Source: an uncultured delta proteobacterium (GTDB lineage Bacteria > Desulfobacterota > Desulfovibrionia > Desulfovibrionales > Desulfovibrionaceae). Taken from it: a DNA stretch of 64,000 bases. Of the stretch, positions 1 to 64,000 are shown piece after piece. Location of the stretch: contig CAILNX010000029.1 in the NCBI GenBank assembly GCA_903835685.1, positions 62,001 to 126,000 of the forward strand, written 5' to 3'. Numbering within the stretch: position 1 is the first letter of the stretch; the number at the start of each line of letters is the position of its first letter. The notes below the pieces were generated by a model that saw only the letters and a program-made list of their open reading frames with translations, was not told the origin of the DNA and did not search any database. Position numbers and translations under genes: made by a program.

Positions 1-638
1 AACGGGAGCAGGGTCTCCACCTCCCGGCGTCGGCTGCCGGGCAGGATGCCCACGCGCAGCGGGTCCACGGGCAGGGTGTCCAGATCGGCCAGGGGCAGTT
101 CGTCCAGCAGGGGGTGGCCTACGAAGTCCACGTCCAGGCCTCGGGACCGGTAGAAATCCTGTTCGAAGGGCAGGATGCACAGGATGCGCCTGGTGTAGCG
201 ACGCAAGAACTCCACCCGGCCCGGCCGCCAGGCCCAGACCTGGGGGCTGATGTAATAGTAGACCGGGATGCCCAGCTTGTGGGCGATCTTGGCCAGCCGG
301 AAATTGAATTCCGGGCAGTCGATGAGCACCATGGCCTGGGGCCGCAGGCGTTTCAGCTCGGCCTTCAGGGTGGAGAGCAGGCCCAAAAGCCGGGGCAGGG
401 CGGAGAAAATGGCGGGCAGGCCCACGATGGAGATGAGCCCGGAGTCGTGGAGCACCTCCACCCCGGCCCGGCGCATGGCCTCCCCGCCCATGCCCGTGAA
501 GCGCGCCCCGGGACAGAGGCGGCGGGCGGCCAGGACCAGCCCGGCCCCGTGCATGTCCCCCGAGGCCTCGCCCGCATTGATCCAGATGAGCGGGGTCTCG
601 CGGTCCAGGTCGGCCAGGGGCGTGGGTTTCTTGCTCAT
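1..638 (-). CDS. lpxB: Lipid-A-disaccharide synthase LpxB (3' end beyond window)
   Basis: LpxB joins UDP-2,3-diacylglucosamine and lipid X to form the lipid A disaccharide at the inner face of the inner membrane. The visible N-terminal ~212 residues carry family landmarks: an early GEASGD loop, IDCPEFNFRLA, YYISPQVWAW, CILPFEQDFY and VGHPLLDELP, ending in GILPGSRRRE. The ATG at 638 shares four bases (ATGA) with the coaX stop, so the two minus-strand genes are translationally coupled. The C-terminal catalytic half lies off the left edge and cannot be judged. Confidence 0.9.
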   Translation of the reverse strand, partial: MSKKPTPLADLDRETPLIWINAGEASGDMHGAGLVLAARRLCPGARFTGMGGEAMRRAGVEVLHDSGLISIVGLPAIFSALPRLLGLLSTLKAELKRLRPQAMVLIDCPEFNFRLAKIAHKLGIPVYYYISPQVWAWRPGRVEFLRRYTRRILCILPFEQDFYRSRGLDVDFVGHPLLDELPLADLDTLPVDPLRVGILPGSRRREVETLLP

Positions 639-1429
639 GCCCGGTCCTTTAAGTCCAGATGATCCAGGGCCGCCAGCCGCAGGCCCTCCAGGAGCAGGTC
701 CGGCCGGACCTCGCCGATGGCCGGGCAGTGCCGGGCCACGGCCTCGGCGAATCCGCCCGTGGCCACGGTTCGGGTGCCTGGGCCGAGATGGTCCGAAAGC
801 CGCTTGATGAGCCCCTCGGCCATGGCCGCGAACCCGAAGAGAAATCCCTGACGCAGACCCTCGGCCGTGCTCTGGCCAATGCTCAAATCCACGGGGCCGG
901 AGTCCAGGCCGATGCGCGGGAGCTTGGCCGTGCGGCTGGCCAAGGCCCCCAGGGAGGAGAAAAGCCCCGGGCAGATGAGGCCGCCCAGGTAGGCCTGGCC
1001 CGAAACGCAGTCGAAGGTGGTGGCCGTGCCGAAATCAATGACCACCAGGGGCGGGCCAGGGTGCAGTCTGCGGGCCGCGAAGCACACGGCCAGCCGATCC
1101 GCGCCCACCTCGTGGGGCCTCTCGTAGCGATTCTCCAAATCCAGGGGCAGTTCCGTGGGCACGAATTTGAGTTCGACCCCCAGGAACCGGGCCAGGGCCT
1201 GGCGCAGCAGGGGGTCCAGGGGCGGCACCACCGAGGAGGCCACGGCCAGTTCGGCCTGGCCCGGGTTCAGCCCCTGGGTCTGGCACAGGGCCAGGAGTTT
1301 CAGGCCCAGGCTGTCCGAGGTCTCGTCCAAGGCCGTGGGCAGGGTGAAAGAGGCGCGCACCCCTCCCAAGTCGGCCAGGCCGACCTTCAAGTTGGTGTTG
1401 CCCTGGTCCAAAAGCAGGAATCGACGCAT
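635..1429 (-). CDS. coaX: Type III pantothenate kinase CoaX
   Basis: This 264-residue protein should phosphorylate pantothenate in the first step of coenzyme A synthesis. Visible type III signatures are DQGNTNLKVG at the N terminus (phosphate loop of the ASKHA fold), GADRLA in the middle and IDFGTATTFD for nucleotide binding. Length is normal for the family. Type III enzymes resist CoA feedback and use a monovalent cation; that is family knowledge. It precedes lpxB with an ATGA overlap and is divergent from the bd-like gene at 1525. Confidence 0.93.
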   Translation of the reverse strand: MRRFLLLDQGNTNLKVGLADLGGVRASFTLPTALDETSDSLGLKLLALCQTQGLNPGQAELAVASSVVPPLDPLLRQALARFLGVELKFVPTELPLDLENRYERPHEVGADRLAVCFAARRLHPGPPLVVIDFGTATTFDCVSGQAYLGGLICPGLFSSLGALASRTAKLPRIGLDSGPVDLSIGQSTAEGLRQGFLFGFAAMAEGLIKRLSDHLGPGTRTVATGGFAEAVARHCPAIGEVRPDLLLEGLRLAALDHLDLKDRA

Positions 1430-1459
1430 GGGGGTGGGGGCTCCTTGCCTAAAATCGTG

Positions 1460-1487
1460 TTGTCATCGGCCCGGGGACCGTTTATAC
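1460..1487 (+). promoter_or_regulatory. Candidate sigma-70 promoter for the bd-like/octahaem operon
   Basis: TTGTCA (1460-1465) and TTATAC (1482-1487) are separated by 16 bases, in the gap between coaX and the gene at 1525. A ribosome-binding site AAGGAG follows just before the ATG. This is consensus matching only. Confidence 0.5.
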
Positions 1488-1524
1488 GCTGGAAAGAAAC
1501 AAAGGAAAAGCCCAAGGAGCGCCC

Positions 1525-2607
1525 ATGGACCCCGCATCGCTCATCCCGGCCTCGGACGCCATCCCCGTGGCCTGGGGCTGGTTCGAGGTCCTTTCCCTGC
1601 TCACCTTCGCCCTGCACCTGCTGCTCATGAACACGGTGCTCGGCGGCGCGGTTTTCGCCCTGGTCGGCCAGGTGCGTGGCCAGGTGCATGGGCAGTCCCT
1701 GGACACCAGCCGGGATCTGTCCAAGCGACTGCCCATTGTCCTGGCCCTGACCGTGAACCTGGGCGTGCCCCCTTTGCTGTTCGTGCAGGTGCTCTACGGC
1801 AATTTCCTGTATACCAGCTCCCTGCTCATGGCCGTGTTCTGGCTCGGTCTGGTGGGCACGGTCATGACCGCCTACGCCCTGCTCTATGTCTGGGACTTTC
1901 ATTTCGACAGCTTTTCCGGCCCGGCCCGCACCCTGTGCCTGGGCGCGAGCGTGGCCCTGCTCCTGGTCTCGGCCTTCATCCTGGTCAACAACATGTCCCT
2001 GATGATCCGGCCCGAGGCCTGGGCGGCCTATTTCCAGAACGCGCGCGGCACCCTGCTCAATCTCTCGGACCCCACCCTGATCCCCCGCTATCTGCATTTT
2101 GTCCTGGCCGCCCTGGCCGTGGGCGGGCTGTTCGTGGCCCTGTCCGCGCGACTCAAGGCCCGCGCGACCGGGGATTTAGAAGCCGGGGCCGAGACCGTCC
2201 GCCAGGGCCTGCGCTGGTTCACCACCGCCACCATGGCCCAGATGGCTGTGGGCCTGTGGTGGCTCATGTCCTTAAGGCGCGAGGTCATGCTCACCTTCAT
2301 GGGCGACAGCGTCCCGGCCACAGCGGTGTTCCTGGCCGCACTGGTCCTGGGCCTGTCCGCCCTGACCGCCGGAATGCGCGGCCGGGTGGAGCTCACGGCC
2401 TGGCTCACAGGGGCCACGGTCCTGGCCATGGTCGGGGTGCGCTCCTTTCTGCGGGCCGCGAGCCTGGCTCCGTACCACTCCGTGAGCAGTCTGGCCGTGA
2501 CCGGCGAACTTTCACCTCTGCTGGTTTTCCTGGCTGCCCTGGCCGTCACCCTGGCCGTCGTGGTCTACCTGCTCAAGCTGTACCGGCAGGCCGGGAAGGA
2601 GGCCTGA
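1525..2607 (+). CDS. Cytochrome bd-like polytopic membrane protein, partner of the octahaem protein
   Basis: A 360-residue protein with about nine hydrophobic segments and no signal peptide. His31 is followed eight residues later by Gly40-Gly41, and the same His-x8-Gly-Gly spacing recurs at His191/Gly200-Gly201, so the protein looks internally duplicated. The next gene, three bases downstream, begins with the same motif (His24/Gly33-Gly34). The histidines are plausible haem b ligands, as in the CydA helix that begins with an axial His. I read it as a second membrane subunit of a CydA-related quinol-interacting complex. It is not a canonical CydB, and I cannot name the family. ATG chosen with AAGGAG upstream. 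Confidence 0.6.
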   Translation: MDPASLIPASDAIPVAWGWFEVLSLLTFALHLLLMNTVLGGAVFALVGQVRGQVHGQSLDTSRDLSKRLPIVLALTVNLGVPPLLFVQVLYGNFLYTSSLLMAVFWLGLVGTVMTAYALLYVWDFHFDSFSGPARTLCLGASVALLLVSAFILVNNMSLMIRPEAWAAYFQNARGTLLNLSDPTLIPRYLHFVLAALAVGGLFVALSARLKARATGDLEAGAETVRQGLRWFTTATMAQMAVGLWWLMSLRREVMLTFMGDSVPATAVFLAALVLGLSALTAGMRGRVELTAWLTGATVLAMVGVRSFLRAASLAPYHSVSSLAVTGELSPLLVFLAALAVTLAVVVYLLKLYRQAGKEA

Positions 2608-2610
2608 GCC

Positions 2611-5250
2611 ATGGAATATCCGGTCTGGCAACTCACCACCCTGGGCGGGGGCTTCCTTATCGCCTTGATCGCCACGGTGCATGTGTACGTGGCCCATTTC
2701 GCCGTGGGCGGAGGACTGTTCCTGGTTCTGGCCGAGCGCCTGGGCCTGGCCCGCAAATCCCCGGCCATCCTGGAATACACCAAATACCACGCCAAATTCT
2801 TCATGCTCCTGACCATGGTCTTTGGCGGGCTCTCGGGCGTGGCCATCTGGTTCACCATCGCGCTTCTGGCCCCCCAGGTCACCTCCGAGCTCATCCACAT
2901 ATTCGTCTTCGGGTTCGCCATTGAGTGGGCCTTTTTCGTGGGTGAGATCGTGTCCCTTTTGGTCTACTACTATTCCTTCGGCCGCATGCGCGCGGCCGAG
3001 CACCAGCGGGTGGGGCTGCTCTATTTCCTCTTCGCCTGGCTCTCGCTTTTCACCATCACCGGCATCATCGGGTACATGCTCACCCCGGGCCGCTGGCTTC
3101 AGACCTTCGGGTTCTGGGACGGGTTCTTCAATCCCACCTTCTGGCCAGCGGTGTGCTTCCGGACCTTCATGGCCCTGACCTTTGCCGGACTTTTCGGGTT
3201 TTTCAACGCCTGCCGGATCAAGGAGGAGAGCGCCCGGGAGACCATGGTCCGGGCCTGCGCCGTGTGGACGGCCGCCCCGGTGTTCCTGGCCCTGCCCTCG
3301 GCTTGGTGGTATGTAAAGGCCCTGCCCCCCGAGACCCTGGAGCGGGTCACCCGCCTGGCCGGGGAGACTTGGCCCTATGTCCAGGCCGTGCCCCTGGTCG
3401 GCGCGGCCCTGATCCTGGGCGGGCTGTTCATGATCCCCCGCCTGCCTGCCGGGGCGCGCACGGCCCTGGCCCTGGTTCTGCTTCTGGTCGGCCAGGCCTA
3501 CATCGGGGCCTTCGAGTTCGCCCGGGAGGCCGGTCGCCGTCCCTTCCTGGTCACGGACCACGTCTATTCCAACCAGATTCCGGTGGCCTCGGCGCCCCTC
3601 CTGAACGCCGAGGGCCTGCTCTCCTGGGCCAAATGGTCCCCGGTCAAGGCCGTGGACCCGGCCAACCCCCTGCCCGCGGGCAAGGTCCTCTTCGACTTGG
3701 AGTGCCTGTCCTGCCACAGCCTGGGCGGCCCGGTGAAGGACATCCGGCCGCGCACGGCCAAGTACACCGTGGAGGGCATGGACTGCCAGCTCGACGGCCT
3801 GGGCCGGGTGAACACGGCCATGCCTCCCTTCATTGGCACCCGGGCCGAGCGCATGGCCCTGGCCCAGTACATCGTGCAGGGGGTGAACGGACGGGGGCCA
3901 GAGGCCGAGACCGTGGTCACGGCCCGGGACCTGGCCTTGAACGTCCCCTCCTTTGACGAGAATACGGCCGAATACACGCTTCTGGCCTGGAGCGCCCAGG
4001 GCATGTACGCGGTCACGGACAGCGACGGGTATTTCTCCCTGCGCCCGCCCGGAGGCGACCTGCGGGCCGTGCTCATAAGGCGTGGCCCCCAGCCTGAACT
4101 GATCGTTGACAACGTGGTTCTGCGCTACGGGGTGGAGCAGGGATTTGAGTACCCGGCCAAGCATTCGGATTTCTGGAAGCAGGCCAGGGCCTCCCTGGGC
4201 CTGAACCTGACCGTCAATGTGGGCCTGGCGGGCAAAGGCCTGTCCGGGGTCCTGGACCCCCGGCCCGAGACCAAGACCTTTGAGGCCCGGGGCATCCCGG
4301 TCCTGCCTTATCCTGATCAGGGCGGGTTCAACCCCTATCCCCTGGTCACGGTGGAGGCCCGGGACAAGGCCAGCGACGCCCTGCTGGTCAAGACCCGCAC
4401 CGTGCTTCCGGTGTCCACGGAAATGGGCTGCAAGAACTGCCACGGCGGCAAGTGGAAGGTCGAGGGCCTGGCCGGGATTTCCGATGCGGCCGGGCAGGGC
4501 GTTCTGGCCACCCACGACCAGATGAGCCGCACCAACCTGGCCTCTCAGGCTGCGGCCGGAACACCTGTGCGCTGCCAGTCCTGCCATCCGGATCGAGGGA
4601 CTGGACAAGGCGCGACCAAGGAGCTGTTGACCCTTTCAGCCGCCCTGCACGGACTGCACGCCAATTACATGACCGGCCGGGGGGCCGAGGCCTGCGCCAG
4701 TTGCCATCCCTCCCGGGCCGACGGTCCCACCCGCTGCCAGCGCGGCCGTCACGCGGCTGCGGGCCTGACCTGCGTCAACTGCCACGGGACCATGGAGGAC
4801 CACTCCCTGGCCCTGCTCAAGCACGAGGCCGAGGCGGGCAAGAAGGCCGCAGGGCTGCTCATGCGCGCCTTGAAGCCCCGGGCCGTGGCCGACGTCGGGG
4901 CCGTGGTCCCGCGCGAACCCTGGGTCCAGGAGCCTGACTGCCTGAACTGCCACAAGGAATACGCCCGGCCTGACCGGGCCACGGCCACGGGCTTCAATGT
5001 CTGGACCATGGGCGAGGCCGGGCTGTTCCAGAACCGCCGCGACGACATGAACGCCATGCCCTGCGCGGCCTGCCACAATGCGGCCCACGCTACCTTCCCG
5101 GCCCAGAACCTCTACGGCCGGGACCGGGACAACATCGGGCCCTTGCAATACATGGGCTTTGCCGGGACCCTGGGCCAGTCGGGCAAGTGCACGGTTTGCC
5201 ATATGGAGAGCATGGACGGGGACGCCCACCACCCGAACCTGGTGAAGTAG
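2611..5250 (+). CDS. CydA-like membrane domain fused to an octahaem c-type cytochrome region
   Basis: 879 residues. Residues 1-330 are polytopic and CydA-like: His24 and His29 in the first helix, a GEIVSLLVYYYSFGRM segment near 111-126, and EAGRRP at 306-311, which resembles the E-x-G-R-x-P motif of bd oxidases. Residues 360-879 are soluble and hold eight CxxCH haem sites: CLSCH (365), CKNCH (607), CQSCH, CASCH, CVNCH, CLNCH, CAACH and CTVCH. Residues 480-605 are haem-free and beta-rich. A ninth possible site reads CQRGRH and lacks the second Cys. Inferred role: electrons pass from membrane quinol through b haems to periplasmic c haems, i.e. a quinol:cytochrome c oxidoreductase or a bd-superfamily reductase with a cytochrome tail. 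Direction and partner are unknown. Confidence 0.75.
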   Translation: MEYPVWQLTTLGGGFLIALIATVHVYVAHFAVGGGLFLVLAERLGLARKSPAILEYTKYHAKFFMLLTMVFGGLSGVAIWFTIALLAPQVTSELIHIFVFGFAIEWAFFVGEIVSLLVYYYSFGRMRAAEHQRVGLLYFLFAWLSLFTITGIIGYMLTPGRWLQTFGFWDGFFNPTFWPAVCFRTFMALTFAGLFGFFNACRIKEESARETMVRACAVWTAAPVFLALPSAWWYVKALPPETLERVTRLAGETWPYVQAVPLVGAALILGGLFMIPRLPAGARTALALVLLLVGQAYIGAFEFAREAGRRPFLVTDHVYSNQIPVASAPLLNAEGLLSWAKWSPVKAVDPANPLPAGKVLFDLECLSCHSLGGPVKDIRPRTAKYTVEGMDCQLDGLGRVNTAMPPFIGTRAERMALAQYIVQGVNGRGPEAETVVTARDLALNVPSFDENTAEYTLLAWSAQGMYAVTDSDGYFSLRPPGGDLRAVLIRRGPQPELIVDNVVLRYGVEQGFEYPAKHSDFWKQARASLGLNLTVNVGLAGKGLSGVLDPRPETKTFEARGIPVLPYPDQGGFNPYPLVTVEARDKASDALLVKTRTVLPVSTEMGCKNCHGGKWKVEGLAGISDAAGQGVLATHDQMSRTNLASQAAAGTPVRCQSCHPDRGTGQGATKELLTLSAALHGLHANYMTGRGAEACASCHPSRADGPTRCQRGRHAAAGLTCVNCHGTMEDHSLALLKHEAEAGKKAAGLLMRALKPRAVADVGAVVPREPWVQEPDCLNCHKEYARPDRATATGFNVWTMGEAGLFQNRRDDMNAMPCAACHNAAHATFPAQNLYGRDRDNIGPLQYMGFAGTLGQSGKCTVCHMESMDGDAHHPNLVK

Positions 5251-5251
5251 A

Positions 5252-8200
5252 ATGGATATGGCCCCTGGACCGCGCCGTGTGGCCCGCTGGGGCCTGGTCC
5301 TGGCCGGGCTGGTGGCGGCCTACGCTCTGGCCGGGTTTCTGGCCGTGCCTCTCCTGGCCGGGCGGGTCTTGGTGGCCGAGTTGTCCCGGGCCACCAACCG
5401 CAGCGTGGACCTTGCCTCCGTCTCCTTCAATCCCTTCACTCTGACCCTGGAACTGCACGGCCTGCGTTTGTCCGACCGGGAGCCCGGCCTCTCTCTGGTC
5501 GCGGTGCGCACCCTGCGGGTCAACGCCGAATCCTTTCCCCTGCTCCTGCGCCAGGCCAGCCTGTCCGAGGTCCTGGTGGACCAGCCCCAGGCCCATCTCA
5601 TCCGGCGGCCGGACGGGAGCGTGAATATCCTGGACCTCCTGCCTCATCCCCGGGCGCAGGCCGATCCTCCTCCCGATCCGTCCGTCCGGGCCGCCTCCCG
5701 GGCCTGGGGCTTCCGGGTGGAGAACCTGCGGGTGCTGAACGCCTCCCTGACCTTCAACGACACAGTGGCCGGAGTGACTCACCGGGTGGGCAATGTGACC
5801 TTGAGCGCCCCTGTGGTGGCCAGCGCGGTCAGGCAGGGCGAGCAGGGGCTTTCGGCCAATTTCACGGCCGTGGTGGATGAGGGTTGGGTACATCTGGAGG
5901 CCCGGGGCGATCCTTTTGCGGCCAACGGGACCCTGGCGGTCCTGGCCGAGGTGCGCAACCTGCCTCTGGGGCCGAGCTTAGCCGAGGCCCCGCTGATTTT
6001 CGCCGGTCCCAGACCCTCGGGACGGCTGGACGCAAACGCCACGGCCAACATGACCCTGGACCACCAGGGCCTGATCGGCCTGGTCTCGCGCCTGGACCTG
6101 GCCCTCACGGGCCTGGAGGCCCGGGACGCCCAAGGCCGGGAGGTCCTGCGCCTGCCCCGGCTGGGTCTGGAGGGCGTCCGTTTTTTCCTGCCCGAGAACC
6201 GGCTGGAGGTGGAGGCCGTGACCCTGGCCCATCCTCTGGTGCGCCCGGAACTTTCGGCCCAGGGCCTGAACCTGGCCACCCTTGTCCGGCCCGCGCCGGA
6301 AAAACCCCAGCCACGGCATCGGGCCGAGCCAGGCGCGGTCCAGGGCAACGCCTCCCATGCCGGAGCGGCCCGGCCTCCAGTCCCGGCCTTCCGGGCCCGG
6401 GTCAACGCCACCAATTCCAGCCAAGGAAAGAGCGCTCCGGCTAATGACACCACCGTCAAAGCCGGGATTGCGGCTGAATCAGGCCCAAGCCCCGGGCATA
6501 AGCCGGGCTCCAACAGGACCCAGAACAAGACCGCGCCAGTGGTCCAGGCCAACTCAACGGCAGTCCGCGCCCCGGCCCCGTTCAGCGCGGAAATCCATCA
6601 GGTCCGGGTGACGGGCGGCCGGGTGGAGTTCGCGGACTCCACGGTTTCCCCGGGGTTCAAGACCGTGCTCGCGCCCCTGGACCTGACCCTGTCCGGGATT
6701 CGCTCCGACGGGCATGGCCGGATCAAGACCAGTCTGTCCGCAGCCACGGACAATGGGGAGAAGATCGGATTTTCCGGGGAGGCGGCCAGCGCGCCTCTGT
6801 CCCTGGCAGGGACTTTGGAGGCCTCGGGCCTGGACCTGAAACGCTACGCCCCCTACCTGGGCGGACTGCCCCTGGAGGTTTTCGAGGGCCGGGCCGGGGC
6901 CAAGCTCAAGGTGGAGCTGGCCCTGGGCAGCGGTGCGCCCGGGGTCCTGGTCAAGGGCTCGGACCTGTCCCTGGACGGCCTGCGCCTGCGGGTCCAGGGG
7001 GACGAGGCCGATCTCCTGCGCCTGGACCGGGTGGACGTGCGGGGCCTGAACCTGGACCTGGCCGCCCGCCGGGTGGACGTGGGTCAGGTGGCGGCCCGGG
7101 GCGGGGGTGCGTTCCTGGCCCGGGACGCGAATGGAATGTTCAACGCCGCGCGTCTGGCCGTTCCGTCCGGGAACCGGACCAGGGCGACTGGGGAGCGCGC
7201 GACCCAGAACCAGTCTGTTTCAGGTCAGAACCAGACGGCAGTGGTCCAGAATGGCCCGGATTCTCCCGGAAATCAGTTGGCCCAGGCCAAGGTCGAGCCC
7301 GATGCGGCCCAAACGGTTCCGGTGGCGGCTCAGCCCAAGGCCAAGGGCAAGACCTTGGTCAAGGGCAAGGCCGGGAAAAAGTCCAAGGCCAGGTCCCAGG
7401 TCGGCCCCAGGCCAGCCCTGCAATCCCTGCCCGTCGGCCCGGTCCCGGGGGAGGCTCCGCCCGCGCCCGCAGGCAGCCCCTGGACCGTGGTTCTGCGCGA
7501 TCTGCGCCTGGACGGCCAGTCCCTGCGTTTTCTGGACCGGTCCAACCCCCGGCCCGTGGACCTGACCCTGGATGCCCTGGCCCTGCACCTGACGAGCGCG
7601 GTGCTGAGCGGGGGAGTCCAGGCCCCCATGGGCCTGGAGCTGGCCTTCGGCCTTGGCCAGGGCCGGGCCAAGATTTCCGGGCAGGTGGGGGTGTCCCCCC
7701 CGAGCGCGGACCTGACCCTGGATTGCACCGGCCTAGACTTGGCCCCCCTGGCCGGGTATGCGCCCGCGTCCCTGAAGGTCACCCTGGCCCGGGGCCAGGC
7801 CAGTCTGCGCGGGCGGTTGGTGGCCACGGCCCCGCCCGACCGGGACCTGACCCTGTCCTGGAAGGGAGGCCTTGGCCTGCACCATTTCCAGTTTGTCGAC
7901 ACCCTGGCCCGCCAGCCCCTGTTGCAATGGGGGGCCTTGGATATCCACGAGATCCAGGCCGGGATGAACCCGGACTATCTCCAGATGGAGCGGGTGAACC
8001 TGGACAAGCTCTACGCCTCGGTGGTCCTGACCGCCAACCGGACCCTGAACCTGGTGGACGCCATGGCCCAGGACAAGGGCGGGGACAAGAACCCCAGACC
8101 CACGCAGGCCGCGTTGACGGCCTCGCCTCCGGGCTCGGTCCAGACTCCGCCCCCGGCCTCGGCCCAGGGTTCGGCCAAAAAGGCCAAGGTCCGCAATGTG

Positions 8201-9361
8201 GTGGTGGAGACCGTGGTCCTGACCAATTCCACTGTGGACTTTACGGATTTGGGTTTCAAACCGCCCATCGAGATGCGCCTTGACGAACTGCACGGCCGGG
8301 TGCAGGGGCTCATCTCCAAGGAGGGCACCCCGGCGGACATCTCCCTTGAAGGCCGCGTGGATGGCGAGGCTCCCATTTCCATCCTGGGCCAGGGGACCCT
8401 GTTCGGCGGGGAGTTGTTCCTGGATTTGAAGATGACCACCGACGGCCTGGACCTGGCCCGCATGAGCTCCTATTCCGAGAAATACCTGGGGCACGCTGTG
8501 CGCTCGGGCAAGCTGGCCCTGGACCTGCAATACAAGGTGCGCAACAGCACCCTGGACTCCCAGAACAAGATATCCCTGGACAACCTGGCCCTGGGCCGCA
8601 AGGTGGAAAGTCCCGACGCCGTGGACCTGCCCATTTCTTTGGCCCTGGCCCTGTTGCGCAACAGCGACGGGGTGGTGGAGCTGGACGTGCCCGTGCGCGG
8701 AGATTTGAACAAGCCGGATTTCAGCATCGCCAAGGTGATCTGGGAGGCCCTGGCGGGCATGTTCAAGAAGCTCATCTTCGCCCCCTTCTCCTTCCTGGGC
8801 CTGCCTTTCGGCCAGGACAAGACCGGGTACATCGATTTCGAGCCCGACAGCCTGATCCTCACTCCGGAATCGGCCCGGAACCTGGACAAACTGGTGTCGG
8901 CCGTGGTCTCAAAACCCGATGTGGACATCGAGGTGGCCGGGCAGGTGGACGCCACGGCCGACGAGGAGGGGGTGCGACGGTACATGCTCTTTCGCGATCT
9001 GGCCGAACTGAAAATCAAGGACCTCCTGGACCGGGGCGAGGCCGCCCTGCGGGTGGACGAGGTGACCTTGACGCCTGAGGAGTATCAGGACTATCTGGGA
9101 CGGTTCTATCGCCAGACCAAGGGATTTTTCAAACCTTGGAGCGCGGCCAAGACCGAGAAGGAACTTCTGGACGCCATTGTGGCCACCGAGGAGGGCCAGC
9201 GCCAGTTCGCCCGCAAGCGGGCCTTGGCCGTGCGGGACAATTTGACTGCCGAGGGCCGCATCCCTCTCCGCAGGGTGTACGTGGTGGAGCCCGACCAGGT
9301 GGCGGCCGAGCCCTGGCACGGGGCCAGGGCCAGCCGGGTGAATGTGACCCTGCGCTACTAG
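5252..9361 (+). CDS. Giant DUF748/AsmA-like envelope protein with C-terminal OmpA-like part
   Basis: 1369 residues. One N-terminal membrane anchor (about 10-35) is followed by SVDLASVSFNPFTLTLELHG, a typical DUF748 opening. The conserved DUF748 core (LGFKPPIEMRLDELHG) lies near 1005-1020. The last ~180 residues resemble the OmpA/MotB-like end of the family (IDFEPDSLILTPESARNL). DUF748 and AsmA-like proteins are thought to span the periplasm and help outer-membrane lipid or protein homeostasis. Three disordered Pro/Ala/Gln/Asn linkers (near 350-450, 635-740 and 945-985) interrupt it and are unusually rich in N-x-S/T sequons. The ATG sits two bases after the octahaem stop, so co-transcription is likely. 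Confidence 0.75.
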   Translation: MDMAPGPRRVARWGLVLAGLVAAYALAGFLAVPLLAGRVLVAELSRATNRSVDLASVSFNPFTLTLELHGLRLSDREPGLSLVAVRTLRVNAESFPLLLRQASLSEVLVDQPQAHLIRRPDGSVNILDLLPHPRAQADPPPDPSVRAASRAWGFRVENLRVLNASLTFNDTVAGVTHRVGNVTLSAPVVASAVRQGEQGLSANFTAVVDEGWVHLEARGDPFAANGTLAVLAEVRNLPLGPSLAEAPLIFAGPRPSGRLDANATANMTLDHQGLIGLVSRLDLALTGLEARDAQGREVLRLPRLGLEGVRFFLPENRLEVEAVTLAHPLVRPELSAQGLNLATLVRPAPEKPQPRHRAEPGAVQGNASHAGAARPPVPAFRARVNATNSSQGKSAPANDTTVKAGIAAESGPSPGHKPGSNRTQNKTAPVVQANSTAVRAPAPFSAEIHQVRVTGGRVEFADSTVSPGFKTVLAPLDLTLSGIRSDGHGRIKTSLSAATDNGEKIGFSGEAASAPLSLAGTLEASGLDLKRYAPYLGGLPLEVFEGRAGAKLKVELALGSGAPGVLVKGSDLSLDGLRLRVQGDEADLLRLDRVDVRGLNLDLAARRVDVGQVAARGGGAFLARDANGMFNAARLAVPSGNRTRATGERATQNQSVSGQNQTAVVQNGPDSPGNQLAQAKVEPDAAQTVPVAAQPKAKGKTLVKGKAGKKSKARSQVGPRPALQSLPVGPVPGEAPPAPAGSPWTVVLRDLRLDGQSLRFLDRSNPRPVDLTLDALALHLTSAVLSGGVQAPMGLELAFGLGQGRAKISGQVGVSPPSADLTLDCTGLDLAPLAGYAPASLKVTLARGQASLRGRLVATAPPDRDLTLSWKGGLGLHHFQFVDTLARQPLLQWGALDIHEIQAGMNPDYLQMERVNLDKLYASVVLTANRTLNLVDAMAQDKGGDKNPRPTQAALTASPPGSVQTPPPASAQGSAKKAKVRNVVVETVVLTNSTVDFTDLGFKPPIEMRLDELHGRVQGLISKEGTPADISLEGRVDGEAPISILGQGTLFGGELFLDLKMTTDGLDLARMSSYSEKYLGHAVRSGKLALDLQYKVRNSTLDSQNKISLDNLALGRKVESPDAVDLPISLALALLRNSDGVVELDVPVRGDLNKPDFSIAKVIWEALAGMFKKLIFAPFSFLGLPFGQDKTGYIDFEPDSLILTPESARNLDKLVSAVVSKPDVDIEVAGQVDATADEEGVRRYMLFRDLAELKIKDLLDRGEAALRVDEVTLTPEEYQDYLGRFYRQTKGFFKPWSAAKTEKELLDAIVATEEGQRQFARKRALAVRDNLTAEGRIPLRRVYVVEPDQVAAEPWHGARASRVNVTLRY

Positions 9362-9433
9362 CCTCGCGTGTACAAAAAAAGAACAATTTCAGGACGACAT
9401 GTACGCGTGGCGTTCCAAGGCATATGAAGGCCC

Positions 9434-11632
9434 ATGAGCATCAATTTCCAAGCTGACTTGAATCCGGCCCAGTTCGCGGCCGTGAACCAGGTGGACGGGC
9501 CGGTCCTGGTCATTGCCGGGGCGGGCAGCGGCAAGACCCGGACCATCGTCTACCGCCTGGCCCACCTGATCCGCCAGGGCGTGCCCCAGGAGTCCGTGCT
9601 GCTGCTGACCTTCACCCGCAAGGCCTCCCGGGAGATGGTCCGGCGGGCCGGGCTGCTCCTGGGCCACGACCTGCACGGGGCCAACGGCAGCACCTTCCAC
9701 TCCTTCGCCTTTGCCGCCCTGCGAAAGTACGCCCACCATCTGGGTTTTGCGCAGGGCCTCTCGGTCATGGACCAGGCCGATGCCGAGGGTCTGGCCGGAC
9801 AGGCCAAGGACGACCTGAAGCTGGGCAAGGGCGACCGCTCCTTTCCCAAAAAGGCCACGGTGCTCGGGCTCATCAGCAAGTCCCGGAATAAGGAGCTCCC
9901 CCTGGAGCGGCTCCTGGAAAAAGAGGCTTTCCATCTTCTCGGACACGCCTCGGACATCCTGGCCATCGAGGGGGAATACTCCCGGCTCAAGGCCCGGCAC
10001 GGCCTGGCCGACTACGACGACCTGCTCTTTCTCCTGGAGCGCCTGCTCACCGAGCAGCCCGAGGTGCGCGACTTCTACCGCCGCCGGTTCAGCCACCTCA
10101 TGGTGGACGAGTACCAGGACACCAATCTGGTCCAGGCCCGGCTGGTGAAGCTCCTGGCCGGGGAGGGGGGCAATGTCATGGCCGTGGGCGACGACGCCCA
10201 GTCCATCTACGCCTTCCGGGGGGCCAATGTGGTCAACATCCTGAGCTTCCCCCAGGACTTCCCCGGCGCGGCCATCATCCGCCTGGAGCAGAACTACCGC
10301 TCCTGCCAGCCCATCCTGGACCTGACCAACCATATCCTGGACCAGGCCGCGCACAAATTCGAGAAGCGCCTGTTCTCCGAGCGCACGGACGGCCCCAAAC
10401 CCCGGCTCATCCGGGTCATGAGCGACCAGTCCCAGGCTAAGCGGGCCGCCGCGCTGATCATTGAGCTGGCCCGGACCCGGACCCTGGACGAGATCGCCGT
10501 GCTCTTCCGGGCCGGGTACCAGTCCTTTTCCCTGGAAGTGGAGCTGAACCGCCAAAGCGTGCCGTTCCGCAAATGGGGCGGGATCAAGTTCTACGAGGCG
10601 GCCCATATCAAGGACGTGCTGGCCTATCTGCGGGTGGTGGCCAATCCCCAGGACTTGGTGAGCTGGCAGCGGGTCCTGGACCAGATCCGGGGTCTGGGGC
10701 CGAAAACCGGCCGCAAGATCGTGGACGCGGTCCTGGCTGGGGACGAGGCCTCCCTGAACAAGTCCTGGAAGAAATTTCCCGAGCTGGCCGAACTCTTCGG
10801 GCTGCTCACCCGCTTGCGCTCCGAGCGCCCGGCCCCGGCCGAGGCCCTGCGCGACGTGCTGGCCCATTACGACCCGGTGTTCAAGGAGCGTTACGCCGAC
10901 GACTACCCCCTGCGCGAGGCCGGGCTGGAGGAGCTCTCCCGTCTGGCCGCCGGATATTCGGACATGGGCGCTTTTCTGGCCGACGTGACCCTGGAGTCCC
11001 CGGACACCGAGGAGGAGGGCGGCCAGGCCGTGACCCTGTCCACCGTGCATTCGGCCAAGGGCCTGGAATGGTCGGCGGTGCTCATCATCGACCTGGCCGA
11101 GGAGCGCTTTCCTTCCAAACGCTCCACCCTGAATCCCGACGACCTGGAAGAAGAGCGCCGCCTGCTCTATGTGGCCTGCACCCGGGCCAAGGACGTGCTG
11201 GCCCTGTTCACGCCCACCACGGTGTACAACCGCTACGCCCACTGCTTCGAGAGCGTGGGGCCGAGCCCCTTTGTCCTTGAGTTGCCCCGGGACTGCTACG
11301 AGGAATGGGCCGAGTCCTATGGCGGGGTGGTGGAGCCCGTGGGCCAGCGCCGGTCTGGGCCGGATACGGCCACGAACGCCTGCCGCCCTGCTTTTCCGGG
11401 CCATCGCACTCCTCTGGCCGATCCCACGGCCCAGGCCGAGCCCGGCCCCGAGCGTTCGACCTCGGCCGTGCCGCCCGGCCAGTTGGGGGCCTGCCGCCAC
11501 AAGATCTTCGGCCAGGGCAAGGTGGTGGCCCACATTCCCCCGGACAAGTACAAGGTGAATTTCCCGGGCTTCGGGCTCAAGGTCATCCTGGCCGACTACC
11601 TGGAAATGCTGCCGACTGGGGGCAAGACATGA
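9434..11632 (+). CDS. UvrD/Rep/PcrA-family ATP-dependent DNA helicase
   Basis: 732-residue superfamily 1A helicase that should unwind DNA 3' to 5' in repair or replication restart. Motif I is GAGSGKTRT near residue 28-36, motif II is VDEYQDTN, motif III GDDAQSIYAFRG, motif IV LEQNYRS, and VHSAKGLEW and LLYVACTRAKD are motifs V and VI. The final ~45 residues (HKIFGQGKVV onward) resemble the small Tudor-like end of PcrA/UvrD, which binds RNA polymerase in known members. The middle subdomain is shorter than in E. coli UvrD, so uvrD, pcrA and rep cannot be told apart here. GAAGG precedes the ATG. The stop overlaps thiL by ATGA. Confidence 0.9.
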   Translation: MSINFQADLNPAQFAAVNQVDGPVLVIAGAGSGKTRTIVYRLAHLIRQGVPQESVLLLTFTRKASREMVRRAGLLLGHDLHGANGSTFHSFAFAALRKYAHHLGFAQGLSVMDQADAEGLAGQAKDDLKLGKGDRSFPKKATVLGLISKSRNKELPLERLLEKEAFHLLGHASDILAIEGEYSRLKARHGLADYDDLLFLLERLLTEQPEVRDFYRRRFSHLMVDEYQDTNLVQARLVKLLAGEGGNVMAVGDDAQSIYAFRGANVVNILSFPQDFPGAAIIRLEQNYRSCQPILDLTNHILDQAAHKFEKRLFSERTDGPKPRLIRVMSDQSQAKRAAALIIELARTRTLDEIAVLFRAGYQSFSLEVELNRQSVPFRKWGGIKFYEAAHIKDVLAYLRVVANPQDLVSWQRVLDQIRGLGPKTGRKIVDAVLAGDEASLNKSWKKFPELAELFGLLTRLRSERPAPAEALRDVLAHYDPVFKERYADDYPLREAGLEELSRLAAGYSDMGAFLADVTLESPDTEEEGGQAVTLSTVHSAKGLEWSAVLIIDLAEERFPSKRSTLNPDDLEEERRLLYVACTRAKDVLALFTPTTVYNRYAHCFESVGPSPFVLELPRDCYEEWAESYGGVVEPVGQRRSGPDTATNACRPAFPGHRTPLADPTAQAEPGPERSTSAVPPGQLGACRHKIFGQGKVVAHIPPDKYKVNFPGFGLKVILADYLEMLPTGGKT

Positions 11633-12669
11633 CCCTGACCGGCGAACAGGATTTCCTGGACTTGATCGACGAGGCCTTTCCCAACCAGGGGCCGGGCCTG
11701 GTCCTGGGCCGGGGCGACGACTGCGCCATCCTGTCCGTGACCGGGGAGCTGTGCCTGAGCACCGACCTGTTCCTGGAGGACGCCCATTTCCGCCTGGCCT
11801 ATTTCCCCCCGGAGGACATCGGGTACAAGGCCCTGGCCGTGAACCTAAGCGACGTGGCGGCCATGGGCGGGATTCCCCTGGGATTCTCCCTGGGCCTGGC
11901 CGGGCCGCCGGAACTGGGCCGGGACTTCTACCGTCGCCTGCTTACGGGCATGGCCGGGCTGTCCCGCAGCACCGGCTGCCTTTTGACCGGTGGGGACCTG
12001 TCCCGGGCCGCGCGCTTGACTCTGTGCCTGACCATCTGGGGCCAGGCGGCTGGCCCGGATTTCCTGCGCCGGGGCCGGGCCTTGGCCGGGGACGTGCTCT
12101 TCGTGCACGCGGGTGGGGCCAGGAGTACGGCCCCTCTGGCCTGCCTGGGCCTGTCCCGGGCCGGGCTGACCGTGCTGGAGGCCGGGCTGTCCCAGGACAA
12201 GGGCCTGGAGGCCAAGGATTTCCCCCAGGCCGTGGCCGCCCACCTGCGGCCCGAGATGCGCCTGGACGCGGCCCAGGCCCTGGCCCGCACCGGGCTGGTC
12301 ACCGCGCTCATGGACCTGTCCGACGGCCTGGCCGCCGACCTGCCCCGGTTCCTGCTGCGGCCGGGCCAGACCCAGGCCCGGGCACTTGGCGCGGACCTGG
12401 ACATCTCCCCGGACCTCCTGCATCCGGAACTCGTGGCCCTGTGCGGCCGCACCGGGGCCGATCCCACGGCCGAGGCCTTTGCGGGCGGGGAGGACTACGC
12501 CCTGCTCGGGGCCGTGTCCCCTGGGGACTGGCCCTCCCTGCGCCGGGCCGTGCCCGGACTGTGCGCCCTGGGCCGGGTCAGCCGAGCGCCGGGCCTGCGC
12601 CTGAACGGCAGCATCCCTCCGGATCGGGGATTCGATCATTTTCGCCCCTATTTCGGCCCAGCCCTTTGA
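11629..12669 (+). CDS. thiL: Thiamine-monophosphate kinase ThiL
   Basis: 346 residues; phosphorylates thiamine monophosphate to thiamine diphosphate. Recognisable ThiL features are GRGDDCAIL near residue 26, LSTDLFLEDAHF for metal and substrate binding, the helix VNLSDVAAMGG, LTGGDLSRA, MDLSDGLAADLPR and AGGEDYALL. An open frame extends upstream, but ATG 11629 overlaps the helicase stop by ATGA and fits the family N terminus, so it is chosen. Confidence 0.92.
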   Translation: MTLTGEQDFLDLIDEAFPNQGPGLVLGRGDDCAILSVTGELCLSTDLFLEDAHFRLAYFPPEDIGYKALAVNLSDVAAMGGIPLGFSLGLAGPPELGRDFYRRLLTGMAGLSRSTGCLLTGGDLSRAARLTLCLTIWGQAAGPDFLRRGRALAGDVLFVHAGGARSTAPLACLGLSRAGLTVLEAGLSQDKGLEAKDFPQAVAAHLRPEMRLDAAQALARTGLVTALMDLSDGLAADLPRFLLRPGQTQARALGADLDISPDLLHPELVALCGRTGADPTAEAFAGGEDYALLGAVSPGDWPSLRRAVPGLCALGRVSRAPGLRLNGSIPPDRGFDHFRPYFGPAL

Positions 12670-12799
12670 CAGGGAAGTTCCGAAAAGGTAAGAAGACTGG
12701 CCACATGTTGATTCGACGGGCTTGGTCCCGTGAGGTCCGGGCCTGATCCCGGTCCTGGGGTCCGGTCCCTGGATAGGTCGGGGCAAGGAGTGCGACGCG

Positions 12800-13198
12800 A
12801 TGAAATTTCTCCTGGTTGACGACGACGAGCGGATGACCCTGCTGATCTCCAAGAAGGTGGCTCCCTACGGCGACTGCGGGGTGGCCTCCTCGGGCGAACA
12901 GGCCATCGTCCTGTTCCGGGACGGGCTGTCCAGCGGAAAGCCTTTTGACGCGGTGTTCATGGATATCGAGATGCCGGGCATGAACGGGCACGAGGTGGTC
13001 AAGCAGATGCGGGCCATCGAGAAGGAGCACGGGGTGGACGACACCGGGGCCTTCAAGCTCATCATGGTCTCGGGCTATTCGGACACCAAGAACGTGTGCA
13101 AGTCCTTTTTCCAGGGCTATGCCGACGCCTATGTGGCCAAGGCCGAACTCAAGGACAAGCTCGTCGAGGAGCTGAAGAACATCAAGCTCATCAACTAG
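12800..13198 (+). CDS. Stand-alone CheY-like response regulator
   Basis: 132 residues, a single receiver domain. The acidic triad is DDD (9-11), the phospho-acceptor Asp lies in AVFMDIEMPGMNG, the Ser of MVSGYSD fills the switch Ser/Thr position, and Lys of VAKAEL replaces the usual Lys-Pro pair (Pro is Ala here). There is no output domain, so it should act by protein contact or as a phosphate shuttle. GCAAGGAG precedes the ATG. No kinase is adjacent. A strong terminator follows. Confidence 0.88.
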   Translation: MKFLLVDDDERMTLLISKKVAPYGDCGVASSGEQAIVLFRDGLSSGKPFDAVFMDIEMPGMNGHEVVKQMRAIEKEHGVDDTGAFKLIMVSGYSDTKNVCKSFFQGYADAYVAKAELKDKLVEELKNIKLIN

Positions 13199-13221
13199 TC
13201 AGGTCCTGGTGCTGGTTTTTC

Positions 13222-13253
13222 AAGGGCGTCCGCCGAGCGGACGCCCTTTTTTT
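13222..13253 (+). terminator. Rho-independent terminator after the response regulator
   Basis: A GC-rich hairpin with arms AGGGCGTCCGC and its complement around a tiny CGAG loop, followed directly by seven T residues. It ends the response regulator transcript just before the convergent gene at 13261. Confidence 0.92.
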
Positions 13254-13260
13254 CGCTGGT

Positions 13261-13779
13261 CTACTTGAACAGGTAGGCGAATTTGGACACGGCCTTGTCT
13301 GAGCGGGCGGTCAGGGTCTCGGCCTCGCTTTTCACCGTGCCCGGATTCACGAAGCCCATGCTCCCGTCCAGATAGTAGGAAAGCACCGTGGGGCCTTCGG
13401 AAAACAGCCAGGTGACGGCGTAGGCCGAACCGAAATCCGGGCGCTCTCCGATCTCGGTCAGGGAGGTGAGGCGCACGCGCAGGGCCTTTTCCTTGTCCCG
13501 GGCCGGGCGGAAGCTGGTGGTCCGGGCAAAGGCCTCCTTGAGTTGGAAGGCCAAAAGCTCGCCCAGCTTGTCCTCGCCCGAGTGTTCCACGATGACCGGA
13601 ATGGCCGGGCGGGCCGGGGCCGCGTCCTGGGAGACCTCGGCCGAGCGCTGGGCCTGGGGCGTGGCGTTCTGGGCCAGGGCGGGGCGGGCCAGGCTGGATA
13701 TGGTCAGGGCCAGGGCCAAGGCCGTCGTCAGGATCGTCGTCAGGGCCAGGCGTTTGCGGACAGAGTGCGGGAAGATCAT
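13261..13779 (-). CDS. Unrecognised exported protein
   Basis: 172 residues. An N-terminal signal peptide is clear (basic MIFPHSVRKR, a hydrophobic run to about residue 30, then ALAQN as likely cleavage site). The mature part starts with a low-complexity Ala/Gln stretch, then a compact domain of ~110 residues containing GELLAFQLKEAF and YAVTWLFSEGPTVLSYYL. No family recognised; periplasmic location is inferred from the signal. It converges with the response regulator and lies 100 bases from the upstream minus-strand gene, with an inverted repeat between them. Confidence 0.7.
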   Translation of the reverse strand: MIFPHSVRKRLALTTILTTALALALTISSLARPALAQNATPQAQRSAEVSQDAAPARPAIPVIVEHSGEDKLGELLAFQLKEAFARTTSFRPARDKEKALRVRLTSLTEIGERPDFGSAYAVTWLFSEGPTVLSYYLDGSMGFVNPGTVKSEAETLTARSDKAVSKFAYLFK

Positions 13780-13808
13780 ATTTGCTCCATGGTTCAGTAT
13801 TCGAAGTG

Positions 13809-13839
13809 CAAGAATATACGACGGAAAAGTTTATTCTTG
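13809..13839. repeat. Inverted repeat CAAGAATA ... TATTCTTG upstream of the exported protein
   Basis: Perfect 8-base arms (13809-13816 and 13832-13839) with a 15-base AT-rich spacer, located 30-60 bases upstream of the start at 13779. It overlaps a possible -10 (TATATT on the minus strand). It may be an operator; similar CAAGAAT arms recur in other AT-rich gaps. Confidence 0.4.
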
Positions 13840-13879
13840 GGCCATGGTGAAAGTCAATGCCCCTTGCCGACGGGTCAGG

Positions 13880-14653
13880 CTAGGTTTCCGTGATGGCCGC
13901 CAAAAGGGCCTTGATCTCGGTCTTGTGCCCGGCATAGAGTCCCTTGCAAAAGGCCTCGATGCGCTCCCTGACCTCCTCGGCCGGGGGCAGGTCGGGCCGG
14001 TCCATGTCTTCCAGGCTCTCGATGTCGATGGGCCGGAAGGCCAGCTTGTCGTCGATGCTGCACCCTTCCCCGGCCGGGGCCAGGCCCACGATCTTTTCCT
14101 TGTCCATGACCGCCGGGTCCAGGCCCTTGACGTACTGGAGCACGCAGACCGGGGACATGTTGGAGTTCAAGTCGTGGATGCGGGCGTTGATGGACACGGC
14201 GGTCTCCAGGACCTGCTGGTAGTGGGCCGTGATCTTCATCTTGCCAGTCCGGGGGTCCCGGTAATACTCCCCGTGCAGGAAGGCTTGCACGGCCTTCTGA
14301 AAGACCTCGTAGGCCGAGAACACCAACTTGGCGTATTTGCCCCTGGTGGTCACGGCGAACGGGACGCCGGGAAAGGACTTGGCCAGGTCGCAGCGGGAAT
14401 GGGAGTGGAACTCCTCGGGGGCCACGCCGATGGCCTGGTAGAAATCGTTCACGGCCCAGCCCTTGAGCAGGAGGGAGTTGAGAAAACACCCGCTCCGGGA
14501 GGCCTGGTCCTCCTTGGCGCGCAACTCGGCCAGAAGGTGCTCGAAGCGCTCCAACTGATCGTCCATGTCCCGGCGCGCGCCAAAGAAATTCTCGGCGATG
14601 TCGGTCAGGGCCTCCCTGGCCAGGATGTCGGACAAAGACTGGAAGTCGGCCAT
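13880..14653 (-). CDS. Unrecognised cytoplasmic protein, 257 residues
   Basis: Soluble protein with no signal or membrane segment. N-terminal ~60 residues are helical and charged (ILAREALTDIAENFFGARRD, then ERFEHLLAELRAKEDQ), followed by a mixed region with DLAKSFPGVPFAV and SVSINARIHDLNSNMSPVC, ending in an acidic helix. The ATG at 14653 was chosen; TTG at 14659 is better spaced from AAAGGG and is an alternative. No family recognised. Confidence 0.65.
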   Translation of the reverse strand: MADFQSLSDILAREALTDIAENFFGARRDMDDQLERFEHLLAELRAKEDQASRSGCFLNSLLLKGWAVNDFYQAIGVAPEEFHSHSRCDLAKSFPGVPFAVTTRGKYAKLVFSAYEVFQKAVQAFLHGEYYRDPRTGKMKITAHYQQVLETAVSINARIHDLNSNMSPVCVLQYVKGLDPAVMDKEKIVGLAPAGEGCSIDDKLAFRPIDIESLEDMDRPDLPPAEEVRERIEAFCKGLYAGHKTEIKALLAAITET

Positions 14654-14771
14654 GCGCAAAACACCAACCCTTTGGTCGAGAATCCGGGGTCCGAGGTGTC
14701 CCGGAAACACCATACCCCAGTCGCGGTCTTTGCAAAAGGGGTATTTCGACGGGCCGGGCGCACGCAAGGCT

Positions 14772-14800
14772 TTGACGCCTGGGGCGATATTGTCTATTCC
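14772..14800 (+). promoter_or_regulatory. Candidate promoter of the glycan operon
   Basis: TTGACG (14772-14777), a 17-base spacer, then TATTCC (14795-14800), in the divergent gap before the glycosyltransferase at 14894. The -35 is good and the -10 weak. No experimental support. Confidence 0.4.
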
Positions 14801-14893
14801 TGGCCCCTTTGCGGCGGGGAATCATCCCGGCCGGAGGTTGCCGGACCCGCCTGGCCCCGGCAGCCGTATCCCTTTGACCTGGCGCAGGATTCC

Positions 14894-15988
14894 ATGAAGC
14901 CGAACTCTATCTGCTTTTTCAACAGCAACAAGGCCTGGGGCGGGGGTGAGAAATGGCATTACGATTTCGCCCTGCTCACCCGGGATCGGGGCTATGGCGT
15001 TTTTGCCGTGACCAATGACCCCAGCGAACTGGCCGACCGGCTGAAGGCCCTGGCCGGGGTCACGGTCCTTCATCTCCCCATCGGGAACTTGAGCTTTCTC
15101 AACCCCGTCGTCCTGTACAAGCTCTTCCGCTTCTTCCGGGACAACCAGGTGGAGTGCGTGGTCATGGCCCTGCCCTCGGACATGAAGGCCGGAGGCATCG
15201 CCGCGCGCCTGGCCGGGGTGCGGGAGATCATCTTCCGCCGAGGCATCGCCGTGCCCACCAAGAATACCGTCCTGAACCGCTTCTTGTTCAGGCACGTCAT
15301 CACCAAGCTCATCTACAACTCCGAGTGCACCAAGCGCACGGTGTTGCAGCAGAACCCGGGCATGATCGAGAACGAACGCACCCATCTGGTGCACTGCGGG
15401 TTCGACGTGGCCGAGTTCGACGCCTTGCCCGGGGCTCCGCTCGTCGAGAAGCGGCCGGGCGAGGTGGTCATCGGCAACGCCGGGCGGCTCACGGCCCAGA
15501 AGGGCCAGAAGCTGCTCATCGAGGCCGCCCGCTGGCTCAAGGATCGGGGACATGCGGTGCGCACCCTCATCGCGGGTAAGGGCGAGATGGAGCAGGAGCT
15601 CAAAGACTACGCCCGTAAGCTCGGGGTCGAGGACGAGGTGGTCTTTCTCGGGTTCATCACGGACATGAAGAGCTTCCACTTGAGCCTGGACATCTTCGCC
15701 CTGTCCTCGCTCTGGGAGGGATTCTGCTACGTCCAGGTGGAGGCCATGACCTTGGGCCGCCCTGTCGTGGCCTTTGACGTGTCCAGCATCCCGGAGGTTG
15801 TCTCGGACGGCGAGACAGGGTATCTGGCCCCTGTCGGGGATTCGGCGGCCTTTGCCCAGAAGATCGAGCTGCTCATCAAGGACCCGGAACTCCGGGCGAA
15901 GATGGGTCAGGCCGGGCGCAAACGGGTCATCGACCATTTTGAAATGAAGAAGACACTGGCCGACTTCGAGCGGGCCATATCCATCTAG
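14894..15988 (+). CDS. Family 4 (GT-B) glycosyltransferase
   Basis: 364 residues. The C-terminal Rossmann half has GNAGRLTAQKGQKLLIEA, a donor-binding IAGKGEMEQEL, then SSLWEGFCYVQVEAMTLGRPVVAFDVSSIPEV (split here by its E-x7-E arrangement), typical of GT4 enzymes that move a sugar from a nucleotide donor onto a glycan. The N-terminal half begins ICFFNSNKAWGGGEKWH. A longer open frame runs upstream, but AGGA before ATG 14894 and family length support this start. First gene of a four-gene operon with an SDR and an aminotransferase, so surface glycan assembly is likely. Confidence 0.9.
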   Translation: MKPNSICFFNSNKAWGGGEKWHYDFALLTRDRGYGVFAVTNDPSELADRLKALAGVTVLHLPIGNLSFLNPVVLYKLFRFFRDNQVECVVMALPSDMKAGGIAARLAGVREIIFRRGIAVPTKNTVLNRFLFRHVITKLIYNSECTKRTVLQQNPGMIENERTHLVHCGFDVAEFDALPGAPLVEKRPGEVVIGNAGRLTAQKGQKLLIEAARWLKDRGHAVRTLIAGKGEMEQELKDYARKLGVEDEVVFLGFITDMKSFHLSLDIFALSSLWEGFCYVQVEAMTLGRPVVAFDVSSIPEVVSDGETGYLAPVGDSAAFAQKIELLIKDPELRAKMGQAGRKRVIDHFEMKKTLADFERAISI

Positions 15989-15996
15989 GAGGCAGA

Positions 15997-16962
15997 ATGT
16001 CCAAGGTTTTCATCACCGGCGGAGCCGGGTTCGTGGGCTCGCGGGTGGCCAAGCGCTTTGTGGACGACGGGAACGAGGTGTACATCTTCGACACCTTCAA
16101 GCAGTACCTCATCCCCGACCCCTCGGCCGAACCGCCCAACCTCCTCCTGCGCCTGAAAGACTTCATGGACCGCATCGAGCTCATCCAGGGCGACACCCTG
16201 AACAAGGACCATTTGCGCCGCACCCTGAACCGGGTCAAACCCGACGTCATCATCCACATGGCCGCCCTGCCCCTGGCCTTCATGGCCATTGAGCACACCG
16301 AGGACGCCTTCCAGTCCATCCTGGGCAGCACGGTGAATTTCCTGGAAGTCCTGCGCGATTTCGACCATCCCTGCCGCCTGGTGTACACCTCCTCCAGCAT
16401 GGTCTACGGCAATTTCGTCACCGATCCGGTCAACGAGGAGTCCCCCAAGGACCCCAAGGAAATCTACGGCTCCTTCAAGCTGGCCGGGGAGATCGTCTGC
16501 CGGGGGTACATGAAGTGCTACAACCTGGACGTGGCCATCGTGCGGCCCAGCGCGGTGTACGGCCCCTACGACGCCAACCAGCGGGTGCTCCAGAAGTTCA
16601 TCTCCCGGGCCTTGAAGGGCGAGGCCCTGAAGGTGGACGGGGACGGCTCCATGCGCCTGGACTTCACCTTTGTGGACGACGCGGCCCAGGCCATCGAGCT
16701 GGCCGCCACCCATCCGGCCGCCAAGGGCGAGACCTTCAACATCACCCGGGGCAAGGCCGAGTCCTTGAAGGACGCTATCGACATCATCCAGAAAGAGATC
16801 CCGGGCCTTAAGGTGCAGTACGGCCCGGTCCCGGCCTACATGCCCAAGCGCGGCACCCTGGACGTGACCAAGGCCCGCACTCTTCTGGGCTACGAGCCCC
16901 AGTACGACCTGGCCAAGGGGCTGAAAATCTACATCGACCATCTGCGTACCCACGCCATCTGA
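15997..16962 (+). CDS. NAD-dependent nucleotide-sugar epimerase/dehydratase
   Basis: 321-residue extended SDR enzyme. TGGAGFVG (8-15) is the dinucleotide fold, Ser-Ser in YTSSSMVYGN and the YGSFK pair are catalytic (YxxxK), and RPSAVYGPYD is a family landmark. Substrate is probably a UDP- or dTDP-sugar, but the exact reaction cannot be read from sequence. GGAGG lies before the ATG, eight bases after the glycosyltransferase stop. Confidence 0.9.
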   Translation: MSKVFITGGAGFVGSRVAKRFVDDGNEVYIFDTFKQYLIPDPSAEPPNLLLRLKDFMDRIELIQGDTLNKDHLRRTLNRVKPDVIIHMAALPLAFMAIEHTEDAFQSILGSTVNFLEVLRDFDHPCRLVYTSSSMVYGNFVTDPVNEESPKDPKEIYGSFKLAGEIVCRGYMKCYNLDVAIVRPSAVYGPYDANQRVLQKFISRALKGEALKVDGDGSMRLDFTFVDDAAQAIELAATHPAAKGETFNITRGKAESLKDAIDIIQKEIPGLKVQYGPVPAYMPKRGTLDVTKARTLLGYEPQYDLAKGLKIYIDHLRTHAI

Positions 16963-16976
16963 TACGGAGCCGAAAG

Positions 16977-18086
16977 GTGAACATCCCCTTCATGCGCCTG
17001 GACCGGCAGTACGCCGAGCACAAGGACGAATTCTGGGCGGCCATCGAGCCGGTGCTCATCCACGGCCGGGTGCTCCAGGCCCGGGAGGTCTCGGACCTGG
17101 AGGCGCGGGTGGCCGCGTTTTTCGGCCTGCCCCAGGCCGTGGCCGTGGGCTCGGGCACTGACGCCCTGGTCCTGGCCCTCAAAACCCTGGGCCTGAAACC
17201 CGGGGGCCGGGTGGCCGTGACCGACCTGTCCTTCGTGGCCTCGGCCTCGGCCATCGTGCTGGCCGGGGGCCTGCCCGTGTTCGTGGACGTGGAGCCCAAG
17301 TACGGCCTGGCCCGGGAGGACGTGCTCCTCGACCTCGTCCAGCGCCGGGCCGTGGACGGGGTCATCGCCGTGCATCTGTATGGCCAGATGGCCGAGCTGG
17401 CCGAAATCCACGCCGAGGCCCGGCGTCAGGACGTGTTCGTCATCGAGGACGCGGCCCAGGCCCTGGGCGCCACCCGCCACGGCCAAGCCCCGGGCCAGTT
17501 CTCGGACCTGTCCTGCGTGAGCTTCGACCCCACCAAGGTCATTGGCGCGCATGGCAGCGGCGGGCTGGTCCTGGCCCACGACCCGGCCCACGCCGAGCAC
17601 CTGCGCCGCTTGCGCTACCACGGGCACGCGGGCCAGCGCGTCTATTCCGAGATTGGGAACAACACCCAGCTCCCGACGCTCCAGGCCGCGCTCATCAATA
17701 TGAAGATGAACCACGAGGAGGCTTGGCGGGTGCGTCGCCAGGCCATTGCCGTGGAGTACGACCGGGCCTGCGACGAGAACCCGGCCCTGGCCGCGCCGCT
17801 GGTCCGGCCGGGCAACACCCATATTTTCCACAAATACGTGCTCCGGGCGGTGAAGAACCGCGACGGTCTGGCCGCCTTCCTCAAGGAGCGGGGTGTGGCC
17901 ACCTCGGTGCACTACTCCCTGCCCCTGCACGAGCAGCCCTGTTTCGCGGGTCGGCACGACTGCGTAGGCGACATGGCCCAGACTCGCCGCACCGTGGCCG
18001 AGATCCTGTCCCTGCCCATCTACCCGGAACTCACGGACGAGGAAGTCGGGCACATCCGCGACGCCCTGCGGGCCTGGAAGCCGTGA
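16977..18086 (+). CDS. DegT/DnrJ/EryC1/StrS-family sugar aminotransferase
   Basis: 369 residues; PLP enzyme that usually transfers an amino group from glutamate to a keto-sugar nucleotide. GSGTDALVLAL binds cofactor phosphate, VIEDAAQALGA holds the ring-stacking Asp, and Lys in SFDPTKVIGAHGSGG is the expected Schiff-base residue. Start is GTG 16977 with GGAG seven bases upstream. With the preceding SDR gene it suggests synthesis of an amino sugar. Confidence 0.9.
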   Translation: MNIPFMRLDRQYAEHKDEFWAAIEPVLIHGRVLQAREVSDLEARVAAFFGLPQAVAVGSGTDALVLALKTLGLKPGGRVAVTDLSFVASASAIVLAGGLPVFVDVEPKYGLAREDVLLDLVQRRAVDGVIAVHLYGQMAELAEIHAEARRQDVFVIEDAAQALGATRHGQAPGQFSDLSCVSFDPTKVIGAHGSGGLVLAHDPAHAEHLRRLRYHGHAGQRVYSEIGNNTQLPTLQAALINMKMNHEEAWRVRRQAIAVEYDRACDENPALAAPLVRPGNTHIFHKYVLRAVKNRDGLAAFLKERGVATSVHYSLPLHEQPCFAGRHDCVGDMAQTRRTVAEILSLPIYPELTDEEVGHIRDALRAWKP

Positions 18087-19387
18087 GCCCGGGCGGCCCG
18101 ACCCGCCCAGCCAAAACGGCCTCTCCGTCGTACCGCTGGGCCGTGTTCGGGCTGCTTTCGGCTGGGTATTTCCTGGTCTATTTCCATCGCCTGGCCCCGG
18201 CCGTGGTGGCCGTGGACCTCATGCGCGACTTGCACGCCTCGGGTCCGCTCATGGGCCTTCTGGCCTCGGCCTATTTCTATCCCTACGCCCTGATGCAGGT
18301 GCCCACCGGGCTCATGTCCGACTCCGTGGGCCCCAGGCGCACCATCTGCCTGTGCTTCATCCTGGCCGGGCTCGGGTCGCTCCTCTTCGTCCCGGCCGAA
18401 AGCCCCGGGCTGGTGCTGGCCGCCCGGGCTTTGGTGGGCCTGGGTGTGTCCACGGCCTTCGTGTGCAGCCTGAAGCTCTTCACCCGCTGGTTCGCACCTT
18501 CGGAGTTCTCCACCACCGTGGGATTGTACCTGTCCGTGGGCGCCCTGGGAGCCTTGTGCGCGGGCGCGCCCCTGGCCTGGATGAGCGCGGGCCTGGGCTG
18601 GCGGGCGGCCTTCGGGATCATCGGGCTGGCCACCCTGGCCGTGACCCTGGGCATGTGGCTGGTGGTTCGTGACGACCCCCGGGAAAAGGGCCTGCCCCCG
18701 GCCGAGGGCCTGGCCGAGCAGGTGGGGGCCTCGGCTCGGACCATGCCCTTGGGCCAGGCCCTGCGCCGGGTGTTCTCCACGGGCAACTTCTGGCCCTGCG
18801 GGCTGTGGATGTTCTGCGTGTCCGGGGTGTATTTCAGCCTGGGCGGGCTGTGGGGCGGGCCATATCTCCGTCACGTGCACGGGTTTTCCGCCCACGAGTC
18901 CGGCCTGGTCTTAAGTCTCATGTCCCTGGGCATGCTCATCGGCTCCCCGTTCATGAGCTTCGTGTCCGACCGGGTGTACCGGGCCAGGCGGCCGGTGCTC
19001 CTGCAACAGGTCCTGCTCCTGGCCGCCATGTTCGCGGTCCTGGCCTTTTTCCCGGCCGGGCTGGGGGTTTTCGGCCTGTCAGTCTGGTTCTTCCTCTTCG
19101 GGGTGGTGGCCGGGAGCGGGCCGGTGGCGGCCTTTTCCGCAGTCAAGGAGATGTTCCCCCTGGGGATTTCCGGCACGGCCCTGGGCCTGACCAACCTCTT
19201 TCCCTTCCTGGGCGGCGCGGGCCTCCAGTTCGTCTCGGGCCTCATCCTGGAGGCCTTTGGCCGCACGGGCGAGAACTTCACCCCGGCCGGGTACGCGGCC
19301 ATGTTCGCCCTCTACGCGGTCTTGATGCTCGCGGCCGCTGTGGCCGCCTGGCGGTTTCAGGAGACCTTCGGGGTTCGGGCCGGTTGA
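18083..19387 (+). CDS. Major facilitator superfamily transporter
   Basis: 434 residues with about twelve hydrophobic segments. The loop 2-3 motif appears as PTGLMSDSVGPRR, with a partial repeat SFVSDRVYRARRP in the second half. The GTG start overlaps the aminotransferase stop (GTGA). An N-terminal Pro/Ala/Ser-rich tail of ~18 residues precedes helix 1. The substrate is unknown. Its place at the end of a glycan operon suggests sugar, precursor or metabolite movement, but a generic organic-anion carrier is equally possible. Confidence 0.85.
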   Translation: MSPGGPTRPAKTASPSYRWAVFGLLSAGYFLVYFHRLAPAVVAVDLMRDLHASGPLMGLLASAYFYPYALMQVPTGLMSDSVGPRRTICLCFILAGLGSLLFVPAESPGLVLAARALVGLGVSTAFVCSLKLFTRWFAPSEFSTTVGLYLSVGALGALCAGAPLAWMSAGLGWRAAFGIIGLATLAVTLGMWLVVRDDPREKGLPPAEGLAEQVGASARTMPLGQALRRVFSTGNFWPCGLWMFCVSGVYFSLGGLWGGPYLRHVHGFSAHESGLVLSLMSLGMLIGSPFMSFVSDRVYRARRPVLLQQVLLLAAMFAVLAFFPAGLGVFGLSVWFFLFGVVAGSGPVAAFSAVKEMFPLGISGTALGLTNLFPFLGGAGLQFVSGLILEAFGRTGENFTPAGYAAMFALYAVLMLAAAVAAWRFQETFGVRAG

Positions 19388-19399
19388 TCGGGTCGCTCC

Positions 19400-19849
19400 T
19401 CACCACTCCCGGTCCAGGACCAGGTGCGAGGCGTAGCCCACCAGGGCCGCCAGGTAGAAGGGCAGGGCGGACTCCCAACTGAAATGCAGGAAGAACTGGG
19501 AGGCGGCGAAAAGGGGCAGGGGGAAGAGCAGGGCGGCCCACCAGCGGTGGGTCCAGGCGCGATGGGCTGTGAGACCGGGCAGGATGGCGAAAAGCCCCAG
19601 GAAGGCCGCCCAGCGGTACTCCTCCTTGTACAGAAGCCCGGCGTCCAGCCCCAGGAGCAGGCCGTAGAACAGCCGCTTGCCCTTGGAGTCCGTGTCCACG
19701 TCCGGGAACAGGGCGGCCAGCAGGCACACGGCCAGGAGCGCGGCCAGAAGCTGCGGGTCCTGGGCGATGTGCCCGGTCTTGACCGCCAGGAAGGCCCCGC
19801 CTGCCCCGGCCAGAAGTCCCGCGCCCAGATGGGCCTTGTATCCCGGCAT
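19400..19849 (-). CDS. YdjM/DUF457-type membrane-bound metal-dependent hydrolase
   Basis: 149 residues with four to five hydrophobic segments. His and Asp clusters match the family: KAHLGAG at the N terminus, LFPDVDTD, HRAWTHRWW and the closing HLVLDREW. These are thought to bind a metal at the inner membrane; biological role is poorly known. ATG 19849 gives the usual MPGYKAHLG start, although the frame stays open upstream. Convergent with the MFS gene, divergent from the nickel operon. Confidence 0.82.
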   Translation of the reverse strand: MPGYKAHLGAGLLAGAGGAFLAVKTGHIAQDPQLLAALLAVCLLAALFPDVDTDSKGKRLFYGLLLGLDAGLLYKEEYRWAAFLGLFAILPGLTAHRAWTHRWWAALLFPLPLFAASQFFLHFSWESALPFYLAALVGYASHLVLDREW

Positions 19850-19963
19850 GGGGTGCTCCGGTTCTTGGGTTGAAGGGCAAAAGGCCGCCCGGCCTGAACC
19901 TGCCAGAATCCCAGGATAATGAAAAGGCGGCTCCAGACCGACCATGAATTTTTCAAGGGCATG

Positions 19964-20018
19964 TTGACACTGTGGACGTATTGTGGAAGAGTGCGACTCG
20001 CGTGGCACGCGCTATAAA
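19964..20018 (+). promoter_or_regulatory. Nickel-operon upstream region with direct repeat and AT-rich -10-like site
   Basis: TTGACA (19964-19969), a direct repeat TGTGGA at 19971-19976 and 19982-19987 (11-base period), and TATAAA (20013-20018). The TTGACA-TATAAA distance is far too long for one promoter, so there may be one promoter and one operator. No canonical NikR palindrome is seen. Confidence 0.35.
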
Positions 20019-20048
20019 TTCTTGCTACCTAGGCCCCAAGGAGCCCCT

Positions 20049-20825
20049 GTGCGCCATCTCTCCCTTCCCGCAGCCCTAACCCTGACCCTGATTCTCGGCT
20101 GCGCCCTCCCGGCCCAGGCCCATTTCGGCCTGGTCATCCCGGACTTAAACATCGTAACCAAGGACGGGGAGAAATCCCTGAACCTCAAATACCTCTTCTG
20201 GCACCCCATGGAGAACCAGGGCATGAACCTGGACAAGCCCAGGGTGGAGGTCTTTGTGGACGGGAAAAAGGAGGACGTCAGCGCCTCCCTCGCCGAAGGC
20301 AAGACCGGGGAGTTCGTGACCTGGGCCTCGCAGTACGCGGTGAAAAAGCCGGGCAATTACATTTTTCTCATGACCCCCCAGCCCTATTTCGAGAAGGCCG
20401 AGGACAAGTTCATCCAGCACTTGACCAAGACCGTGGTCGGGGCCCTGGGCGCCGAGGAGGGCTGGGACAGGCCCGTGGGCGCGAAAATGGAGATTGTGCC
20501 CTTGACCAGGCCTTACGGGCTCTATGCCCCGGGTTCCTTTACCGGCAAGGTCCTGTTCCAGGGCAAGCCCGTGGCCGGGGCTGGCTTGGAGATCGAATAC
20601 TTGAATCCTGACGGCGCGCTCAAAGCCCCCTCCGACCCCTACGTCACCCTGAAGGCCAAGGCCGATGCGGGCGGGGTGTTCACCTTCACCGCTCCCTGGG
20701 ACGGCTGGTGGGGGTTCGCGGCCTTGAAGGAAGACACGGTGAAGCTCAAGAAGGACGGCAAGGACAAGAAAGTCGAGGTCGGCGGCGTGATCTGGGTTTA
20801 TTTCCACCCGGCCCTCAAGAAATAA
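20049..20825 (+). CDS. nikK: DUF4198-type periplasmic component NikK of nickel ECF importer
   Basis: 258 residues. Signal peptide (hydrophobic core LPAALTLTLILGCALPAQA) with the mature protein starting HFGLVIPD, a histidine at the new N terminus as in NikK/NikL metal-handling proteins. The rest is a beta-rich DUF4198-like domain. Known NikK proteins help deliver Ni2+ to the membrane unit. GTG 20049 is chosen because AAGGAG lies five bases upstream and it gives a proper signal peptide; an upstream ATG (19983) does not. First gene of nikKMLQO. Confidence 0.82.
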   Translation: MRHLSLPAALTLTLILGCALPAQAHFGLVIPDLNIVTKDGEKSLNLKYLFWHPMENQGMNLDKPRVEVFVDGKKEDVSASLAEGKTGEFVTWASQYAVKKPGNYIFLMTPQPYFEKAEDKFIQHLTKTVVGALGAEEGWDRPVGAKMEIVPLTRPYGLYAPGSFTGKVLFQGKPVAGAGLEIEYLNPDGALKAPSDPYVTLKAKADAGGVFTFTAPWDGWWGFAALKEDTVKLKKDGKDKKVEVGGVIWVYFHPALKK

Positions 20826-20849
20826 TTCCGGCCAGCCAGCGAGGACAGC

Positions 20850-21458
20850 ATGCACATTTCCGAAGGTGTTCTCTCCATCCCGGTCCTGGCCGGAGGCTGG
20901 GCCGTGGCCGCCACGGGTTTGAGCCTGGGGCTGAAGAAGATCGAGCCCGAACGGCTGCCCGAGGTGGCCCTGCTGGCTGCCGTGTTCTTCGTGGCCAGCC
21001 TGATCCACGTGCCCATCGGCCCGGTTTCCGCCCACTTGGTGCTCAACGGCCTTATCGGACTGATTCTCGGGGTGGCCGCCTTTCCAGCCATATTCGTGGC
21101 CCTGGCCCTCCAGGCCGTGCTCTTCCAGTTCGGCGGACTGGTGGTCCTGGGCGTGAACGCCAGCACCATGGCCTTGCCCGCGGTCCTGTGCGGGGTCGTG
21201 CTCCGGCCCTTGCTGGCCTCGGGCCGCCGCCCGGTGGTCATGCTCGTGGGCGGCGCGGCCGGATTCCTGGGCGTGCTTTTGTCCGGATGCCTGACCGCGG
21301 CCTCCCTGGCCCTGTCCGGCGAGGCCTTTGTGACCACGGCCCAGGCCGTGCTCCTGGCCCATGTGCCGGTCATGATCGTGGAAGGCCTGCTCACGGCCAT
21401 GACCGTGGGCTTCCTGTCCCAGGTCCAGCCCGCCCTGCTGGCGGCCCGGCGTTCGTAA
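20850..21458 (+). CDS. nikM: ECF nickel/cobalt transporter S component NikM/CbiM
   Basis: 202 residues and five to seven membrane segments. The protein starts Met-His-Ile-Ser-Glu-Gly: in CbiM/NikM the free N terminus and His2 directly bind the metal, so the start is certain. HVPIGPVSAHLVLNG carries the other conserved His ligands. Nickel rather than cobalt is inferred from NikK and NikL neighbours; CbiN is absent. Confidence 0.92.
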   Translation: MHISEGVLSIPVLAGGWAVAATGLSLGLKKIEPERLPEVALLAAVFFVASLIHVPIGPVSAHLVLNGLIGLILGVAAFPAIFVALALQAVLFQFGGLVVLGVNASTMALPAVLCGVVLRPLLASGRRPVVMLVGGAAGFLGVLLSGCLTAASLALSGEAFVTTAQAVLLAHVPVMIVEGLLTAMTVGFLSQVQPALLAARRS

Positions 21459-21504
21459 ACGCGGGGGTTGCCTGGACTGTCCTTCAGGCATACAAGGAGC
21501 GGCC

Positions 21505-22161
21505 ATGCATGGTCACAAGCTTCCGGTCCTCTGGACCGTTCTTTTTGTCTTCCTCCTGACCACCTCGGCCCAGGCCCACAAGGTGAATCTTTACGCCTAT
21601 GTGGCCGACGGGACCATCCAGGGCGAGGGCTATTTCAGCAGCGGGGACAAGGCCCAGGACTGCCCGGTGGTGCTCCGGGACGCCTCGGGCGCGGAGCTGG
21701 GCAGCGCGCGCACCAACGCCCAGGGCCAGTTCAGCCTGCCCCTGCCGCCCCTGACCCCCTCGTCCGCGCCCCTGCGCCTGGTGCTCTCGGCCGGGGACGG
21801 GCACCAGAACGATTTCACCCTGACCGCTCGGGACCTGGGCCGGGACCTGGCCTCGGCCGCGACCCCGGCGGAGGCGGCTCTGTCCGCAACGATCCCGGTC
21901 ACGACAACCCCGGACACGGCGGATCAGGCTTCGGCTTTCCAGCCCCCGGCTTTTGCGCCGGACGCCCCGGTCAGCGCTGCCGCCCTGGAGGCCATGCTGA
22001 ACCAGGCCCTGGACCGCAAGCTCATCCCGGTCAACGCCCAGTTGGCCGCCCTGGCCGAGCGGGCCGACCGGGTGAGCGCCAAGGACATCGTGGCCGGTCT
22101 GGGCTGGATTCTGGGGCTATTCGGTGTGGCCTGCTATTTCACCGGGAAGCGTCGTGGTTGA
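21505..22161 (+). CDS. nikL: Nickel transporter accessory protein NikL
   Basis: 218 residues. Signal peptide ends at TTSAQA, leaving a mature N terminus HKVNLYAYVADG, which is typical of NikL with its N-terminal metal-binding His. A beta-sandwich segment follows (GYFSSGDKAQDCPVVL), then an Ala/Pro-rich linker and a single C-terminal membrane helix (IVAGLGWILGLFGVACYF). NikL substitutes for the small CbiN subunit in nickel systems. Its stop overlaps the nikQ start. Confidence 0.85.
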   Translation: MHGHKLPVLWTVLFVFLLTTSAQAHKVNLYAYVADGTIQGEGYFSSGDKAQDCPVVLRDASGAELGSARTNAQGQFSLPLPPLTPSSAPLRLVLSAGDGHQNDFTLTARDLGRDLASAATPAEAALSATIPVTTTPDTADQASAFQPPAFAPDAPVSAAALEAMLNQALDRKLIPVNAQLAALAERADRVSAKDIVAGLGWILGLFGVACYFTGKRRG

Positions 22162-22966
22162 AGCCCCGGACAAGGCCGCGACCTGTCCCGCTCCCGTGGC
22201 CCGGTCCAGAGGAAACGTTTCCTCAGGCCCGGGCCTGTGCCTGAGCCTGGACCCCCGGGCCAAGCTCCTGTGCGCCTTGGCTTTCTGTCTTCTGGCCTCG
22301 GGCTTGAACTCCCGGCCCGTGGCCGGGGTGGCCCTGGGCCTGTCCCTGGTCCTGGCCCTGGTTTCCGGCCTGGACCTCCTGGTCCTGTGCCGCCGGACCC
22401 TGGCGGTCAACGTCTTCGTGGTCCTGCTCTGGGTCTTCCTGCCCTTTCACCTGGCCGTGGACGAGCCCTTGACCGGCCTGGCCTCCCTGCATCTGGCCCC
22501 CACGCCCGGCGGCCTGGGATTGGCCTGGCTCATCACGCTCAAGGCCAACGCGGCCTTTTTCGTGCTTATCGCGCTCCTGGGCACCAGCGAGGCCGAGGAA
22601 GTCTTTCACGCCATGGCCCATATGTATGTCCCGGCCAAGCTGGTCACGGTTTTTTTCCTGTTTCACCGCTACGTGCACGTCATCGGCCAGGAGCGGGCGG
22701 CCCTGACCACGGCCATGCGCATCCGCTGTTTTAAGGCCCGGACCGATGTCCACACCTACCGCAGCTACGCCTATCTGGTGGGCATGCTCCTGGCCCGCAG
22801 TCTGGACCGGGCCGGGCGGGTGTACCAGGCCATGCGCTGCCGGGGCTACCGGAACCGCTTCTGGCTCCTGGATCATTTCCACTGGCGCCTGCGCGACACG
22901 GTCTTTTGCTCCCTGTTCGCCCTGGCCCTGGCCATCCTGACCGCCTTGCACTGGAGCCTGTCGTGA
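22154..22966 (+). CDS. nikQ: ECF transporter T component NikQ/CbiQ
   Basis: 270 residues, with five to six hydrophobic segments. After an unusual N-terminal tail of ~30 residues it reads LDPRAKLLCALAF, the CbiQ landmark. Cytoplasmic coupling helices carry AMRIRCFK and MRCRGYRNRF, matching the two Ala-Arg-Gly type motifs that touch the ATPase. GTG 22154 overlaps the nikL stop. An interior 16-base palindrome at 22209-22224 lies in the poorly conserved tail. Confidence 0.88.
   Translation: MVEAPDKAATCPAPVARSRGNVSSGPGLCLSLDPRAKLLCALAFCLLASGLNSRPVAGVALGLSLVLALVSGLDLLVLCRRTLAVNVFVVLLWVFLPFHLAVDEPLTGLASLHLAPTPGGLGLAWLITLKANAAFFVLIALLGTSEAEEVFHAMAHMYVPAKLVTVFFLFHRYVHVIGQERAALTTAMRIRCFKARTDVHTYRSYAYLVGMLLARSLDRAGRVYQAMRCRGYRNRFWLLDHFHWRLRDTVFCSLFALALAILTALHWSLS
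22209..22224. promoter_or_regulatory. Perfect 16-base palindrome inside nikQ
   Basis: GAGGAAACGTTTCCTC is fully self-complementary. The GAAACGTTTC core resembles LacI-family operators. It lies in the non-conserved 5' end of nikQ, so it could be regulatory, but chance cannot be excluded. Confidence 0.35.
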
Positions 22967-23682
22967 CCCATATTCATGCCCATGCCCACGATTCTGTCCC
23001 GACCCCTGTCCTGCCCGAAGGCCAGGACCTGCTGCGTCTTGAGGGCGTCAGCTTTTCCTATCCGGGCGGGGACCCGGTTTTGTCCGGCCTGGATTTCACC
23101 CTGGGACCCAAGGACCGCATCGGCATCCTCGGCCCCAACGGCGCGGGCAAGTCCACGCTCTTCCAACTGGCCATGGGGCTTCTGTCCCCGGAATCGGGGG
23201 GGATATACGGCCTGGGGCGGCCTTTGTGCGTGGAGGCGGATTTCTTCGACCTGCGCGCGGCCGTGGGCTATCTGTTCCAGGACTCCGACGACCAGTTGTT
23301 CTGCCCCACGGTGTTGGAGGACGTGGCCTTCGGTCCCATGAACCTGACCCGGGACCACCACGCGGCCCGGCACGCGGCCCTGGACACCCTGGCCGCCCTG
23401 GGCCTGTCCGGGTACGAGAAGCGTGTGACCTACCGGCTCTCGGGCGGGGAGAAGCGGCTGGTGGCCCTGGCCGCGGTCCTGTCCATGCGGCCCCGGGGCC
23501 TGCTCCTGGACGAGCCCACGGCCGGTCTGGACGATGCTCACGCCGAGCGCCTGACCCGCATCCTCCTGGACTCGGACCTGGCCTGGGCGGTCATCTCCCA
23601 CGACAAGGCCTTCCTGGCCCGCACCTGCACCAGCTTCCTGTCATTGAATGAGGGACGGTTGCACGAGGTGGAGCGGCCCTAG
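22963..23682 (+). CDS. nikO: ECF transporter ATPase NikO/CbiO
   Basis: 239 residues; hydrolyses ATP to drive metal uptake. Walker A is GPNGAGKST, the Q loop sits in YLFQDSDDQLF, the signature is LSGGEKRLVALA, Walker B is LLLDEPTAGLD and the switch His is in VISHDKA. GTG 22963 overlaps the nikQ stop. From that start the N terminus reads MTHIHAHAHDS, a His-rich patch absent from typical CbiO proteins and suggestive of nickel binding. It converges with the diguanylate cyclase gene one base away, with no room for a terminator between. Confidence 0.92.
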   Translation: MTHIHAHAHDSVPTPVLPEGQDLLRLEGVSFSYPGGDPVLSGLDFTLGPKDRIGILGPNGAGKSTLFQLAMGLLSPESGGIYGLGRPLCVEADFFDLRAAVGYLFQDSDDQLFCPTVLEDVAFGPMNLTRDHHAARHAALDTLAALGLSGYEKRVTYRLSGGEKRLVALAAVLSMRPRGLLLDEPTAGLDDAHAERLTRILLDSDLAWAVISHDKAFLARTCTSFLSLNEGRLHEVERP

Positions 23683-23683
23683 C

Positions 23684-26140
23684 TCAATACGCCTCTCCCT
23701 TCCACATCTCCGCCGAGAAACGCACGGCCTTGTTGCGGCCGGTCTCCTTGGCCCGGTACAGGGCCACGTCCGCGAATTTGATGACCTTGTAGAACTGGTC
23801 CCCGTCCGCCGGATACTCGGCCATGCCCAGGCTCAAGGTCTTGCGGATGCGCTGGCCGTCGGGCAGCACGAACTCATGGGCCTCCACGGCCCGGCGGATC
23901 TTGTCCGCCACTTCCTGGACGAAATTCTCCCGCACGTCGTGCAGCAGGATGAGGAACTCCTCCCCGCCGAAGCGCACGGCCAAATCGGCTTGGCGCACGG
24001 AGTTGGTCAGAATCCGGCCGATGTCTTTTAAGACCGCATCCCCGGCGATGTGCCCGTACACGTCGTTGACCTGCTTGAAGAAGTCCAGGTCGGCCATGAT
24101 GAAGCCCACCCTTTTTCCGTCCCGAAGGGCCGCAGCCTCGGCCTGGCGGAGGAATTCGTCCAGGAAGCGGCGGTTGTGCATTCCCGTCAGGGGATCGCGC
24201 AGGGACTGCTCCTGGGACAGGGCCAGGAGGTTCAAGGTGGTCAGCACCGGCGCGGTCTCGCCCAGGTATTTCTTGATGACCGAGATGGCCGGTCGGCGCT
24301 CCTCCCACTGGGACAGGGGGAAGACGAAGGAGAACACCCCGCCCACCCGGCCGCTCATGACCAGGGGCAGGCAGCAGCGCACCTCCTCCTGGTGGTTCAC
24401 ATGGAAATAGGGGCACAGGGCCGCGTTGGGATGGGAGATCACTTCCTCGCCCATGCGCTTGGCCCGGCACAGGTCCGTATTGTAGAAGACCTCGCTGCAC
24501 AGGCGGTGGTTGGTCCCCAGCTTGTTGAGGGCCACCACGAAATTGTTCTCCTGGGTCGGGACCTCCAGGATGAGGTATCGGCTCAGATTGAATTCACGGG
24601 TGAACACCCCGTCGAGCATGTCGTAGACCTCGAATTTGTTGAACACCCCTTGCAGGTCATGGGTGAAGGAGGTCAGGCCCGCGACGTTTTCCAGAAGCTC
24701 CCCGATGGTGTTCAAGGCCGGGGCGGAGTCCTGGCTGGCCGGGGAATGCAGGACCCCGGAGATGACGTGGTTCACCTGGCTGGTGAAGCCGCGCCAGATG
24801 CGCATCATGGTGTTCAGCGCGTTGCGCATCTCCACCAGTTCGTCCCCGTGGCGCAGGGCGTAGACCGGGCAGTAGCCGCATTTCCGGTATTTTTTCAGAT
24901 AGATGCACGTGTTGCGATAGAGGGGGGAAATGGCCTCGGACCCGGCCTCCAGGTAGCAGATGAGGGAGGGGTTCTGGTGTACCGGGCAGGCCGTGTTTCC
25001 GCACTGGAGCATGTCCAGGCAGTGCACCGGGTCGGTCTCGAAGCGCTGGGTGAAGTCGCCCTCATTGGTGGCCACCAGAATGCGGCCCAGGCGGTGCAGG
25101 AACATCTTGATGCGCTTGACGTTGATGTAGATCACGAACCAGACGAACATGGCCCCGCACAAAAAGGCCAGAGAGAAGATGGCCGACTCGGTCAAGGTGG
25201 ATTTCAGCAGGGGCCAGGAGTCAAAGGACAGGAGCAGCCCCCCGATGGGCTGGTTCATGAAATCGTCGAGCTTGATGAACTGGAAGTAGGCCGACCCGAT
25301 CTGGGTGGGAATGATCCCGGTGTCCAGGACCGTGGTCAGGGCCTGATCGTCCACGGTCCCCCGGGCGCGGCCCACCATCCATTTCCCGTGCACGGAGCGC
25401 ACCTGGTTCGGGTTGAGGATCGGGACGAAACGGCTTTCCAGCAGGAAGACCACCCCGAACTGGGCCGGAATCTGGGTCATTTGCAGAATGTTCTCGATGG
25501 AAGTGGCCGCCTCCACGGTGCCCAGGTGCTGGTCGCCGTCCACGATGGGCACGATGGCCCGGATGGCCGCGCCCCCCGGCCCCACCTCAAGGCCCTTGAA
25601 GGGAGCCCTGTACTTGTTGGCCATGACCACCATGGGTCGGGTGTTGGTCAGGTCCGCTCCGGTGTCCTCCAGGTCCCAGGTGCGCAAAAAGGAAGTGGCC
25701 GGAGGCAGGTGGAAATGGAAATACAGGGAGCTTCGGCCGGTGGTGGTCTTCAAATGCTCCAGATAGGGCAGGATGAAGGCCTTGAGCCCCTCGCGGTCCT
25801 GGCGGCGCATGGACTCCACTACCTCGCGCATGGCCGCCAAGGGAGCGGAGTCCCCAAACTGCCCGTCAACCTCGCCGGTGATCTTGTCCGTCATCCAGCT
25901 CTGGAACACGGACAGGCGGCTGTGTACGGACTCCCGCAGGATGAGGGTCTGATAGTAGTAGAAAATCCAGCCCAGGATCAGGCACCCCCCGCAGAGCAGA
26001 ATGCCTGTGCTGACCAGGAACCGGGCGGAAAGGCTCCACTGGGTGGGGGTGAGCAGACGCGAGAGCCGCAACTTCCAGGGAAGCCGATCGATGGGCGCGG
26101 TCCCTGACTTGATCTTGGGAAGGGGAGGGGGAGTGGGCAA
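23684..26140 (-). CDS. Membrane diguanylate cyclase with Cache-like sensor and Cys-rich segment
   Basis: About 818 residues. Two membrane helices flank a ~280-residue periplasmic Cache-like domain. Next comes a HAMP-like stretch and a Cys-rich segment (HCLDMLQCGNTACPVHQ, then CIYLKKYRKCGYCPVY), as seen in other deltaproteobacterial sensors. A second Cys-containing GAF-like region is followed by a C-terminal GGDEF domain. The active site is GGEEF, and RQAD five residues before it is an intact c-di-GMP inhibitory site. It should make c-di-GMP. TTG 26140 has AAGGA nine bases upstream; a TTG at 26167 would add nine residues. Confidence 0.87.
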   Translation of the reverse strand: MPTPPPLPKIKSGTAPIDRLPWKLRLSRLLTPTQWSLSARFLVSTGILLCGGCLILGWIFYYYQTLILRESVHSRLSVFQSWMTDKITGEVDGQFGDSAPLAAMREVVESMRRQDREGLKAFILPYLEHLKTTTGRSSLYFHFHLPPATSFLRTWDLEDTGADLTNTRPMVVMANKYRAPFKGLEVGPGGAAIRAIVPIVDGDQHLGTVEAATSIENILQMTQIPAQFGVVFLLESRFVPILNPNQVRSVHGKWMVGRARGTVDDQALTTVLDTGIIPTQIGSAYFQFIKLDDFMNQPIGGLLLSFDSWPLLKSTLTESAIFSLAFLCGAMFVWFVIYINVKRIKMFLHRLGRILVATNEGDFTQRFETDPVHCLDMLQCGNTACPVHQNPSLICYLEAGSEAISPLYRNTCIYLKKYRKCGYCPVYALRHGDELVEMRNALNTMMRIWRGFTSQVNHVISGVLHSPASQDSAPALNTIGELLENVAGLTSFTHDLQGVFNKFEVYDMLDGVFTREFNLSRYLILEVPTQENNFVVALNKLGTNHRLCSEVFYNTDLCRAKRMGEEVISHPNAALCPYFHVNHQEEVRCCLPLVMSGRVGGVFSFVFPLSQWEERRPAISVIKKYLGETAPVLTTLNLLALSQEQSLRDPLTGMHNRRFLDEFLRQAEAAALRDGKRVGFIMADLDFFKQVNDVYGHIAGDAVLKDIGRILTNSVRQADLAVRFGGEEFLILLHDVRENFVQEVADKIRRAVEAHEFVLPDGQRIRKTLSLGMAEYPADGDQFYKVIKFADVALYRAKETGRNKAVRFSAEMWKGEAY

Positions 26141-26328
26141 GATTTCGGTTCCTTGATGCCCTGGCAATCGACCGGGCGGCTTAGAGGGAAACCTCGGGCT
26201 GCGCCGAATATCCTAAAAAGGAAAAATCCCCACCAAAAACACGGATCGCCCCCAGGTGAAATCCCGGGCCAAAGCCAGGGGCGTGTACTTGGCTGTAACA
26301 TCAACCGTTTGATTTTAGAGGCCTAATA

Positions 26329-26357
26329 ATGATGCACGGCAGGGGGGGGATTGTCAA
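26329..26357 (-). promoter_or_regulatory. Candidate promoter with C8 spacer tract for the diguanylate cyclase
   Basis: On the minus strand a perfect TTGACA (26357-26352) is followed 17 bases later by CATCAT (26334-26329). The spacer contains eight consecutive C (26349-26342). A 13-base palindrome GTCAATAATTGAC (26353-26365) overlaps the -35. The rest of the 26168-26472 gap shows no gene and only a weak GC hairpin. Confidence 0.45.
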
Positions 26358-26472
26358 TTATTGACTCAGACCAATGATGATTATTTGTGCAAATTTGTCG
26401 TTGCCCGGGGAAAGGAAAAAGGGGCCGGGCCATGTCGGCCGCAACCCCTGATGCGGGGGAGTCCGCTGTCCG

Positions 26473-26501
26473 AAAAAAAAGCCCCGGCGCAGGGCCGGGG
26501 C
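26473..26501 (-). terminator. Rho-independent terminator after the SufB-like gene
   Basis: GCCCCGG and CCGGGGC arms (26481-26501) with a seven-base loop. Read on the minus strand they are followed by eight T residues. It lies 32 bases past the sufB-like stop. Confidence 0.9.
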
Positions 26502-26532
26502 GTTCATATCTGAGGCGATTCGCGCGTCTGTG

Positions 26533-27693
26533 CTAGAACATATCCTTCTCCGACTCGGAGATGGTCTTCTCGATGGCCGCGTGCAGCTTGTCCGGCAGGC
26601 CCATGATGTCCACGTTCAAAAAACCGCGCACGATGGTGGAGGTGGCCTCGTCCTCGTCCTGGCCCCGAGCCATCAGGTACTCGATCTCCCGGCGGGCGAT
26701 CTTGCCCACGGCCGCCTCGTGGGACAGCTCCACGCCCTCCACCCGGCCGTCCAGCTCGGGAATGGCGTGGATGCGGCCCCCGCCCAGGATGAGGCCCTTG
26801 CACTCCAGGTGCCCCTTGGCTGGTGCGTAATTGGCCTGGATGTGGCCCCGGGCGATGATGGTCCCGCCCGTGGTGATGGTCTTGGAGATGATCTCGCCCC
26901 GGGTGTCCGGCGCGTCCATGATGATGCGGCTGCCCGTGTCCACGTAGGACCCCTTGGGGGCTACCAGCACGGAGTTGAATCTGGCCCTGGCCCCGGGTCC
27001 GGCCAGGGTGATGGTCGGGTAGGACTGGAGATATTTCACCTGCTTGAGCAGGATGTAGTTGTTCTGGAACACGCCCCCGGCCTCGACGATCCCGCCGGTG
27101 CGCGGCACCACGTTCATGTGCTCGCCCCAGTTGTGGATCATGGAGAAGGTCAGCTTGCCACCCTTTTTCACGAAGAATTCCGACACGCCCACGTGCACGG
27201 CCTCGGACTGTTCGTTGGCCACGGCGCAGCCCGTGAGGATGTGCACCTCGGCCCCTTCCTCCACGATGACCACGTTGTGCACACTCTGCCCGGCCTTCTG
27301 CCCCTTGATGAACAGGCAGGACTGCACCGGGGTGGCGATCTTGGCCCCGGCCGCCACCTTGATGAAATATCCGCCCTGAAGGTGTTCGTTGGCCGTGCGG
27401 GTGTACTCGTCCTTGTCCGGGTCCACCAGGGTCCAGAAATGCCCGGGCAGGCCGTCGTACTTGGTCAGGGCGTCCTTGATGTCCAGGATCTCCACGGCCT
27501 CGTGCCGGGAGCGGCAATGCACGTTGCCGTGGTCCATGTGTAAAAAGGACCCGGCCCGGGACCCGGCCTCGTCCACATCCACCCCGGACATGATCAGGCG
27601 CTCCTTGTCCGCGCCGCTGATGGTGGACAGATCATCGATCCGGGCGTGACTGATGCCTTCAAAGGCGAACTGGTTTAGTTCAAAGGGTTTCAT
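26533..27693 (-). CDS. SufB/D-family Fe-S scaffold of a minimal two-gene SUF-type system
   Basis: 386 residues; forms the scaffold on which Fe-S clusters are built with the SufC ATPase. The C-terminal core keeps both residues expected of an active SufB: Cys in GHLECKGLILGG and Glu in the LSHEAAVGKI helix. The central beta-helix repeats are evident from residue ~90. It is shorter than classical SufB (~480) and no SufD, SufS, SufU or SufE is adjacent, so this is a SufB-SufC pair of the minimal SMS type. Length and context are seen; the classification is inferred. It lies 19 bases after sufC. Confidence 0.86.
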   Translation of the reverse strand: MKPFELNQFAFEGISHARIDDLSTISGADKERLIMSGVDVDEAGSRAGSFLHMDHGNVHCRSRHEAVEILDIKDALTKYDGLPGHFWTLVDPDKDEYTRTANEHLQGGYFIKVAAGAKIATPVQSCLFIKGQKAGQSVHNVVIVEEGAEVHILTGCAVANEQSEAVHVGVSEFFVKKGGKLTFSMIHNWGEHMNVVPRTGGIVEAGGVFQNNYILLKQVKYLQSYPTITLAGPGARARFNSVLVAPKGSYVDTGSRIIMDAPDTRGEIISKTITTGGTIIARGHIQANYAPAKGHLECKGLILGGGRIHAIPELDGRVEGVELSHEAAVGKIARREIEYLMARGQDEDEATSTIVRGFLNVDIMGLPDKLHAAIEKTISESEKDMF

Positions 27694-27712
27694 TGGCGTC
27701 TCCGGGAAAAGT

Positions 27713-28471
27713 TCAGTTCAGGCAGCGCACGCATTCCTGGTAGCCGTACTTGCGGATGTGCTCCAGGATGTCCCGGGGCCGGGCCTCGCAGCACAGATGC
27801 CCGTTGTAAAGCACCTGGCCCCGGTCGGCGTTGACGTAGTCCAGGATGTAGCCCGTGTGGGTGATGATCAGCCCGCTGGTGAGCTTGCGGCTCTTGGCCT
27901 GCTTGAGGCTCAACCCCGGCTCGGGCTGGGCCCCGCCGCCCAGGAGCTCCCGCACGGTGCTGCCGATGAGCTGCATGTTCTCCAGGTCCACGCCCGACTC
28001 CGGCTCGTCGAAGAGCAGGAGGCGCGGGTCCTGGGCCATGAGCTGGAGGATTTCCGAGCGCTTGATCTCGCCCCCGGAGAACCCGGCGTTGATGTCCCGC
28101 TCCAGGAAGTCCTCGAAATTCACCTTGCGGGCCAGCTCCTCGGGGTCCACTACCCGGTCCCGGGCGCAGAGCCGGACCATGTGCTTGGTCTTCAGGCCAT
28201 GGATGGTGGGCGGGCGCTGGAAGGACATGCCGATGCCCAGGCGGGCCCGCTCGTAGGACGGGGCGCGGGTGATGTCCTGGCCCCGGAACATGATCCGACC
28301 GCCGGTGATCTCATAGCCGCCGAAACCCATGAGGGTGAGCAGAAGGGTGGTCTTGCCCGACCCGTTGGGGCCGAACAGGATGAAGGTCTCCCCTTCTTTT
28401 ATGTGCAGGTCCAGGCCCTTGAGCACTTCCCTGTCGCCGATGTTGACTTTCAGTCCTTCGATCTTGAGCAT
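27713..28471 (-). CDS. sufC: SufC-type ABC ATPase
   Basis: 252 residues. Walker A GPNGSGKTT, FQRPPTIHG around the Q loop, signature FSGGEIKRSEI, Walker B LLLFDEPESGVD and ITHTGYIL with the switch His are SufC hallmarks. ATP hydrolysis in SufC remodels the SufB scaffold. The frame extends upstream but ATG 28471 gives the standard MLKIEGL start. A Gly/Gln-rich insertion (GGGAQPEPGLSLKQAKSRKL) before the switch region is unusual. First gene of the sufCB operon, divergent from the Smr gene. Confidence 0.92.
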   Translation of the reverse strand: MLKIEGLKVNIGDREVLKGLDLHIKEGETFILFGPNGSGKTTLLLTLMGFGGYEITGGRIMFRGQDITRAPSYERARLGIGMSFQRPPTIHGLKTKHMVRLCARDRVVDPEELARKVNFEDFLERDINAGFSGGEIKRSEILQLMAQDPRLLLFDEPESGVDLENMQLIGSTVRELLGGGAQPEPGLSLKQAKSRKLTSGLIITHTGYILDYVNADRGQVLYNGHLCCEARPRDILEHIRKYGYQECVRCLN

Positions 28472-28695
28472 GCGGTCCCTCGTGGTGCGGCCCTGATTTT
28501 CCCGGGCGGGGGCAGGCCTTGTGTCTGGGGCAGGAGCATTAACGCGGATGTCCGGTGAAGTCCAGATCAGCCCGGAGCCCGGGCCGCCACCTGTGCCAAA
28601 TAAGTCCCGGGCCGGGACTGTCAATTTCGCGGGCTTTGAGTTCCCCGGGAATTGGGGTAGAAATCCAGGGCCGACGCTTCGGCCCGAGGGGCGAC

Positions 28696-29433
28696 ATGTC
28701 CAAGAAAAGCCTGAAATCCCTGACCGACTTAAAAGCCCTGTTCCCGGCCGAGAGCTCCACCGTGGCCGCCCAGGCCAGAAAGCTGCGCAAGGGGCTTTCC
28801 TCCCCGGCCCCGGCCAAGACCCCGGCCCCGGTCCCCGAGCCCGAGGAGGCCGAGGAGGACCTGTTCTCCCAGGCCATGAGCGGGGTAGCCCCCCTGTCCG
28901 TCCCGGGTCCCGAGCGGGTTCCCGGCCCGCCCCCGGTCCAGGCCTCCTTTGTTCCGGACCAGGAATGGGAAAAGACCATGGGCAAGTTCGCGGCCGGGGA
29001 CCTGGACTTCGAACTGGAGTTCACGGACGAATACATGTGCGGAAGCGTGCGCGGCCTGGACTCCAAGATATTCCAGCAACTGAAAAGCGGGAAGTTCAGC
29101 CGGGAAGCCCATGTGGACCTGCACGGCCAGAACTCCCTGCAGGCCCACGAGAACACCCAGTTCTTCCTGCGCGAGGCCTTTTTGCAGGGCATGCGCTGCG
29201 TGCTCATCATCTGCGGCCGGGGTAAGAACTCCCCGGGCGGGCTGTCCGTGCTCAAGCGCGAGCTGCAAGGCTGGCTGACCCGGGAGCCCCTGCGCCGGGT
29301 GGTCCTGGCATTCTGTTCGGCCCGGGCGACCGACGGCGGGGCCGGAGCCCTGTACGTGCTCCTGCGAAGCATGAAGAAGAGCAAGGGGAAAGTGCGTTTC
29401 GAGACCACCCAGAACTGGGAGGGGGAGCGGTAA
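28696..29433 (+). CDS. Smr-domain protein
   Basis: 245 residues. The C-terminal ~95 residues form a Smr domain: VDLHGQNSLQAHENTQFFL, VLIICGRGKNSPGG, LKRELQGWL and the ending DGGAGALYVLLR. Stand-alone Smr domains act as nucleases or collided-ribosome factors in known cases. The first ~100 residues are charged and Pro/Ala-rich and look disordered. ATG 28696 chosen to avoid an improbable upstream extension. Monocistronic appearance; divergent from sufCB. Confidence 0.88.
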   Translation: MSKKSLKSLTDLKALFPAESSTVAAQARKLRKGLSSPAPAKTPAPVPEPEEAEEDLFSQAMSGVAPLSVPGPERVPGPPPVQASFVPDQEWEKTMGKFAAGDLDFELEFTDEYMCGSVRGLDSKIFQQLKSGKFSREAHVDLHGQNSLQAHENTQFFLREAFLQGMRCVLIICGRGKNSPGGLSVLKRELQGWLTREPLRRVVLAFCSARATDGGAGALYVLLRSMKKSKGKVRFETTQNWEGER

Positions 29434-29620
29434 GGTCGAGCGCCCGGCTTGCCATGCCCCTGAAAGATGTTATTCATTTCTCGAGGGTCTGACCTGTTTC
29501 GGGCTCGGGCCAGGGCCTGGGATCTGGTCCGGGTTGCCCTTCCCCGACCATGGGCGTATGAAATCCCCAAGAGCCGGGTTCGGCCCAAACCACGAGATTT
29601 CTTCCGGCAAGGAGCGACAT

Positions 29621-30475
29621 ATGTGGGATTACACGGATAAGGTCCGGGAACATTTTCTGGAGCCGCGCAACGTGGGCAGCATCGAGAACGCCGACGGCGT
29701 GGGCGAGGTGGGCTCCATAGCCTGCGGGGACGCCTTGAAGCTCTTCCTCAAGGTGGATGAGAACGAGCGCATCGTGGAGGTCAAGTTTCAGACCTTCGGG
29801 TGCGCCAGCGCCATTGCCTCCAGTTCGGCCCTGACCGAGATGGTCAAGGGCAAGACCCTGGACGAGGCCCTGACCATCAGCAACCAGGACATCGCCGACT
29901 ATCTGGGCGGCCTGCCCAAGGAGAAGATGCACTGCTCGGTCATGGGCCGCGAGGCCCTGGAGGCCGCAGTGCGCAACCTGCGCGGAGAGGCGGCCCCGGA
30001 GGTCGAGGGCGAGATCGTGTGCGAGTGCTTCGGGGTCACGGACGTGCAAATCCGCCGGGCCATTGCCGAGAACCACCTGACCACCGTGGACGACGTCACG
30101 GCCTTTACCAAGGCTGGCGGCGGCTGCGCCAAGTGCCATGAGCGCATTCAGGAGATTCTGACCGAGGCCACCGGAACCCCGGCCCCGGCTTCGGCGTCGT
30201 CACCGGCTCCGGCGCCTAAGCCCGAGGAAAAGCCCCGGATGACCAACATGCAGCGCATCCAGCTCATCGAGAAGGTCATCGAGGAGGACGTGCGGCCCAT
30301 GCTCATGGCTGACGGCGGGAACATCGAGCTGGTGGACGTGGACCGGACCACGGTCTTCGTCAAGCTCCAGGGCCGGTGCACCTCCTGCCCGTCCTCGGGC
30401 ATCACCCTGCGCACCGGGGTCGAGGCCGTGCTGCGCGAAAAGGTCGATCCGGCCATCCAGGTCAAGGAGGGTTAG
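29621..30475 (+). CDS. nifU: NifU-type modular Fe-S scaffold
   Basis: 284 residues with three modules. The IscU-like part (1-125) has the three scaffold cysteines in ACGDALK, GCASAIA and MHCSVMG. A central [2Fe-2S] ferredoxin-like part has VCECFGV and GCAKCHERI. After an Ala/Pro linker, the Nfu-like domain ends with RCTSCPSSG. NifU receives sulfur from NifS and builds clusters; with no nif genes visible, general cellular Fe-S assembly is likely. AAGGAG precedes ATG 29621. The stop abuts nifS. Confidence 0.95.
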   Translation: MWDYTDKVREHFLEPRNVGSIENADGVGEVGSIACGDALKLFLKVDENERIVEVKFQTFGCASAIASSSALTEMVKGKTLDEALTISNQDIADYLGGLPKEKMHCSVMGREALEAAVRNLRGEAAPEVEGEIVCECFGVTDVQIRRAIAENHLTTVDDVTAFTKAGGGCAKCHERIQEILTEATGTPAPASASSPAPAPKPEEKPRMTNMQRIQLIEKVIEEDVRPMLMADGGNIELVDVDRTTVFVKLQGRCTSCPSSGITLRTGVEAVLREKVDPAIQVKEG

Positions 30476-31672
30476 ATGAAGCCCATCTATCTGGACAACA
30501 ACGCCACCACCCAGGTGGACCCCCTGGTCCTTGAGGAGATGCTCCCCTATTTCAGCGAGTTGTACGCCAACCCGTCCAGCATGCACACCTTCGGCGGCCA
30601 GGTGGGCGGCAAGCTGCGCCAGGCCCGCTCCCGGGTGGCCGCGCTGCTCGGTTGCGCTCCGGATGAGGTGGTCTTCACCGCCTGCGGCACCGAGAGCGAC
30701 AACACGGCCATCCGTTCGGCCTTGACGGTGCGGCCCGACCGACGGCGCATCGTGACCACCAAGGTGGAGCACCCGGCCATCCTCGGCCTGGTCGAGCACC
30801 TGAAGAAGACCGAGGGCTATGATGTGGTCCTTTTGCCCGTGGACGGAGAGGGCAACCTGGACCTTGCGGCCTACAAGGCCGCGCTCACCCCGGACACGGC
30901 CATCGTGTCGGTCATGTGGGCCAACAACGAGACCGGGGTGGTCTTCCCCATCCCGGAGCTTTCGGCCATCGCCCGGGAGCGGGGCATCCTCTTCCACACC
31001 GACGCGGTCCAGGCCGTGGGCAAGATTCCCATGAAGCTTTCCGAGACGGCCGTGGACATGCTCTCGCTCTCCGGCCACAAGCTGCACGCCTCCAAGGGCG
31101 TGGGCGCGCTCTACGTGCGCAAGGGCACCCCGTTCGCGCCCCTGCTCATCGGCGGGCACCAGGAGCGGGGCATGCGCTCGGGCACGGAGAACACCCCGGG
31201 GCTCATCGGCCTGGGCAAGGCTTGCGAACTGGCCCAGACGCACATGGCCGAGGAGAACAGCCGGGTGCGCGCTCTGCGCGACCGTCTGGAGCAGGGTCTT
31301 CTGGCCGCTGTGCCCAATTCCAAGCTCAACGGGGCCAAGGAGCCGCGTCTGCCCAACACCAGCAACATCTCCTTCAAGTTCGTGGAGGGCGAGGCCATCC
31401 TCCTGCGCCTGGACCAACTGGGCATCTGCGCCAGCTCGGGCTCGGCCTGCTCCTCCGGGAGCCTGGAGCCTTCCCACGTGCTGCGGGCCATGGGCGTGCC
31501 CTTCACCTTTGCCCACGGCTCCATCCGGTTCTCCTTGAGCCGCACCACCACGGACGCGGAGATCGACCTGGTCCTGACCGAACTGCCCAAGATCATCGAC
31601 ACGCTGCGGAAGATTTCGCCCTTCAACGAGCAGAACGCCATGGAAGAGGAGAAGCCCGCCTGCGGGTGTTAG
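30476..31672 (+). CDS. nifS: Cysteine desulfurase NifS
   Basis: 398 residues, PLP-dependent. It removes sulfur from cysteine and passes it to NifU. HKLHASKGVGALY carries the expected PLP Lys, and SSGSACSSGS holds the catalytic Cys. The N terminus IYLDNNATTQVDP and TACGTESDN are typical. The ATG follows the nifU stop directly, so the genes are coupled. The C terminus ends Cys-Gly-Cys, sometimes seen in NifS/IscS proteins. Confidence 0.95.
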   Translation: MKPIYLDNNATTQVDPLVLEEMLPYFSELYANPSSMHTFGGQVGGKLRQARSRVAALLGCAPDEVVFTACGTESDNTAIRSALTVRPDRRRIVTTKVEHPAILGLVEHLKKTEGYDVVLLPVDGEGNLDLAAYKAALTPDTAIVSVMWANNETGVVFPIPELSAIARERGILFHTDAVQAVGKIPMKLSETAVDMLSLSGHKLHASKGVGALYVRKGTPFAPLLIGGHQERGMRSGTENTPGLIGLGKACELAQTHMAEENSRVRALRDRLEQGLLAAVPNSKLNGAKEPRLPNTSNISFKFVEGEAILLRLDQLGICASSGSACSSGSLEPSHVLRAMGVPFTFAHGSIRFSLSRTTTDAEIDLVLTELPKIIDTLRKISPFNEQNAMEEEKPACGC

Positions 31673-31761
31673 GAGCGTGCCCGGATCGACCAAAAAGAAC
31701 GAGAAATATATAATAAATTCTTACTTTTGAGTCTTGTTCTTGCCTGTGCCAGCGATTCAAC

Positions 31762-31777
31762 CAGGGGCGCGCCCCTG
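31762..31777. promoter_or_regulatory. Palindrome/hairpin just upstream of cysK
   Basis: CAGGGGCGCGCCCCTG is a perfect 16-base palindrome. It ends 12 bases before the cysK ATG and adjoins its GGAGG. In RNA it can fold into a six-pair stem with a CGCG loop, which could affect translation. An AT-rich segment with TATAAT lies ~55 bases upstream. Confidence 0.4.
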
Positions 31778-31789
31778 ACGGAGGCGACC

Positions 31790-32719
31790 ATGAATATTGC
31801 GTCCAACATGCTCGACCTGGTGGGCCGGACCCCCATGGTCTTTTTGAACCGCCTGACCGCCGGGCTCACCTCCCGGGTGGCGGCCAAGCTCGAATTCAAC
31901 AATCCCTGCTCCTCGGTCAAGGACCGCATCGCCAAGAGCATGATCGAGGCCGCCCTGGCCTCCGGGCAGATCGCCCCGGGTGGCCTGGTGGTGGAGCCGA
32001 CCAGTGGCAATACCGGGGTGGGCCTGGCCTTTGCCTGCGCGGTCAAGGGCTTAAGGCTCCTGCTGACCATGCCCGAGAGCATGAGCCTGGAGCGCCGCAA
32101 GATTTTGAAGGGCTTCGGGGCCGAACTGGTGCTCACGCCCGCGGCCGAGGGCATGACCGGGGCCATCCGCAAGGCCGCCGAGATCGTGGCCGCCACCCCT
32201 GGGGCCTACATGCCCATGCAGTTCGACAACCCGGCCAACCCGGAAATCCATCGCCGGACCACGGCCGAGGAGATCTGGGCCGACACCGACGGGGCGGTGG
32301 ACGTGTTCGTGTCCGGAGTGGGCACGGGCGGGACCATCACCGGCGTGGGCGAGGTGCTCAAGGCCCGCAGGCCCGGGGTGCGCATCGTGGCCGTGGAGCC
32401 CACGGCCTCCCCGGTGCTCTCCGGGGGCAAGGCCGGTCCGCACAAGATTCAGGGCATCGGCGCGGGATTCGTGCCCAAGGTGCTGAACACCGGGGTCATG
32501 GACGAGATCATCCAGGTGTCCAATGAGGACGCCTTTGCCACGGCCAAGCGGCTCATCCAGGAAGAGGGGATATTCTGCGGCATCTCTTCCGGGGCCAACG
32601 CCTTTGCCGCCCTGCAGGTGGCGGCCCGGCCCGAGAACGCGGGCAAGCTGGTGGTCTTCGTGGTCTGCGACACGGCCGAGCGGTACTTGAGCACGGCGCT
32701 GTTCCCTGAAGAAGTATGA
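31790..32719 (+). CDS. cysK: Cysteine synthase CysK
   Basis: 309 residues; makes cysteine from O-acetylserine and sulfide. [16 protein letters not shown] carries the PLP Lys, [13 protein letters not shown] binds the substrate carboxylate, and [11 protein letters not shown] and CGISSGANA grip the PLP phosphate and ring. It follows nifUS by 117 bases and feeds cysteine to NifS. ATG 31790 is chosen because GGAGG lies upstream and the N terminus fits the family. Confidence 0.93.
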
Positions 32720-32740
32720 TTTCTTGAGATTTCAGTTGAT

Positions 32741-32762
32741 TCCGTTGGTGGAGATCAACGGA
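32741..32762. terminator. Weak hairpin after cysK
   Basis: TCCGTTG (32741-32747) and CAACGGA (32756-32762) form a seven-pair stem with an eight-base loop. There is no T run right after it, so terminator function is doubtful. Confidence 0.35.
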
Positions 32763-32789
32763 TAACTAAAACAACTGCTTTTTGACATG

Positions 32790-33035
32790 TCAATCTAATG
32801 TTTTTGAGTAGAGTTTGATGGATAGGATATCTATGTGGCTGTCATCTAAATCTAATGACTCTGGATATTTGAAAAAATAATCTTTATCACTGTTCCACAA
32901 TTCAAGTAAGTTTTTTTCTGCTTCCTCTTCGTTTGTGCCTTCCATGTGCATGGTATTTGTTTCTACATGGTCAGCAGGCCCATCTCCATCGTTATCGTGG
33001 GCAGTTACGGTGTAGTGTATTAGATATCTTTTCAT
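32790..33035 (-). CDS. Small acidic AT-rich orphan protein
   Basis: 81 residues, MKRYLIHYTVTAHDND at the start, then a very acidic middle (Asp/Glu-rich, NEEEAEKNLLELW) and a closing IDILSIKLYSKTLD. Its base composition and codons (many A/T-ending) differ sharply from every neighbour, and the flanks from ~32710 to 33060 are AT-rich too, so recent transfer is likely. No signal or membrane segment. It has no strong ribosome-binding site and I recognise no family. The palindrome TTGACATGTCAA (32782-32793) covers its stop. Confidence 0.6.
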   Translation of the reverse strand: MKRYLIHYTVTAHDNDGDGPADHVETNTMHMEGTNEEEAEKNLLELWNSDKDYFFKYPESLDLDDSHIDILSIKLYSKTLD

Positions 33036-33089
33036 TTTACGCCGGTCTTTGTTGCCTGTCGGTAGTTGTCTTCTCCCGTTTGGGGGCTA

Positions 33090-34076
33090 TTACCCCACCA
33101 ACCGTGCCAGAATCCTCGTCAGGACCGGGTCGTAGCCGTCGTCAGCGGCCAGGATTTCGGCGGCCTTTTGCTGGGGCAGGGCCTTGGCGTGGGGGCGCTT
33201 GGTGACCATGGCGCAATAGGAGTCGGCCACGGCGCAGATCCGGCCCGCCGGGCTGATCTTGTCCCCGCGCAGGGCCAGGGGATAGCCCTTGCCGTTGTAC
33301 CGCTCGTGATGCTCCTTCACGCACAAATCCACCTCGGGCGGAATCTCCACATGCTGCTGGCGCAGCCGGTCCAGAATCTTCACCCCGATTGCCGTGTGGT
33401 TCTTGATGCTGGCCTTCTCGGCATTGAGCAGGGGGCCTTCCTTGCCCAGCTTGGTCACGATGACGTTGATCATGCCGATGTCGTGCAGCAAAAGCCCCAG
33501 GGCCAGCCGGGCCATGGCCTCCGGGTCCAGGTGGACGTGTTCGAGCACGGTGTGGATGGCCAGGCCCGTGAGGCAGGTCCCGGCGGATTGCAGGGCCAGG
33601 GTGTGTTCGGTGCCCGGGGTGCGGGGAAAGGGCAGGGCGCGTTTGGGCGAGGCCCAGACGTATTCGCACAGGATGGCCACGTCCTTGACCAACTGGGAGT
33701 AGGGCTGGCCCAGGGGCTGGGAGATGAATTCATCCAGGTTCACGGCCAGGGCGTGGGAGAAAATCCCGGCCACCTCCTCGGCGTTCAGGAGTTCCTCCGT
33801 GGCCAGGACCCCCAGATCCTTGCTCAGGCTTTCGGCAAAGGCCCGGTATTCCGTGCGGTTCAGGAACAGGTTGCCCTCGGCGCAGAGTTCCTCCAGCCGG
33901 GGGATGAGGACCTTGGGAACGCGCTGGCCCGCCGGGTGCAGGAGCTTGACCGACCCGATTCTGGTGTCGAAGAAATGATAGGCGACCGGCGGCTTGGTCT
34001 GGGACAGACACTTGAAGATATTGGCGCTGATCTGGAGGTACTGGTCCTGAGCGGGGGTGTGTTCGAGGTCGGGCAT
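33090..34076 (-). CDS. HD-GYP c-di-GMP phosphodiesterase-like protein
   Basis: 328 residues. The C-terminal domain has HDIG (198-201) and HHERYNGKGYP (256-266), the HD-GYP signature for c-di-GMP hydrolysis to pGpG/GMP at a di- or tri-iron centre. The N-terminal ~160 residues are an unnamed regulatory region common in HD-GYP proteins lacking a receiver. Located five bases after the PilZ gene, so a receptor and a phosphodiesterase are co-expressed. Confidence 0.9.
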   Translation of the reverse strand: MPDLEHTPAQDQYLQISANIFKCLSQTKPPVAYHFFDTRIGSVKLLHPAGQRVPKVLIPRLEELCAEGNLFLNRTEYRAFAESLSKDLGVLATEELLNAEEVAGIFSHALAVNLDEFISQPLGQPYSQLVKDVAILCEYVWASPKRALPFPRTPGTEHTLALQSAGTCLTGLAIHTVLEHVHLDPEAMARLALGLLLHDIGMINVIVTKLGKEGPLLNAEKASIKNHTAIGVKILDRLRQQHVEIPPEVDLCVKEHHERYNGKGYPLALRGDKISPAGRICAVADSYCAMVTKRPHAKALPQQKAAEILAADDGYDPVLTRILARLVG

Positions 34077-34081
34077 GGTGG

Positions 34082-34702
34082 TCAGGGATGGGCTTCCTGC
34101 AAGGCGTCCTTGATGTCTTCGAGATAGTCGTGGAGCATGGCCCGGACCTGGTCCGTGGTCTCGTGCCCGTCGCTGAAAAGGACCCCGATGGACATTTTGT
34201 GGTCCTCTGGGGTCAGGTTCACGATTCGGCCGTCCAGCACGTAGCGCACCGAGCGGTCCAGCATGTGGAACTCGATGGAGATGGTTTGGCCCAGGGACAG
34301 GGGCGGGGGCGGGAGGGCGGCCAGGTCGGCCTCGTCGCAGGTCAGGCGGCAGCCTCCCGAGGAGATGTCCATGATCAGGCCCGGGAATTTCTGGTCCTGG
34401 ACCCCGCCCATGGCCGGAAAATAGCAGTTCACCCGCTTGTGCTTGCGCACCAAATGGGTCTCGAATCCAAAGGGATAGGTCAGAAAAAGCAGGTTGGCGG
34501 GCTTGGTGAGTATGGTCAGGATCTCGGCCCGGAAACTGATGATGGCCCCCTGTTGCAGGAACCGGGAGACCACTTTGTTGCCTTCGCGCAGCTTTCCCTT
34601 GATCCCGGGCACCGGGGGCACCTTGAGGATGAAATAGTTGTCCTTCTCGAACCCCACCAGGGCCGTGGAGATTTTGTCGATGGACCCGGGGAATTCAATC
34701 AC
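34082..34702 (-). CDS. PilZ-domain c-di-GMP receptor
   Basis: 206 residues. An N-terminal YcgR-like beta domain (1-95) is followed by PilZ, where RKHKRVNC and DISSGG are the two c-di-GMP-binding motifs. It likely alters motility or surface behaviour when c-di-GMP binds. Start is GTG 34702 with GAGGAA ten bases upstream. It precedes the HD-GYP gene in one operon. Confidence 0.88.
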   Translation of the reverse strand: MIEFPGSIDKISTALVGFEKDNYFILKVPPVPGIKGKLREGNKVVSRFLQQGAIISFRAEILTILTKPANLLFLTYPFGFETHLVRKHKRVNCYFPAMGGVQDQKFPGLIMDISSGGCRLTCDEADLAALPPPPLSLGQTISIEFHMLDRSVRYVLDGRIVNLTPEDHKMSIGVLFSDGHETTDQVRAMLHDYLEDIKDALQEAHP

Positions 34703-34710
34703 TGCGGGTT

Positions 34711-34815
34711 GATTCCTCGAAGCTCGCTTCGTTTACTCTTGGTTTGAGGAGTCTGTTCTGGGCCTTATGCCTTTGATGCTCCGCAGCTTGCTGCGGGGTA
34801 GTTCACTGAGAAATT
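34711..34815. repeat. REP-like palindromes upstream of the PilZ gene
   Basis: Two hairpins: CGAAGCTCGCTTCG (34718-34731) and CCGCAGCTTGCTGCGG (34781-34796), the second followed by GGTAGTTCACTGAG. Such short GC palindromes with a GGTAGTTCA-like tail resemble repeats I associate with REP-associated transposases in deltaproteobacteria. No transposase is in the window. The 34703-35113 gap otherwise holds only the operator candidate below. Confidence 0.45.
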
Positions 34816-34907
34816 TGGTCCCGACCTCTATGTTCATGTCCCCGTGCCCGTCCGGTTTGATGTGTGGCCGGGCCAGCCTGCCCGGGTGCGCCTCATTTAC
34901 GTGAAAC

Positions 34908-34917
34908 TTGTATACAA
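34908..34917. promoter_or_regulatory. TTGTATACAA palindrome upstream of cysE
   Basis: A ten-base perfect palindrome of the kind bound by GntR-family regulators, ~200 bases before the cysE ATG in an AT-rich patch. Function is a guess. Confidence 0.3.
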
Positions 34918-35113
34918 TCCAATGGCAAACTGTCAATTGCTCCAGCGCCCGCCCCAGGCCGGGCGGCCAGGCCGTGCGCATTGACTTTTGTTGCCCCAGG
35001 GGCCATGCCGGGCTTGGGTCCAGGCCGCAAACAGCGGCTTAAGTCCTGGCTCATGTCAAGAGTGCAAACAATTGCCTGTCGGCCCCTTTGGGCCAGACCG
35101 GCCGGGAGTCCGT

Positions 35114-36019
35114 ATGATCCGTTCCCTCAATGATATCGTGGAGGAATTGTGCCGGGAGGAGTCCTACCAGGCTGTCTCCCATCGTCATTCCCATGAAGTG
35201 CCCATGCCTTCGCCGGAAAAACTCTCGGAGATCGTGGAGACCCTGCGCGGGGTGCTCTTCCCCGGGTATTTCGGCCAGCACGACCTGACCCCGGAGACCA
35301 TGCGCTTCGCCGTGGGCTATGCCCTGGACCGGGTCTTTCGGGCCTTGTCCGACCAGGTCAAGCGGGGCTTCTGCTTTGCCTGCTCCCGGGAGCAGGTGGC
35401 GGCCTGCACGGACTGCGAGGCCCGCTCCCAGGACCTGACCACCCGGTTCCTAAGCCGTTTGCCACACATCCGCGCCATGCTGGCCGCCGACGTGCAGGCC
35501 GCTTTTGACGGCGACCCGGCGGCCAAGACCCCGGGCGAGGCCATCTTCTGCTACCCCTCCATCAAGGCCCTGACCAACTACCGCATCGCCCACGAGTTGC
35601 ACAATTTGAATGTGGACGTGATCCCGCGCATCATCGGTGAGATGGCCCATTCCCAGACCGGCATCGACATCCACCCCGGGGCCAGGATCGGCGGCAATTT
35701 CTTCATCGACCACGGCACCGGCACGGTCATCGGCGAGACCTGCATCATCGGAGAAGGGGTGCGCATCTACCAGGGCGTGACCCTGGGGGCCAAGAGCTTC
35801 CCCAAGGACGACATGAACCGTCTGGTCAAGGGCCTGGCCCGCCATCCCATTGTGGAGGACGACGTGACCATCTACGCCGGAGCCACCATCCTGGGCCGGG
35901 TGACTATTGGCAAAGGCGCGGTGGTGGGCGGCAACGTCTGGGTCACCCAGGACATCCCCCCCGGGGCCAGGGTGGTGCAGGCCCAGCGCTGCGAGATCAC
36001 CAACGGGGAGACGATTTAG
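35114..36019 (+). CDS. cysE: Serine O-acetyltransferase CysE/EpsC type
   Basis: 301 residues; acetylates serine to O-acetylserine, the substrate of CysK nearby. The left-handed beta-helix repeats begin at MAHSQTGIDIHPGARIG. DHGTGTVIGET holds the catalytic His/Asp, and the hexapeptide turns end at VVGGNVWVTQDIPPGA. A ~150-residue helical N-terminal domain matches the longer EpsC-like class, with a Cys-bearing segment CFACSREQVAACTDC that could bind metal (inference). ATG 35114 has GGGAG upstream; a longer upstream frame is less likely. Confidence 0.92.
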   Translation: MIRSLNDIVEELCREESYQAVSHRHSHEVPMPSPEKLSEIVETLRGVLFPGYFGQHDLTPETMRFAVGYALDRVFRALSDQVKRGFCFACSREQVAACTDCEARSQDLTTRFLSRLPHIRAMLAADVQAAFDGDPAAKTPGEAIFCYPSIKALTNYRIAHELHNLNVDVIPRIIGEMAHSQTGIDIHPGARIGGNFFIDHGTGTVIGETCIIGEGVRIYQGVTLGAKSFPKDDMNRLVKGLARHPIVEDDVTIYAGATILGRVTIGKGAVVGGNVWVTQDIPPGARVVQAQRCEITNGETI

Positions 36020-36154
36020 CGTGGCGCCCGGCGCGGAAGACTGAAGAATAAGATAAGAAAATAATATAGTTGTTTTTTCCGTGATGCCAGTGTGTTGGCG
36101 CATCTCCAGGGTCGGTCGGCGCCTTCCTTGACTTCCGGCCCGGTTCGACTATGT

Positions 36155-36325
36155 TGCCTCTTCCAGGTGTCCGCAAGGACCTAACAGGGAATCCCGTTCG
36201 AATCGGGAGCGGTCCCGCCGCCGTAAGCCCCGCATAAGACCCCCGTCCCCTTGATCGCCACTGGGCTCGTAAGCCTGGGAAGGCCGGGACGGGTGGGGCC
36301 AAGCCGGAAGACCTGCCTGGGGCGA
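36155..36325 (+). promoter_or_regulatory. Cobalamin riboswitch aptamer
   Basis: Ordered B12-element landmarks: AACAGGGAA (36183-36191), GAGCGGTCCCGCCG (36208 on), GCCACTG (36257-36263), GGGAAGG (36277-36283) and AAGCCGGAAGACCTGCC (36301-36317), the B12 box. CAGGT (36164-36168) can pair with ACCTG (36311-36315) as P1. It binds adenosylcobalamin and shuts off the genes downstream. A hairpin CGACAG/CTGTCG (36338-36364) may belong to the switching part. Confidence 0.95.
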
Positions 36326-36387
36326 GATGGTGTTTTTCGACAGCCACGGGGGCTTGGACTGTCGATTGTGGGGGATAAAAACGGTTT

Positions 36388-36424
36388 CCCTCCTACTGCC
36401 AAAGGCAGGGGAGGGCTTTTTTTT
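36388..36424 (+). terminator. Riboswitch expression-platform terminator
   Basis: CCCTCC ... GGAGGG outer stem with CTGCC AAA GGCAG inner stem, then eight T residues (36417-36424). It sits between the cobalamin aptamer and cbiK, as expected for transcription attenuation when cobalamin is bound. Confidence 0.93.
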
Positions 36425-36466
36425 CCCTTTTGACTGGCACAGCCCCTCCATTCATTGGAGGTTCAC

Positions 36467-37414
36467 ATGTCCTGTTCGATCCGTTCTTTCGGCTTGCGGC
36501 GCGCTGTACCGAGCCGTGGCCTGGCCGTCGTCCTGGCCCTGGGGCTGGCCGTGGCCTTCTCCCCCCGGCCCGTCCGGGCTCAGGAATGCCCGATCCCGAC
36601 CCGAACCGCCATCCTGCTGGTGGCCTTCGGCACCTCGGTGCCCGAGGCCCGGCAGTCCTTTCAGAATATTGAGGACAAGGCCCGGGCCGCCTTTCCCGGC
36701 CGGGAGCTGCGCTGGGCCTACACCTCCCACATCCTGCGCAAGAAGCTGGCCGCCGAGGGCGAGACCCTGCCCACGGTGGAGGAGACCTTGGACACCTTGG
36801 CCCACAACGGCTACGCCCAGGTGGCCGTGCAGTCCCTCCAGGTGGTCCCGGGCGAGGAGTTCCACAAGGTGGTGGCGGCCGTGAACAGCCGGGCCTCCCG
36901 GTTCGACCGCGTGGCCCTGGGCCAGCCGCTCATGGCCGGGACCGACGATTTGAAACGCCTGGCCGAGGTCCTTCCGGCCTGCATTCCGGCCCAGCGCAAA
37001 CCCTCGGAAACCGTCCTGTTCATGGGCCACGGCACGGCCCATCCGGCTGGGGTTTTCTACCCGGCCCTGGAGTACTTCCTGGAGCGCTCGGACACGAAGA
37101 TGCACGTGGCCACCGTGGAGGGGGTCCCCAGCCTGGATGACGCCGTGGCCGTCCTGAAAAAGGCCAAGGCCCGCACGGTCTGGCTCGTCCCGCTCATGAG
37201 CGTGGCCGGGGACCATGCGGTCAACGACATGGCCGGTTCCGGGGACGGCTCCTGGGTCAATGTCCTGGCCCGGGCCGGGATCACGGCCAAGCCGGTTTTA
37301 AAGGGCCTGGGCCAGTGCGGCCCGGTGTCGGACCTGTGGATCGAGCACCTGGGCCAGGCCTTGGCCGCCCTGGACCAGGCCGAACGGCCCAAGCACGTCA
37401 AGAAGGACAACTAG
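36467..37414 (+). CDS. cbiK: Periplasmic sirohydrochlorin cobaltochelatase CbiK-P
   Basis: 315 residues. A long signal peptide (RGLAVVLALGLAVAF, cleaved near VRAQE) precedes a complete CbiK chelatase: ILLVAFGTSVPEARQSF at the N-terminal half, YTSHILRKKL, and LFMGHGTAHPAGVFYPALE with a catalytic His. Anaerobic CbiK inserts Co2+ (or Fe2+) into sirohydrochlorin. Exported CbiK is known in Desulfovibrio vulgaris, where it binds haem. GGAGG precedes ATG 36467. First gene after the B12 riboswitch. Confidence 0.93.
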   Translation: MSCSIRSFGLRRAVPSRGLAVVLALGLAVAFSPRPVRAQECPIPTRTAILLVAFGTSVPEARQSFQNIEDKARAAFPGRELRWAYTSHILRKKLAAEGETLPTVEETLDTLAHNGYAQVAVQSLQVVPGEEFHKVVAAVNSRASRFDRVALGQPLMAGTDDLKRLAEVLPACIPAQRKPSETVLFMGHGTAHPAGVFYPALEYFLERSDTKMHVATVEGVPSLDDAVAVLKKAKARTVWLVPLMSVAGDHAVNDMAGSGDGSWVNVLARAGITAKPVLKGLGQCGPVSDLWIEHLGQALAALDQAERPKHVKKDN

Positions 37415-37420
37415 ACCCCC

Positions 37421-38503
37421 ATGCCCGAGCCATTGACACGGACCACCCTTCCGGCCAGCCGGGGGGGCCTCCTGCTCCTCATCGCGGCAGTATCAGTCGC
37501 ATCCCTGGTGGCCGCCTGCCTGTTCGGGCCGGTGAACATCCCGGTGGGCCGGGTCCTGGGCATCCTGGCCCAGGGTATGGGGCTGGCCGCACCAGGACCG
37601 GACACGGACCCCCTGTGGAAGGCCGTGGTCCTGGACATGCGTCTGAGCCGGGTCTGCCTGTCCTGGCTGGTGGGCGCGGCCCTGGGCCTGTCCGGGTGCG
37701 TGTTCCAGGGGCTTCTGCGCAATCCCTTGGCCGACCCTTTCACTCTGGGGGTCTCGGCTGGTGCGGCCTTCGGGGCCTCCCTGGCCATCTTCTTGGGCCT
37801 GGCCGGACGCCGACTTATCGAGGGCAGCGGGCTGTTCAGCGGCCTGGACGCCCTGCCGCCAGCGGGCATGCTCGGGGCCCTGGCCGCCCTGACCGCGGTC
37901 ATCCTCCTGGCCCGGGCAGGCGGCCGCCTCAAGCGGGAGACCCTGGTCCTGGGCGGCATCGTGGTGGCCACCTTCCTGTCCGCCCTCATCTCGCTCATCA
38001 AGTCCCTGGACGAGGAGTCCGTGGCCGGCATCGTGTTCTGGATCATGGGCAGTTTCCAGGGCCGGGGCTGGGCGCACGTTTTGGTCTTTGTCCCCTATTT
38101 CCTCCTGGGACTTGCGCCGGTGCTCCTCCTGGCCCGGGAACTGGACCTTTTGTCCCTGGGCGAGACCCAGGCCCGGCAATTGGGCGTGAACGTGTCCCGG
38201 GTCCGGCTGATCCTGTTGGTGGCCGCGAGCCTTTTGGCTGGCGCGGCCGTGTCCGTGTCCGGGGTCATCGGGTTCGTGGGCCTCATGGTCCCGCATCTCA
38301 TGCGCCTGATCCTGGGGGCCGAGCACCGGCCGCTCCTTCCGGCCTGCGGCCTGGCCGGGGGCATGCTCCTGCTCTGGGCCGATGTCCTGGCCCGGACCAT
38401 CCCCCCGCACGGGGCCGAACTGCCCGTGGGCGTGGTCACGGCCCTTCTGGGCGGGCCGTTCTTCTGTTTGCTTTTGCGCCGTCGGGCCGGGGGTCTGTCG
38501 TGA
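37421..38503 (+). CDS. btuC: BtuC/FecCD-family ABC permease
   Basis: 360 residues and about nine to ten membrane helices. FQGLLRNPLADPFTLGVSAGAAFGA, RQLGVNVSRVR and SGVIGFVGLMVPHLMRL are FecCD/BtuC landmarks; the last contains the ATPase coupling loop. Substrate is a large iron or cobalt chelate; riboswitch control and CbiK neighbours point to a corrinoid or tetrapyrrole. Seven bases after cbiK. A seven-G run (37460s) lies in its 5' end. Confidence 0.88.
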   Translation: MPEPLTRTTLPASRGGLLLLIAAVSVASLVAACLFGPVNIPVGRVLGILAQGMGLAAPGPDTDPLWKAVVLDMRLSRVCLSWLVGAALGLSGCVFQGLLRNPLADPFTLGVSAGAAFGASLAIFLGLAGRRLIEGSGLFSGLDALPPAGMLGALAALTAVILLARAGGRLKRETLVLGGIVVATFLSALISLIKSLDEESVAGIVFWIMGSFQGRGWAHVLVFVPYFLLGLAPVLLLARELDLLSLGETQARQLGVNVSRVRLILLVAASLLAGAAVSVSGVIGFVGLMVPHLMRLILGAEHRPLLPACGLAGGMLLLWADVLARTIPPHGAELPVGVVTALLGGPFFCLLLRRRAGGLS

Positions 38504-39366
38504 CCCTGCTTTCGGCCCAGGCCATGAGCGCCGGGTACGGGTCCCGGGCCGTGTTGCACGAGGTGAGCCTGACTCTTACCCGGGGCGAGCTGGTGGGGCT
38601 GCTGGGACCCAACGGCGGGGGCAAGTCCACCCTGCTCCTGGCCCTGTCCGGGGTGCTGCTCTTGCGCTCGGGCCAGGTGCGGGCCGGGGGCCGGGACCTG
38701 ACGGCGCTTTCCGACAAGGAGCGCGCCCGGTTCATTGCCTGCGTGCCCCAGCGGGCCGAGAGCCCGTTCGGGCTTTCCGTGGCCGCCCTGGTGCGCATGG
38801 GGCGCTATGCCCATCTTTCCCTGTGGGGCGGATACGGGCCGGAAGACCTGGCTGCGGCCGACCGGGCCATGGCCGAGACCGGCCTGGACGGTCAGAACGG
38901 GCTGGCCGCGCGGCGGGCCGACGAACTGTCCGGCGGGGAGCTTCAGCGGGTGCTCCTGGCCCGGGCCTTGGCCCAGGAGGCCGGGGTGCTGCTCCTGGAC
39001 GAGGCCATGGCCAGCATGGACATCGGCCGCCGCATGGAGGCCTTTGACCTGCTCACGGCCAAGTGCCGGGCCGGGCTGGCCGTGCTCACGGCCGTGCATG
39101 ATGTGAACCTGGCCGCCCTGTATTGCGGGCGGCTCATCTTTCTCAAATCCGGCCGCATCGTGGCCGACGGTCCCACGGCCGAGGTGTTCACCCCGGAACT
39201 GCTCTCCGAGGTGTACGAGACGAAAATCCTGGTCGCGCCCCATCCGGCCACCGGAGCGCCCCAAGCCCATCCGGTACCGGGTGGCGGAACAAATACCGGG
39301 CAGTGGCCTGCGCATGACAGGGGCGCAAGGAGCGGTAAAGCGGAAGACCTGGAACAAGAAGAATAA
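38500..39366 (+). CDS. btuD: BtuD/FepC-family ABC ATPase
   Basis: 288 residues. Walker A GPNGGGKST, signature LSGGELQRVLLA, Walker B VLLLDEAMASMD (Ala instead of the usual Pro after Glu) and AVHDVNLAAL with the switch His. GTG 38500 overlaps the btuC stop (GTGA). The last ~40 residues (Pro/Gly/Glu-rich, ending EDLEQEE) extend past the ATPase fold and are encoded by DNA resembling a B12 box (see findings). Confidence 0.9.
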   Translation: MTLLSAQAMSAGYGSRAVLHEVSLTLTRGELVGLLGPNGGGKSTLLLALSGVLLLRSGQVRAGGRDLTALSDKERARFIACVPQRAESPFGLSVAALVRMGRYAHLSLWGGYGPEDLAAADRAMAETGLDGQNGLAARRADELSGGELQRVLLARALAQEAGVLLLDEAMASMDIGRRMEAFDLLTAKCRAGLAVLTAVHDVNLAALYCGRLIFLKSGRIVADGPTAEVFTPELLSEVYETKILVAPHPATGAPQAHPVPGGGTNTGQWPAHDRGARSGKAEDLEQEE

Positions 39367-39423
39367 GAATAAAAATTTAAATATAACAAAGTGTTGCTAT
39401 AAAATATACTTGGATACTTCAGC

Positions 39424-40365
39424 ATGAAATATCTTTCTCTTTCCGTCTCCCTGTCCGTCCTCTGCGCGGCCCTCTGCCTTGGCCCCATCCCGGCCCGGGC
39501 CGGGGACACCCCGGTCGAGGTCGTGGACGACCGGGGCCAGGTTGTGCGCCTGCCTGGCCCGGCCCGGCGCATCGTGGCCCTGTACGGGGCCTTCAACGAG
39601 ATTCTGGGGGCCATGGGCCTCACCGAGCGCATCGTGGCCCGGACCCGGGCCGACGCTCTGCCGCCCGCCATCCTGGACCGGCCGGTCATCGGCACGCACC
39701 TGCGGCCCAACGCCGAGATGATCGTGGCCTTAAGGCCCGACCTGGCCCTGCAGATGGGCGGCCGGGACGAGGCGGTCCTGCCCCTGGCCGAACTGGAGGC
39801 CCGGGGCGTGCCCGTGGCCTTTTTCCAGGCCGAGTCCTTTGAGGACCTGTTCGGGGTCATCCGCCGCCTGGGCGTGCTGACCGGTTCGCCAGCAGCCTCG
39901 GCCAGGCTGGAGGCGGACATGCGCGGCCGCCTGGACCGGGTGGCCGCCCTGGTTGGGGCCAGCCCTGTGCGGCCCCGGGTCTTTTACGAGGTCCGCCACC
40001 CCAACCTCCTGGCTGCCGGGCGGGCCTCCATGGTCAATGACATCATCGAGCGGGCTGGCGGCCGGAACTGCCTGGACGCAGACAAGAAGCTGGTCCGGCT
40101 GGGCGAGGAAGCCCTGCTGGAGCTGAATCCCGAGGTCTATCTGGTGCAGCGGGGGGCCATGAACGCCGACCCCTCGCCCCCGGCTTCGCGGCCCGGCTAC
40201 GGCCTGATCCAGGCCCTGCGCCAGAACCGGACCCTGACCGTGGACGAAGGGCGCTATTCCCGGCCTGGCCCTCGGAGCGTGGAGGCCGTGGAGGAACTGG
40301 CTGCTTTCCTGTGGCCCCAACTGAAAGATAAGATCGGCCCTGTGCCCGGCGGAGATATGAAATGA
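39424..40365 (+). CDS. btuF: BtuF-type periplasmic binding protein
   Basis: 313 residues. Signal peptide (SVLCAALCLGPIPARAG) and then VEVVDDRGQVVRLPGPARRIVALY, the class III binding protein start. LRPNAEMIVALRPDLAL and YEVRHPNLLAAG match the two lobes linked by a rigid helix. It should hand its ligand to BtuCD. AT-rich DNA with TATAAA lies just upstream and no strong ribosome site is seen. Ligand (corrinoid versus other tetrapyrrole) not proven. Confidence 0.85.
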   Translation: MKYLSLSVSLSVLCAALCLGPIPARAGDTPVEVVDDRGQVVRLPGPARRIVALYGAFNEILGAMGLTERIVARTRADALPPAILDRPVIGTHLRPNAEMIVALRPDLALQMGGRDEAVLPLAELEARGVPVAFFQAESFEDLFGVIRRLGVLTGSPAASARLEADMRGRLDRVAALVGASPVRPRVFYEVRHPNLLAAGRASMVNDIIERAGGRNCLDADKKLVRLGEEALLELNPEVYLVQRGAMNADPSPPASRPGYGLIQALRQNRTLTVDEGRYSRPGPRSVEAVEELAAFLWPQLKDKIGPVPGGDMK

Positions 40366-41069
40366 CAAAGAAAATCGGCAAGTTGTATGGAATCGGCGTG
40401 GGACCCGGGGACCCGGAGCTTTTGACCCTCAAGGCGGCCAGGATTCTGGGCCAGGTGGAGGTGGTCCTGGCTGCGGCCTCGACCAAGAACGACTATTCCC
40501 TGGCCCTGAACGTGGCCAAACCCCACATCGGCCTTCAGGCCACGGTGCTGCGCCTGAGCTTTCCCATGACCCGGGATCGGGATGTGCTGATGGCCGCCTG
40601 GGAGAGGAACGCGGACCAGGTCCTGGCCCTGCTCGACGCGGGCAAGGACGCGGCCTTCCTGACCCTGGGCGATCCCATGACCTACTCCACCTTCGGCTAC
40701 CTGTTGCAGACCATCCGGGCCAGGGGCCGGGACATTCCCCTGGAGATCGTGCCCGGGATCACCTCCTACCAGACCGCCGCGGCCATGACCCGGACCCCCC
40801 TGGTGGAGTCCGGACAGAGCCTGGCCGTGGTCTCGGGCATCGCGGACCCGGAGCGGCTCACCCGGGTCCTTTCCGCCGTGGACAGCGCGGTCATTCTCAA
40901 GGCCTACCGCAATTTCCCGGCCATCCGTCAGGCCCTGGACACCCTGGGCCTGTCCGAGACGGCCGTGTTCGCCACCAGCCTGGGCATGGATGGCGAGCGC
41001 ATCGTCACCGGCCTGGACCAGGCCCCGGAGCGGCCGCCCTATTTTTCCCTGATCCTGGTCCGCAAATAA
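40362..41069 (+). CDS. cbiL: Cobalt-factor II C20-methyltransferase CbiL
   Basis: 235 residues, tetrapyrrole (corrin/porphyrin) methylase. YGIGVGPGDPELLTLKA is the first S-adenosylmethionine loop, LTLGDPMTYSTF and EIVPGITSYQTAAA are the other cofactor motifs. It methylates C20 of cobalt-factor II, the step right after CbiK. Overlaps the btuF stop by ATGA with GGAG seven bases before. Confidence 0.92.
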   Translation: MTKKIGKLYGIGVGPGDPELLTLKAARILGQVEVVLAAASTKNDYSLALNVAKPHIGLQATVLRLSFPMTRDRDVLMAAWERNADQVLALLDAGKDAAFLTLGDPMTYSTFGYLLQTIRARGRDIPLEIVPGITSYQTAAAMTRTPLVESGQSLAVVSGIADPERLTRVLSAVDSAVILKAYRNFPAIRQALDTLGLSETAVFATSLGMDGERIVTGLDQAPERPPYFSLILVRK

Positions 41070-41130
41070 GGTCTGTTCTCCACACGGGAAAGAGGTTTAC
41101 TTGGCCTTCACTTGTGGTATGCTCTGTATC

Positions 41131-43587
<2,457 letters not shown>

Positions 43588-43641
43588 CAGTACCCCCCGG
43601 AGCCGTTCTCTGCTATGGCTGCGCCCTGCGCGCGGGGGAGC

Positions 43642-44457
43642 ATGAAGCAAGGAATACTCTTGGCCGGGGCTGGGTCGGGACATCAGGGCGCGGCCTCTTC
43701 CCTGGACCACATCACCCGCCGGGTGCGCGAGCGCTGGCCCGGCCTGCCCTGCGTGGCCGCCCGGACCTCCGGGGGACACGCCGGACGTGGTGCGGCCGCT
43801 TTGGCCCTGCCCACGGCCGAAGCCGGTCTGGATCAGCTCAAGTCCCTGGGCGTGGAGCACGCGGTCATCCAGTCCCTGCACATCATTCCCGGCCGGGAAT
43901 TCCACCGCCTCCTGTGTCTGGCCCAGGAACACCGCCGAACCGGGACCTTTGCCCGCCTGGACGTGGGCGTTCCCCTGCTCGGTTCCGAGGCGGACATCGA
44001 GGCCGTGGCCCGGGCCGTGCTGCGGGTGGCCCCTGAACGGGCCGGGGATGGCCAGGCCGTGCTGCTCATGGGGCATGGCACCGAGCATCCCGGACACGAT
44101 TTCTATCCGGCCCTGGCCGCGAGGCTGGCCCAGCTCGACCCCGGGGTGTTCATGGGCACCATGGACGCCGCGCCCGGGCTGGCCGACATCCTGGCCCGGC
44201 TGGAGGACTTCGGCGCGCGCAAGGTCTTTCTCCTGCCCTTCCTGTTCGGGGCCGGAGCCCACGCCAACCGGGACATGGCCGGGGAGAGCGGGGCGGCCTC
44301 CTCCTGGCGGGAGCGCCTGCTGGCCCGGGGCCTGGACTGCGAGCCGGTGCTCAAAGGGGCCGGGGAATACGACGCCTTTGCCGACATCTGGCTGGACCAT
44401 CTGGCCGAGGCCCTGGGTGGCCCTGGCGCCCAGTTCGACGCCAACTCCGGCGCATAG
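43642..44457 (+). CDS. cbiK: Cytoplasmic sirohydrochlorin cobaltochelatase CbiK-C
   Basis: 271 residues, with no signal peptide. LLMGHGTEHPGHDFYPAL parallels the exported CbiK motif, and VIQSLHIIPGREFHRLL matches its other active-site segment. It inserts cobalt into sirohydrochlorin in the cytoplasm. This is the second CbiK in 7 kb; the pair (exported and cytoplasmic) is known in Desulfovibrio. ATG 43642 follows GGGGGAG. Next gene is a corrinoid-activator-like protein. Confidence 0.9.
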   Translation: MKQGILLAGAGSGHQGAASSLDHITRRVRERWPGLPCVAARTSGGHAGRGAAALALPTAEAGLDQLKSLGVEHAVIQSLHIIPGREFHRLLCLAQEHRRTGTFARLDVGVPLLGSEADIEAVARAVLRVAPERAGDGQAVLLMGHGTEHPGHDFYPALAARLAQLDPGVFMGTMDAAPGLADILARLEDFGARKVFLLPFLFGAGAHANRDMAGESGAASSWRERLLARGLDCEPVLKGAGEYDAFADIWLDHLAEALGGPGAQFDANSGA

Positions 44458-44471
44458 GGGAGGGTGATTCC

Positions 44472-46067
44472 ATGTCGGATCTGCGCATCCACACCTCGGA
44501 CGGCCCTGTCCAAATCATTGCCTCCCCCAAGGGCTTGAGCCTGGCTCAGGCCGTGTACCTGGCCGGGGTCTGGCCGGTCCTGCCCCTGTGCGCGGGCCTG
44601 GGCCGGTGCGGGCTGTGCCGGGTGCGTTTCCTGGCCGACGCGCCTGGGGCCACCCCGGCCGAGACCCGCCGTCTCGGCCTTCAGGCCCTGGACCAGGGCT
44701 GGCGGCTGGCCTGCCAGCATCCGGCCGGGCCTGGGGATATCTTCGTGCCCGACCCGCCTCGGGCCTTGGCCCGGCTCCGTTCGGCGGATCACAAGGAATT
44801 TTGCGGGACCTTGCCGAGCCCAGGGCAACCCCTGGCCCTGGCCATCGACCTGGGCACCACCTCCATCCACTGGTCGGCCGGGGTTGTGGACGAAGCCGGA
44901 TTCACGCCCCAGTTTTCGGGCCAGGGATTGAATCCTCAGATCGGGCTGGGCAGCGAGATCATGTCCCGGCTGGCTGCGGCCCGGGCCGGTCTTGGGCCGG
45001 AACTTCGGTACATGGTCCTGGACCATGTGCGCGCCCTGGTGGCCGACCTGCCTGGTCCGGTGGAGCGCCTGGCCCTGGCCGGAAACCCGGCCATGACCGC
45101 GCTGATCCAGGGCGGGGACGTGGACGGCCTGGCCTTGGCCCCCTACCATCTGGACGATGCGGCGGGCGAGGAGCGCCTCCTGGCCCCGGACCTGCCCCTG
45201 GCCTTTCTGGCCCCGCTCCTGTCCCCCTTTGTGGGCGGGGATTTGAGCGCGGGCCTGGCCGCCCTGCGGTTCCTGCCCAAGTACGACCTGGCCTATCCCT
45301 TCATCCTGGCGGACATGGGCACCAACGGCGAATTCGTCCTGGGTCTGGACCCCGAGCATTTTCTTTTGGCCAGCGTGCCCATGGGACCGGCCCTGGAGGG
45401 CGTGGGCTTGAGCCAGGGCCAGGTGGCCGGGCCAGGCGTGGCCGTGGGTTTCCAGGTCGGACCCAAGGGGCTTGCGCCCCAGTGGTTCGAGCGGCCGCCT
45501 CTGCCAGACGAGACCCCGGCCGTGAGCGGCACGGGATATCTTTCGCTCCTGGCTCTGCTCCTGGGCCTGGGCCTGCTGGACCACAAGGGTGGCTGGGCCG
45601 AGCCCGTCTCACCCCTGGGCAAGGGCCTGGCCCGGTACGTGGACCGGCTGGGGGAGAAGGCCCTGGACCTGGGCGCGGGTCTGGTCCTGCCCCCCTCGGA
45701 CGTGGAGGAGACCCTGAAGGTCAAGGCCGCTTTCAACCTGGCCCTGTCCCGGCTCCTGGCCGAGGCCGGTCTCAAACCCCGGGACCTGGCCCGGTTCTAT
45801 CTGGCCGGGGCCATGGGCCAGCACGTGCGCCCGGCCGATTTGGAGGCCTTGGGCTTTCTGCCCCCAGGCCTCGGGGCCACGGTGCGGGCGGCCGGGAACA
45901 CCTCCCTGGCCGGGGCCGAACTTTTTCTGACTTCCGCCCAGGCCCGGGATTGGGCCAGGGCCTTGCCCGGCCGCTCCCGGCTGGTGGATGTGACCTCCTG
46001 GCCGGATTTCGAACGGGAGTACTTCAAGCGCATGGAGTTTGTGTATGTGTCCTCGTCTCCCCTTTGA
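44472..46067 (+). CDS. Ferredoxin-ASKHA protein resembling corrinoid reductive activators
   Basis: 531 residues. N-terminal [2Fe-2S] domain: C-x5-C-x2-C (CAGLGRCGLC) with the fourth Cys in RLACQHP. After ~120 residues an ASKHA ATPase follows: AIDLGTTSIHWSAGVVD, ILADMGTNGEFVL and FYLAGAMGQHV. Such proteins (RACo/RamA class, DUF4445) use ATP to reduce inactive Co(II) corrinoids. No corrinoid protein lies beside it, so the client is unknown. Its 3' end overlaps the next gene by 23 bases. Confidence 0.82.
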   Translation: MSDLRIHTSDGPVQIIASPKGLSLAQAVYLAGVWPVLPLCAGLGRCGLCRVRFLADAPGATPAETRRLGLQALDQGWRLACQHPAGPGDIFVPDPPRALARLRSADHKEFCGTLPSPGQPLALAIDLGTTSIHWSAGVVDEAGFTPQFSGQGLNPQIGLGSEIMSRLAAARAGLGPELRYMVLDHVRALVADLPGPVERLALAGNPAMTALIQGGDVDGLALAPYHLDDAAGEERLLAPDLPLAFLAPLLSPFVGGDLSAGLAALRFLPKYDLAYPFILADMGTNGEFVLGLDPEHFLLASVPMGPALEGVGLSQGQVAGPGVAVGFQVGPKGLAPQWFERPPLPDETPAVSGTGYLSLLALLLGLGLLDHKGGWAEPVSPLGKGLARYVDRLGEKALDLGAGLVLPPSDVEETLKVKAAFNLALSRLLAEAGLKPRDLARFYLAGAMGQHVRPADLEALGFLPPGLGATVRAAGNTSLAGAELFLTSAQARDWARALPGRSRLVDVTSWPDFEREYFKRMEFVYVSSSPL

Positions 46068-47610
46068 AGCGGGCCAGCCGCTTTTTCCCGAGCCCGACGC
46101 CCAGGCCAAGGCCTTGTTGGAAGGCTACATCCGAGTCCTGTCCAGGGTTCGGCCGCTGAAGGCCAAGCACGCAAAGTCCCTGCCCGAGGACATCTTCAAG
46201 CTGTCCCGCACCCTGACCGCCGAGCGGGGCGAGCTGGAGAGCGACTACCTGACCGCTCCTGGCCCGCTGTCGGCCTATCTGTCCTATTTCCTGCCCTGGA
46301 ACCTGTGGCGCATGGTCCGGCTCTTCCAGGGCCTGGGCCTGGACCTGCCCGAGGGCGGTCGGGTGGTGGACGTGGGGGCCGGTCCCCTGACCGTGGCCCA
46401 GGCCCTGTGGATGGCCCTGCCCGCCTTGCGGCCCCGGCGGCTTTCCGTGACCTGTCTGGACCGTACGCCCAAGCCCATGCGCGAGGGCCTGGCCCTCATG
46501 GACGCCCTGCGCCACGGCCGGGACGACGCCCGGGTCTGGTCCCTGAACTGCCGCACCGGCGGCCCGTTCACCCGCCTGGAGCAGCGGGCTGACCTGGTGG
46601 TCTGCGCCAACACCCTGAACGAGCTGCCCCTGGACGAAAAGGGCCTGCTCCTGGACCGGGTGGAGGAGACGGGCCGCGCCCTCCTGCGCATGCTCACGCC
46701 TGGCGGCCGCATCCTGGTCATCGAGCCGGGCACCCGACGCTCGGGCCGCATCTTAAGCCTGTTGCGCGACGTGTTCCTGGAGGAGGGCCTGCGGCCCCTG
46801 TCCCCCTGTCCCCATGCCGGTCCCTGCCCCTTTCCGGCCGAGGGCGGCAAGGGCTGGTGCCATTTCACCTTCGAGGCCCACACTGCCCCGGCCTGGCTGC
46901 GCAGCCTGGCGGCCAAGGCCGGTCTGGCCAAGAACCAGGCCTCCTTGAGCTTCCTCTATTTCGCCAATGACGGGGAAAGCCCGACCGAGGGTGATTTTGA
47001 CGATGACGAGGCCGAGCGGACGCCCATGAGCGAGATGCGGATTGGCGGGGAAGAGGGGCTCGTTCGGGTCCTGTCCGCGCCCTTTGCCCTGCCTGGAGGC
47101 CTGCGCGGCCGTTACGGCTGTTGCGGCCAGGGCGCGGCTCTGCTGACCTGGCCCGAGGCCTCTCCGGTGCTGCTGCACCCGGGCGACCTGGTCCGGCCGC
47201 CCCGGCTCCCCGAGGGTCAGACCCCGCCCAAGGACCCCAAGACCGGGGCGGTCATCCTGCCCCTGATTGCGGCCCAGGCGCAGGCCCCGGCGCAGGCCCC
47301 GGCGGAGGCACCGGCGGCCGCGCCCCGCAAGACCCCGGCCAAAAAACCTTCCGAAAGACCAGCGGATAAGCCGACTGGCAATTCGTCCGACAAGCATTCT
47401 GGCAAGCCCAAGTCACGCACAACCGACAAGCGAAGCGAGCATGGAGACAAGAAGGCTGAACGTCGTGGACCTGGGGCTCCTCCGGTACGAGGAGGCCAGG
47501 ATCATCCAGGAAAATCGGGTGGAGCAGGTCCGGGACGGGGCCGACGAAACCCTTTTCCTGGTGGAGCACCCGGCCGTCGTGACTCTGGGAAGAAAGGGCG
47601 GTCTGGATAA
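46045..47610 (+). CDS. Rsm22-family methyltransferase-like Fe-S protein with long disordered tail
   Basis: 521 residues. VVDVGAGPLTVAQAL is a class I methyltransferase SAM loop, and ANTLNELP follows. Four Rsm22-type cysteines are visible: CPHAGPCPF, WCHF and GCCGQG, which in mitochondrial Rsm22 bind a [4Fe-4S] cluster. Known homologues assist ribosome small-subunit assembly; methylation activity is uncertain. From about residue 410 the protein is Ala/Pro/Lys/Arg-rich and disordered, and its last 170 bases overlap lipB in another frame. ATG 46045 has GGAG seven bases upstream. Confidence 0.8.
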   Translation: MCPRLPFEAGQPLFPEPDAQAKALLEGYIRVLSRVRPLKAKHAKSLPEDIFKLSRTLTAERGELESDYLTAPGPLSAYLSYFLPWNLWRMVRLFQGLGLDLPEGGRVVDVGAGPLTVAQALWMALPALRPRRLSVTCLDRTPKPMREGLALMDALRHGRDDARVWSLNCRTGGPFTRLEQRADLVVCANTLNELPLDEKGLLLDRVEETGRALLRMLTPGGRILVIEPGTRRSGRILSLLRDVFLEEGLRPLSPCPHAGPCPFPAEGGKGWCHFTFEAHTAPAWLRSLAAKAGLAKNQASLSFLYFANDGESPTEGDFDDDEAERTPMSEMRIGGEEGLVRVLSAPFALPGGLRGRYGCCGQGAALLTWPEASPVLLHPGDLVRPPRLPEGQTPPKDPKTGAVILPLIAAQAQAPAQAPAEAPAAAPRKTPAKKPSERPADKPTGNSSDKHSGKPKSRTTDKRSEHGDKKAERRGPGAPPVRGGQDHPGKSGGAGPGRGRRNPFPGGAPGRRDSGKKGRSG

Positions 47611-48100
47611 CCTCCTGACCGAGGCCAGCATTCTGGCCGAACGGGGCGTGGAGGTGGTCCAGTCCTCCCGGGGGGGGGACATCACCTGCCATTATCCCGG
47701 GCAGTTGGTGGCCTACCCCATTTTCCGCATCGAGCGCAGGCCCGGCGGGCTCAAATGCTTTTTCCGCGATCTGGAGGAGGCGGTCATCGCCACCGTGGCC
47801 CGGTTCGGGGTCTCGGCCGGACGCGTCGAAGGTCGCACCGGGGTATGGGTGGGGAACCGCAAGATCTGCGCCATGGGCCTGGCCGTGCGGCGCTGGGTGA
47901 CCTGGCACGGGCTGTCCCTCAACGTTGGCGCGGACTTGGGGCTTTTTTCCAACATCACGGCCTGCGGCCTGGCCGACGCCCGGGTCACCTCCCTGGTCCT
48001 GGAGACCGGGGATCACACCATCAACATCCCAAGGGTCAAAGAGGTTTTTGTTGTTGAATTCCGAAAAATCCTTGCGCCTGCCGCCCTGGTTGAGGGTTAG
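47441..48100 (+). CDS. lipB: Octanoyltransferase LipB
   Basis: 219 residues; moves octanoate from acyl carrier protein to lipoyl domains. LVEHPAVVTLGRKGG, SSRGGDITCHYPGQLVAYP, NRKICAMGLAVRRWVTWHGLSLNV (Lys) and ITACGLADARVTSL (Cys) form the catalytic set. ATG 47441 fits the family, and no later start would avoid the overlap with the upstream gene. A seven-G run lies in the SSRGGD codons. Confidence 0.93.
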   Translation: METRRLNVVDLGLLRYEEARIIQENRVEQVRDGADETLFLVEHPAVVTLGRKGGLDNLLTEASILAERGVEVVQSSRGGDITCHYPGQLVAYPIFRIERRPGGLKCFFRDLEEAVIATVARFGVSAGRVEGRTGVWVGNRKICAMGLAVRRWVTWHGLSLNVGADLGLFSNITACGLADARVTSLVLETGDHTINIPRVKEVFVVEFRKILAPAALVEG

Positions 48101-48917
48101 CCTGCCCCGGGGCAGGGGATTCGCGGACACCCGGGGGCTTTTGGACGACCTGGCCCTGAACACCGTGTGCCAGAGCGCCCGCTGTCCCAACTGCTTCGAA
48201 TGTTTCAGCAAGGGTACGGCCACCTTTCTCATCATGGGCCGGGTCTGCACCCGCAATTGCGCCTTCTGCAACATCACCCCGGGCCAGGCCGCGCCCCTGG
48301 ACCCGGACGAGCCTCGGCGGCTGGCCGAGGCCGTGGTCCGCCTGGGGCTGACCCACGCGGTGATCACCTCGGTGACCCGGGACGACCTGCCCGACGGCGG
48401 CGCGGCCCATTTCGCGGCCAGCATCATGGCGGTGGCGGCCCGCAGTCCCCGGACCACGGTGGAGGTGCTCATCCCGGATTTTCAGGGCGACCGTAAGGCC
48501 CTGGCCACGGTGCTTGGGGCTCGGCCCTCGGTGCTCAACCACAATGTGGAGACCGTGCCCGAACTCTATCCGCTCATCCGGCCCCAGGCCGGGTACGAGC
48601 AGAGCCTCACGCTCCTGCGCCGGGCCAGGGAAATGGCCCCGGACATCACCACCAAGAGCGGGCTCATGGTCGGCCTGGGCGAGAGAGACGAGCAGGTGCG
48701 CCGGGTCCTTACCGACCTGGCCCGGGTGGGCTGCCAGATGGTCACCGTGGGCCAGTACCTGCGTCCCAGCCGCGCCCACCCCGAGGTGCGCCGCTACCCG
48801 GAACCGGCCTGGTTCGACGCCCTGGCCGAATACGGCCGCAGCCAGGGCATCCCCACCATGTTCTGCGCGCCGCTGGTGCGTAGCAGCTATCATGCCGGGG
48901 AGTTCGTGCAGGGGTGA
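48051..48917 (+). CDS. lipA: Lipoyl synthase LipA
   Basis: 288 residues, radical SAM enzyme that adds two sulfurs to protein-bound octanoate. Auxiliary cluster cysteines C-x4-C-x5-C (CQSARCPNCFEC), the radical SAM CTRNCAFC, and the C-terminal RSSY serine ligand are present. It starts inside lipB, probably at TTG 48051 (GAGG six bases before); TTG also occurs at 48048 and 48054. Shorter than E. coli LipA (~320). Confidence 0.92.
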   Translation: MLNSEKSLRLPPWLRVSLPRGRGFADTRGLLDDLALNTVCQSARCPNCFECFSKGTATFLIMGRVCTRNCAFCNITPGQAAPLDPDEPRRLAEAVVRLGLTHAVITSVTRDDLPDGGAAHFAASIMAVAARSPRTTVEVLIPDFQGDRKALATVLGARPSVLNHNVETVPELYPLIRPQAGYEQSLTLLRRAREMAPDITTKSGLMVGLGERDEQVRRVLTDLARVGCQMVTVGQYLRPSRAHPEVRRYPEPAWFDALAEYGRSQGIPTMFCAPLVRSSYHAGEFVQG

Positions 48918-48920
48918 GGA

Positions 48921-50150
48921 TCACCCGCCCATCCGCGAAGCGTCCCCCTCCTGCCCCAGATTCAGGCCCATGACCGCCTGTTCCCATTGCGCGAGTTTGC
49001 CCATGCCCCCGATGTTCTGGAGGCGGGTGGGATCGAGGGTGGGTTTGGCATACTGCTCGTTGAACACGAACATCCGGTGATCAATGACATTGGCGAAGTA
49101 GACCACATCCTCAATGGAGCGGCCTTGGCTTTGTGGAGACTGGGAATGGTGGTTGGCTATGGCTTGCACCACGGCTTCCGGAAGCCCCCACAGTCCCAGG
49201 AGATAGGCCCCGATTTCGGCGTGGGTCATGCCCAGTTGCTCGCGTTCCACATCAGAGACCCGGCGGTTGCTCCGGCGGACCTCCTCCAGGACCTGGGCGC
49301 ATTCCTCGCCGCAGGTGGCGCAGAGCAGGAGCTTGCCCACGTCGTGCAGCAGGGTGGCGGTGCAGGCGTCATCGGCTTCGCCCCGGCCCATTCCCTCGGC
49401 CACGGCGATGGCCCGCCCGATGGCCGAGGCCCGGATGCAGTGGTTCCACAGCATCTGAAACGAAAACTGTCCGCAGTGCATGCGCTCAAAGGTCTGGAAG
49501 ATGTGCAGGGAGATGATGGCCGAGCGGATGACGCTGGTGCCGAGGATGATGACCGCCTGCTGCGGGGTGGCCACGTGCTGACGGAGACCGAAAAATGAGG
49601 AGTTCACGAGTTTGAGGATGTTGGCGCTTAGACCCACGTCCTTGGCCACGATTTCGCCGATGCGCTTGGGCGAGGGGTCTCCCTGGTTCAGTTCCGTGGT
49701 GATCTGGCTGTAGACCATGGGCAACACGGGCAGGTTCTCAAGACTCATGAGCTTTTTCAGGATGGTCGTGTTCGGCACGAAACTGCGCGCCGCCAAGGCT
49801 CTCTCCAGGGCCTCCACCAATATTTTCCCGTCGCAGGGTTTCATGAGAAATTGATGGGTGGGCGCGGTGAGTCGGCTGTCCTTTTCATGGGAGGAATAGC
49901 CGGAGAGCGCGAAACGGATCACCTCGGGATATTTGAGGAATACCTGCCTGAGCAGCTCCGACCCATCCATTCCCGGCATGCGCATGTCCGAAACAATGGC
50001 GTGCACTTCCTGTTTGGCCAGAAGGTCCAGGGCCTCCTGGCCGCTCCCGGCAAACAGCATGTCCCACTGGTCGTGCATGGGGCGCAGCAAGCGTTTGAGC
50101 CCCTGCAGGATATTCGGCTCGTCGTCCACAAAGAGGATGGAATGTTTCAT
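48921..50150 (-). CDS. Response regulator with HDOD output domain
   Basis: 409 residues. Receiver at 1-120 (FVDDEPN acidic pair, phospho-Asp in AIVSDMRMPGMDG, Lys in FLMKPCDG). HDOD domain from ~130 with LSANILKLVNSSFFG and a retained HD pair in TATLLHDVGK. HDOD proteins act in signalling without the hydrolase role of HD-GYP. ATG 50150 overlaps the kinase stop by one base; GTG 50153 is an alternative. Partner of the kinase upstream. Confidence 0.9.
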   Translation of the reverse strand: MKHSILFVDDEPNILQGLKRLLRPMHDQWDMLFAGSGQEALDLLAKQEVHAIVSDMRMPGMDGSELLRQVFLKYPEVIRFALSGYSSHEKDSRLTAPTHQFLMKPCDGKILVEALERALAARSFVPNTTILKKLMSLENLPVLPMVYSQITTELNQGDPSPKRIGEIVAKDVGLSANILKLVNSSFFGLRQHVATPQQAVIILGTSVIRSAIISLHIFQTFERMHCGQFSFQMLWNHCIRASAIGRAIAVAEGMGRGEADDACTATLLHDVGKLLLCATCGEECAQVLEEVRRSNRRVSDVEREQLGMTHAEIGAYLLGLWGLPEAVVQAIANHHSQSPQSQGRSIEDVVYFANVIDHRMFVFNEQYAKPTLDPTRLQNIGGMGKLAQWEQAVMGLNLGQEGDASRMGG

Positions 50151-51979
50151 CACTGGATGTCCCCCTCTTGCTGCAAGGGCAGGCGGACATGAAAGGACGT
50201 CCCCTGGCCCGGTTCGGTTTCAAAGAAGAGTTGCCCCTTGTGCTTTTCCACCACGACGCTTCGGGCGATGGCCAAACCCTGCCCCGAGCCTTTGCCCACC
50301 TCCTTGGTGGTGAAGAACGGATCGAATATCCTGGGCTGCACCTCCGGGGGGATGCCCATCCCGTTGTCCTCCACGCGGATTTCGACCCAGGGCCCATCCC
50401 TTTTGGTGCCCAGGGTGATGAGCCCCTTGCGCCCGGGATCAGACCTAGCCGCGTCCGCGATGGCGTGCGCGGCGTTGATGATCAGGTTCAGCACCACCTG
50501 GTTGATCTCGCCGATCATGCAGTACACCGGGGGGAGATCAGGATCGAGGTCGCTCGTAAGGTCGGCCACGTACTTCCACTCGTTGCGGCTGACGACGACC
50601 GTGCTGCGCATGGCCTCGTTCAGGTCCGCCAGGGACATCTCCGAAGAACCGGGATGCGCGAACTGCTTGACCGAACGCACGATGGTGCTGATGCGGCCGA
50701 CGCCTTCCAGGGTCTCGGCGATGGCCTTGGGAACCTCTTCCTCCAGGTACTCCAGCCCGTGTTCGTCCATGCTTTTTTCAACGGCCTGAATGAGTTCCGG
50801 GGAGACAGGCCCGGCCTTGGCGGCTTCCAGGAGATGGCGGAACTCCCCACAGAGTTTGAAGATGTCGGCAGCCGCCCCCTGGATGAAGGTGACGTTGCTG
50901 CTCACGTATTGCGCCGGGGTGTTGATCTCGTGGGCGATGCCTGCGGCGAGCTGGCCGATGGATTCCAGTTTCTGGGCCTGGGCCAGCTGGCTTTGCAGCT
51001 GTTCCTGCTGGGTGATGTCTTCGCCGAGCAGGAGCAGGCCCGGCTGACCGTCGGCATCCCCGGGCAGGGGGAAGATGTTGATCTTGAGCGTTTGTTTCCG
51101 GCTTTCCGGCGGCGTATATACCACCCGGTCCAGGATCACGGGCTGCCGGTTCTTCCGGCAGGCAGCCAGGCCCTCGTCGATGCGCCCCCAGTCCAAATTG
51201 ATGCCGAGCTCCTTCAGGGGGCGACCCAGGGCCTCGGGGCTGGCGATGCCGAACAGGTTGGAGGCCGAGTCGTTCCACTTCATGACCCGGTCCTCGCCGT
51301 CCACAGCCACCAGTATGGCGGTGATGGAGCGCATCAGGCGGGAGATGTCCTCGTGGGCCAGGCGCAACTCCTCCTCCATCCTGGTGCGCTCGGTCACGTC
51401 ATGGGCGATGGAGAGGTAGACCCGGGGGCCGAGCTTGGGCGCCGGGCTGGCGTACAGTTCGACGTCACGGACCTCGCCGCTGGCCAGACGATGCAGGTAG
51501 AAGTAATGGTTCTGGCGGTAGTACATCGATTCCGGCAGAAGCGTGCGGTGCGAGTCGCCATGGCTGCTGTTGATCTGGTGGATGGTCATGCCCAGCAACT
51601 GCTCCCGCGAGTATCCATAGAAGGTCTCGGCGCTCACGTTGGCGTCGAGAATTTGCCCGGTGGCCCGGTTGACGATGTACATGACCGAGAGGTTGTCCTG
51701 AAACAGGGATTTGAAGACCTCGCGTTGGGCCTGCAACTCGTCTTCGCGTTTTTTCCGGGCCAGGACCAATTCGTTGAATGCCTGGGACATGCGTCCCATT
51801 TCCTCGATCCGAGCGTTCAGGGTCCACACCGCGCCGATTCCGAAAAGTCCCAGCAGCCCGAGTCCGGCCAGGGTGAGGGTGTCTCCAGCATGAAACAAAG
51901 ACAGGCCCATGGCCCCGAACAGGATCAACAGGACCAGGAGGGTGAGGTGCTGGCGCAGACCCTGAAAGCGAATCCTCAT
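50150..51979 (-). CDS. PAS sensor histidine kinase
   Basis: 609 residues. Two N-terminal membrane helices (12-50) leave almost no periplasmic loop. A coiled-coil linker leads into two PAS domains (about 85-200 and 210-325). Kinase core: H350 in GIAHEINTP, N box LNLIINAAHAI, DNGMGIPP and GSGQGLAIA. It probably phosphorylates the REC-HDOD protein next door. ATG 51979 is seven bases after GGGGGAG; an ATG at 51985 is too close to it. Confidence 0.9.
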   Translation of the reverse strand: MRIRFQGLRQHLTLLVLLILFGAMGLSLFHAGDTLTLAGLGLLGLFGIGAVWTLNARIEEMGRMSQAFNELVLARKKREDELQAQREVFKSLFQDNLSVMYIVNRATGQILDANVSAETFYGYSREQLLGMTIHQINSSHGDSHRTLLPESMYYRQNHYFYLHRLASGEVRDVELYASPAPKLGPRVYLSIAHDVTERTRMEEELRLAHEDISRLMRSITAILVAVDGEDRVMKWNDSASNLFGIASPEALGRPLKELGINLDWGRIDEGLAACRKNRQPVILDRVVYTPPESRKQTLKINIFPLPGDADGQPGLLLLGEDITQQEQLQSQLAQAQKLESIGQLAAGIAHEINTPAQYVSSNVTFIQGAAADIFKLCGEFRHLLEAAKAGPVSPELIQAVEKSMDEHGLEYLEEEVPKAIAETLEGVGRISTIVRSVKQFAHPGSSEMSLADLNEAMRSTVVVSRNEWKYVADLTSDLDPDLPPVYCMIGEINQVVLNLIINAAHAIADAARSDPGRKGLITLGTKRDGPWVEIRVEDNGMGIPPEVQPRIFDPFFTTKEVGKGSGQGLAIARSVVVEKHKGQLFFETEPGQGTSFHVRLPLQQEGDIQ

Positions 51980-52223
51980 GAACATTCTCCCCCGTACTCG
52001 CTGTCCGTCGTTTGCTCCAAACGCCCCTGGCCTGGCTCAACAAACTCCGGGAGGCGGGCGCTTCTGGGCTGCGGCTCGACGGGAAAAAGACGTATTGCAT
52101 TCATATTGCGGCTCCATACGATAAAATCTTGCTCATGGCAAAGAGTGTGTGATAAATCATGTCCTCTCTGGGGATGGCCACCGCCCTTCCTCCTCCCCGC
52201 TCGGCTCCTTCAGCACGGGAGGG

Positions 52224-52239
52224 CTTCAAGCTCTTGAAG
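52224..52239. promoter_or_regulatory. Leader hairpin before the 81-residue gene
   Basis: CTTCAAG and CTTGAAG arms around CT, then TTTTG and the GGAG ribosome site. It may be a leader attenuator. The divergent gap 51980-52258 also holds GATAAAAT (around 52119), a weak -10. Confidence 0.35.
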
Positions 52240-52258
52240 TTTTGAAACAGGAGAAAAC

Positions 52259-52504
52259 ATGGATATGCCGAGCCCTTCACACAGGATTTGGGTGGATATC
52301 GTCACCCGAAAAATCGGCTACCGCCTGGATTTCTTGGCCGCCAAGGTTCTCCTGGCCCGTCTGATCCAGTCCGCCGCGGAAGACCAGAGCGCGGAAAATA
52401 TCAGCGCATGCGCCGAGAAATTGCATGCCGTGTACGCCAAAAATCTTGCGGTTTCCTCTGCGCAGAGGGATTTGAAAACTATTTTCGGATCGGAGCGGTC
52501 ATGA
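52259..52504 (+). CDS. Unrecognised 81-residue protein coupled to the FIST-like gene
   Basis: Starts MDMPSPSHRIWVDIVTRKIGYRLDF and is mainly helical after residue 20. No signal, membrane segment or Cys pair. GGAG lies six bases before the ATG. Its TGA overlaps the next ATG (ATGA), so it is almost certainly co-expressed with the FIST-like protein. Function unknown; perhaps a partner protein. Confidence 0.7.
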   Translation: MDMPSPSHRIWVDIVTRKIGYRLDFLAAKVLLARLIQSAAEDQSAENISACAEKLHAVYAKNLAVSSAQRDLKTIFGSERS

Positions 52505-53502
52505 ATCAATCTATAATGGGACTTGCCGAAGCAACGGAACTGGTCAAGGCGGGCAGAATCCTCCTTCTGGCCGGTGATGAAGATATCCTGCGCCAGTTGC
52601 CGAAAGGCCAATGGATTGCCGGGACCATCCCGTATTTCATCGCCCCTGGGCACGGGGGGCTGGCTGTGCGGGACAAGATTTTCGTCACGGACATCTCCGC
52701 AGTGGTGGAGAGCGTCTCCATAGCGCAATACGACCAGGACACCCTCTCCAGGGTCTACGTCGAGGGGCCGGAACACGGGTTCAGTTTTATCGTCATGCCC
52801 GCCACCTGCCAGACGCACCTGGCCTTTGCGCTGAACGCCCCGAGCTACGAAGACTTTGGCGTGCGCCCGCTCATCGGGTGGATCTCCGGGGTTCATCTCT
52901 CCGACCTCGGAAAGGTGACGCCGAAGATTTTCAATGGATTGACCGGCGTGGCCTTGGAGGAGGGGGCGCTCGTGCTTCAGGCCGCGCTCGTCCCGGGCAA
53001 GGTCGCCGAGATCGGCATCCTCAATCTCTTCGAGCAGGGAGACGGAGACGTGCTCACCTTTCCGGCCGGTGGCTTTTCCGTCAGTGATGTGCTGGTCAAT
53101 GGTGAAAAGCGTAATTTTTCCGAATACATCTCCGAAAACAAGCTGGACACGCGCCTCCCGCTGGTGGCCGACTATTACGGGGTCATGGTCAACAGCGCCT
53201 TCCAGTCCGTGGACCAGGCGCCTGGGAAGGTTGTCTTCTACGCCCCGGTGTTCAATGGCGTCCGGTACAAGCACGCCAAGCCGGTGGAGGATTATGTGGC
53301 GGCCTTCAACTCGCGGGTGGCGCAGGAATGCCAGGGGTGCGGCGACCGCATCATCTTTTCCTGCAACTGCATCCTGAACTATCTCTATTCCGACCTGGAG
53401 GGAAAGACCACGGCCCCCTTCTTCGGCCCCATGACCTTTGGTGAAATCGCCTACCAGTTGCTCACCCAGACCATGGTTTTCCTGGATATCTACGACGCCT
53501 GA
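52501..53502 (+). CDS. FIST-like sensor-family protein
   Basis: 333 residues. The C-terminal end IIFSCNCILNYLY ... FFGPMTFGEIAYQLL resembles the FIST C domain (FSC near the end and a GE motif), a small-ligand sensing fold. The middle has YFIAPGHGGLAVRDKIF and VYVEGPEHGFSFIVMPATCQTH. No membrane segment. It faces a PAS kinase and HDOD regulator across a short gap, so a sensing role in that pathway is likely. Family assignment is tentative. Confidence 0.6.
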   Translation: MNQSIMGLAEATELVKAGRILLLAGDEDILRQLPKGQWIAGTIPYFIAPGHGGLAVRDKIFVTDISAVVESVSIAQYDQDTLSRVYVEGPEHGFSFIVMPATCQTHLAFALNAPSYEDFGVRPLIGWISGVHLSDLGKVTPKIFNGLTGVALEEGALVLQAALVPGKVAEIGILNLFEQGDGDVLTFPAGGFSVSDVLVNGEKRNFSEYISENKLDTRLPLVADYYGVMVNSAFQSVDQAPGKVVFYAPVFNGVRYKHAKPVEDYVAAFNSRVAQECQGCGDRIIFSCNCILNYLYSDLEGKTTAPFFGPMTFGEIAYQLLTQTMVFLDIYDA

Positions 53503-53607
53503 TCCTTGCCCTCTTTACGCCTCCGCGCGCATCAAGTAATTGTCCCTGGAGCAGAGAGAGGAGCCCCGGCCGGACCCTGGCTGGCGGCCAACAGAAAGGA
53601 GAGAAGG

Positions 53608-54495
53608 ATGAAGGCGTTTTTTTCACGGACCCCCGTGGTTCTCATCGGACTTTTCGCTACGGTGCTGGGTCTTGGGGCCTGCACCACCAAAACGGACCTG
53701 GAGACCCTGCGCATGGACGTTGACCGGCGCAACGAGGCCCGGCTCCAGCAGACCCAGTCCCCGATCCAGACCCAGCAAGCCGATCTTTGGGCCGAGCTGG
53801 AGACCATCAAGTCCCGGCTGAACGACATCCAGGGCCAGCTCGAAGGCATGGCCCAGGCCCAGAATGCCCAGAAAGGGCCGAGCACCCAGGACCTGGCCCG
53901 CCAGGTGGAGGCCATCCGCACAGCCGTGCAACAGCTCGGCGGCGACGTGCCCCCGCCTGCCTCGGCCCTGCCCATGGCTCCCATGTCCTCCCTGGACTTA
54001 AGCCAGGCCCGGGCCGCGCTGGCCGCCGACCCGGCCAAGGGCCAGGCCGCCGTGGTCATCCCCATGCCCGGCCAGGCCTTGGTCCCGGCTGTCTCAGCCA
54101 CTCCGGTCAAGGATTCCGGCGATGTGGCCCAGAATCTTTACGAACGGGCCATGGGAGCCTTTCGGGACAAGAAGTACGACGACGCCCAGCGCATGTTCGA
54201 GGAGTTCACCACCACGTTCAAGAAGCACGCCCTGGTGCCCGACGCCCTGGCCTGGCGCGGGGACAGCCTGTTTCAGATGAACAAATACGCCGAGGCGGTC
54301 CTGGTCTACGACGAGGTCCGCTCCAAGTTCCCCAAGAGCAACCGGGTGCAACCGGCCATGCTCAAGGAAGGCATCTGCCTGTACAAGCTGGGCAAGAAAG
54401 AGGCGGGCAAGCATCTGCTCCTGGACCTGATCAAGCGTTTCCCCAGCACGCCCCAGGCCAAGGCCGCGTCCAATTACATCAATACCAACGGGTAG
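53608..54495 (+). CDS. cpoB: CpoB/YbgF-type envelope lipoprotein
   Basis: 295 residues. Signal peptide with lipobox LGAC (cysteine in GLGACTTK), a coiled coil (DLETLRMDVDRRNEARLQQ and onward), an Ala/Pro linker, then three tetratricopeptide repeats from NLYERAMGAFRDKKYDDA to the end. CpoB links cell-wall synthesis with Tol-Pal outer-membrane constriction. No tol or pal gene is in the window. AGAAGG precedes ATG 53608. Confidence 0.85.
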   Translation: MKAFFSRTPVVLIGLFATVLGLGACTTKTDLETLRMDVDRRNEARLQQTQSPIQTQQADLWAELETIKSRLNDIQGQLEGMAQAQNAQKGPSTQDLARQVEAIRTAVQQLGGDVPPPASALPMAPMSSLDLSQARAALAADPAKGQAAVVIPMPGQALVPAVSATPVKDSGDVAQNLYERAMGAFRDKKYDDAQRMFEEFTTTFKKHALVPDALAWRGDSLFQMNKYAEAVLVYDEVRSKFPKSNRVQPAMLKEGICLYKLGKKEAGKHLLLDLIKRFPSTPQAKAASNYINTNG

Positions 54496-54552
54496 GCTGG
54501 TCCTTCGGCCGGGGAGCGCCCACGGGCTCGGTCCGGAACGCGAGACCATTTC

Positions 54553-54596
54553 ACCGCCGCATTCGTGTTGTTCGAGCTGGATGCGGCGGTTTTTTT
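54553..54596 (+). terminator. Rho-independent terminator after cpoB
   Basis: Ten-base arms ACCGCCGCAT (54553-54562) and ATGCGGCGGT (54581-54590) followed by a T run. Strong and close to cpoB. Confidence 0.93.
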
Positions 54597-54613
54597 GGGG
54601 GCGGGTCGGGGGG

Positions 54614-55411
54614 TCAGCGCCAGTCACCGAGGCTGTAGGCTTGCATGATCGCGTTGAGTCGCCCGGACTCCCGCAGGGCCTTCAGCCCGGCGCACATGTC
54701 CGCAGCGAACTCCCGGGACCGGGGGGCGTCCGGGGGGAAGGCGATGGATACCTCCAGGGCCTCCAGTTCGCCTGCTGGTTCAAAGAGCCTTCCCTGGCCG
54801 GTCATTGTGGCGAAGGTGGCCGCTACCAGAGGGTCCTCGGGCGCGATGTCCACCCTTCCGGCCGCCAGGGCCTTCAAATTGACGCTGACCGCCTCTTCTC
54901 CCCTGGAGCTGATGAAATCCGTCGGCCGCTCCCGGATGGCAGTGTCCAGCGGCTCCCCGTACATATACCCCTCGACCACTCCGATCCGTTTGCCCGCCAG
55001 GGACTGAACGCCCGTATACCTCCAGGGGTCACCGGCCCGGACATAAAACACGGTCTTCGTGGAACCCAGATCACAGTCCGGGAAGATGAAGTTCGGCAGT
55101 TCGATGCGCACGGCCCCGATGAGTCCGGCCAGCTTTCCGGCCTCGGCCTCCATGATGGCCCGGTTCCAGGGACGGGCCACATAGACCAGGGAATGTCCCT
55201 TGGCCTCCAGGGCGTATTTGGCGATCTCCACCATGAACCCGGGTTTTGCGGCCTCCGGGGCGCAGGTGAAGGGGCACCAGACATCAGCGGCCATGACCAC
55301 CGGGTCCCCGGCCAGGCTTGGGCACGGAAAGGCAAGGACGCAGAGGGCCAGGAACAGGAGTCCGGCCAGGCGGCCTTGTAACGCGTTTTTTCTGAATGCG
55401 AAGCGGTGCAT
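54614..55411 (-). CDS. Periplasmic solute-binding protein (amino-acid-type)
   Basis: 265 residues. Signal peptide (AGLLFLALCVLAFPCPSLAG) then DPVVMAADVWCPFTCAPEAAKPGFMVEIA, the usual opening of family 3 binding proteins. Later LAGKRIGVVEGYMYG and AGRVDIAPEDPLVAAT match the two lobes. No permease is beside it, so it may serve a sensor or an ABC importer elsewhere. ATG 55411 is close to GAGG; an upstream ATG at 55447 is less likely. Confidence 0.85.
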   Translation of the reverse strand: MHRFAFRKNALQGRLAGLLFLALCVLAFPCPSLAGDPVVMAADVWCPFTCAPEAAKPGFMVEIAKYALEAKGHSLVYVARPWNRAIMEAEAGKLAGLIGAVRIELPNFIFPDCDLGSTKTVFYVRAGDPWRYTGVQSLAGKRIGVVEGYMYGEPLDTAIRERPTDFISSRGEEAVSVNLKALAAGRVDIAPEDPLVAATFATMTGQGRLFEPAGELEALEVSIAFPPDAPRSREFAADMCAGLKALRESGRLNAIMQAYSLGDWR

Positions 55412-55475
55412 ATTTCCTCTTTCCGGGCTAGTGGGACGTTTCATCAATTGGGCCGGACGTAAATCTCCGATCGAC

Positions 55476-55522
55476 GACCTGGGCGCAATATTTCGTGATT
55501 TTCATGATTCTCCGCCCAGGTC
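55476..55522. repeat. Long-looped inverted repeat at the phosphodiesterase 3' end
   Basis: GACCTGGGCG (55476-55485) and CGCCCAGGTC (55513-55522) are perfect ten-base arms around a 27-base AT-rich loop that includes the stop codon of the upstream minus-strand gene. No T run follows, so it may be an mRNA-stabilising stem instead of a terminator. Confidence 0.45.
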
Positions 55523-56866
55523 AAGGACCGGCGCGCCTTTGGGCCTTTCCTCGTTTTGAGCAGAGGCCAGGCCGAACCAGTCCAGCACTTCCCGCCCCAC
55601 CTCGCGCACCAGGCCGGGCTTGGCCCCTTGGGAGTCGTAGAAGATCGCGCCCCGGGCCGTGTGCGCGCCCAGGCGACCAAAGCGGCCGAAGACCTGGTCC
55701 CGATTGAACTTGGCCTTCAGGTCGAATCCGGGCCGGGCCAGGCAGACCAGGTCCGGGGCGCGCCAGGCCTGGGCGCCGTGGTAGAGTTCAGGCCCGAAAT
55801 GGACGGCCTCCATGACCGGGACGCCTTCATGAGTCAGGGACAAAAGGGCCTGGCGCAGGTCCTGGCCCAGGCGCGCGGCCTCGGGCCGGGACAGGGGACC
55901 CCGGCTGAACCGGGCGTCGTGCACATAGATGCGGCTGGGGTCCAGGGCAAAGGCCCGGGTCCGGGCCGTGATCCGGGAGGCCTGCCATTCGGCGGCTTCG
56001 GAGCGCGGGTCCTCGCCCGGAAGGGGCGGGGCCAGATCCAGCAGGCCGCGTTCCCGCAACCAGGAATTGAGGTCTACCTCGGTTTTCAGGGTGGTGAACC
56101 CATGATCGGCCAGGACCAGGAGCCGTTTGGGCTCGGGCAGGGCCGCGTAGCGTTCCAGAACCCGGCCGATGACCCGGTCCCAGCGCCTTAAGAAACCCAG
56201 GCAGGCCCCGTGTAGGGCATGGCCCGGGTCCTCCACGGCCGGATAGAGGAAATGAAAGAGCCGGTCGGTTTCGGTGAGCACGAAGACGAAGAGGTCCCAG
56301 GCCAAGTCCGGCCAGAACAGGTCCAGGGCGCGTTCCCGCGAATCCAGCACCCGGTTCAACTCGGCCAGGAGCAGGTCCGGGTCGTCCTTGGTCCGGGCCG
56401 TGTCCGCCTCCAGGATGTATCCGGCCGCCCTTAAAGGCCCGAGGAGGAAGGGCGGATACACGGCCCGGGCCAGGTCCTGGGCCACGAACCCTGAGACCAG
56501 CATGCCCCGGATGGGCCGGGCCGGATAGGTGTTGGGCAGGTTTATTACCTTGGAGATCAGGCCGTGCTCTCCCAGGCGGTCGAAGATGGTGGGCCCGGCC
56601 ACCTGGGTGAAGTCGGCCACGGCCACCTCGTAGCTGGCCGGGTCCAGGCGGGAGAATCCGTAGACCCCGTGCTCCCCGGGTCCGGCCGCGGTGAAGAACG
56701 AGGTCCAGTTCACGGGCGAGAGTTCGGGCAGTTCCGAGGTCAGTTCCGAGGCCTTGGGGGACAGGGCCAGGGACCCCAGGTTGGGGAGTTCCGGGGCCAA
56801 GGTCCGGGCCAGGCTTAAGGGCACCCCGTCCAGGCCGAGCACCACGCAACGCGGCCGCAGGGTCAT
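55502..56866 (-). CDS. Type I phosphodiesterase/alkaline-phosphatase-superfamily protein
   Basis: 454 residues. VVLGLDGVPLSLARTL opens the metal site, LSPVNWTSFFTAAGPGEHGVYGF carries the likely nucleophile (Thr/Ser) and site, TETDRLFHFLYP and LLVLADHGFTT hold further metal ligands (Asp-His). Such enzymes cleave phosphodiesters or transfer phospholipid head groups; the substrate is unknown. No signal peptide is seen, so it acts in the cytoplasm or its export is unusual. Confidence 0.82.
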   Translation of the reverse strand: MTLRPRCVVLGLDGVPLSLARTLAPELPNLGSLALSPKASELTSELPELSPVNWTSFFTAAGPGEHGVYGFSRLDPASYEVAVADFTQVAGPTIFDRLGEHGLISKVINLPNTYPARPIRGMLVSGFVAQDLARAVYPPFLLGPLRAAGYILEADTARTKDDPDLLLAELNRVLDSRERALDLFWPDLAWDLFVFVLTETDRLFHFLYPAVEDPGHALHGACLGFLRRWDRVIGRVLERYAALPEPKRLLVLADHGFTTLKTEVDLNSWLRERGLLDLAPPLPGEDPRSEAAEWQASRITARTRAFALDPSRIYVHDARFSRGPLSRPEAARLGQDLRQALLSLTHEGVPVMEAVHFGPELYHGAQAWRAPDLVCLARPGFDLKAKFNRDQVFGRFGRLGAHTARGAIFYDSQGAKPGLVREVGREVLDWFGLASAQNEERPKGAPVLDLGGES

Positions 56867-56941
56867 GAGAGGGGCCTTTGGGCGACGGGCCGTGGATTCG
56901 TGGATGATTGAGGCAGGCTGGGCGTTGTTGCGTCCTGGGTC

Positions 56942-56970
56942 TTGCCTGAAAAGCGGGGGATGCGTATCAT
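56942..56970 (+). promoter_or_regulatory. Candidate promoter for the 65-residue gene
   Basis: TTGCCT (56942-56947), 17 bases, TATCAT (56965-56970), 31 bases before ATG 57001. Divergent from the phosphodiesterase gene. Confidence 0.45.
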
Positions 56971-57000
56971 AGGGGCGTGGTCCTTGATCCAGGAGGCCTC

Positions 57001-57198
57001 ATGAGCGACATTTCCGTCCGGGCCGTGGACCCGGCTGCCGCCACTTCCGTGGAGCTTGAGCGCGCCCGCCAGGAGCGCATCACGGCCCAGACCGTGGAGC
57101 GCGCCGACAAGAAGCCCGAGCCGTCCACCCACCAGGTCGCCCCCTTGCCGCCCCTGCCGGAAATCCATCAGGGCCAGGTTCTGTCCAAGATGGTCTAG
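57001..57198 (+). CDS. Small unrecognised polar protein
   Basis: 65 residues, hydrophilic: MSDISVRAVDPAAATS at the start, a helix (VELERARQERITAQTVERAD) and a Pro-rich end (PLPPLPEIHQGQVLSKMV). GGAGG precedes the ATG at a good distance, and an inverted repeat follows the stop, so it looks like a genuine single gene. Role unknown. Confidence 0.6.
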   Translation: MSDISVRAVDPAAATSVELERARQERITAQTVERADKKPEPSTHQVAPLPPLPEIHQGQVLSKMV

Positions 57199-57227
57199 TT
57201 TCGCGCCCTGTAATGGGCCAGCCTTTG

Positions 57228-57277
57228 CGGACACGCAAGAATAAGAAATAATTATTCTTATTTTTCATTCTTGTCCG
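57228..57277. terminator. AT-rich inverted repeat, possible bidirectional terminator
   Basis: CGGAC-(ACGC)-AAGAAT (57228-57242) pairs with ATTCTTGTCCG (57267-57277). A competing inner hairpin is AAGAATAA (57237-57244) with TTATTCTT (57252-57259), followed by a T-rich stretch. It lies between convergent genes. Confidence 0.5.
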
Positions 57278-57346
57278 GTTTTGTTCGAGACACTCCGGGG
57301 GGCTTGGCCTTCGTGTCCCGGCCTGGGAGTTGCTTCCGGCCTGTAT

Positions 57347-58219
57347 TCAGGCCGAAATCCGAACGTTGAACTTCTCCAAAAATCCCGAGGGATGGTAGGA
57401 CATCTTGGCCTGGCGCAAGCCCTCGTCGCCCAGGTCCTGCTCCCGGTTCACCAGGCTCGTGGTCTGGGCCTCGTGCTCCAGGAACATCTGGTTGATGGCC
57501 TGATATACGCCCTTGTAGTGGATGTCCCCCTTCTCGAAATGGATGACCAGCATGTCCGGGGTCAGCCGCTCGGCCACGGTGTAGGCCACGATCTTGCCCC
57601 CCACCCACAGGGACCCGCCCACCAGGCCCTCGATGCGGTCGAACCCGGTGAGCACCTTGTGGATGGCCTCGTTCTCCGCCACCAGGGCCAGGGACTCGCA
57701 TTCGTTCCAGCGGCACCAGTTCTCCTGGAGGTCCAGGACCGACTCCACGCATTCCGTGGTCATGGGCTGGTATTCAAAGGTGTAGTTCTTGCGGAACTGG
57801 GCCAGCAGGTTCTTCTTCTTGTGAAATTTGTTGCCCTTCAAGTCGATGAGCTCCCGGGACGAATACACGTAGTCGAAATGTTCCCGGGCAGCCTCGGCTG
57901 TCACCCGGCCGGGCATGGCCTGGCTCCAGATTTCCAGGAGCGGGGCCGGAACCCGGACCAGGGCGTGCTCGGTCAGGCAGCGCACGGCCGTCCAGTCCAC
58001 GCTCCCCCAGTCCCCCACCGGGGCCCATACAGCCGGTTCGGGCAAGGTCTGGCGAATCCAGGCCAGGTCGTTTTCAAAGGCCCATTCCAGGCAGTAGTGG
58101 TCCCGCCAGCCCCAGACATTGGCCAGGGAGTAGTCCGAGGTGGCCCCGGGACAGGCGGCCAGCAGGGCGCGGTAGCGGGCCTGGTCCGTGAGGCAGATGG
58201 GGGTGAAGGTCAGGGGCAT
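57347..58219 (-). CDS. DUF2156 protein (GNAT-like, phosphatidylglycerol lysyltransferase C-domain type)
   Basis: 290 residues. Conserved markers: SDYSLANVWGWRDHY, YSSRELIDLKGNKFHKKKNLLAQF and the ending REQDLGDEGLRQAKMSYHPSGFLEKF, all typical of DUF2156. The fold is a double GNAT and some members transfer amino acids to lipids, but no membrane part exists here, so lipid aminoacylation is only a possibility. GAGGAA precedes the ATG; 12 bases after the MATE gene in one operon. Confidence 0.88.
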   Translation of the reverse strand: MPLTFTPICLTDQARYRALLAACPGATSDYSLANVWGWRDHYCLEWAFENDLAWIRQTLPEPAVWAPVGDWGSVDWTAVRCLTEHALVRVPAPLLEIWSQAMPGRVTAEAAREHFDYVYSSRELIDLKGNKFHKKKNLLAQFRKNYTFEYQPMTTECVESVLDLQENWCRWNECESLALVAENEAIHKVLTGFDRIEGLVGGSLWVGGKIVAYTVAERLTPDMLVIHFEKGDIHYKGVYQAINQMFLEHEAQTTSLVNREQDLGDEGLRQAKMSYHPSGFLEKFNVRISA

Positions 58220-58231
58220 GGGGATTCCTCT

Positions 58232-59653
58232 CTATGGGGACGCCTGCCCGGCGGGGTCCGGGGGTGTTTCGCGGTTGTTGCGGCTGGCGTGCATGCTGAA
58301 CCGGGGCCAGTTCTTGCGCTTGAAAATATAGAACATGACCAGGGCCTGGACCATCTGGGACACGAACATGGAGATCCATATCCCGGTGGCCCGGCCCAGG
58401 ACGTAGTGTCCGAGAAACCAGGCCAGGGGCAGGCGCACCACCCAGGAGGCTAGGCTGAAGGTGACCAGATTGTAGACCGTGGCCCCGGCCCCGGTGAAGA
58501 TGCCGCCCATGATCATGCTGGTCACGGTGAAGGGCATGGCCAGGACGTTGTAGAACAGGTAGTTCACACCCTCGGCGCTCACGGCCGGGTCCGGGGAGAT
58601 GAACCGGGCCATGATCCCGACCATGGGCCATAGGGCCAGGGTGAGCAGGCTGACCCCGGCCACGCCCATCTTCCAGATGCGAAACCCGAAGCGGCGGGCC
58701 TCGTCGGGTCGGCCCGCGCCCAGGTAATGGCCCACCAGGATTCCGGCGGTCATGTTGAAGGCGAAGGCGGGCAGGAACAGGGCTGATTCGATGCGGATGC
58801 CCGTGGTCATTCCGGCCAAGGCCGTGATGTTGTCCGAGGGCAGGGTGGCGGTGATGGCGTAGAGCACCAGATAGCCCAGATGCCAGAGCACCTGCATGAG
58901 CCCGGCCGGCCAGGCCACTCTGAACAGGTAGGGCAGGGCCGCGCGCACCCAGCGCCAGGGCGCGAAGCTGGCCCGCCGGACCAGCCCGTGCCGCCAGAGC
59001 ATGTACACGTTGAAGAGCGCCCCGCCCGCCACGGAACTGAAGGTGGCCCAGACCAGGCCCCGGTAGCCCAGGTCCGGCATGCCCCACAGGCCCAGGCCCA
59101 ACCCCAGGTCCAGGATGGTGTTCACCAGGGTCACGATCATCATGGAGTACAGGGGGTACATGACCCGCTTCTGGGCTCGGAACACGGCCTGGGTGACGAT
59201 CAGAAGATAGTAGAAGGGCAGGCTGTACAGGAACACGGTCAGGAAATAGTGGGTGATATCATGGAGTTGCGCAGGTGCCTGCATGAGGGACAGGAGGGCC
59301 TCCCGGCAGGGCAGACCCAGGACCAGAAACACGCCCCCGGCCACCACGGCCAGCTCCAGGACCAGACCCACGTAGCGCTGTATCCGGCGATAGAGACCGG
59401 CCCCCATGGACTGGCTGATGGCCGCCACGGACCCGTTGGCCACGGCGATGGCCACCACCAGCAGAAAGAACAGGGCCTGGGTGATCATGCCCATGGAGGC
59501 CTGCACGTTCTTGTCGATGCGCCCGGCCACCCAGACGTCCACGAACCCGATGAGGAAGTGGAAGACCATCATCAGCACCTGGGGCCAGGACAACCGCCAG
59601 ATGGTGCGGTAGGGGGCGTTGGACATCTCGATGTCCGTGAGTTCGCGGGTCAT
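58232..59653 (-). CDS. MATE-family efflux transporter
   Basis: 473 residues with twelve membrane helices in two homologous halves. WRLSWPQVLMMVFHFLIGFVDVWVAG is the N-terminal MATE segment, and FRAQKRVMYPL and GAGRPDEARRFGF are loop markers. Expels cationic or organic compounds using Na+ or H+. ATG 59653 gives the best start, though AAGGAG is twelve bases away; the frame remains open upstream. Confidence 0.9.
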   Translation of the reverse strand: MTRELTDIEMSNAPYRTIWRLSWPQVLMMVFHFLIGFVDVWVAGRIDKNVQASMGMITQALFFLLVVAIAVANGSVAAISQSMGAGLYRRIQRYVGLVLELAVVAGGVFLVLGLPCREALLSLMQAPAQLHDITHYFLTVFLYSLPFYYLLIVTQAVFRAQKRVMYPLYSMMIVTLVNTILDLGLGLGLWGMPDLGYRGLVWATFSSVAGGALFNVYMLWRHGLVRRASFAPWRWVRAALPYLFRVAWPAGLMQVLWHLGYLVLYAITATLPSDNITALAGMTTGIRIESALFLPAFAFNMTAGILVGHYLGAGRPDEARRFGFRIWKMGVAGVSLLTLALWPMVGIMARFISPDPAVSAEGVNYLFYNVLAMPFTVTSMIMGGIFTGAGATVYNLVTFSLASWVVRLPLAWFLGHYVLGRATGIWISMFVSQMVQALVMFYIFKRKNWPRFSMHASRNNRETPPDPAGQASP

Positions 59654-59761
59654 GTGGCGGGGAAGCTCCTTGCGGAAGGCTTGAAGAATACGGGAAGCCG
59701 GGGGCGTTGGCAAGAAGGCCCGGGGCTTGGGGACCAGGATAAGTCCCGGCGCGGGCCGGAC

Positions 59762-60316
59762 TCAGCGCAGGCCCACGGAGTCCTTGATCCCGTCCACGGC
59801 CTCGATGGCCAGTTGAAAGAACTCGTCCAGGGGCAGGGGAATCTTTTCGCACTCCAGGATGGTCTCCCGGCACACTGCGGCCGCAAAGGCCTTTTCCTTC
59901 ATCTTTTTCTTCAGGCTTTTGGGCTTCATCCCGGCCATGCCTTCGGGCCGGACCAGGGCGTTTGAGTGGATGAGCCCGGTCACGGTCTCGCCGCTGCGCA
60001 GGGCGAAATCAAAGGCGGTCCGGGGCGGGTTCCCGTTGCGTTCGCCGTTGTGGCGGCGGATGGCCTGCACGGCCTCGGCCGGGAGCTTCCCTTCCAGGAG
60101 TTCGGCCGAGATGACCCCGTGCTTCTCGTGCGCGTCCTTGGTCTGGGGATAGTCCAGGTCGTGCAACAGCCCGGTCAGGCCCCATAGCTCCTCGTCCTGG
60201 CCCAGGCGGCGGGCCAGAAAGCGCAGGACCGCCTCGGACTCCAGGCTGTGCTGGGTGAGTTGCACGTCCAGCCCCTGGGCGGCGAGCATCTGAAGGGCCT
60301 GGTCTCGGTCGAGCAT
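59762..60316 (-). CDS. HD-domain (HDIG-type) hydrolase
   Basis: 184 residues. LTGLLHDLDYPQ holds the HD metal site with H at the start (THSLESEAVLRF supplies the first His) and EKHGVISAELL a third His. Such proteins hydrolyse phosphate esters or nucleotides; substrate unknown. AGGAG seven bases before ATG 60316. Confidence 0.86.
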   Translation of the reverse strand: MLDRDQALQMLAAQGLDVQLTQHSLESEAVLRFLARRLGQDEELWGLTGLLHDLDYPQTKDAHEKHGVISAELLEGKLPAEAVQAIRRHNGERNGNPPRTAFDFALRSGETVTGLIHSNALVRPEGMAGMKPKSLKKKMKEKAFAAAVCRETILECEKIPLPLDEFFQLAIEAVDGIKDSVGLR

Positions 60317-60429
60317 GGCGGGTCTCCTGGGATGGGCGATGTTTTTCGGCAATGTGGCAGGCCCCGGGGGCGCTGTCAACGGCCTGGCCAGGCGGCCGGG
60401 GCGGGCCGGGCCGGGCTGTTTCGGACGCG

Positions 60430-61398
60430 TCAATACAGGTGGCAGGTGGTGCTCTGGCCCGGGGACGGGGTGCTCCACTGTGGCGGGGTCGTGCGGCATA
60501 TGTCCATGGCCTTGGGGCAGCGGGGGTGGAAGGGGCAGCCCGGGGGCGGGGCCGTGGGACTGGGCATGTCCCCGGTGAGCACGATGCGCTGGCGGAGGGC
60601 CGAGGGGTCGGGCACGGGCACGGCCGAGAGCAGGGCCTGGGTGTAGGGGTGGGCCGGGCTGGCGAACAGGGTCTGGCGCGGGGCCAGCTCCACCACCCGT
60701 CCCAGGTACATGACCGCCACCCGGTCGCAGAGGTGCCCGACCACGGACAGGTCGTGGGAGATGAACAGGTAGGTCAGGTTCAACTGCTGCTGGAGGTCGG
60801 CCAAAAGGTTCAGGACCTGGGCCCGGATGGACACGTCCAGGGCCGAGACCGGCTCGTCGCAGACTAAAAGCTCGGGATTCAAGGCCAAGGCCCGGGCAAT
60901 GGCCACCCGTTGGCGCTGGCCCCCGGAAAATTCGTGGGGATAGCGACCCAGGTGCTCGGCGGACAGGCCCACCAGGCGCAGGAGTTCCTCGGTGCGCTCC
61001 CGCCGTTCGGCCCGGGACCCGGCCCGGTGGATGGCCAAGGGCTCGGCCACCGTGGCTCCGATGGTCCAGCGCGGATTCAAGGAGGAGAAGGGGTCCTGGA
61101 AGATCATCTGCACCCGGCGGCTCAAGTCCAGGCGGTCCCAGTCCTTAAGGTCCCGGCCGTGCAGGCGCACGGTCCCGGAGGTGGGGCGCTCCAGGCCCAC
61201 CACGCAGCGGGCCAGGGTGGACTTGCCGCACCCGGATTCGCCCACCACGCCCAAAGTCTCCCCGGCCTCAAGGCGCAGGCTCACCCCATCCAGGGCCTTG
61301 ACCCAGACTGTGGCCGGTTGAAAGGCCCCGGCCCGCAGGGGGTAGTGCCGGGCCACGGCCTCAAGCTCCAGGAGCGGGGCGGCCGGGTCAGGGTGCAA
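60430..61398 (-). CDS. Oligopeptide ABC transporter ATPase (OppF/DppF type)
   Basis: 322 residues. Walker [10 protein letters not shown], signature [12 protein letters not shown], Walker [13 protein letters not shown], and the OppF C-terminal [15 protein letters not shown] with its cysteines (Fe-S or structural). TTG 61398 has GGAGG six bases upstream and overlaps the preceding ATPase by 11 bases. No permease or binding protein is adjacent. Confidence 0.9.
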
Positions 61399-62395
61399 GG
61401 GGAGCCTCCAGCCAGCAGCGGGCCTGGTGGCCTTCCTGGGCGTGGCCCCGGGCCGGGAACATGGGCGGGTCCTCGGTGCGGCAGCGGTCCATGACCTTGG
61501 GGCAGCGCGGGTGGAAGGGGCAGCCCTGGGGCAGGGCGAAAATACTGGGCACGGTCCCGGAAATGGGGGTCAGCCGGACGCCCTGGCCTTGGCCCTGGGC
61601 CAGGCTGGGCAGGGAGGCCAGGAGTCCCTGGGTGTAGGGGTGGGCGGCCCGGCGGAACAGGTCTTCCACTGAAGCCTCCTCCACCACCCGGCCCGCGTAC
61701 ATGACCAGGACCCGGCGGCAGAATCCTGCCACCACGCCCAGGTCGTGGGTGATGAGCAAAAGGGCGGCGTTGGTCTTGGCCCGCAGATCGGCCATGAGGT
61801 CCAGGATCTGGGCCTGGATGGTCACGTCCAGGGCCGTGGTCGGCTCGTCGGCAATGAGGATGTCCGGGCCGCAGGACAGGGCCATGGCGATCATCACCCG
61901 CTGGCGCATGCCCCCGGAAAGTTCGTGGGGATAGCTCGCGGCCCGTTCCCCGGGATCGGGGATGCCCACCAGGCCGAGCAGGTCCACGGCCTGGGCCAGG
62001 GCCTCTCGGGCCGAAAGCCCCCGGTGGAGGCGCAGGGTCTCGGCGATCTGTTCCCCGACCTGGAACACGGGGTTGAGCGAGGTCATGGGCTCCTGGAAGA
62101 TCATGGAGATGCGGTTGCCCCGGATGCGGGTCAATTCGGCCTCGGACAGGGTGAGCAGGTCCTGGCCGTCAAAGAGCACGGACCCGGCCGTGATCCGGCC
62201 CGGCGGGTCCGGGACCAGGCCCAGGATGGACAGGGCCAGCACGGTCTTGCCGCACCCTGATTCGCCCACCACGGCCAGGGTCTCGCCCCGGGAAAGCGAC
62301 AGGCTGACCCGGTCCACGGCCCGGGCCTGGCCCTGGGGGGTGAAAAAGGAGGTGGTCAGGTCCTGGACCTGAAGCAGGGCTGGCGGGGAGGACAT
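61388..62395 (-). CDS. Oligopeptide ABC transporter ATPase (OppD/DppD type)
   Basis: 335 residues. Walker [10 protein letters not shown], signature [12 protein letters not shown], Walker [13 protein letters not shown], switch His in [11 protein letters not shown], and C-terminal [15 protein letters not shown]. It pairs with OppF as a heterodimer. Permeases must be elsewhere in the genome. ATG 62395 chosen to match the family; an open frame extends far upstream over the opposite-strand gene and is not used. Confidence 0.9.
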
Positions 62396-62474
62396 GGCGG
62401 GCAGACTACGGATTTTGTCCGGGCTGCGCAAGGGCGGGCGGCCTTTACCGACGGGCCGGAAGTCTGTAATCTCC

Positions 62475-63362
62475 ATGGGTATGCCCACGTCCATGCCTCC
62501 AACCGTATCCCCAACCAGCTCCCCAACGGTATCTCCATTCGTATCGGTCATCATCCCCACCTTTGACCGGGCCGAGTTGGTGGGTCGGGCCGTGGCTTCG
62601 GTCCTGGCCCAGACCCACGCGGACCTGGAGTGCCTGGTGGTGGACGATGGCTCCCGGGACCACACCCCCGAGGTCCTGGCCGCCATCTCCGACCCCCGGC
62701 TGCGGGTGCTGCGCATGGACAACCAGGGGGTGTCCGCCGCCCGCAACCTGGGCCTGGCCGCAAGCCAGGGGGCGTATCTGGCCCTTCTGGACTCCGACGA
62801 TGAGTGGCTGCCCGAGAAGCTCGCGCGGCAACTGGCCTTCATGGCCGAGCAGGAGCTGGCCATCAGCCATACCGAGGAGATCTGGATGCGCGCGGGCCGC
62901 CGGGTCAATCCTGGCGCACGGCACGCCAAACCTTCTGGGAACATCTTTACGGCCTGCCTCAAGGCCTGCGTGGTCAGCCCCTCCTGCATCCTGTTCACCC
63001 GGGAGCTCATGGAGCGCGCGGGGCCGTTCGACCCGGACCTCCCGGCTTGCGAGGACTACGATTTCTGGCTGCGGGTCAGCCTGCTCGGACCCGTGGGGCT
63101 TTTGCCTGAGAAACTGACCATCCGGCACGGCGGCCGCGAGGACCAGCTGTCCCGGCGGATCGGAAATCTGGACCTGTACCGGGTTTATGCCCTGCTGAAA
63201 CTATTGAAGAACGCGGTTTTGACCGATACACAAAGGGAAGCGGCCGGGACGGTCCTGCGCGGCAAGTCCGAGGTGTACCTCGCGGGCTGCCGCAAGCGGG
63301 GCCGCCAGGACGAGGCCGCCCGGATCGAGACCCTGGTCGCCGACGCCGTGTCGTGTCGGTAA
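62475..63362 (+). CDS. Family 2 glycosyltransferase
   Basis: 295 residues. [24 protein letters not shown] (nucleotide site), [10 protein letters not shown] (DxD metal site) and [11 protein letters not shown] (catalytic region) are typical GT2 motifs. Before the fold, ~20 residues of Pro/Thr/Ser/Val repeats. The exact start among several codons is uncertain; ATG 62475 fits. Divergent from OppD. Four bases separate a good AAGGAG from the next ATG after its stop. Confidence 0.88.
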
Positions 63363-63371
63363 GGAGCTTCA

Positions 63372-64000
63372 ATGCTGCATCTTTCCGCCCTGCTGCAGAA
63401 CATGCCCGACATTCCCCAGGCCCGCCTGGTGTCTTCGGGCATTGCGGTCTGGGTGGCCTGGTCCAAGCAGCTCAACCCGGCCATCCAGCAAACCCTGTCC
63501 GACCATGGCGGTCTGCTCATGGCCCAGGACAACGAACAGGCCGTGTGGCTGTTCCTGTCCTCGGACGCCTTTCGCGGCGTGGCCCGCCTGCTCATCTGGG
63601 CCAGGCTCAACCCCATGCCGGTCTCGGTCCAGGTCCTCCCGGCCACGCTTCTTTCGGACTTCAAGCTGAATCTGGCCATGACCGTGTCCCCGGACATGAT
63701 CGGCCAGTGGGTGGTTCCGCCGTCTGAGTTCACGGTCTGGATGAGCCAGGCCTTGGGGGACCAGATCAAGGGCATTCCGGGCCTGGAACTGCGCGAGGCG
63801 GCCACTCCCTCGGGCCTGACCGGCGGCTCCTGGCGGCTCTTCTATGCGGACCAGGGCCTGGACTACGAGAGCATCCTGGGCTGGTACTTCGTCATGAAGC
63901 CCCTGGGCAACCCCTCGGACAAGACCTTCATCAGCGGCTGGCGGATCTTTTTCGGCGAAGTGCAGATGATCCTCCAGAAGCTGGGGTTCAAGTACCTGAT
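63372..64000 (+). CDS. Unrecognised protein, cut by right edge
   Basis: At least 209 residues are visible with no stop. Starts MLHLSALLQNMPDIPQARLV and contains GIAVWVAWSKQLNP, QAVWLFLSSDAFRGVARLLIWARLN and WYFVMKPLGNPSDKTFISGW. Many Trp and hydrophobic residues but no clear membrane helix or signal. AAGGAG precedes the ATG; ten bases after the glycosyltransferase. No family recognised. Confidence 0.7.
   Translation, partial: MLHLSALLQNMPDIPQARLVSSGIAVWVAWSKQLNPAIQQTLSDHGGLLMAQDNEQAVWLFLSSDAFRGVARLLIWARLNPMPVSVQVLPATLLSDFKLNLAMTVSPDMIGQWVVPPSEFTVWMSQALGDQIKGIPGLELREAATPSGLTGGSWRLFYADQGLDYESILGWYFVMKPLGNPSDKTFISGWRIFFGEVQMILQKLGFKYL

Follow-up and report, generated by a model that had tools for sequence, protein, structure and literature searches.

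The window, which is the whole stretch of 64,000 nucleotides analysed here, comes from the genome of an uncultured member of the Desulfovibrionaceae. It carries two adjacent open reading frames, ORF A and ORF B, on the same (+) strand with a gap of 3 nt. The features of the gene pair are as follows:

1514..1519, + strand: AAGGAG, likely ribosome-binding site of ORF A, read directly in the sequence
1525-2607, + strand: ORF A, 360 aa, a nine-helix CydA-superfamily paralogue that has no c-haem motif
2596..2602, + strand: AAGGAGG, likely ribosome-binding site of ORF B within the 3' end of A, read directly in the sequence
2611-5250, + strand: ORF B, 879 aa, CydA-like membrane domain of eight helices with a fused periplasmic c-haem region (1 + 7 haems, predicted)
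2611..3585, + strand: CydA-like membrane domain of B, residues 1-325, lacking the Q-loop, C-terminal end periplasmic by prediction
3643..3900, + strand: mono-haem cytochrome c6/CcoP-like domain of B, residues 345-430, with C365-x2-C368-H369
3928..4410, + strand: beta-rich spacer domain of B, residues 440-600, seen in the AlphaFold model and without a Pfam match
4420..5247, + strand: seven-haem domain of B, residues 604-879, with CxxCH at 607, 655, 695, 721, 777, 818 and 860

The position of AAGGAGG inside the 3' end of A suggests a likely translational coupling of B to A. Upstream of the pair the housekeeping genes coaX and lpxB are located, downstream a DUF748/AsmA-like gene. No shared gene-cluster partner beyond A and B was present in the window, and the DUF748/AsmA-like gene was absent from the recurrent neighbours. 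The 3.94-Mb host genome encodes dsrA, in agreement with the sulfate reducer assumed in a preliminary description of the locus, as well as class III cytochromes c3. A profile search identified a single CydB in this genome, adjoining a canonical CydA elsewhere, apart from A-B. The presence of a canonical CydAB leaves the need for a second oxidase unexplained.

The membrane domains of A and B are not named by default-filter hmmscan or NCBIfam, and PF01654 is not listed for the whole B protein by default-filter hmmscan. A sensitive search yielded PF01654 for the first ~320 residues of B with 29.5 bits (cut-off 26.2). The B profile matches CydA of G. thermodenitrificans (5doq_A) with an E-value of 1e-7. 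The AlphaFold model of B (pLDDT 89, pTM 0.87) has its closest Foldseek match in CydA of 9r2g (E 2.6e-8, TM 0.71 by target). The CydA-like N-terminal domain of the preliminary description was confirmed by these searches, and its E-A-G-R-R-P motif aligns with 'GRQP' of CydA in the HMMER alignment. For A, no Pfam match was found, and the model (pLDDT 94, pTM 0.91) is closest to CydA chains (Foldseek E 1.1e-4, TM 0.70). The family profiles of A and B align across 311 columns (E 2.9e-9), by which A and B are paralogues of each other. A sequence-profile search of A against the PDB gave only noise, so that A was assigned by its fold, its paralogy with B and the mapping of its residues. According to the fold match of the models, the profiles and the paralogy, A and B are both cytochrome bd (CydA) folds, and the proposed pairing with a second bd-like protein holds. 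An identity of A as CydB was ruled out, as the CydB profile does not match and Foldseek favours CydA.

Residues were mapped in a merged five-way alignment that combines canonical CydA with A, B and a more distant pair (A2/B2), and the mapping is consistent with the HMMER alignment to 5doq. The CydA haem residues follow the numbering of E. coli CydA, and H186 is the His of haem b558. The equivalent of H19 is H24 in B and H31 in A. E99, E107 and E445 correspond to E105, E112 and E302 in B; A lacks acids at the E99 and E107 positions and has a variable residue at the E445 position. H186 is represented by H191 in A and by R184 in B. Invariance was assessed over three subgroups, with 135 sequences of the B type and 120 of the A type. 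Invariant residues of the B-type are H24, E105, W106, E112, R184, E302, R305, E306 and R309. The A-type sequences share H191, M302 and R306 without exception, while H31 and R188 are nearly invariant (H31 is His except in two gapped rows). Between them, A and B retain what a single CydA has, with the O2-site residues in B and the b558 His in A. We infer a two-haem O2-type site on B and a low-spin entry haem on A. In the quinol-oxidising bd family (qOR), the b558 ligands H186 and M393 share one subunit with the O2 site, which by this mapping is not the case in A-B.

A Met at the M393 position, the second b558 ligand of CydA, was absent from the A and B representatives. It may be guessed that M302 replaces M393 as b-haem ligand in A, and two paired losses in far homologues speak for this. 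Mono-haem B-A pairs, which are homologous to A-B and have a single c-haem instead of eight, occur in other families of the same phylum and, plasmid-borne, in Thermus thermophilus, Agrobacterium and Methylosinus. The B residue set is kept in all three plasmid pairs, with Asp for E112 in Thermus. The A homologue of Agrobacterium retains H191 as well as M302, while those of Thermus and Methylosinus have neither. This paired loss in two of three far homologues fits a joint ligation of one haem. In the plasmid records, the two genes are labelled 'cytochrome c' or 'c-type cytochrome' and 'hypothetical protein' or 'cytochrome C'.

Exactly eight CxxCH motifs were counted in B (residues 365, 607, 655, 695, 721, 777, 818 and 860), the number given in the preliminary description. 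The first c-haem is positioned ~55 residues past the last helix, while the other seven motifs lie within the last 275 residues. None of the eight varies in an alignment of 63 rows, for which rows with eight motifs had been chosen; in 80 named loci taken without that selection, eight motifs are present in most, and the exceptions are mainly contig ends, frameshifts and split genes. In the mono-haem domain, H369 is accompanied by an invariant M404, the likely sixth ligand. Candidate distal His residues of the seven-haem domain are 635, 680, 683, 714, 731, 826 and 873/874, all conserved, with 731 found in 57 of the 63 rows. B is thus predicted to carry one His/Met c-haem and seven bis-His c-haems. 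Because of the seven conserved candidate distal His and M404, all eight c-haems appear six-coordinate, hence suited to electron transfer. On the N-terminal side of the membrane, the loops between the eight predicted helices contain on average 2.5 K+R, compared with 10.6 on the opposite side, an asymmetry that places both termini of B and the haems in the periplasm by prediction.

Split relatives carry the multihaem part in a separate, adjacent gene. For three of them (L037, L040 and L042), a class III cytochrome c3 domain lies at the end of this separate multihaem protein. Such c3-domain fusions and the bis-His heptahaem tail suit a periplasmic electron exchange in either direction. They are therefore compatible with the function proposed in the preliminary description, a quinol-to-periplasm conduit. 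In such a conduit, menaquinol would be oxidised at a site within the bd-like pair, and the electrons would leave through the octahaem tail for cytochrome c3 or further acceptors. Membrane modules of such type exist in sulfate reducers (Qrc, PMC6303296). However, the CydA Q-loop, which forms the quinol loop of that subunit, was absent from A, B, A2, B2 and all relatives aligned, although a quinone site of another form might be present in the membrane part. The acids and the His of the O2 site are invariant, and without O2 chemistry there would be no reason to retain the equivalents of E99, E107 and E445. Mono-haem forms in Thermus and Alphaproteobacteria also argue against the conduit, which is considered unlikely. 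With the Q-loop missing and the O2-site residues invariant in B, electron entry from the periplasmic haems, the opposite direction, is favoured.

Canonical CydAB (qOR; PDB 9r2g, 5doq, 6rko) shares with A and B the fold and a GRQP-like motif, the equivalents of H19, E99, E107 and E445 in B, and those of H19 and H186 in A. In contrast to CydAB, A-B has neither Q-loop nor CydB, possesses a c-haem tail and distributes the functions over two CydA paralogues, of which B lacks the ninth helix. In OR-C enzymes, CydA paralogues reportedly form a pair, with a c-haem on the CydA-like subunit. Three families, qOR, OR-C and OR-N, form the bd superfamily, and a quinol site in CydA is assigned only to qOR (PMC13189123, citing Murali 2021). 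OR-C and OR-N have already been described as families without a quinol site (Murali 2021, as cited in PMC13189123, PMC10839748). The statement that bd oxidases normally lack c haems stands for the quinol-oxidising family. Cytochrome c is regarded as the electron donor of the OR-N enzymes, which are as yet unproven (PMC10839748). The OR-N-type CydAA' of Nitrospirota and Nitrospinota has two CydA-like subunits, as has A-B, and is a proposed cytochrome c-oxidising O2 reductase (PMC12342949, PMC10839748). OR-N-like loci of the same phylum (L226-L232), assigned by layout alone, comprise CydA-like ORFs of ~620 aa with separate genes for 2-, 1- and 2-haem proteins downstream. The layout of A-B does not fit these loci, as their c-haem genes are separate and a fused octahaem region is missing. 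A-B shares with OR-C, as that family is described, a place outside the quinol-oxidising qOR, the lack of the quinol loop of CydA and a c-haem motif on the CydA subunit. In our reading, A-B is probably of the OR-C type, in an octahaem-fused variant that seems new relative to the described kind. The term 'undescribed' used earlier does not wholly apply to this kind of enzyme. No experimental work on the octahaem-fused pair or on OR-C-type relatives was found in the literature.

The membrane domain of B is encoded by 69 of the 119 genomes of the host family, representing 28 of its 44 genera. A scan of named genomes yielded 269 relatives. The best 80 of these are nearly all of the Desulfobacterota type, e.g. 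Desulfonema magnum, Malonomonas rubra, Desulfobulbus, Desulfarculus and Pseudodesulfovibrio, and most of the 80 loci have eight haems and A directly upstream. Under strict thresholds (E < 1e-20 for A and E < 1e-30 for B), 297 genomes of the phylum contained A in 51 and B in 53 cases, both in 50 and either in 54. Desulfonema magnum and a second genome (G275) possess both genes unlinked, so that linkage alone cannot account for the co-occurrence. In a tree of the B membrane domain, all octahaem fusions are placed in a single clade (SH-aLRT 97), which also includes split forms. About ten changes of label are needed on this tree, some of them originating from truncated contigs or frameshifts. One fusion of the octahaem region with later splits appears as the likeliest history.

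Since the neighbours of the pair in the window are housekeeping and DUF748 genes, the functional argument from the neighbourhood was drawn from relatives. Flavodiiron-protein genes (PF19583 and flavodoxin) are located by 9 of the 80 named loci, mostly in the order FDP-HEAT-A-B. They were also found, in different arrangements, at L206, L210 and L214; the last keeps an FDP-HEAT-A cluster, with B elsewhere in the same genome. In Desulfonema magnum (L097; Pfam), B is followed by the gene of a rubrerythrin that carries an Rrf2 regulator domain, and further rubrerythrin genes are near L147 (by sequence) and L206. The O2-defence neighbours are present at a minority of loci, many of which are related and not independent, and the locus in the window is without them.

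Bd oxidases react with NO and peroxide, and among the neighbours, flavodiiron proteins act on O2 or NO and rubrerythrin on peroxide. A reductase or scavenger of the same layout, using electrons from the periplasm to reduce NO or H2O2 at the bd-type site, would suit these observations. Nitrogen-oxide genes, on the other hand, did not recur among the neighbour clusters examined, and the conserved residues match the O2-reducing CydA. Such an activity is regarded as rather improbable. Less probable still is a reverse module, in which electrons from periplasmic cytochrome c3 enter the membrane quinone in a Qrc-like manner. The occurrence of the pair in cytochrome c3-rich sulfate reducers and the c3-domain fusions are in line with this direction. 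A recognisable quinone site is absent, though, the O2-site residues are conserved and the neighbourhoods indicate O2 defence.

A-B is probably a heterodimeric membrane oxygen reductase of the bd superfamily that is fed from the periplasm by c-type cytochromes and not by quinol, with class III cytochrome c3 as the most likely donor. Provided that the haems are inserted and that A and B form a complex, electrons would enter the bis-His seven-haem tail of B from a periplasmic cytochrome, probably c3. From the tail they would pass to the His/Met haem c just past the last helix of B and further to b-type haems in the membrane, probably including one low-spin haem on H191 and M302 of A. Oxygen as the presumed acceptor would be reduced at a two-haem site in B formed by H24, E105/E112 and E302. 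A would stand in for the CydB subunit of ordinary cytochrome bd. O2 consumption and protection under oxygen exposure would be the likely role, perhaps connected with energy conservation. A wider proposal is put forward more tentatively. It describes A-B as a periplasmic c3:O2 oxidoreductase with a bd fold, in which two CydA paralogues divide the work of one, A holding the entry haem and B the O2 site, with an octahaem wire on the catalytic subunit. It would represent a widespread O2-consuming system of sulfate reducers, to which the orphan CydA homologue reported for cable bacteria (PMC10030654) may also belong.

O2 consumption by sulfate reducers is usually credited to CydAB, haem-copper oxidases and Roo (PMC11451228). 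If the cytochrome c-fed oxygen reductase is real, a second bd-type enzyme in 28 of the 44 genera of the host family would alter this picture, and the low-potential periplasmic cytochrome pool would gain a direct outlet to O2. A-B would also be a target for asking if oxygen is reduced by those branches of the bd superfamily that do not use quinol. Cable bacteria have been reported to miss a complete bd oxidase and to encode CydA homologues alone (PMC10030654). As a lead only, these homologues are possibly B-type proteins, which would bear on the missing terminal oxidase of these organisms.

In the window, B, the protein that joins a CydA-like membrane domain to eight c-haems, is followed on the same strand by a gene whose start lies one base past the B stop:

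Window 5252-9361, same strand as B: DUF748/AsmA-family gene, 1369 aa

This gene is absent from the recurrent neighbours of B and A, its CydA-superfamily partner without c-haem motif, in other genomes. The genes for a flavodiiron protein, a HEAT-repeat protein and A follow one another directly in this order at several loci of relatives (L099, L103, L120, L127, L142, L155, L166).

The source's own genome encodes a further multihaem protein on contig C37:

L046:7055-8950: stand-alone ten-haem protein, 631 aa

Its middle part shares 46% identity with the heptahaem region of B, and a class III cytochrome c3 domain makes up the C-terminal end of the protein.

A more distant B-A pair occurs in the same phylum (L043, L044, L047, L048, L049, L062, L063, L208, L209), carrying one c-haem on B and a two-haem cytochrome c tail on A (about 520 aa); upstream there is often a two-haem gene. 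At L212, B (585 aa) has three haems and precedes A; an eight-haem Cytochrome_cB (PF11783) protein follows. Mono-haem pairs are located on plasmids of Agrobacterium and Methylosinus (L221, L222). Downstream of them, a sensor-like ATPase and a response regulator are encoded, with an additional c-type cytochrome in between on the Methylosinus plasmid.

Other families of the same phylum harbor clusters (L226-L232) of a CydA-like protein of ~620 aa, then 2-, 1- and 2-haem cytochrome genes, a layout resembling the OR-N-type CydAA' of Nitrospirota, a proposed O2 reductase with two CydA-like subunits. One of these loci has a 16-haem gene upstream.

Follow-up and report, generated by a model that had tools for sequence, protein, structure and literature searches.

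In Neisseria, several genes for surface proteins are switched by G or C homopolymers in their promoters. The poly-C tract of fetA lies between the -10 and -35 elements and spans C10 to C14 (in the excerpted text of PMC5320596), and the opc tract is given as C11 to C12 in the part of PMC3447861 consulted. That same part reports that in the opc parental strain the tract was unchanged among the sequenced colonies, and the available portion of PMC5084427 states that tract stability falls with length. The composite tract of porA includes G6 to G8 (PMC5320596, excerpt); by analogy, this exception may keep alive the idea of a switch at a tract length of eight.

Here we analyze a candidate of this kind in an uncultured delta proteobacterium, located in a stretch of 64,000 nucleotides (hereafter the window). 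An earlier note had proposed that eight C residues in the spacer of a diguanylate cyclase promoter may vary in length by slipped-strand events. Among the matches listed for titles on Desulfovibrio phase variation, and among those listed for titles on homopolymeric phase variation of diguanylate cyclases, such a case was absent.

Results

Between 26540 and 26120, read on the minus strand, lie in order the end of a SufB/D gene, a terminator, a gap of about 310 bases and the cyclase. The SufB/D-core Fe-S assembly gene (26533-27693, minus strand) lies upstream of the gap, and the suf genes end at an intrinsic terminator (26473-26501, minus strand) with 8 G-C pairs followed by T8, so that the cyclase probably needs a promoter of its own. 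The cyclase (23684-26140, minus strand) is 818 aa long, with a dCache_3 sensor at residues 101-304 and a GGDEF domain at residues 647-804; its start was put by eye at the TTG at 26140 because AAGGAAC lies just 5′ of it.

The promoter-like site lies downstream of the suf terminator, about 190 nt 5′ of the cyclase. Both its sequence and the promoter scan gave a -35 hexamer TTGACA (26352-26357, minus strand), and the scan gave a -10-like CATCAT (26329-26334, minus strand). The 17-nt spacer between them, ATCCCCCCCCTGCCGTG on the minus strand, includes the C8 tract (26342-26349, minus strand; G8 on the plus strand). Measured against a sigma-70 promoter, with a -35 and a TATAAT-like -10 spaced by 16-18 nt, the two hexamers match at 6/6 and 4/6 positions, respectively. 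The elements described in the earlier note, namely a perfect TTGACA, a CATCAT 17 bases away, eight C between them and a 13-base palindrome overlapping the -35, are thus all present.

The palindrome, GTCAATTATTGAC (26353-26365), is perfect and is a candidate repressor operator. It was the sole match in the window even when 2 mismatches were allowed (0.22 expected). Downstream of the -10 lies a gapped palindrome, ATCAA-N4-TTGAT (26300-26313), also the sole match in the window (0.42 expected), which may be a second operator. A third small dyad, ATTTG-TG-CAAAT (26383-26394), was noticed by eye in the cyclase upstream region. Together, the three dyads hint at sites for a regulator.

To the promoter scan, the region yielded 2 sites versus 0.2 in shuffles. 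The site scored 10; among 1000 stretches of 340 nt simulated under a Markov model, 3 attained this value. In the source genome, TTGACA-N16-18-TANNNT occurred at 54 sites versus 8 for the reversed pattern, and is a true promoter pattern there. The looser TTGACA-N16-18-NANNNT gave 3 matches versus 1.42 expected over the whole window, which is not significant. Overall, the site moderately exceeds chance as a promoter. Alternatively, transcription of the cyclase could begin elsewhere in the gap of roughly 310 nt, or depend on an alternative sigma factor, and the promoter-like site would then be a product of chance. The weak -10, CATCAT, and lower-scoring alternative sites in the gap at 26401 and 26407 favor such a start, which we nevertheless regard as improbable, since the runner-up sites in the gap scored 7.5 versus 10. 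The core of sigma-54 promoters is GG-N10-GC; it was not seen in the gap, which counts against this alternative too, and a sigma-54 promoter was rejected.

Two further candidates in the gap were also rejected. Conservation of the gap DNA was not supported, as the 288 family genomes gave nothing above chance-level matches besides the window's own. When the gap was searched in 59 genomes, the only matches besides its own gap fell at query bases 29-71 or portions of them, a segment that, judged by position, corresponds to the suf terminator. The possibility of an RNA element was dismissed because all Rfam matches were sub-threshold and centred on the terminator.

G/C runs of at least 8 occurred twice in the window, compared with 27.4 ± 6.0 under a first-order Markov model; such runs are therefore depleted in the window, and the C8 tract is no excess over composition. 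The second run is a G9 (47670-47678) within a lipB-like reading frame (gene named by eye). The source genome had 151 positions of G8/C8, counted as overlapping positions rather than tracts, so that a G9 contributes two positions and a G16 contributes nine; G8/C8 tracts are ordinary in this genome. The G16 run (L281:3359-3374, or G000:C15:8857-8872) lies about 210 bases upstream of the frame of a PAS-type sensor histidine kinase (L281:629-3148, minus strand), followed by a response regulator (both named by eye). This run is a much better candidate for slippage than the C8, or possibly an assembly artefact.

Two more TTGACA sites with a C8 starting within 9 bases were present in the source genome. 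Upstream of trxA-trxB (thioredoxin and thioredoxin reductase), the sequence is TTGACA-CAA-C8-GGGAAC-TAGTAT, with TAGTAT at 17 nt; upstream of hisD (histidinol dehydrogenase), TTGACA-TTTGG-C8 is followed by a poor -10 (2/6). Across the family, TTGACA-N0-9-C7 occurred in 103 of 288 genomes and the G7 version in 109 of 288, so no strand preference of the tract was seen between these counts. The C7 pattern had 174 matches in the 288 genomes versus 77 for its reversal (hand-summed from a table, with overlapping matches taken separately).

We then asked which genes follow such tracts. Places with C7 or longer were represented by a subset of 71 (30 search-returned loci, 40 picked by hand from the places listed by that search and the window's own site), and G7 places by the 30 loci that the G7 search returned. 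A tRNA gene lay on the same strand within 250 bases downstream at 8 of the 71 places, with tracts of C7-C9 in relatives, and at 8 of the 30 G7 places, five of the latter being one tRNA-Val locus in one genus. None of 300 control stretches had one; these were drawn from loci around cyclase relatives and do not sample genomes at random. rpoZ, hisS and ettA were found downstream of other tract-bearing places. The mean -10 match over the 71 places was 2.07 at 17 nt and 1.99 at 15, and matches of at least 4/6 numbered 8 at 17 nt, 11 at 15 and 12 at 29. The 71 places together thus lacked a sharp -10 peak at 17 nt and many of them lay within long stop-free frames, indicating that only some are promoters. 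The longest C run among them was a C13 following TTGACA (L166, genome G076).

Where tract-bearing sites could be compared between orthologous or nearly orthologous places, most held their spacing, with a single exception of one base. In six genomes of one genus, both C7 and total length were kept. A tRNA-Lys pair had C7 versus C9, yet the spacing was 17 nt in both; likewise, a pair from the sister genus (g3) had C7 versus C8 at the same total length. In another pair (g22), C8 and total length were both kept. G7 was kept at the tRNA-Val locus in five genomes, and the tract was G8 in both G144 and G145. In g54, G8 was kept in four genomes, and L266 differed by one base from L265, L270 and L271; this difference was one A fewer adjoining the tract, outside it, and was the sole spacing change among the sets. 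The L181/L212 pair lies within a reading frame (by eye) and has no bearing on promoters.

The cyclase orthologues examined are distant (38-51% identical), and none had a run of at least 7 upstream; the tract is thus not kept at the same gene in these relatives, and its length at the cyclase is known from one genome, the sole one of its genus among those listed. No run of at least 6 was present in the 320 bases upstream in L036, L037, L039, L006, L011, L014 or L009 (L038 is identical in sequence to L006), whereas L007 had a G6 and L013 a G6 and a C6; for L010 and the sister-genus pair, the upstream regions were inspected only visually. In both members of that pair (G002 and G163), a suf gene again precedes the cyclase, and their aligned upstream regions share TTGTCA-N17-CTATAG without a long run (promoter assigned by eye). 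In L036, L037 and L039, TTGACA is followed after 17 nt by a C-A dinucleotide (by eye).

Discussion

The sequence analysis very probably points to an ordinary sigma-70-type promoter for the diguanylate cyclase, with the C8 as spacer filler rather than a length-varying switch. RNA polymerase would recognize TTGACA and CATCAT, separated by a GC-rich 17-nt spacer containing the C8, and transcription would start from this predicted promoter; a repressor could possibly block it by binding the palindrome that overlaps the -35. Selection would act on the total spacing, with the C8 itself serving as filler. The promoter part of the earlier note stands, because the site had the top score in the gap after the suf terminator and matches a genome-enriched pattern.

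The slipped-strand proposal did not fare as well. The C8 would gain or lose one base, giving spacings of 16, 17 or 18, and c-di-GMP would vary among sister cells. The tract itself speaks for this, resembling known cases such as fetA in position and base, and the spacing is exactly 17 at C8, so that a gain or loss would be expected to weaken the promoter. Slippage of a C8 may possibly occur in any cell. A contingency promoter is nonetheless highly unlikely, since the C8 is shorter than the fetA and opc tracts (as given in the excerpts cited above), is usual for this genome, was not seen upstream of the examined orthologues of the cyclase and recurs with TTGACA at trxA and hisD, with similar tracts at tRNA genes, while mutS and mutL were found in the source genome.

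The recurrence at other genes bears on how the tract is read. Similar runs in household-gene promoters of this genome and its relatives suggest that the C8 in the cyclase promoter is most likely ordinary and not a random on/off device; random switching would make little sense at thioredoxin, histidine-synthesis and tRNA genes. As runs of 7-9 G or C behind a -35 are also found at genes for tRNAs, thioredoxin and histidine synthesis in GC-rich Desulfovibrionaceae-type genomes, such a run is by itself no sign of a contingency locus. The result is mainly cautionary for calling contingency loci from G/C runs. If the C8 did slip with sufficient frequency, a membrane-bound diguanylate cyclase would vary from cell to cell in a sulfate-reducer-like bacterium, yielding heritable diversity in c-di-GMP and hence in attachment versus motility.

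Better places to seek phase variation are the G16 of the source genome and a G11 in a relative. The latter (L272; G121:C126, about 20283-20303, minus strand) lies between a perfect TTGACA and a perfect TATAAT 15 nt apart, and the promoter-like site precedes a gene for an HdeA/HdeB-family protein. From its sequence, this arrangement is as would be expected for a real contingency promoter.

The cyclase site resembles the Neisseria fetA, porA and opc promoters in having a G/C homopolymer in the promoter, in fetA's case also between the -35 and -10. It differs in length, with C8 against the C10-C14 of fetA and C11-C12 of opc in the excerpted reports (the composite porA tracts, however, include G6-G8), and in its gene, a sensor cyclase rather than a surface protein. 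Its likeness to sigma-70 (RpoD) promoters lies in TTGACA, the 17-nt spacing and the place after a terminator and before a gene; it departs from them in a -10 matching at only 4/6 and in the C8 within the spacer, as at trxA.
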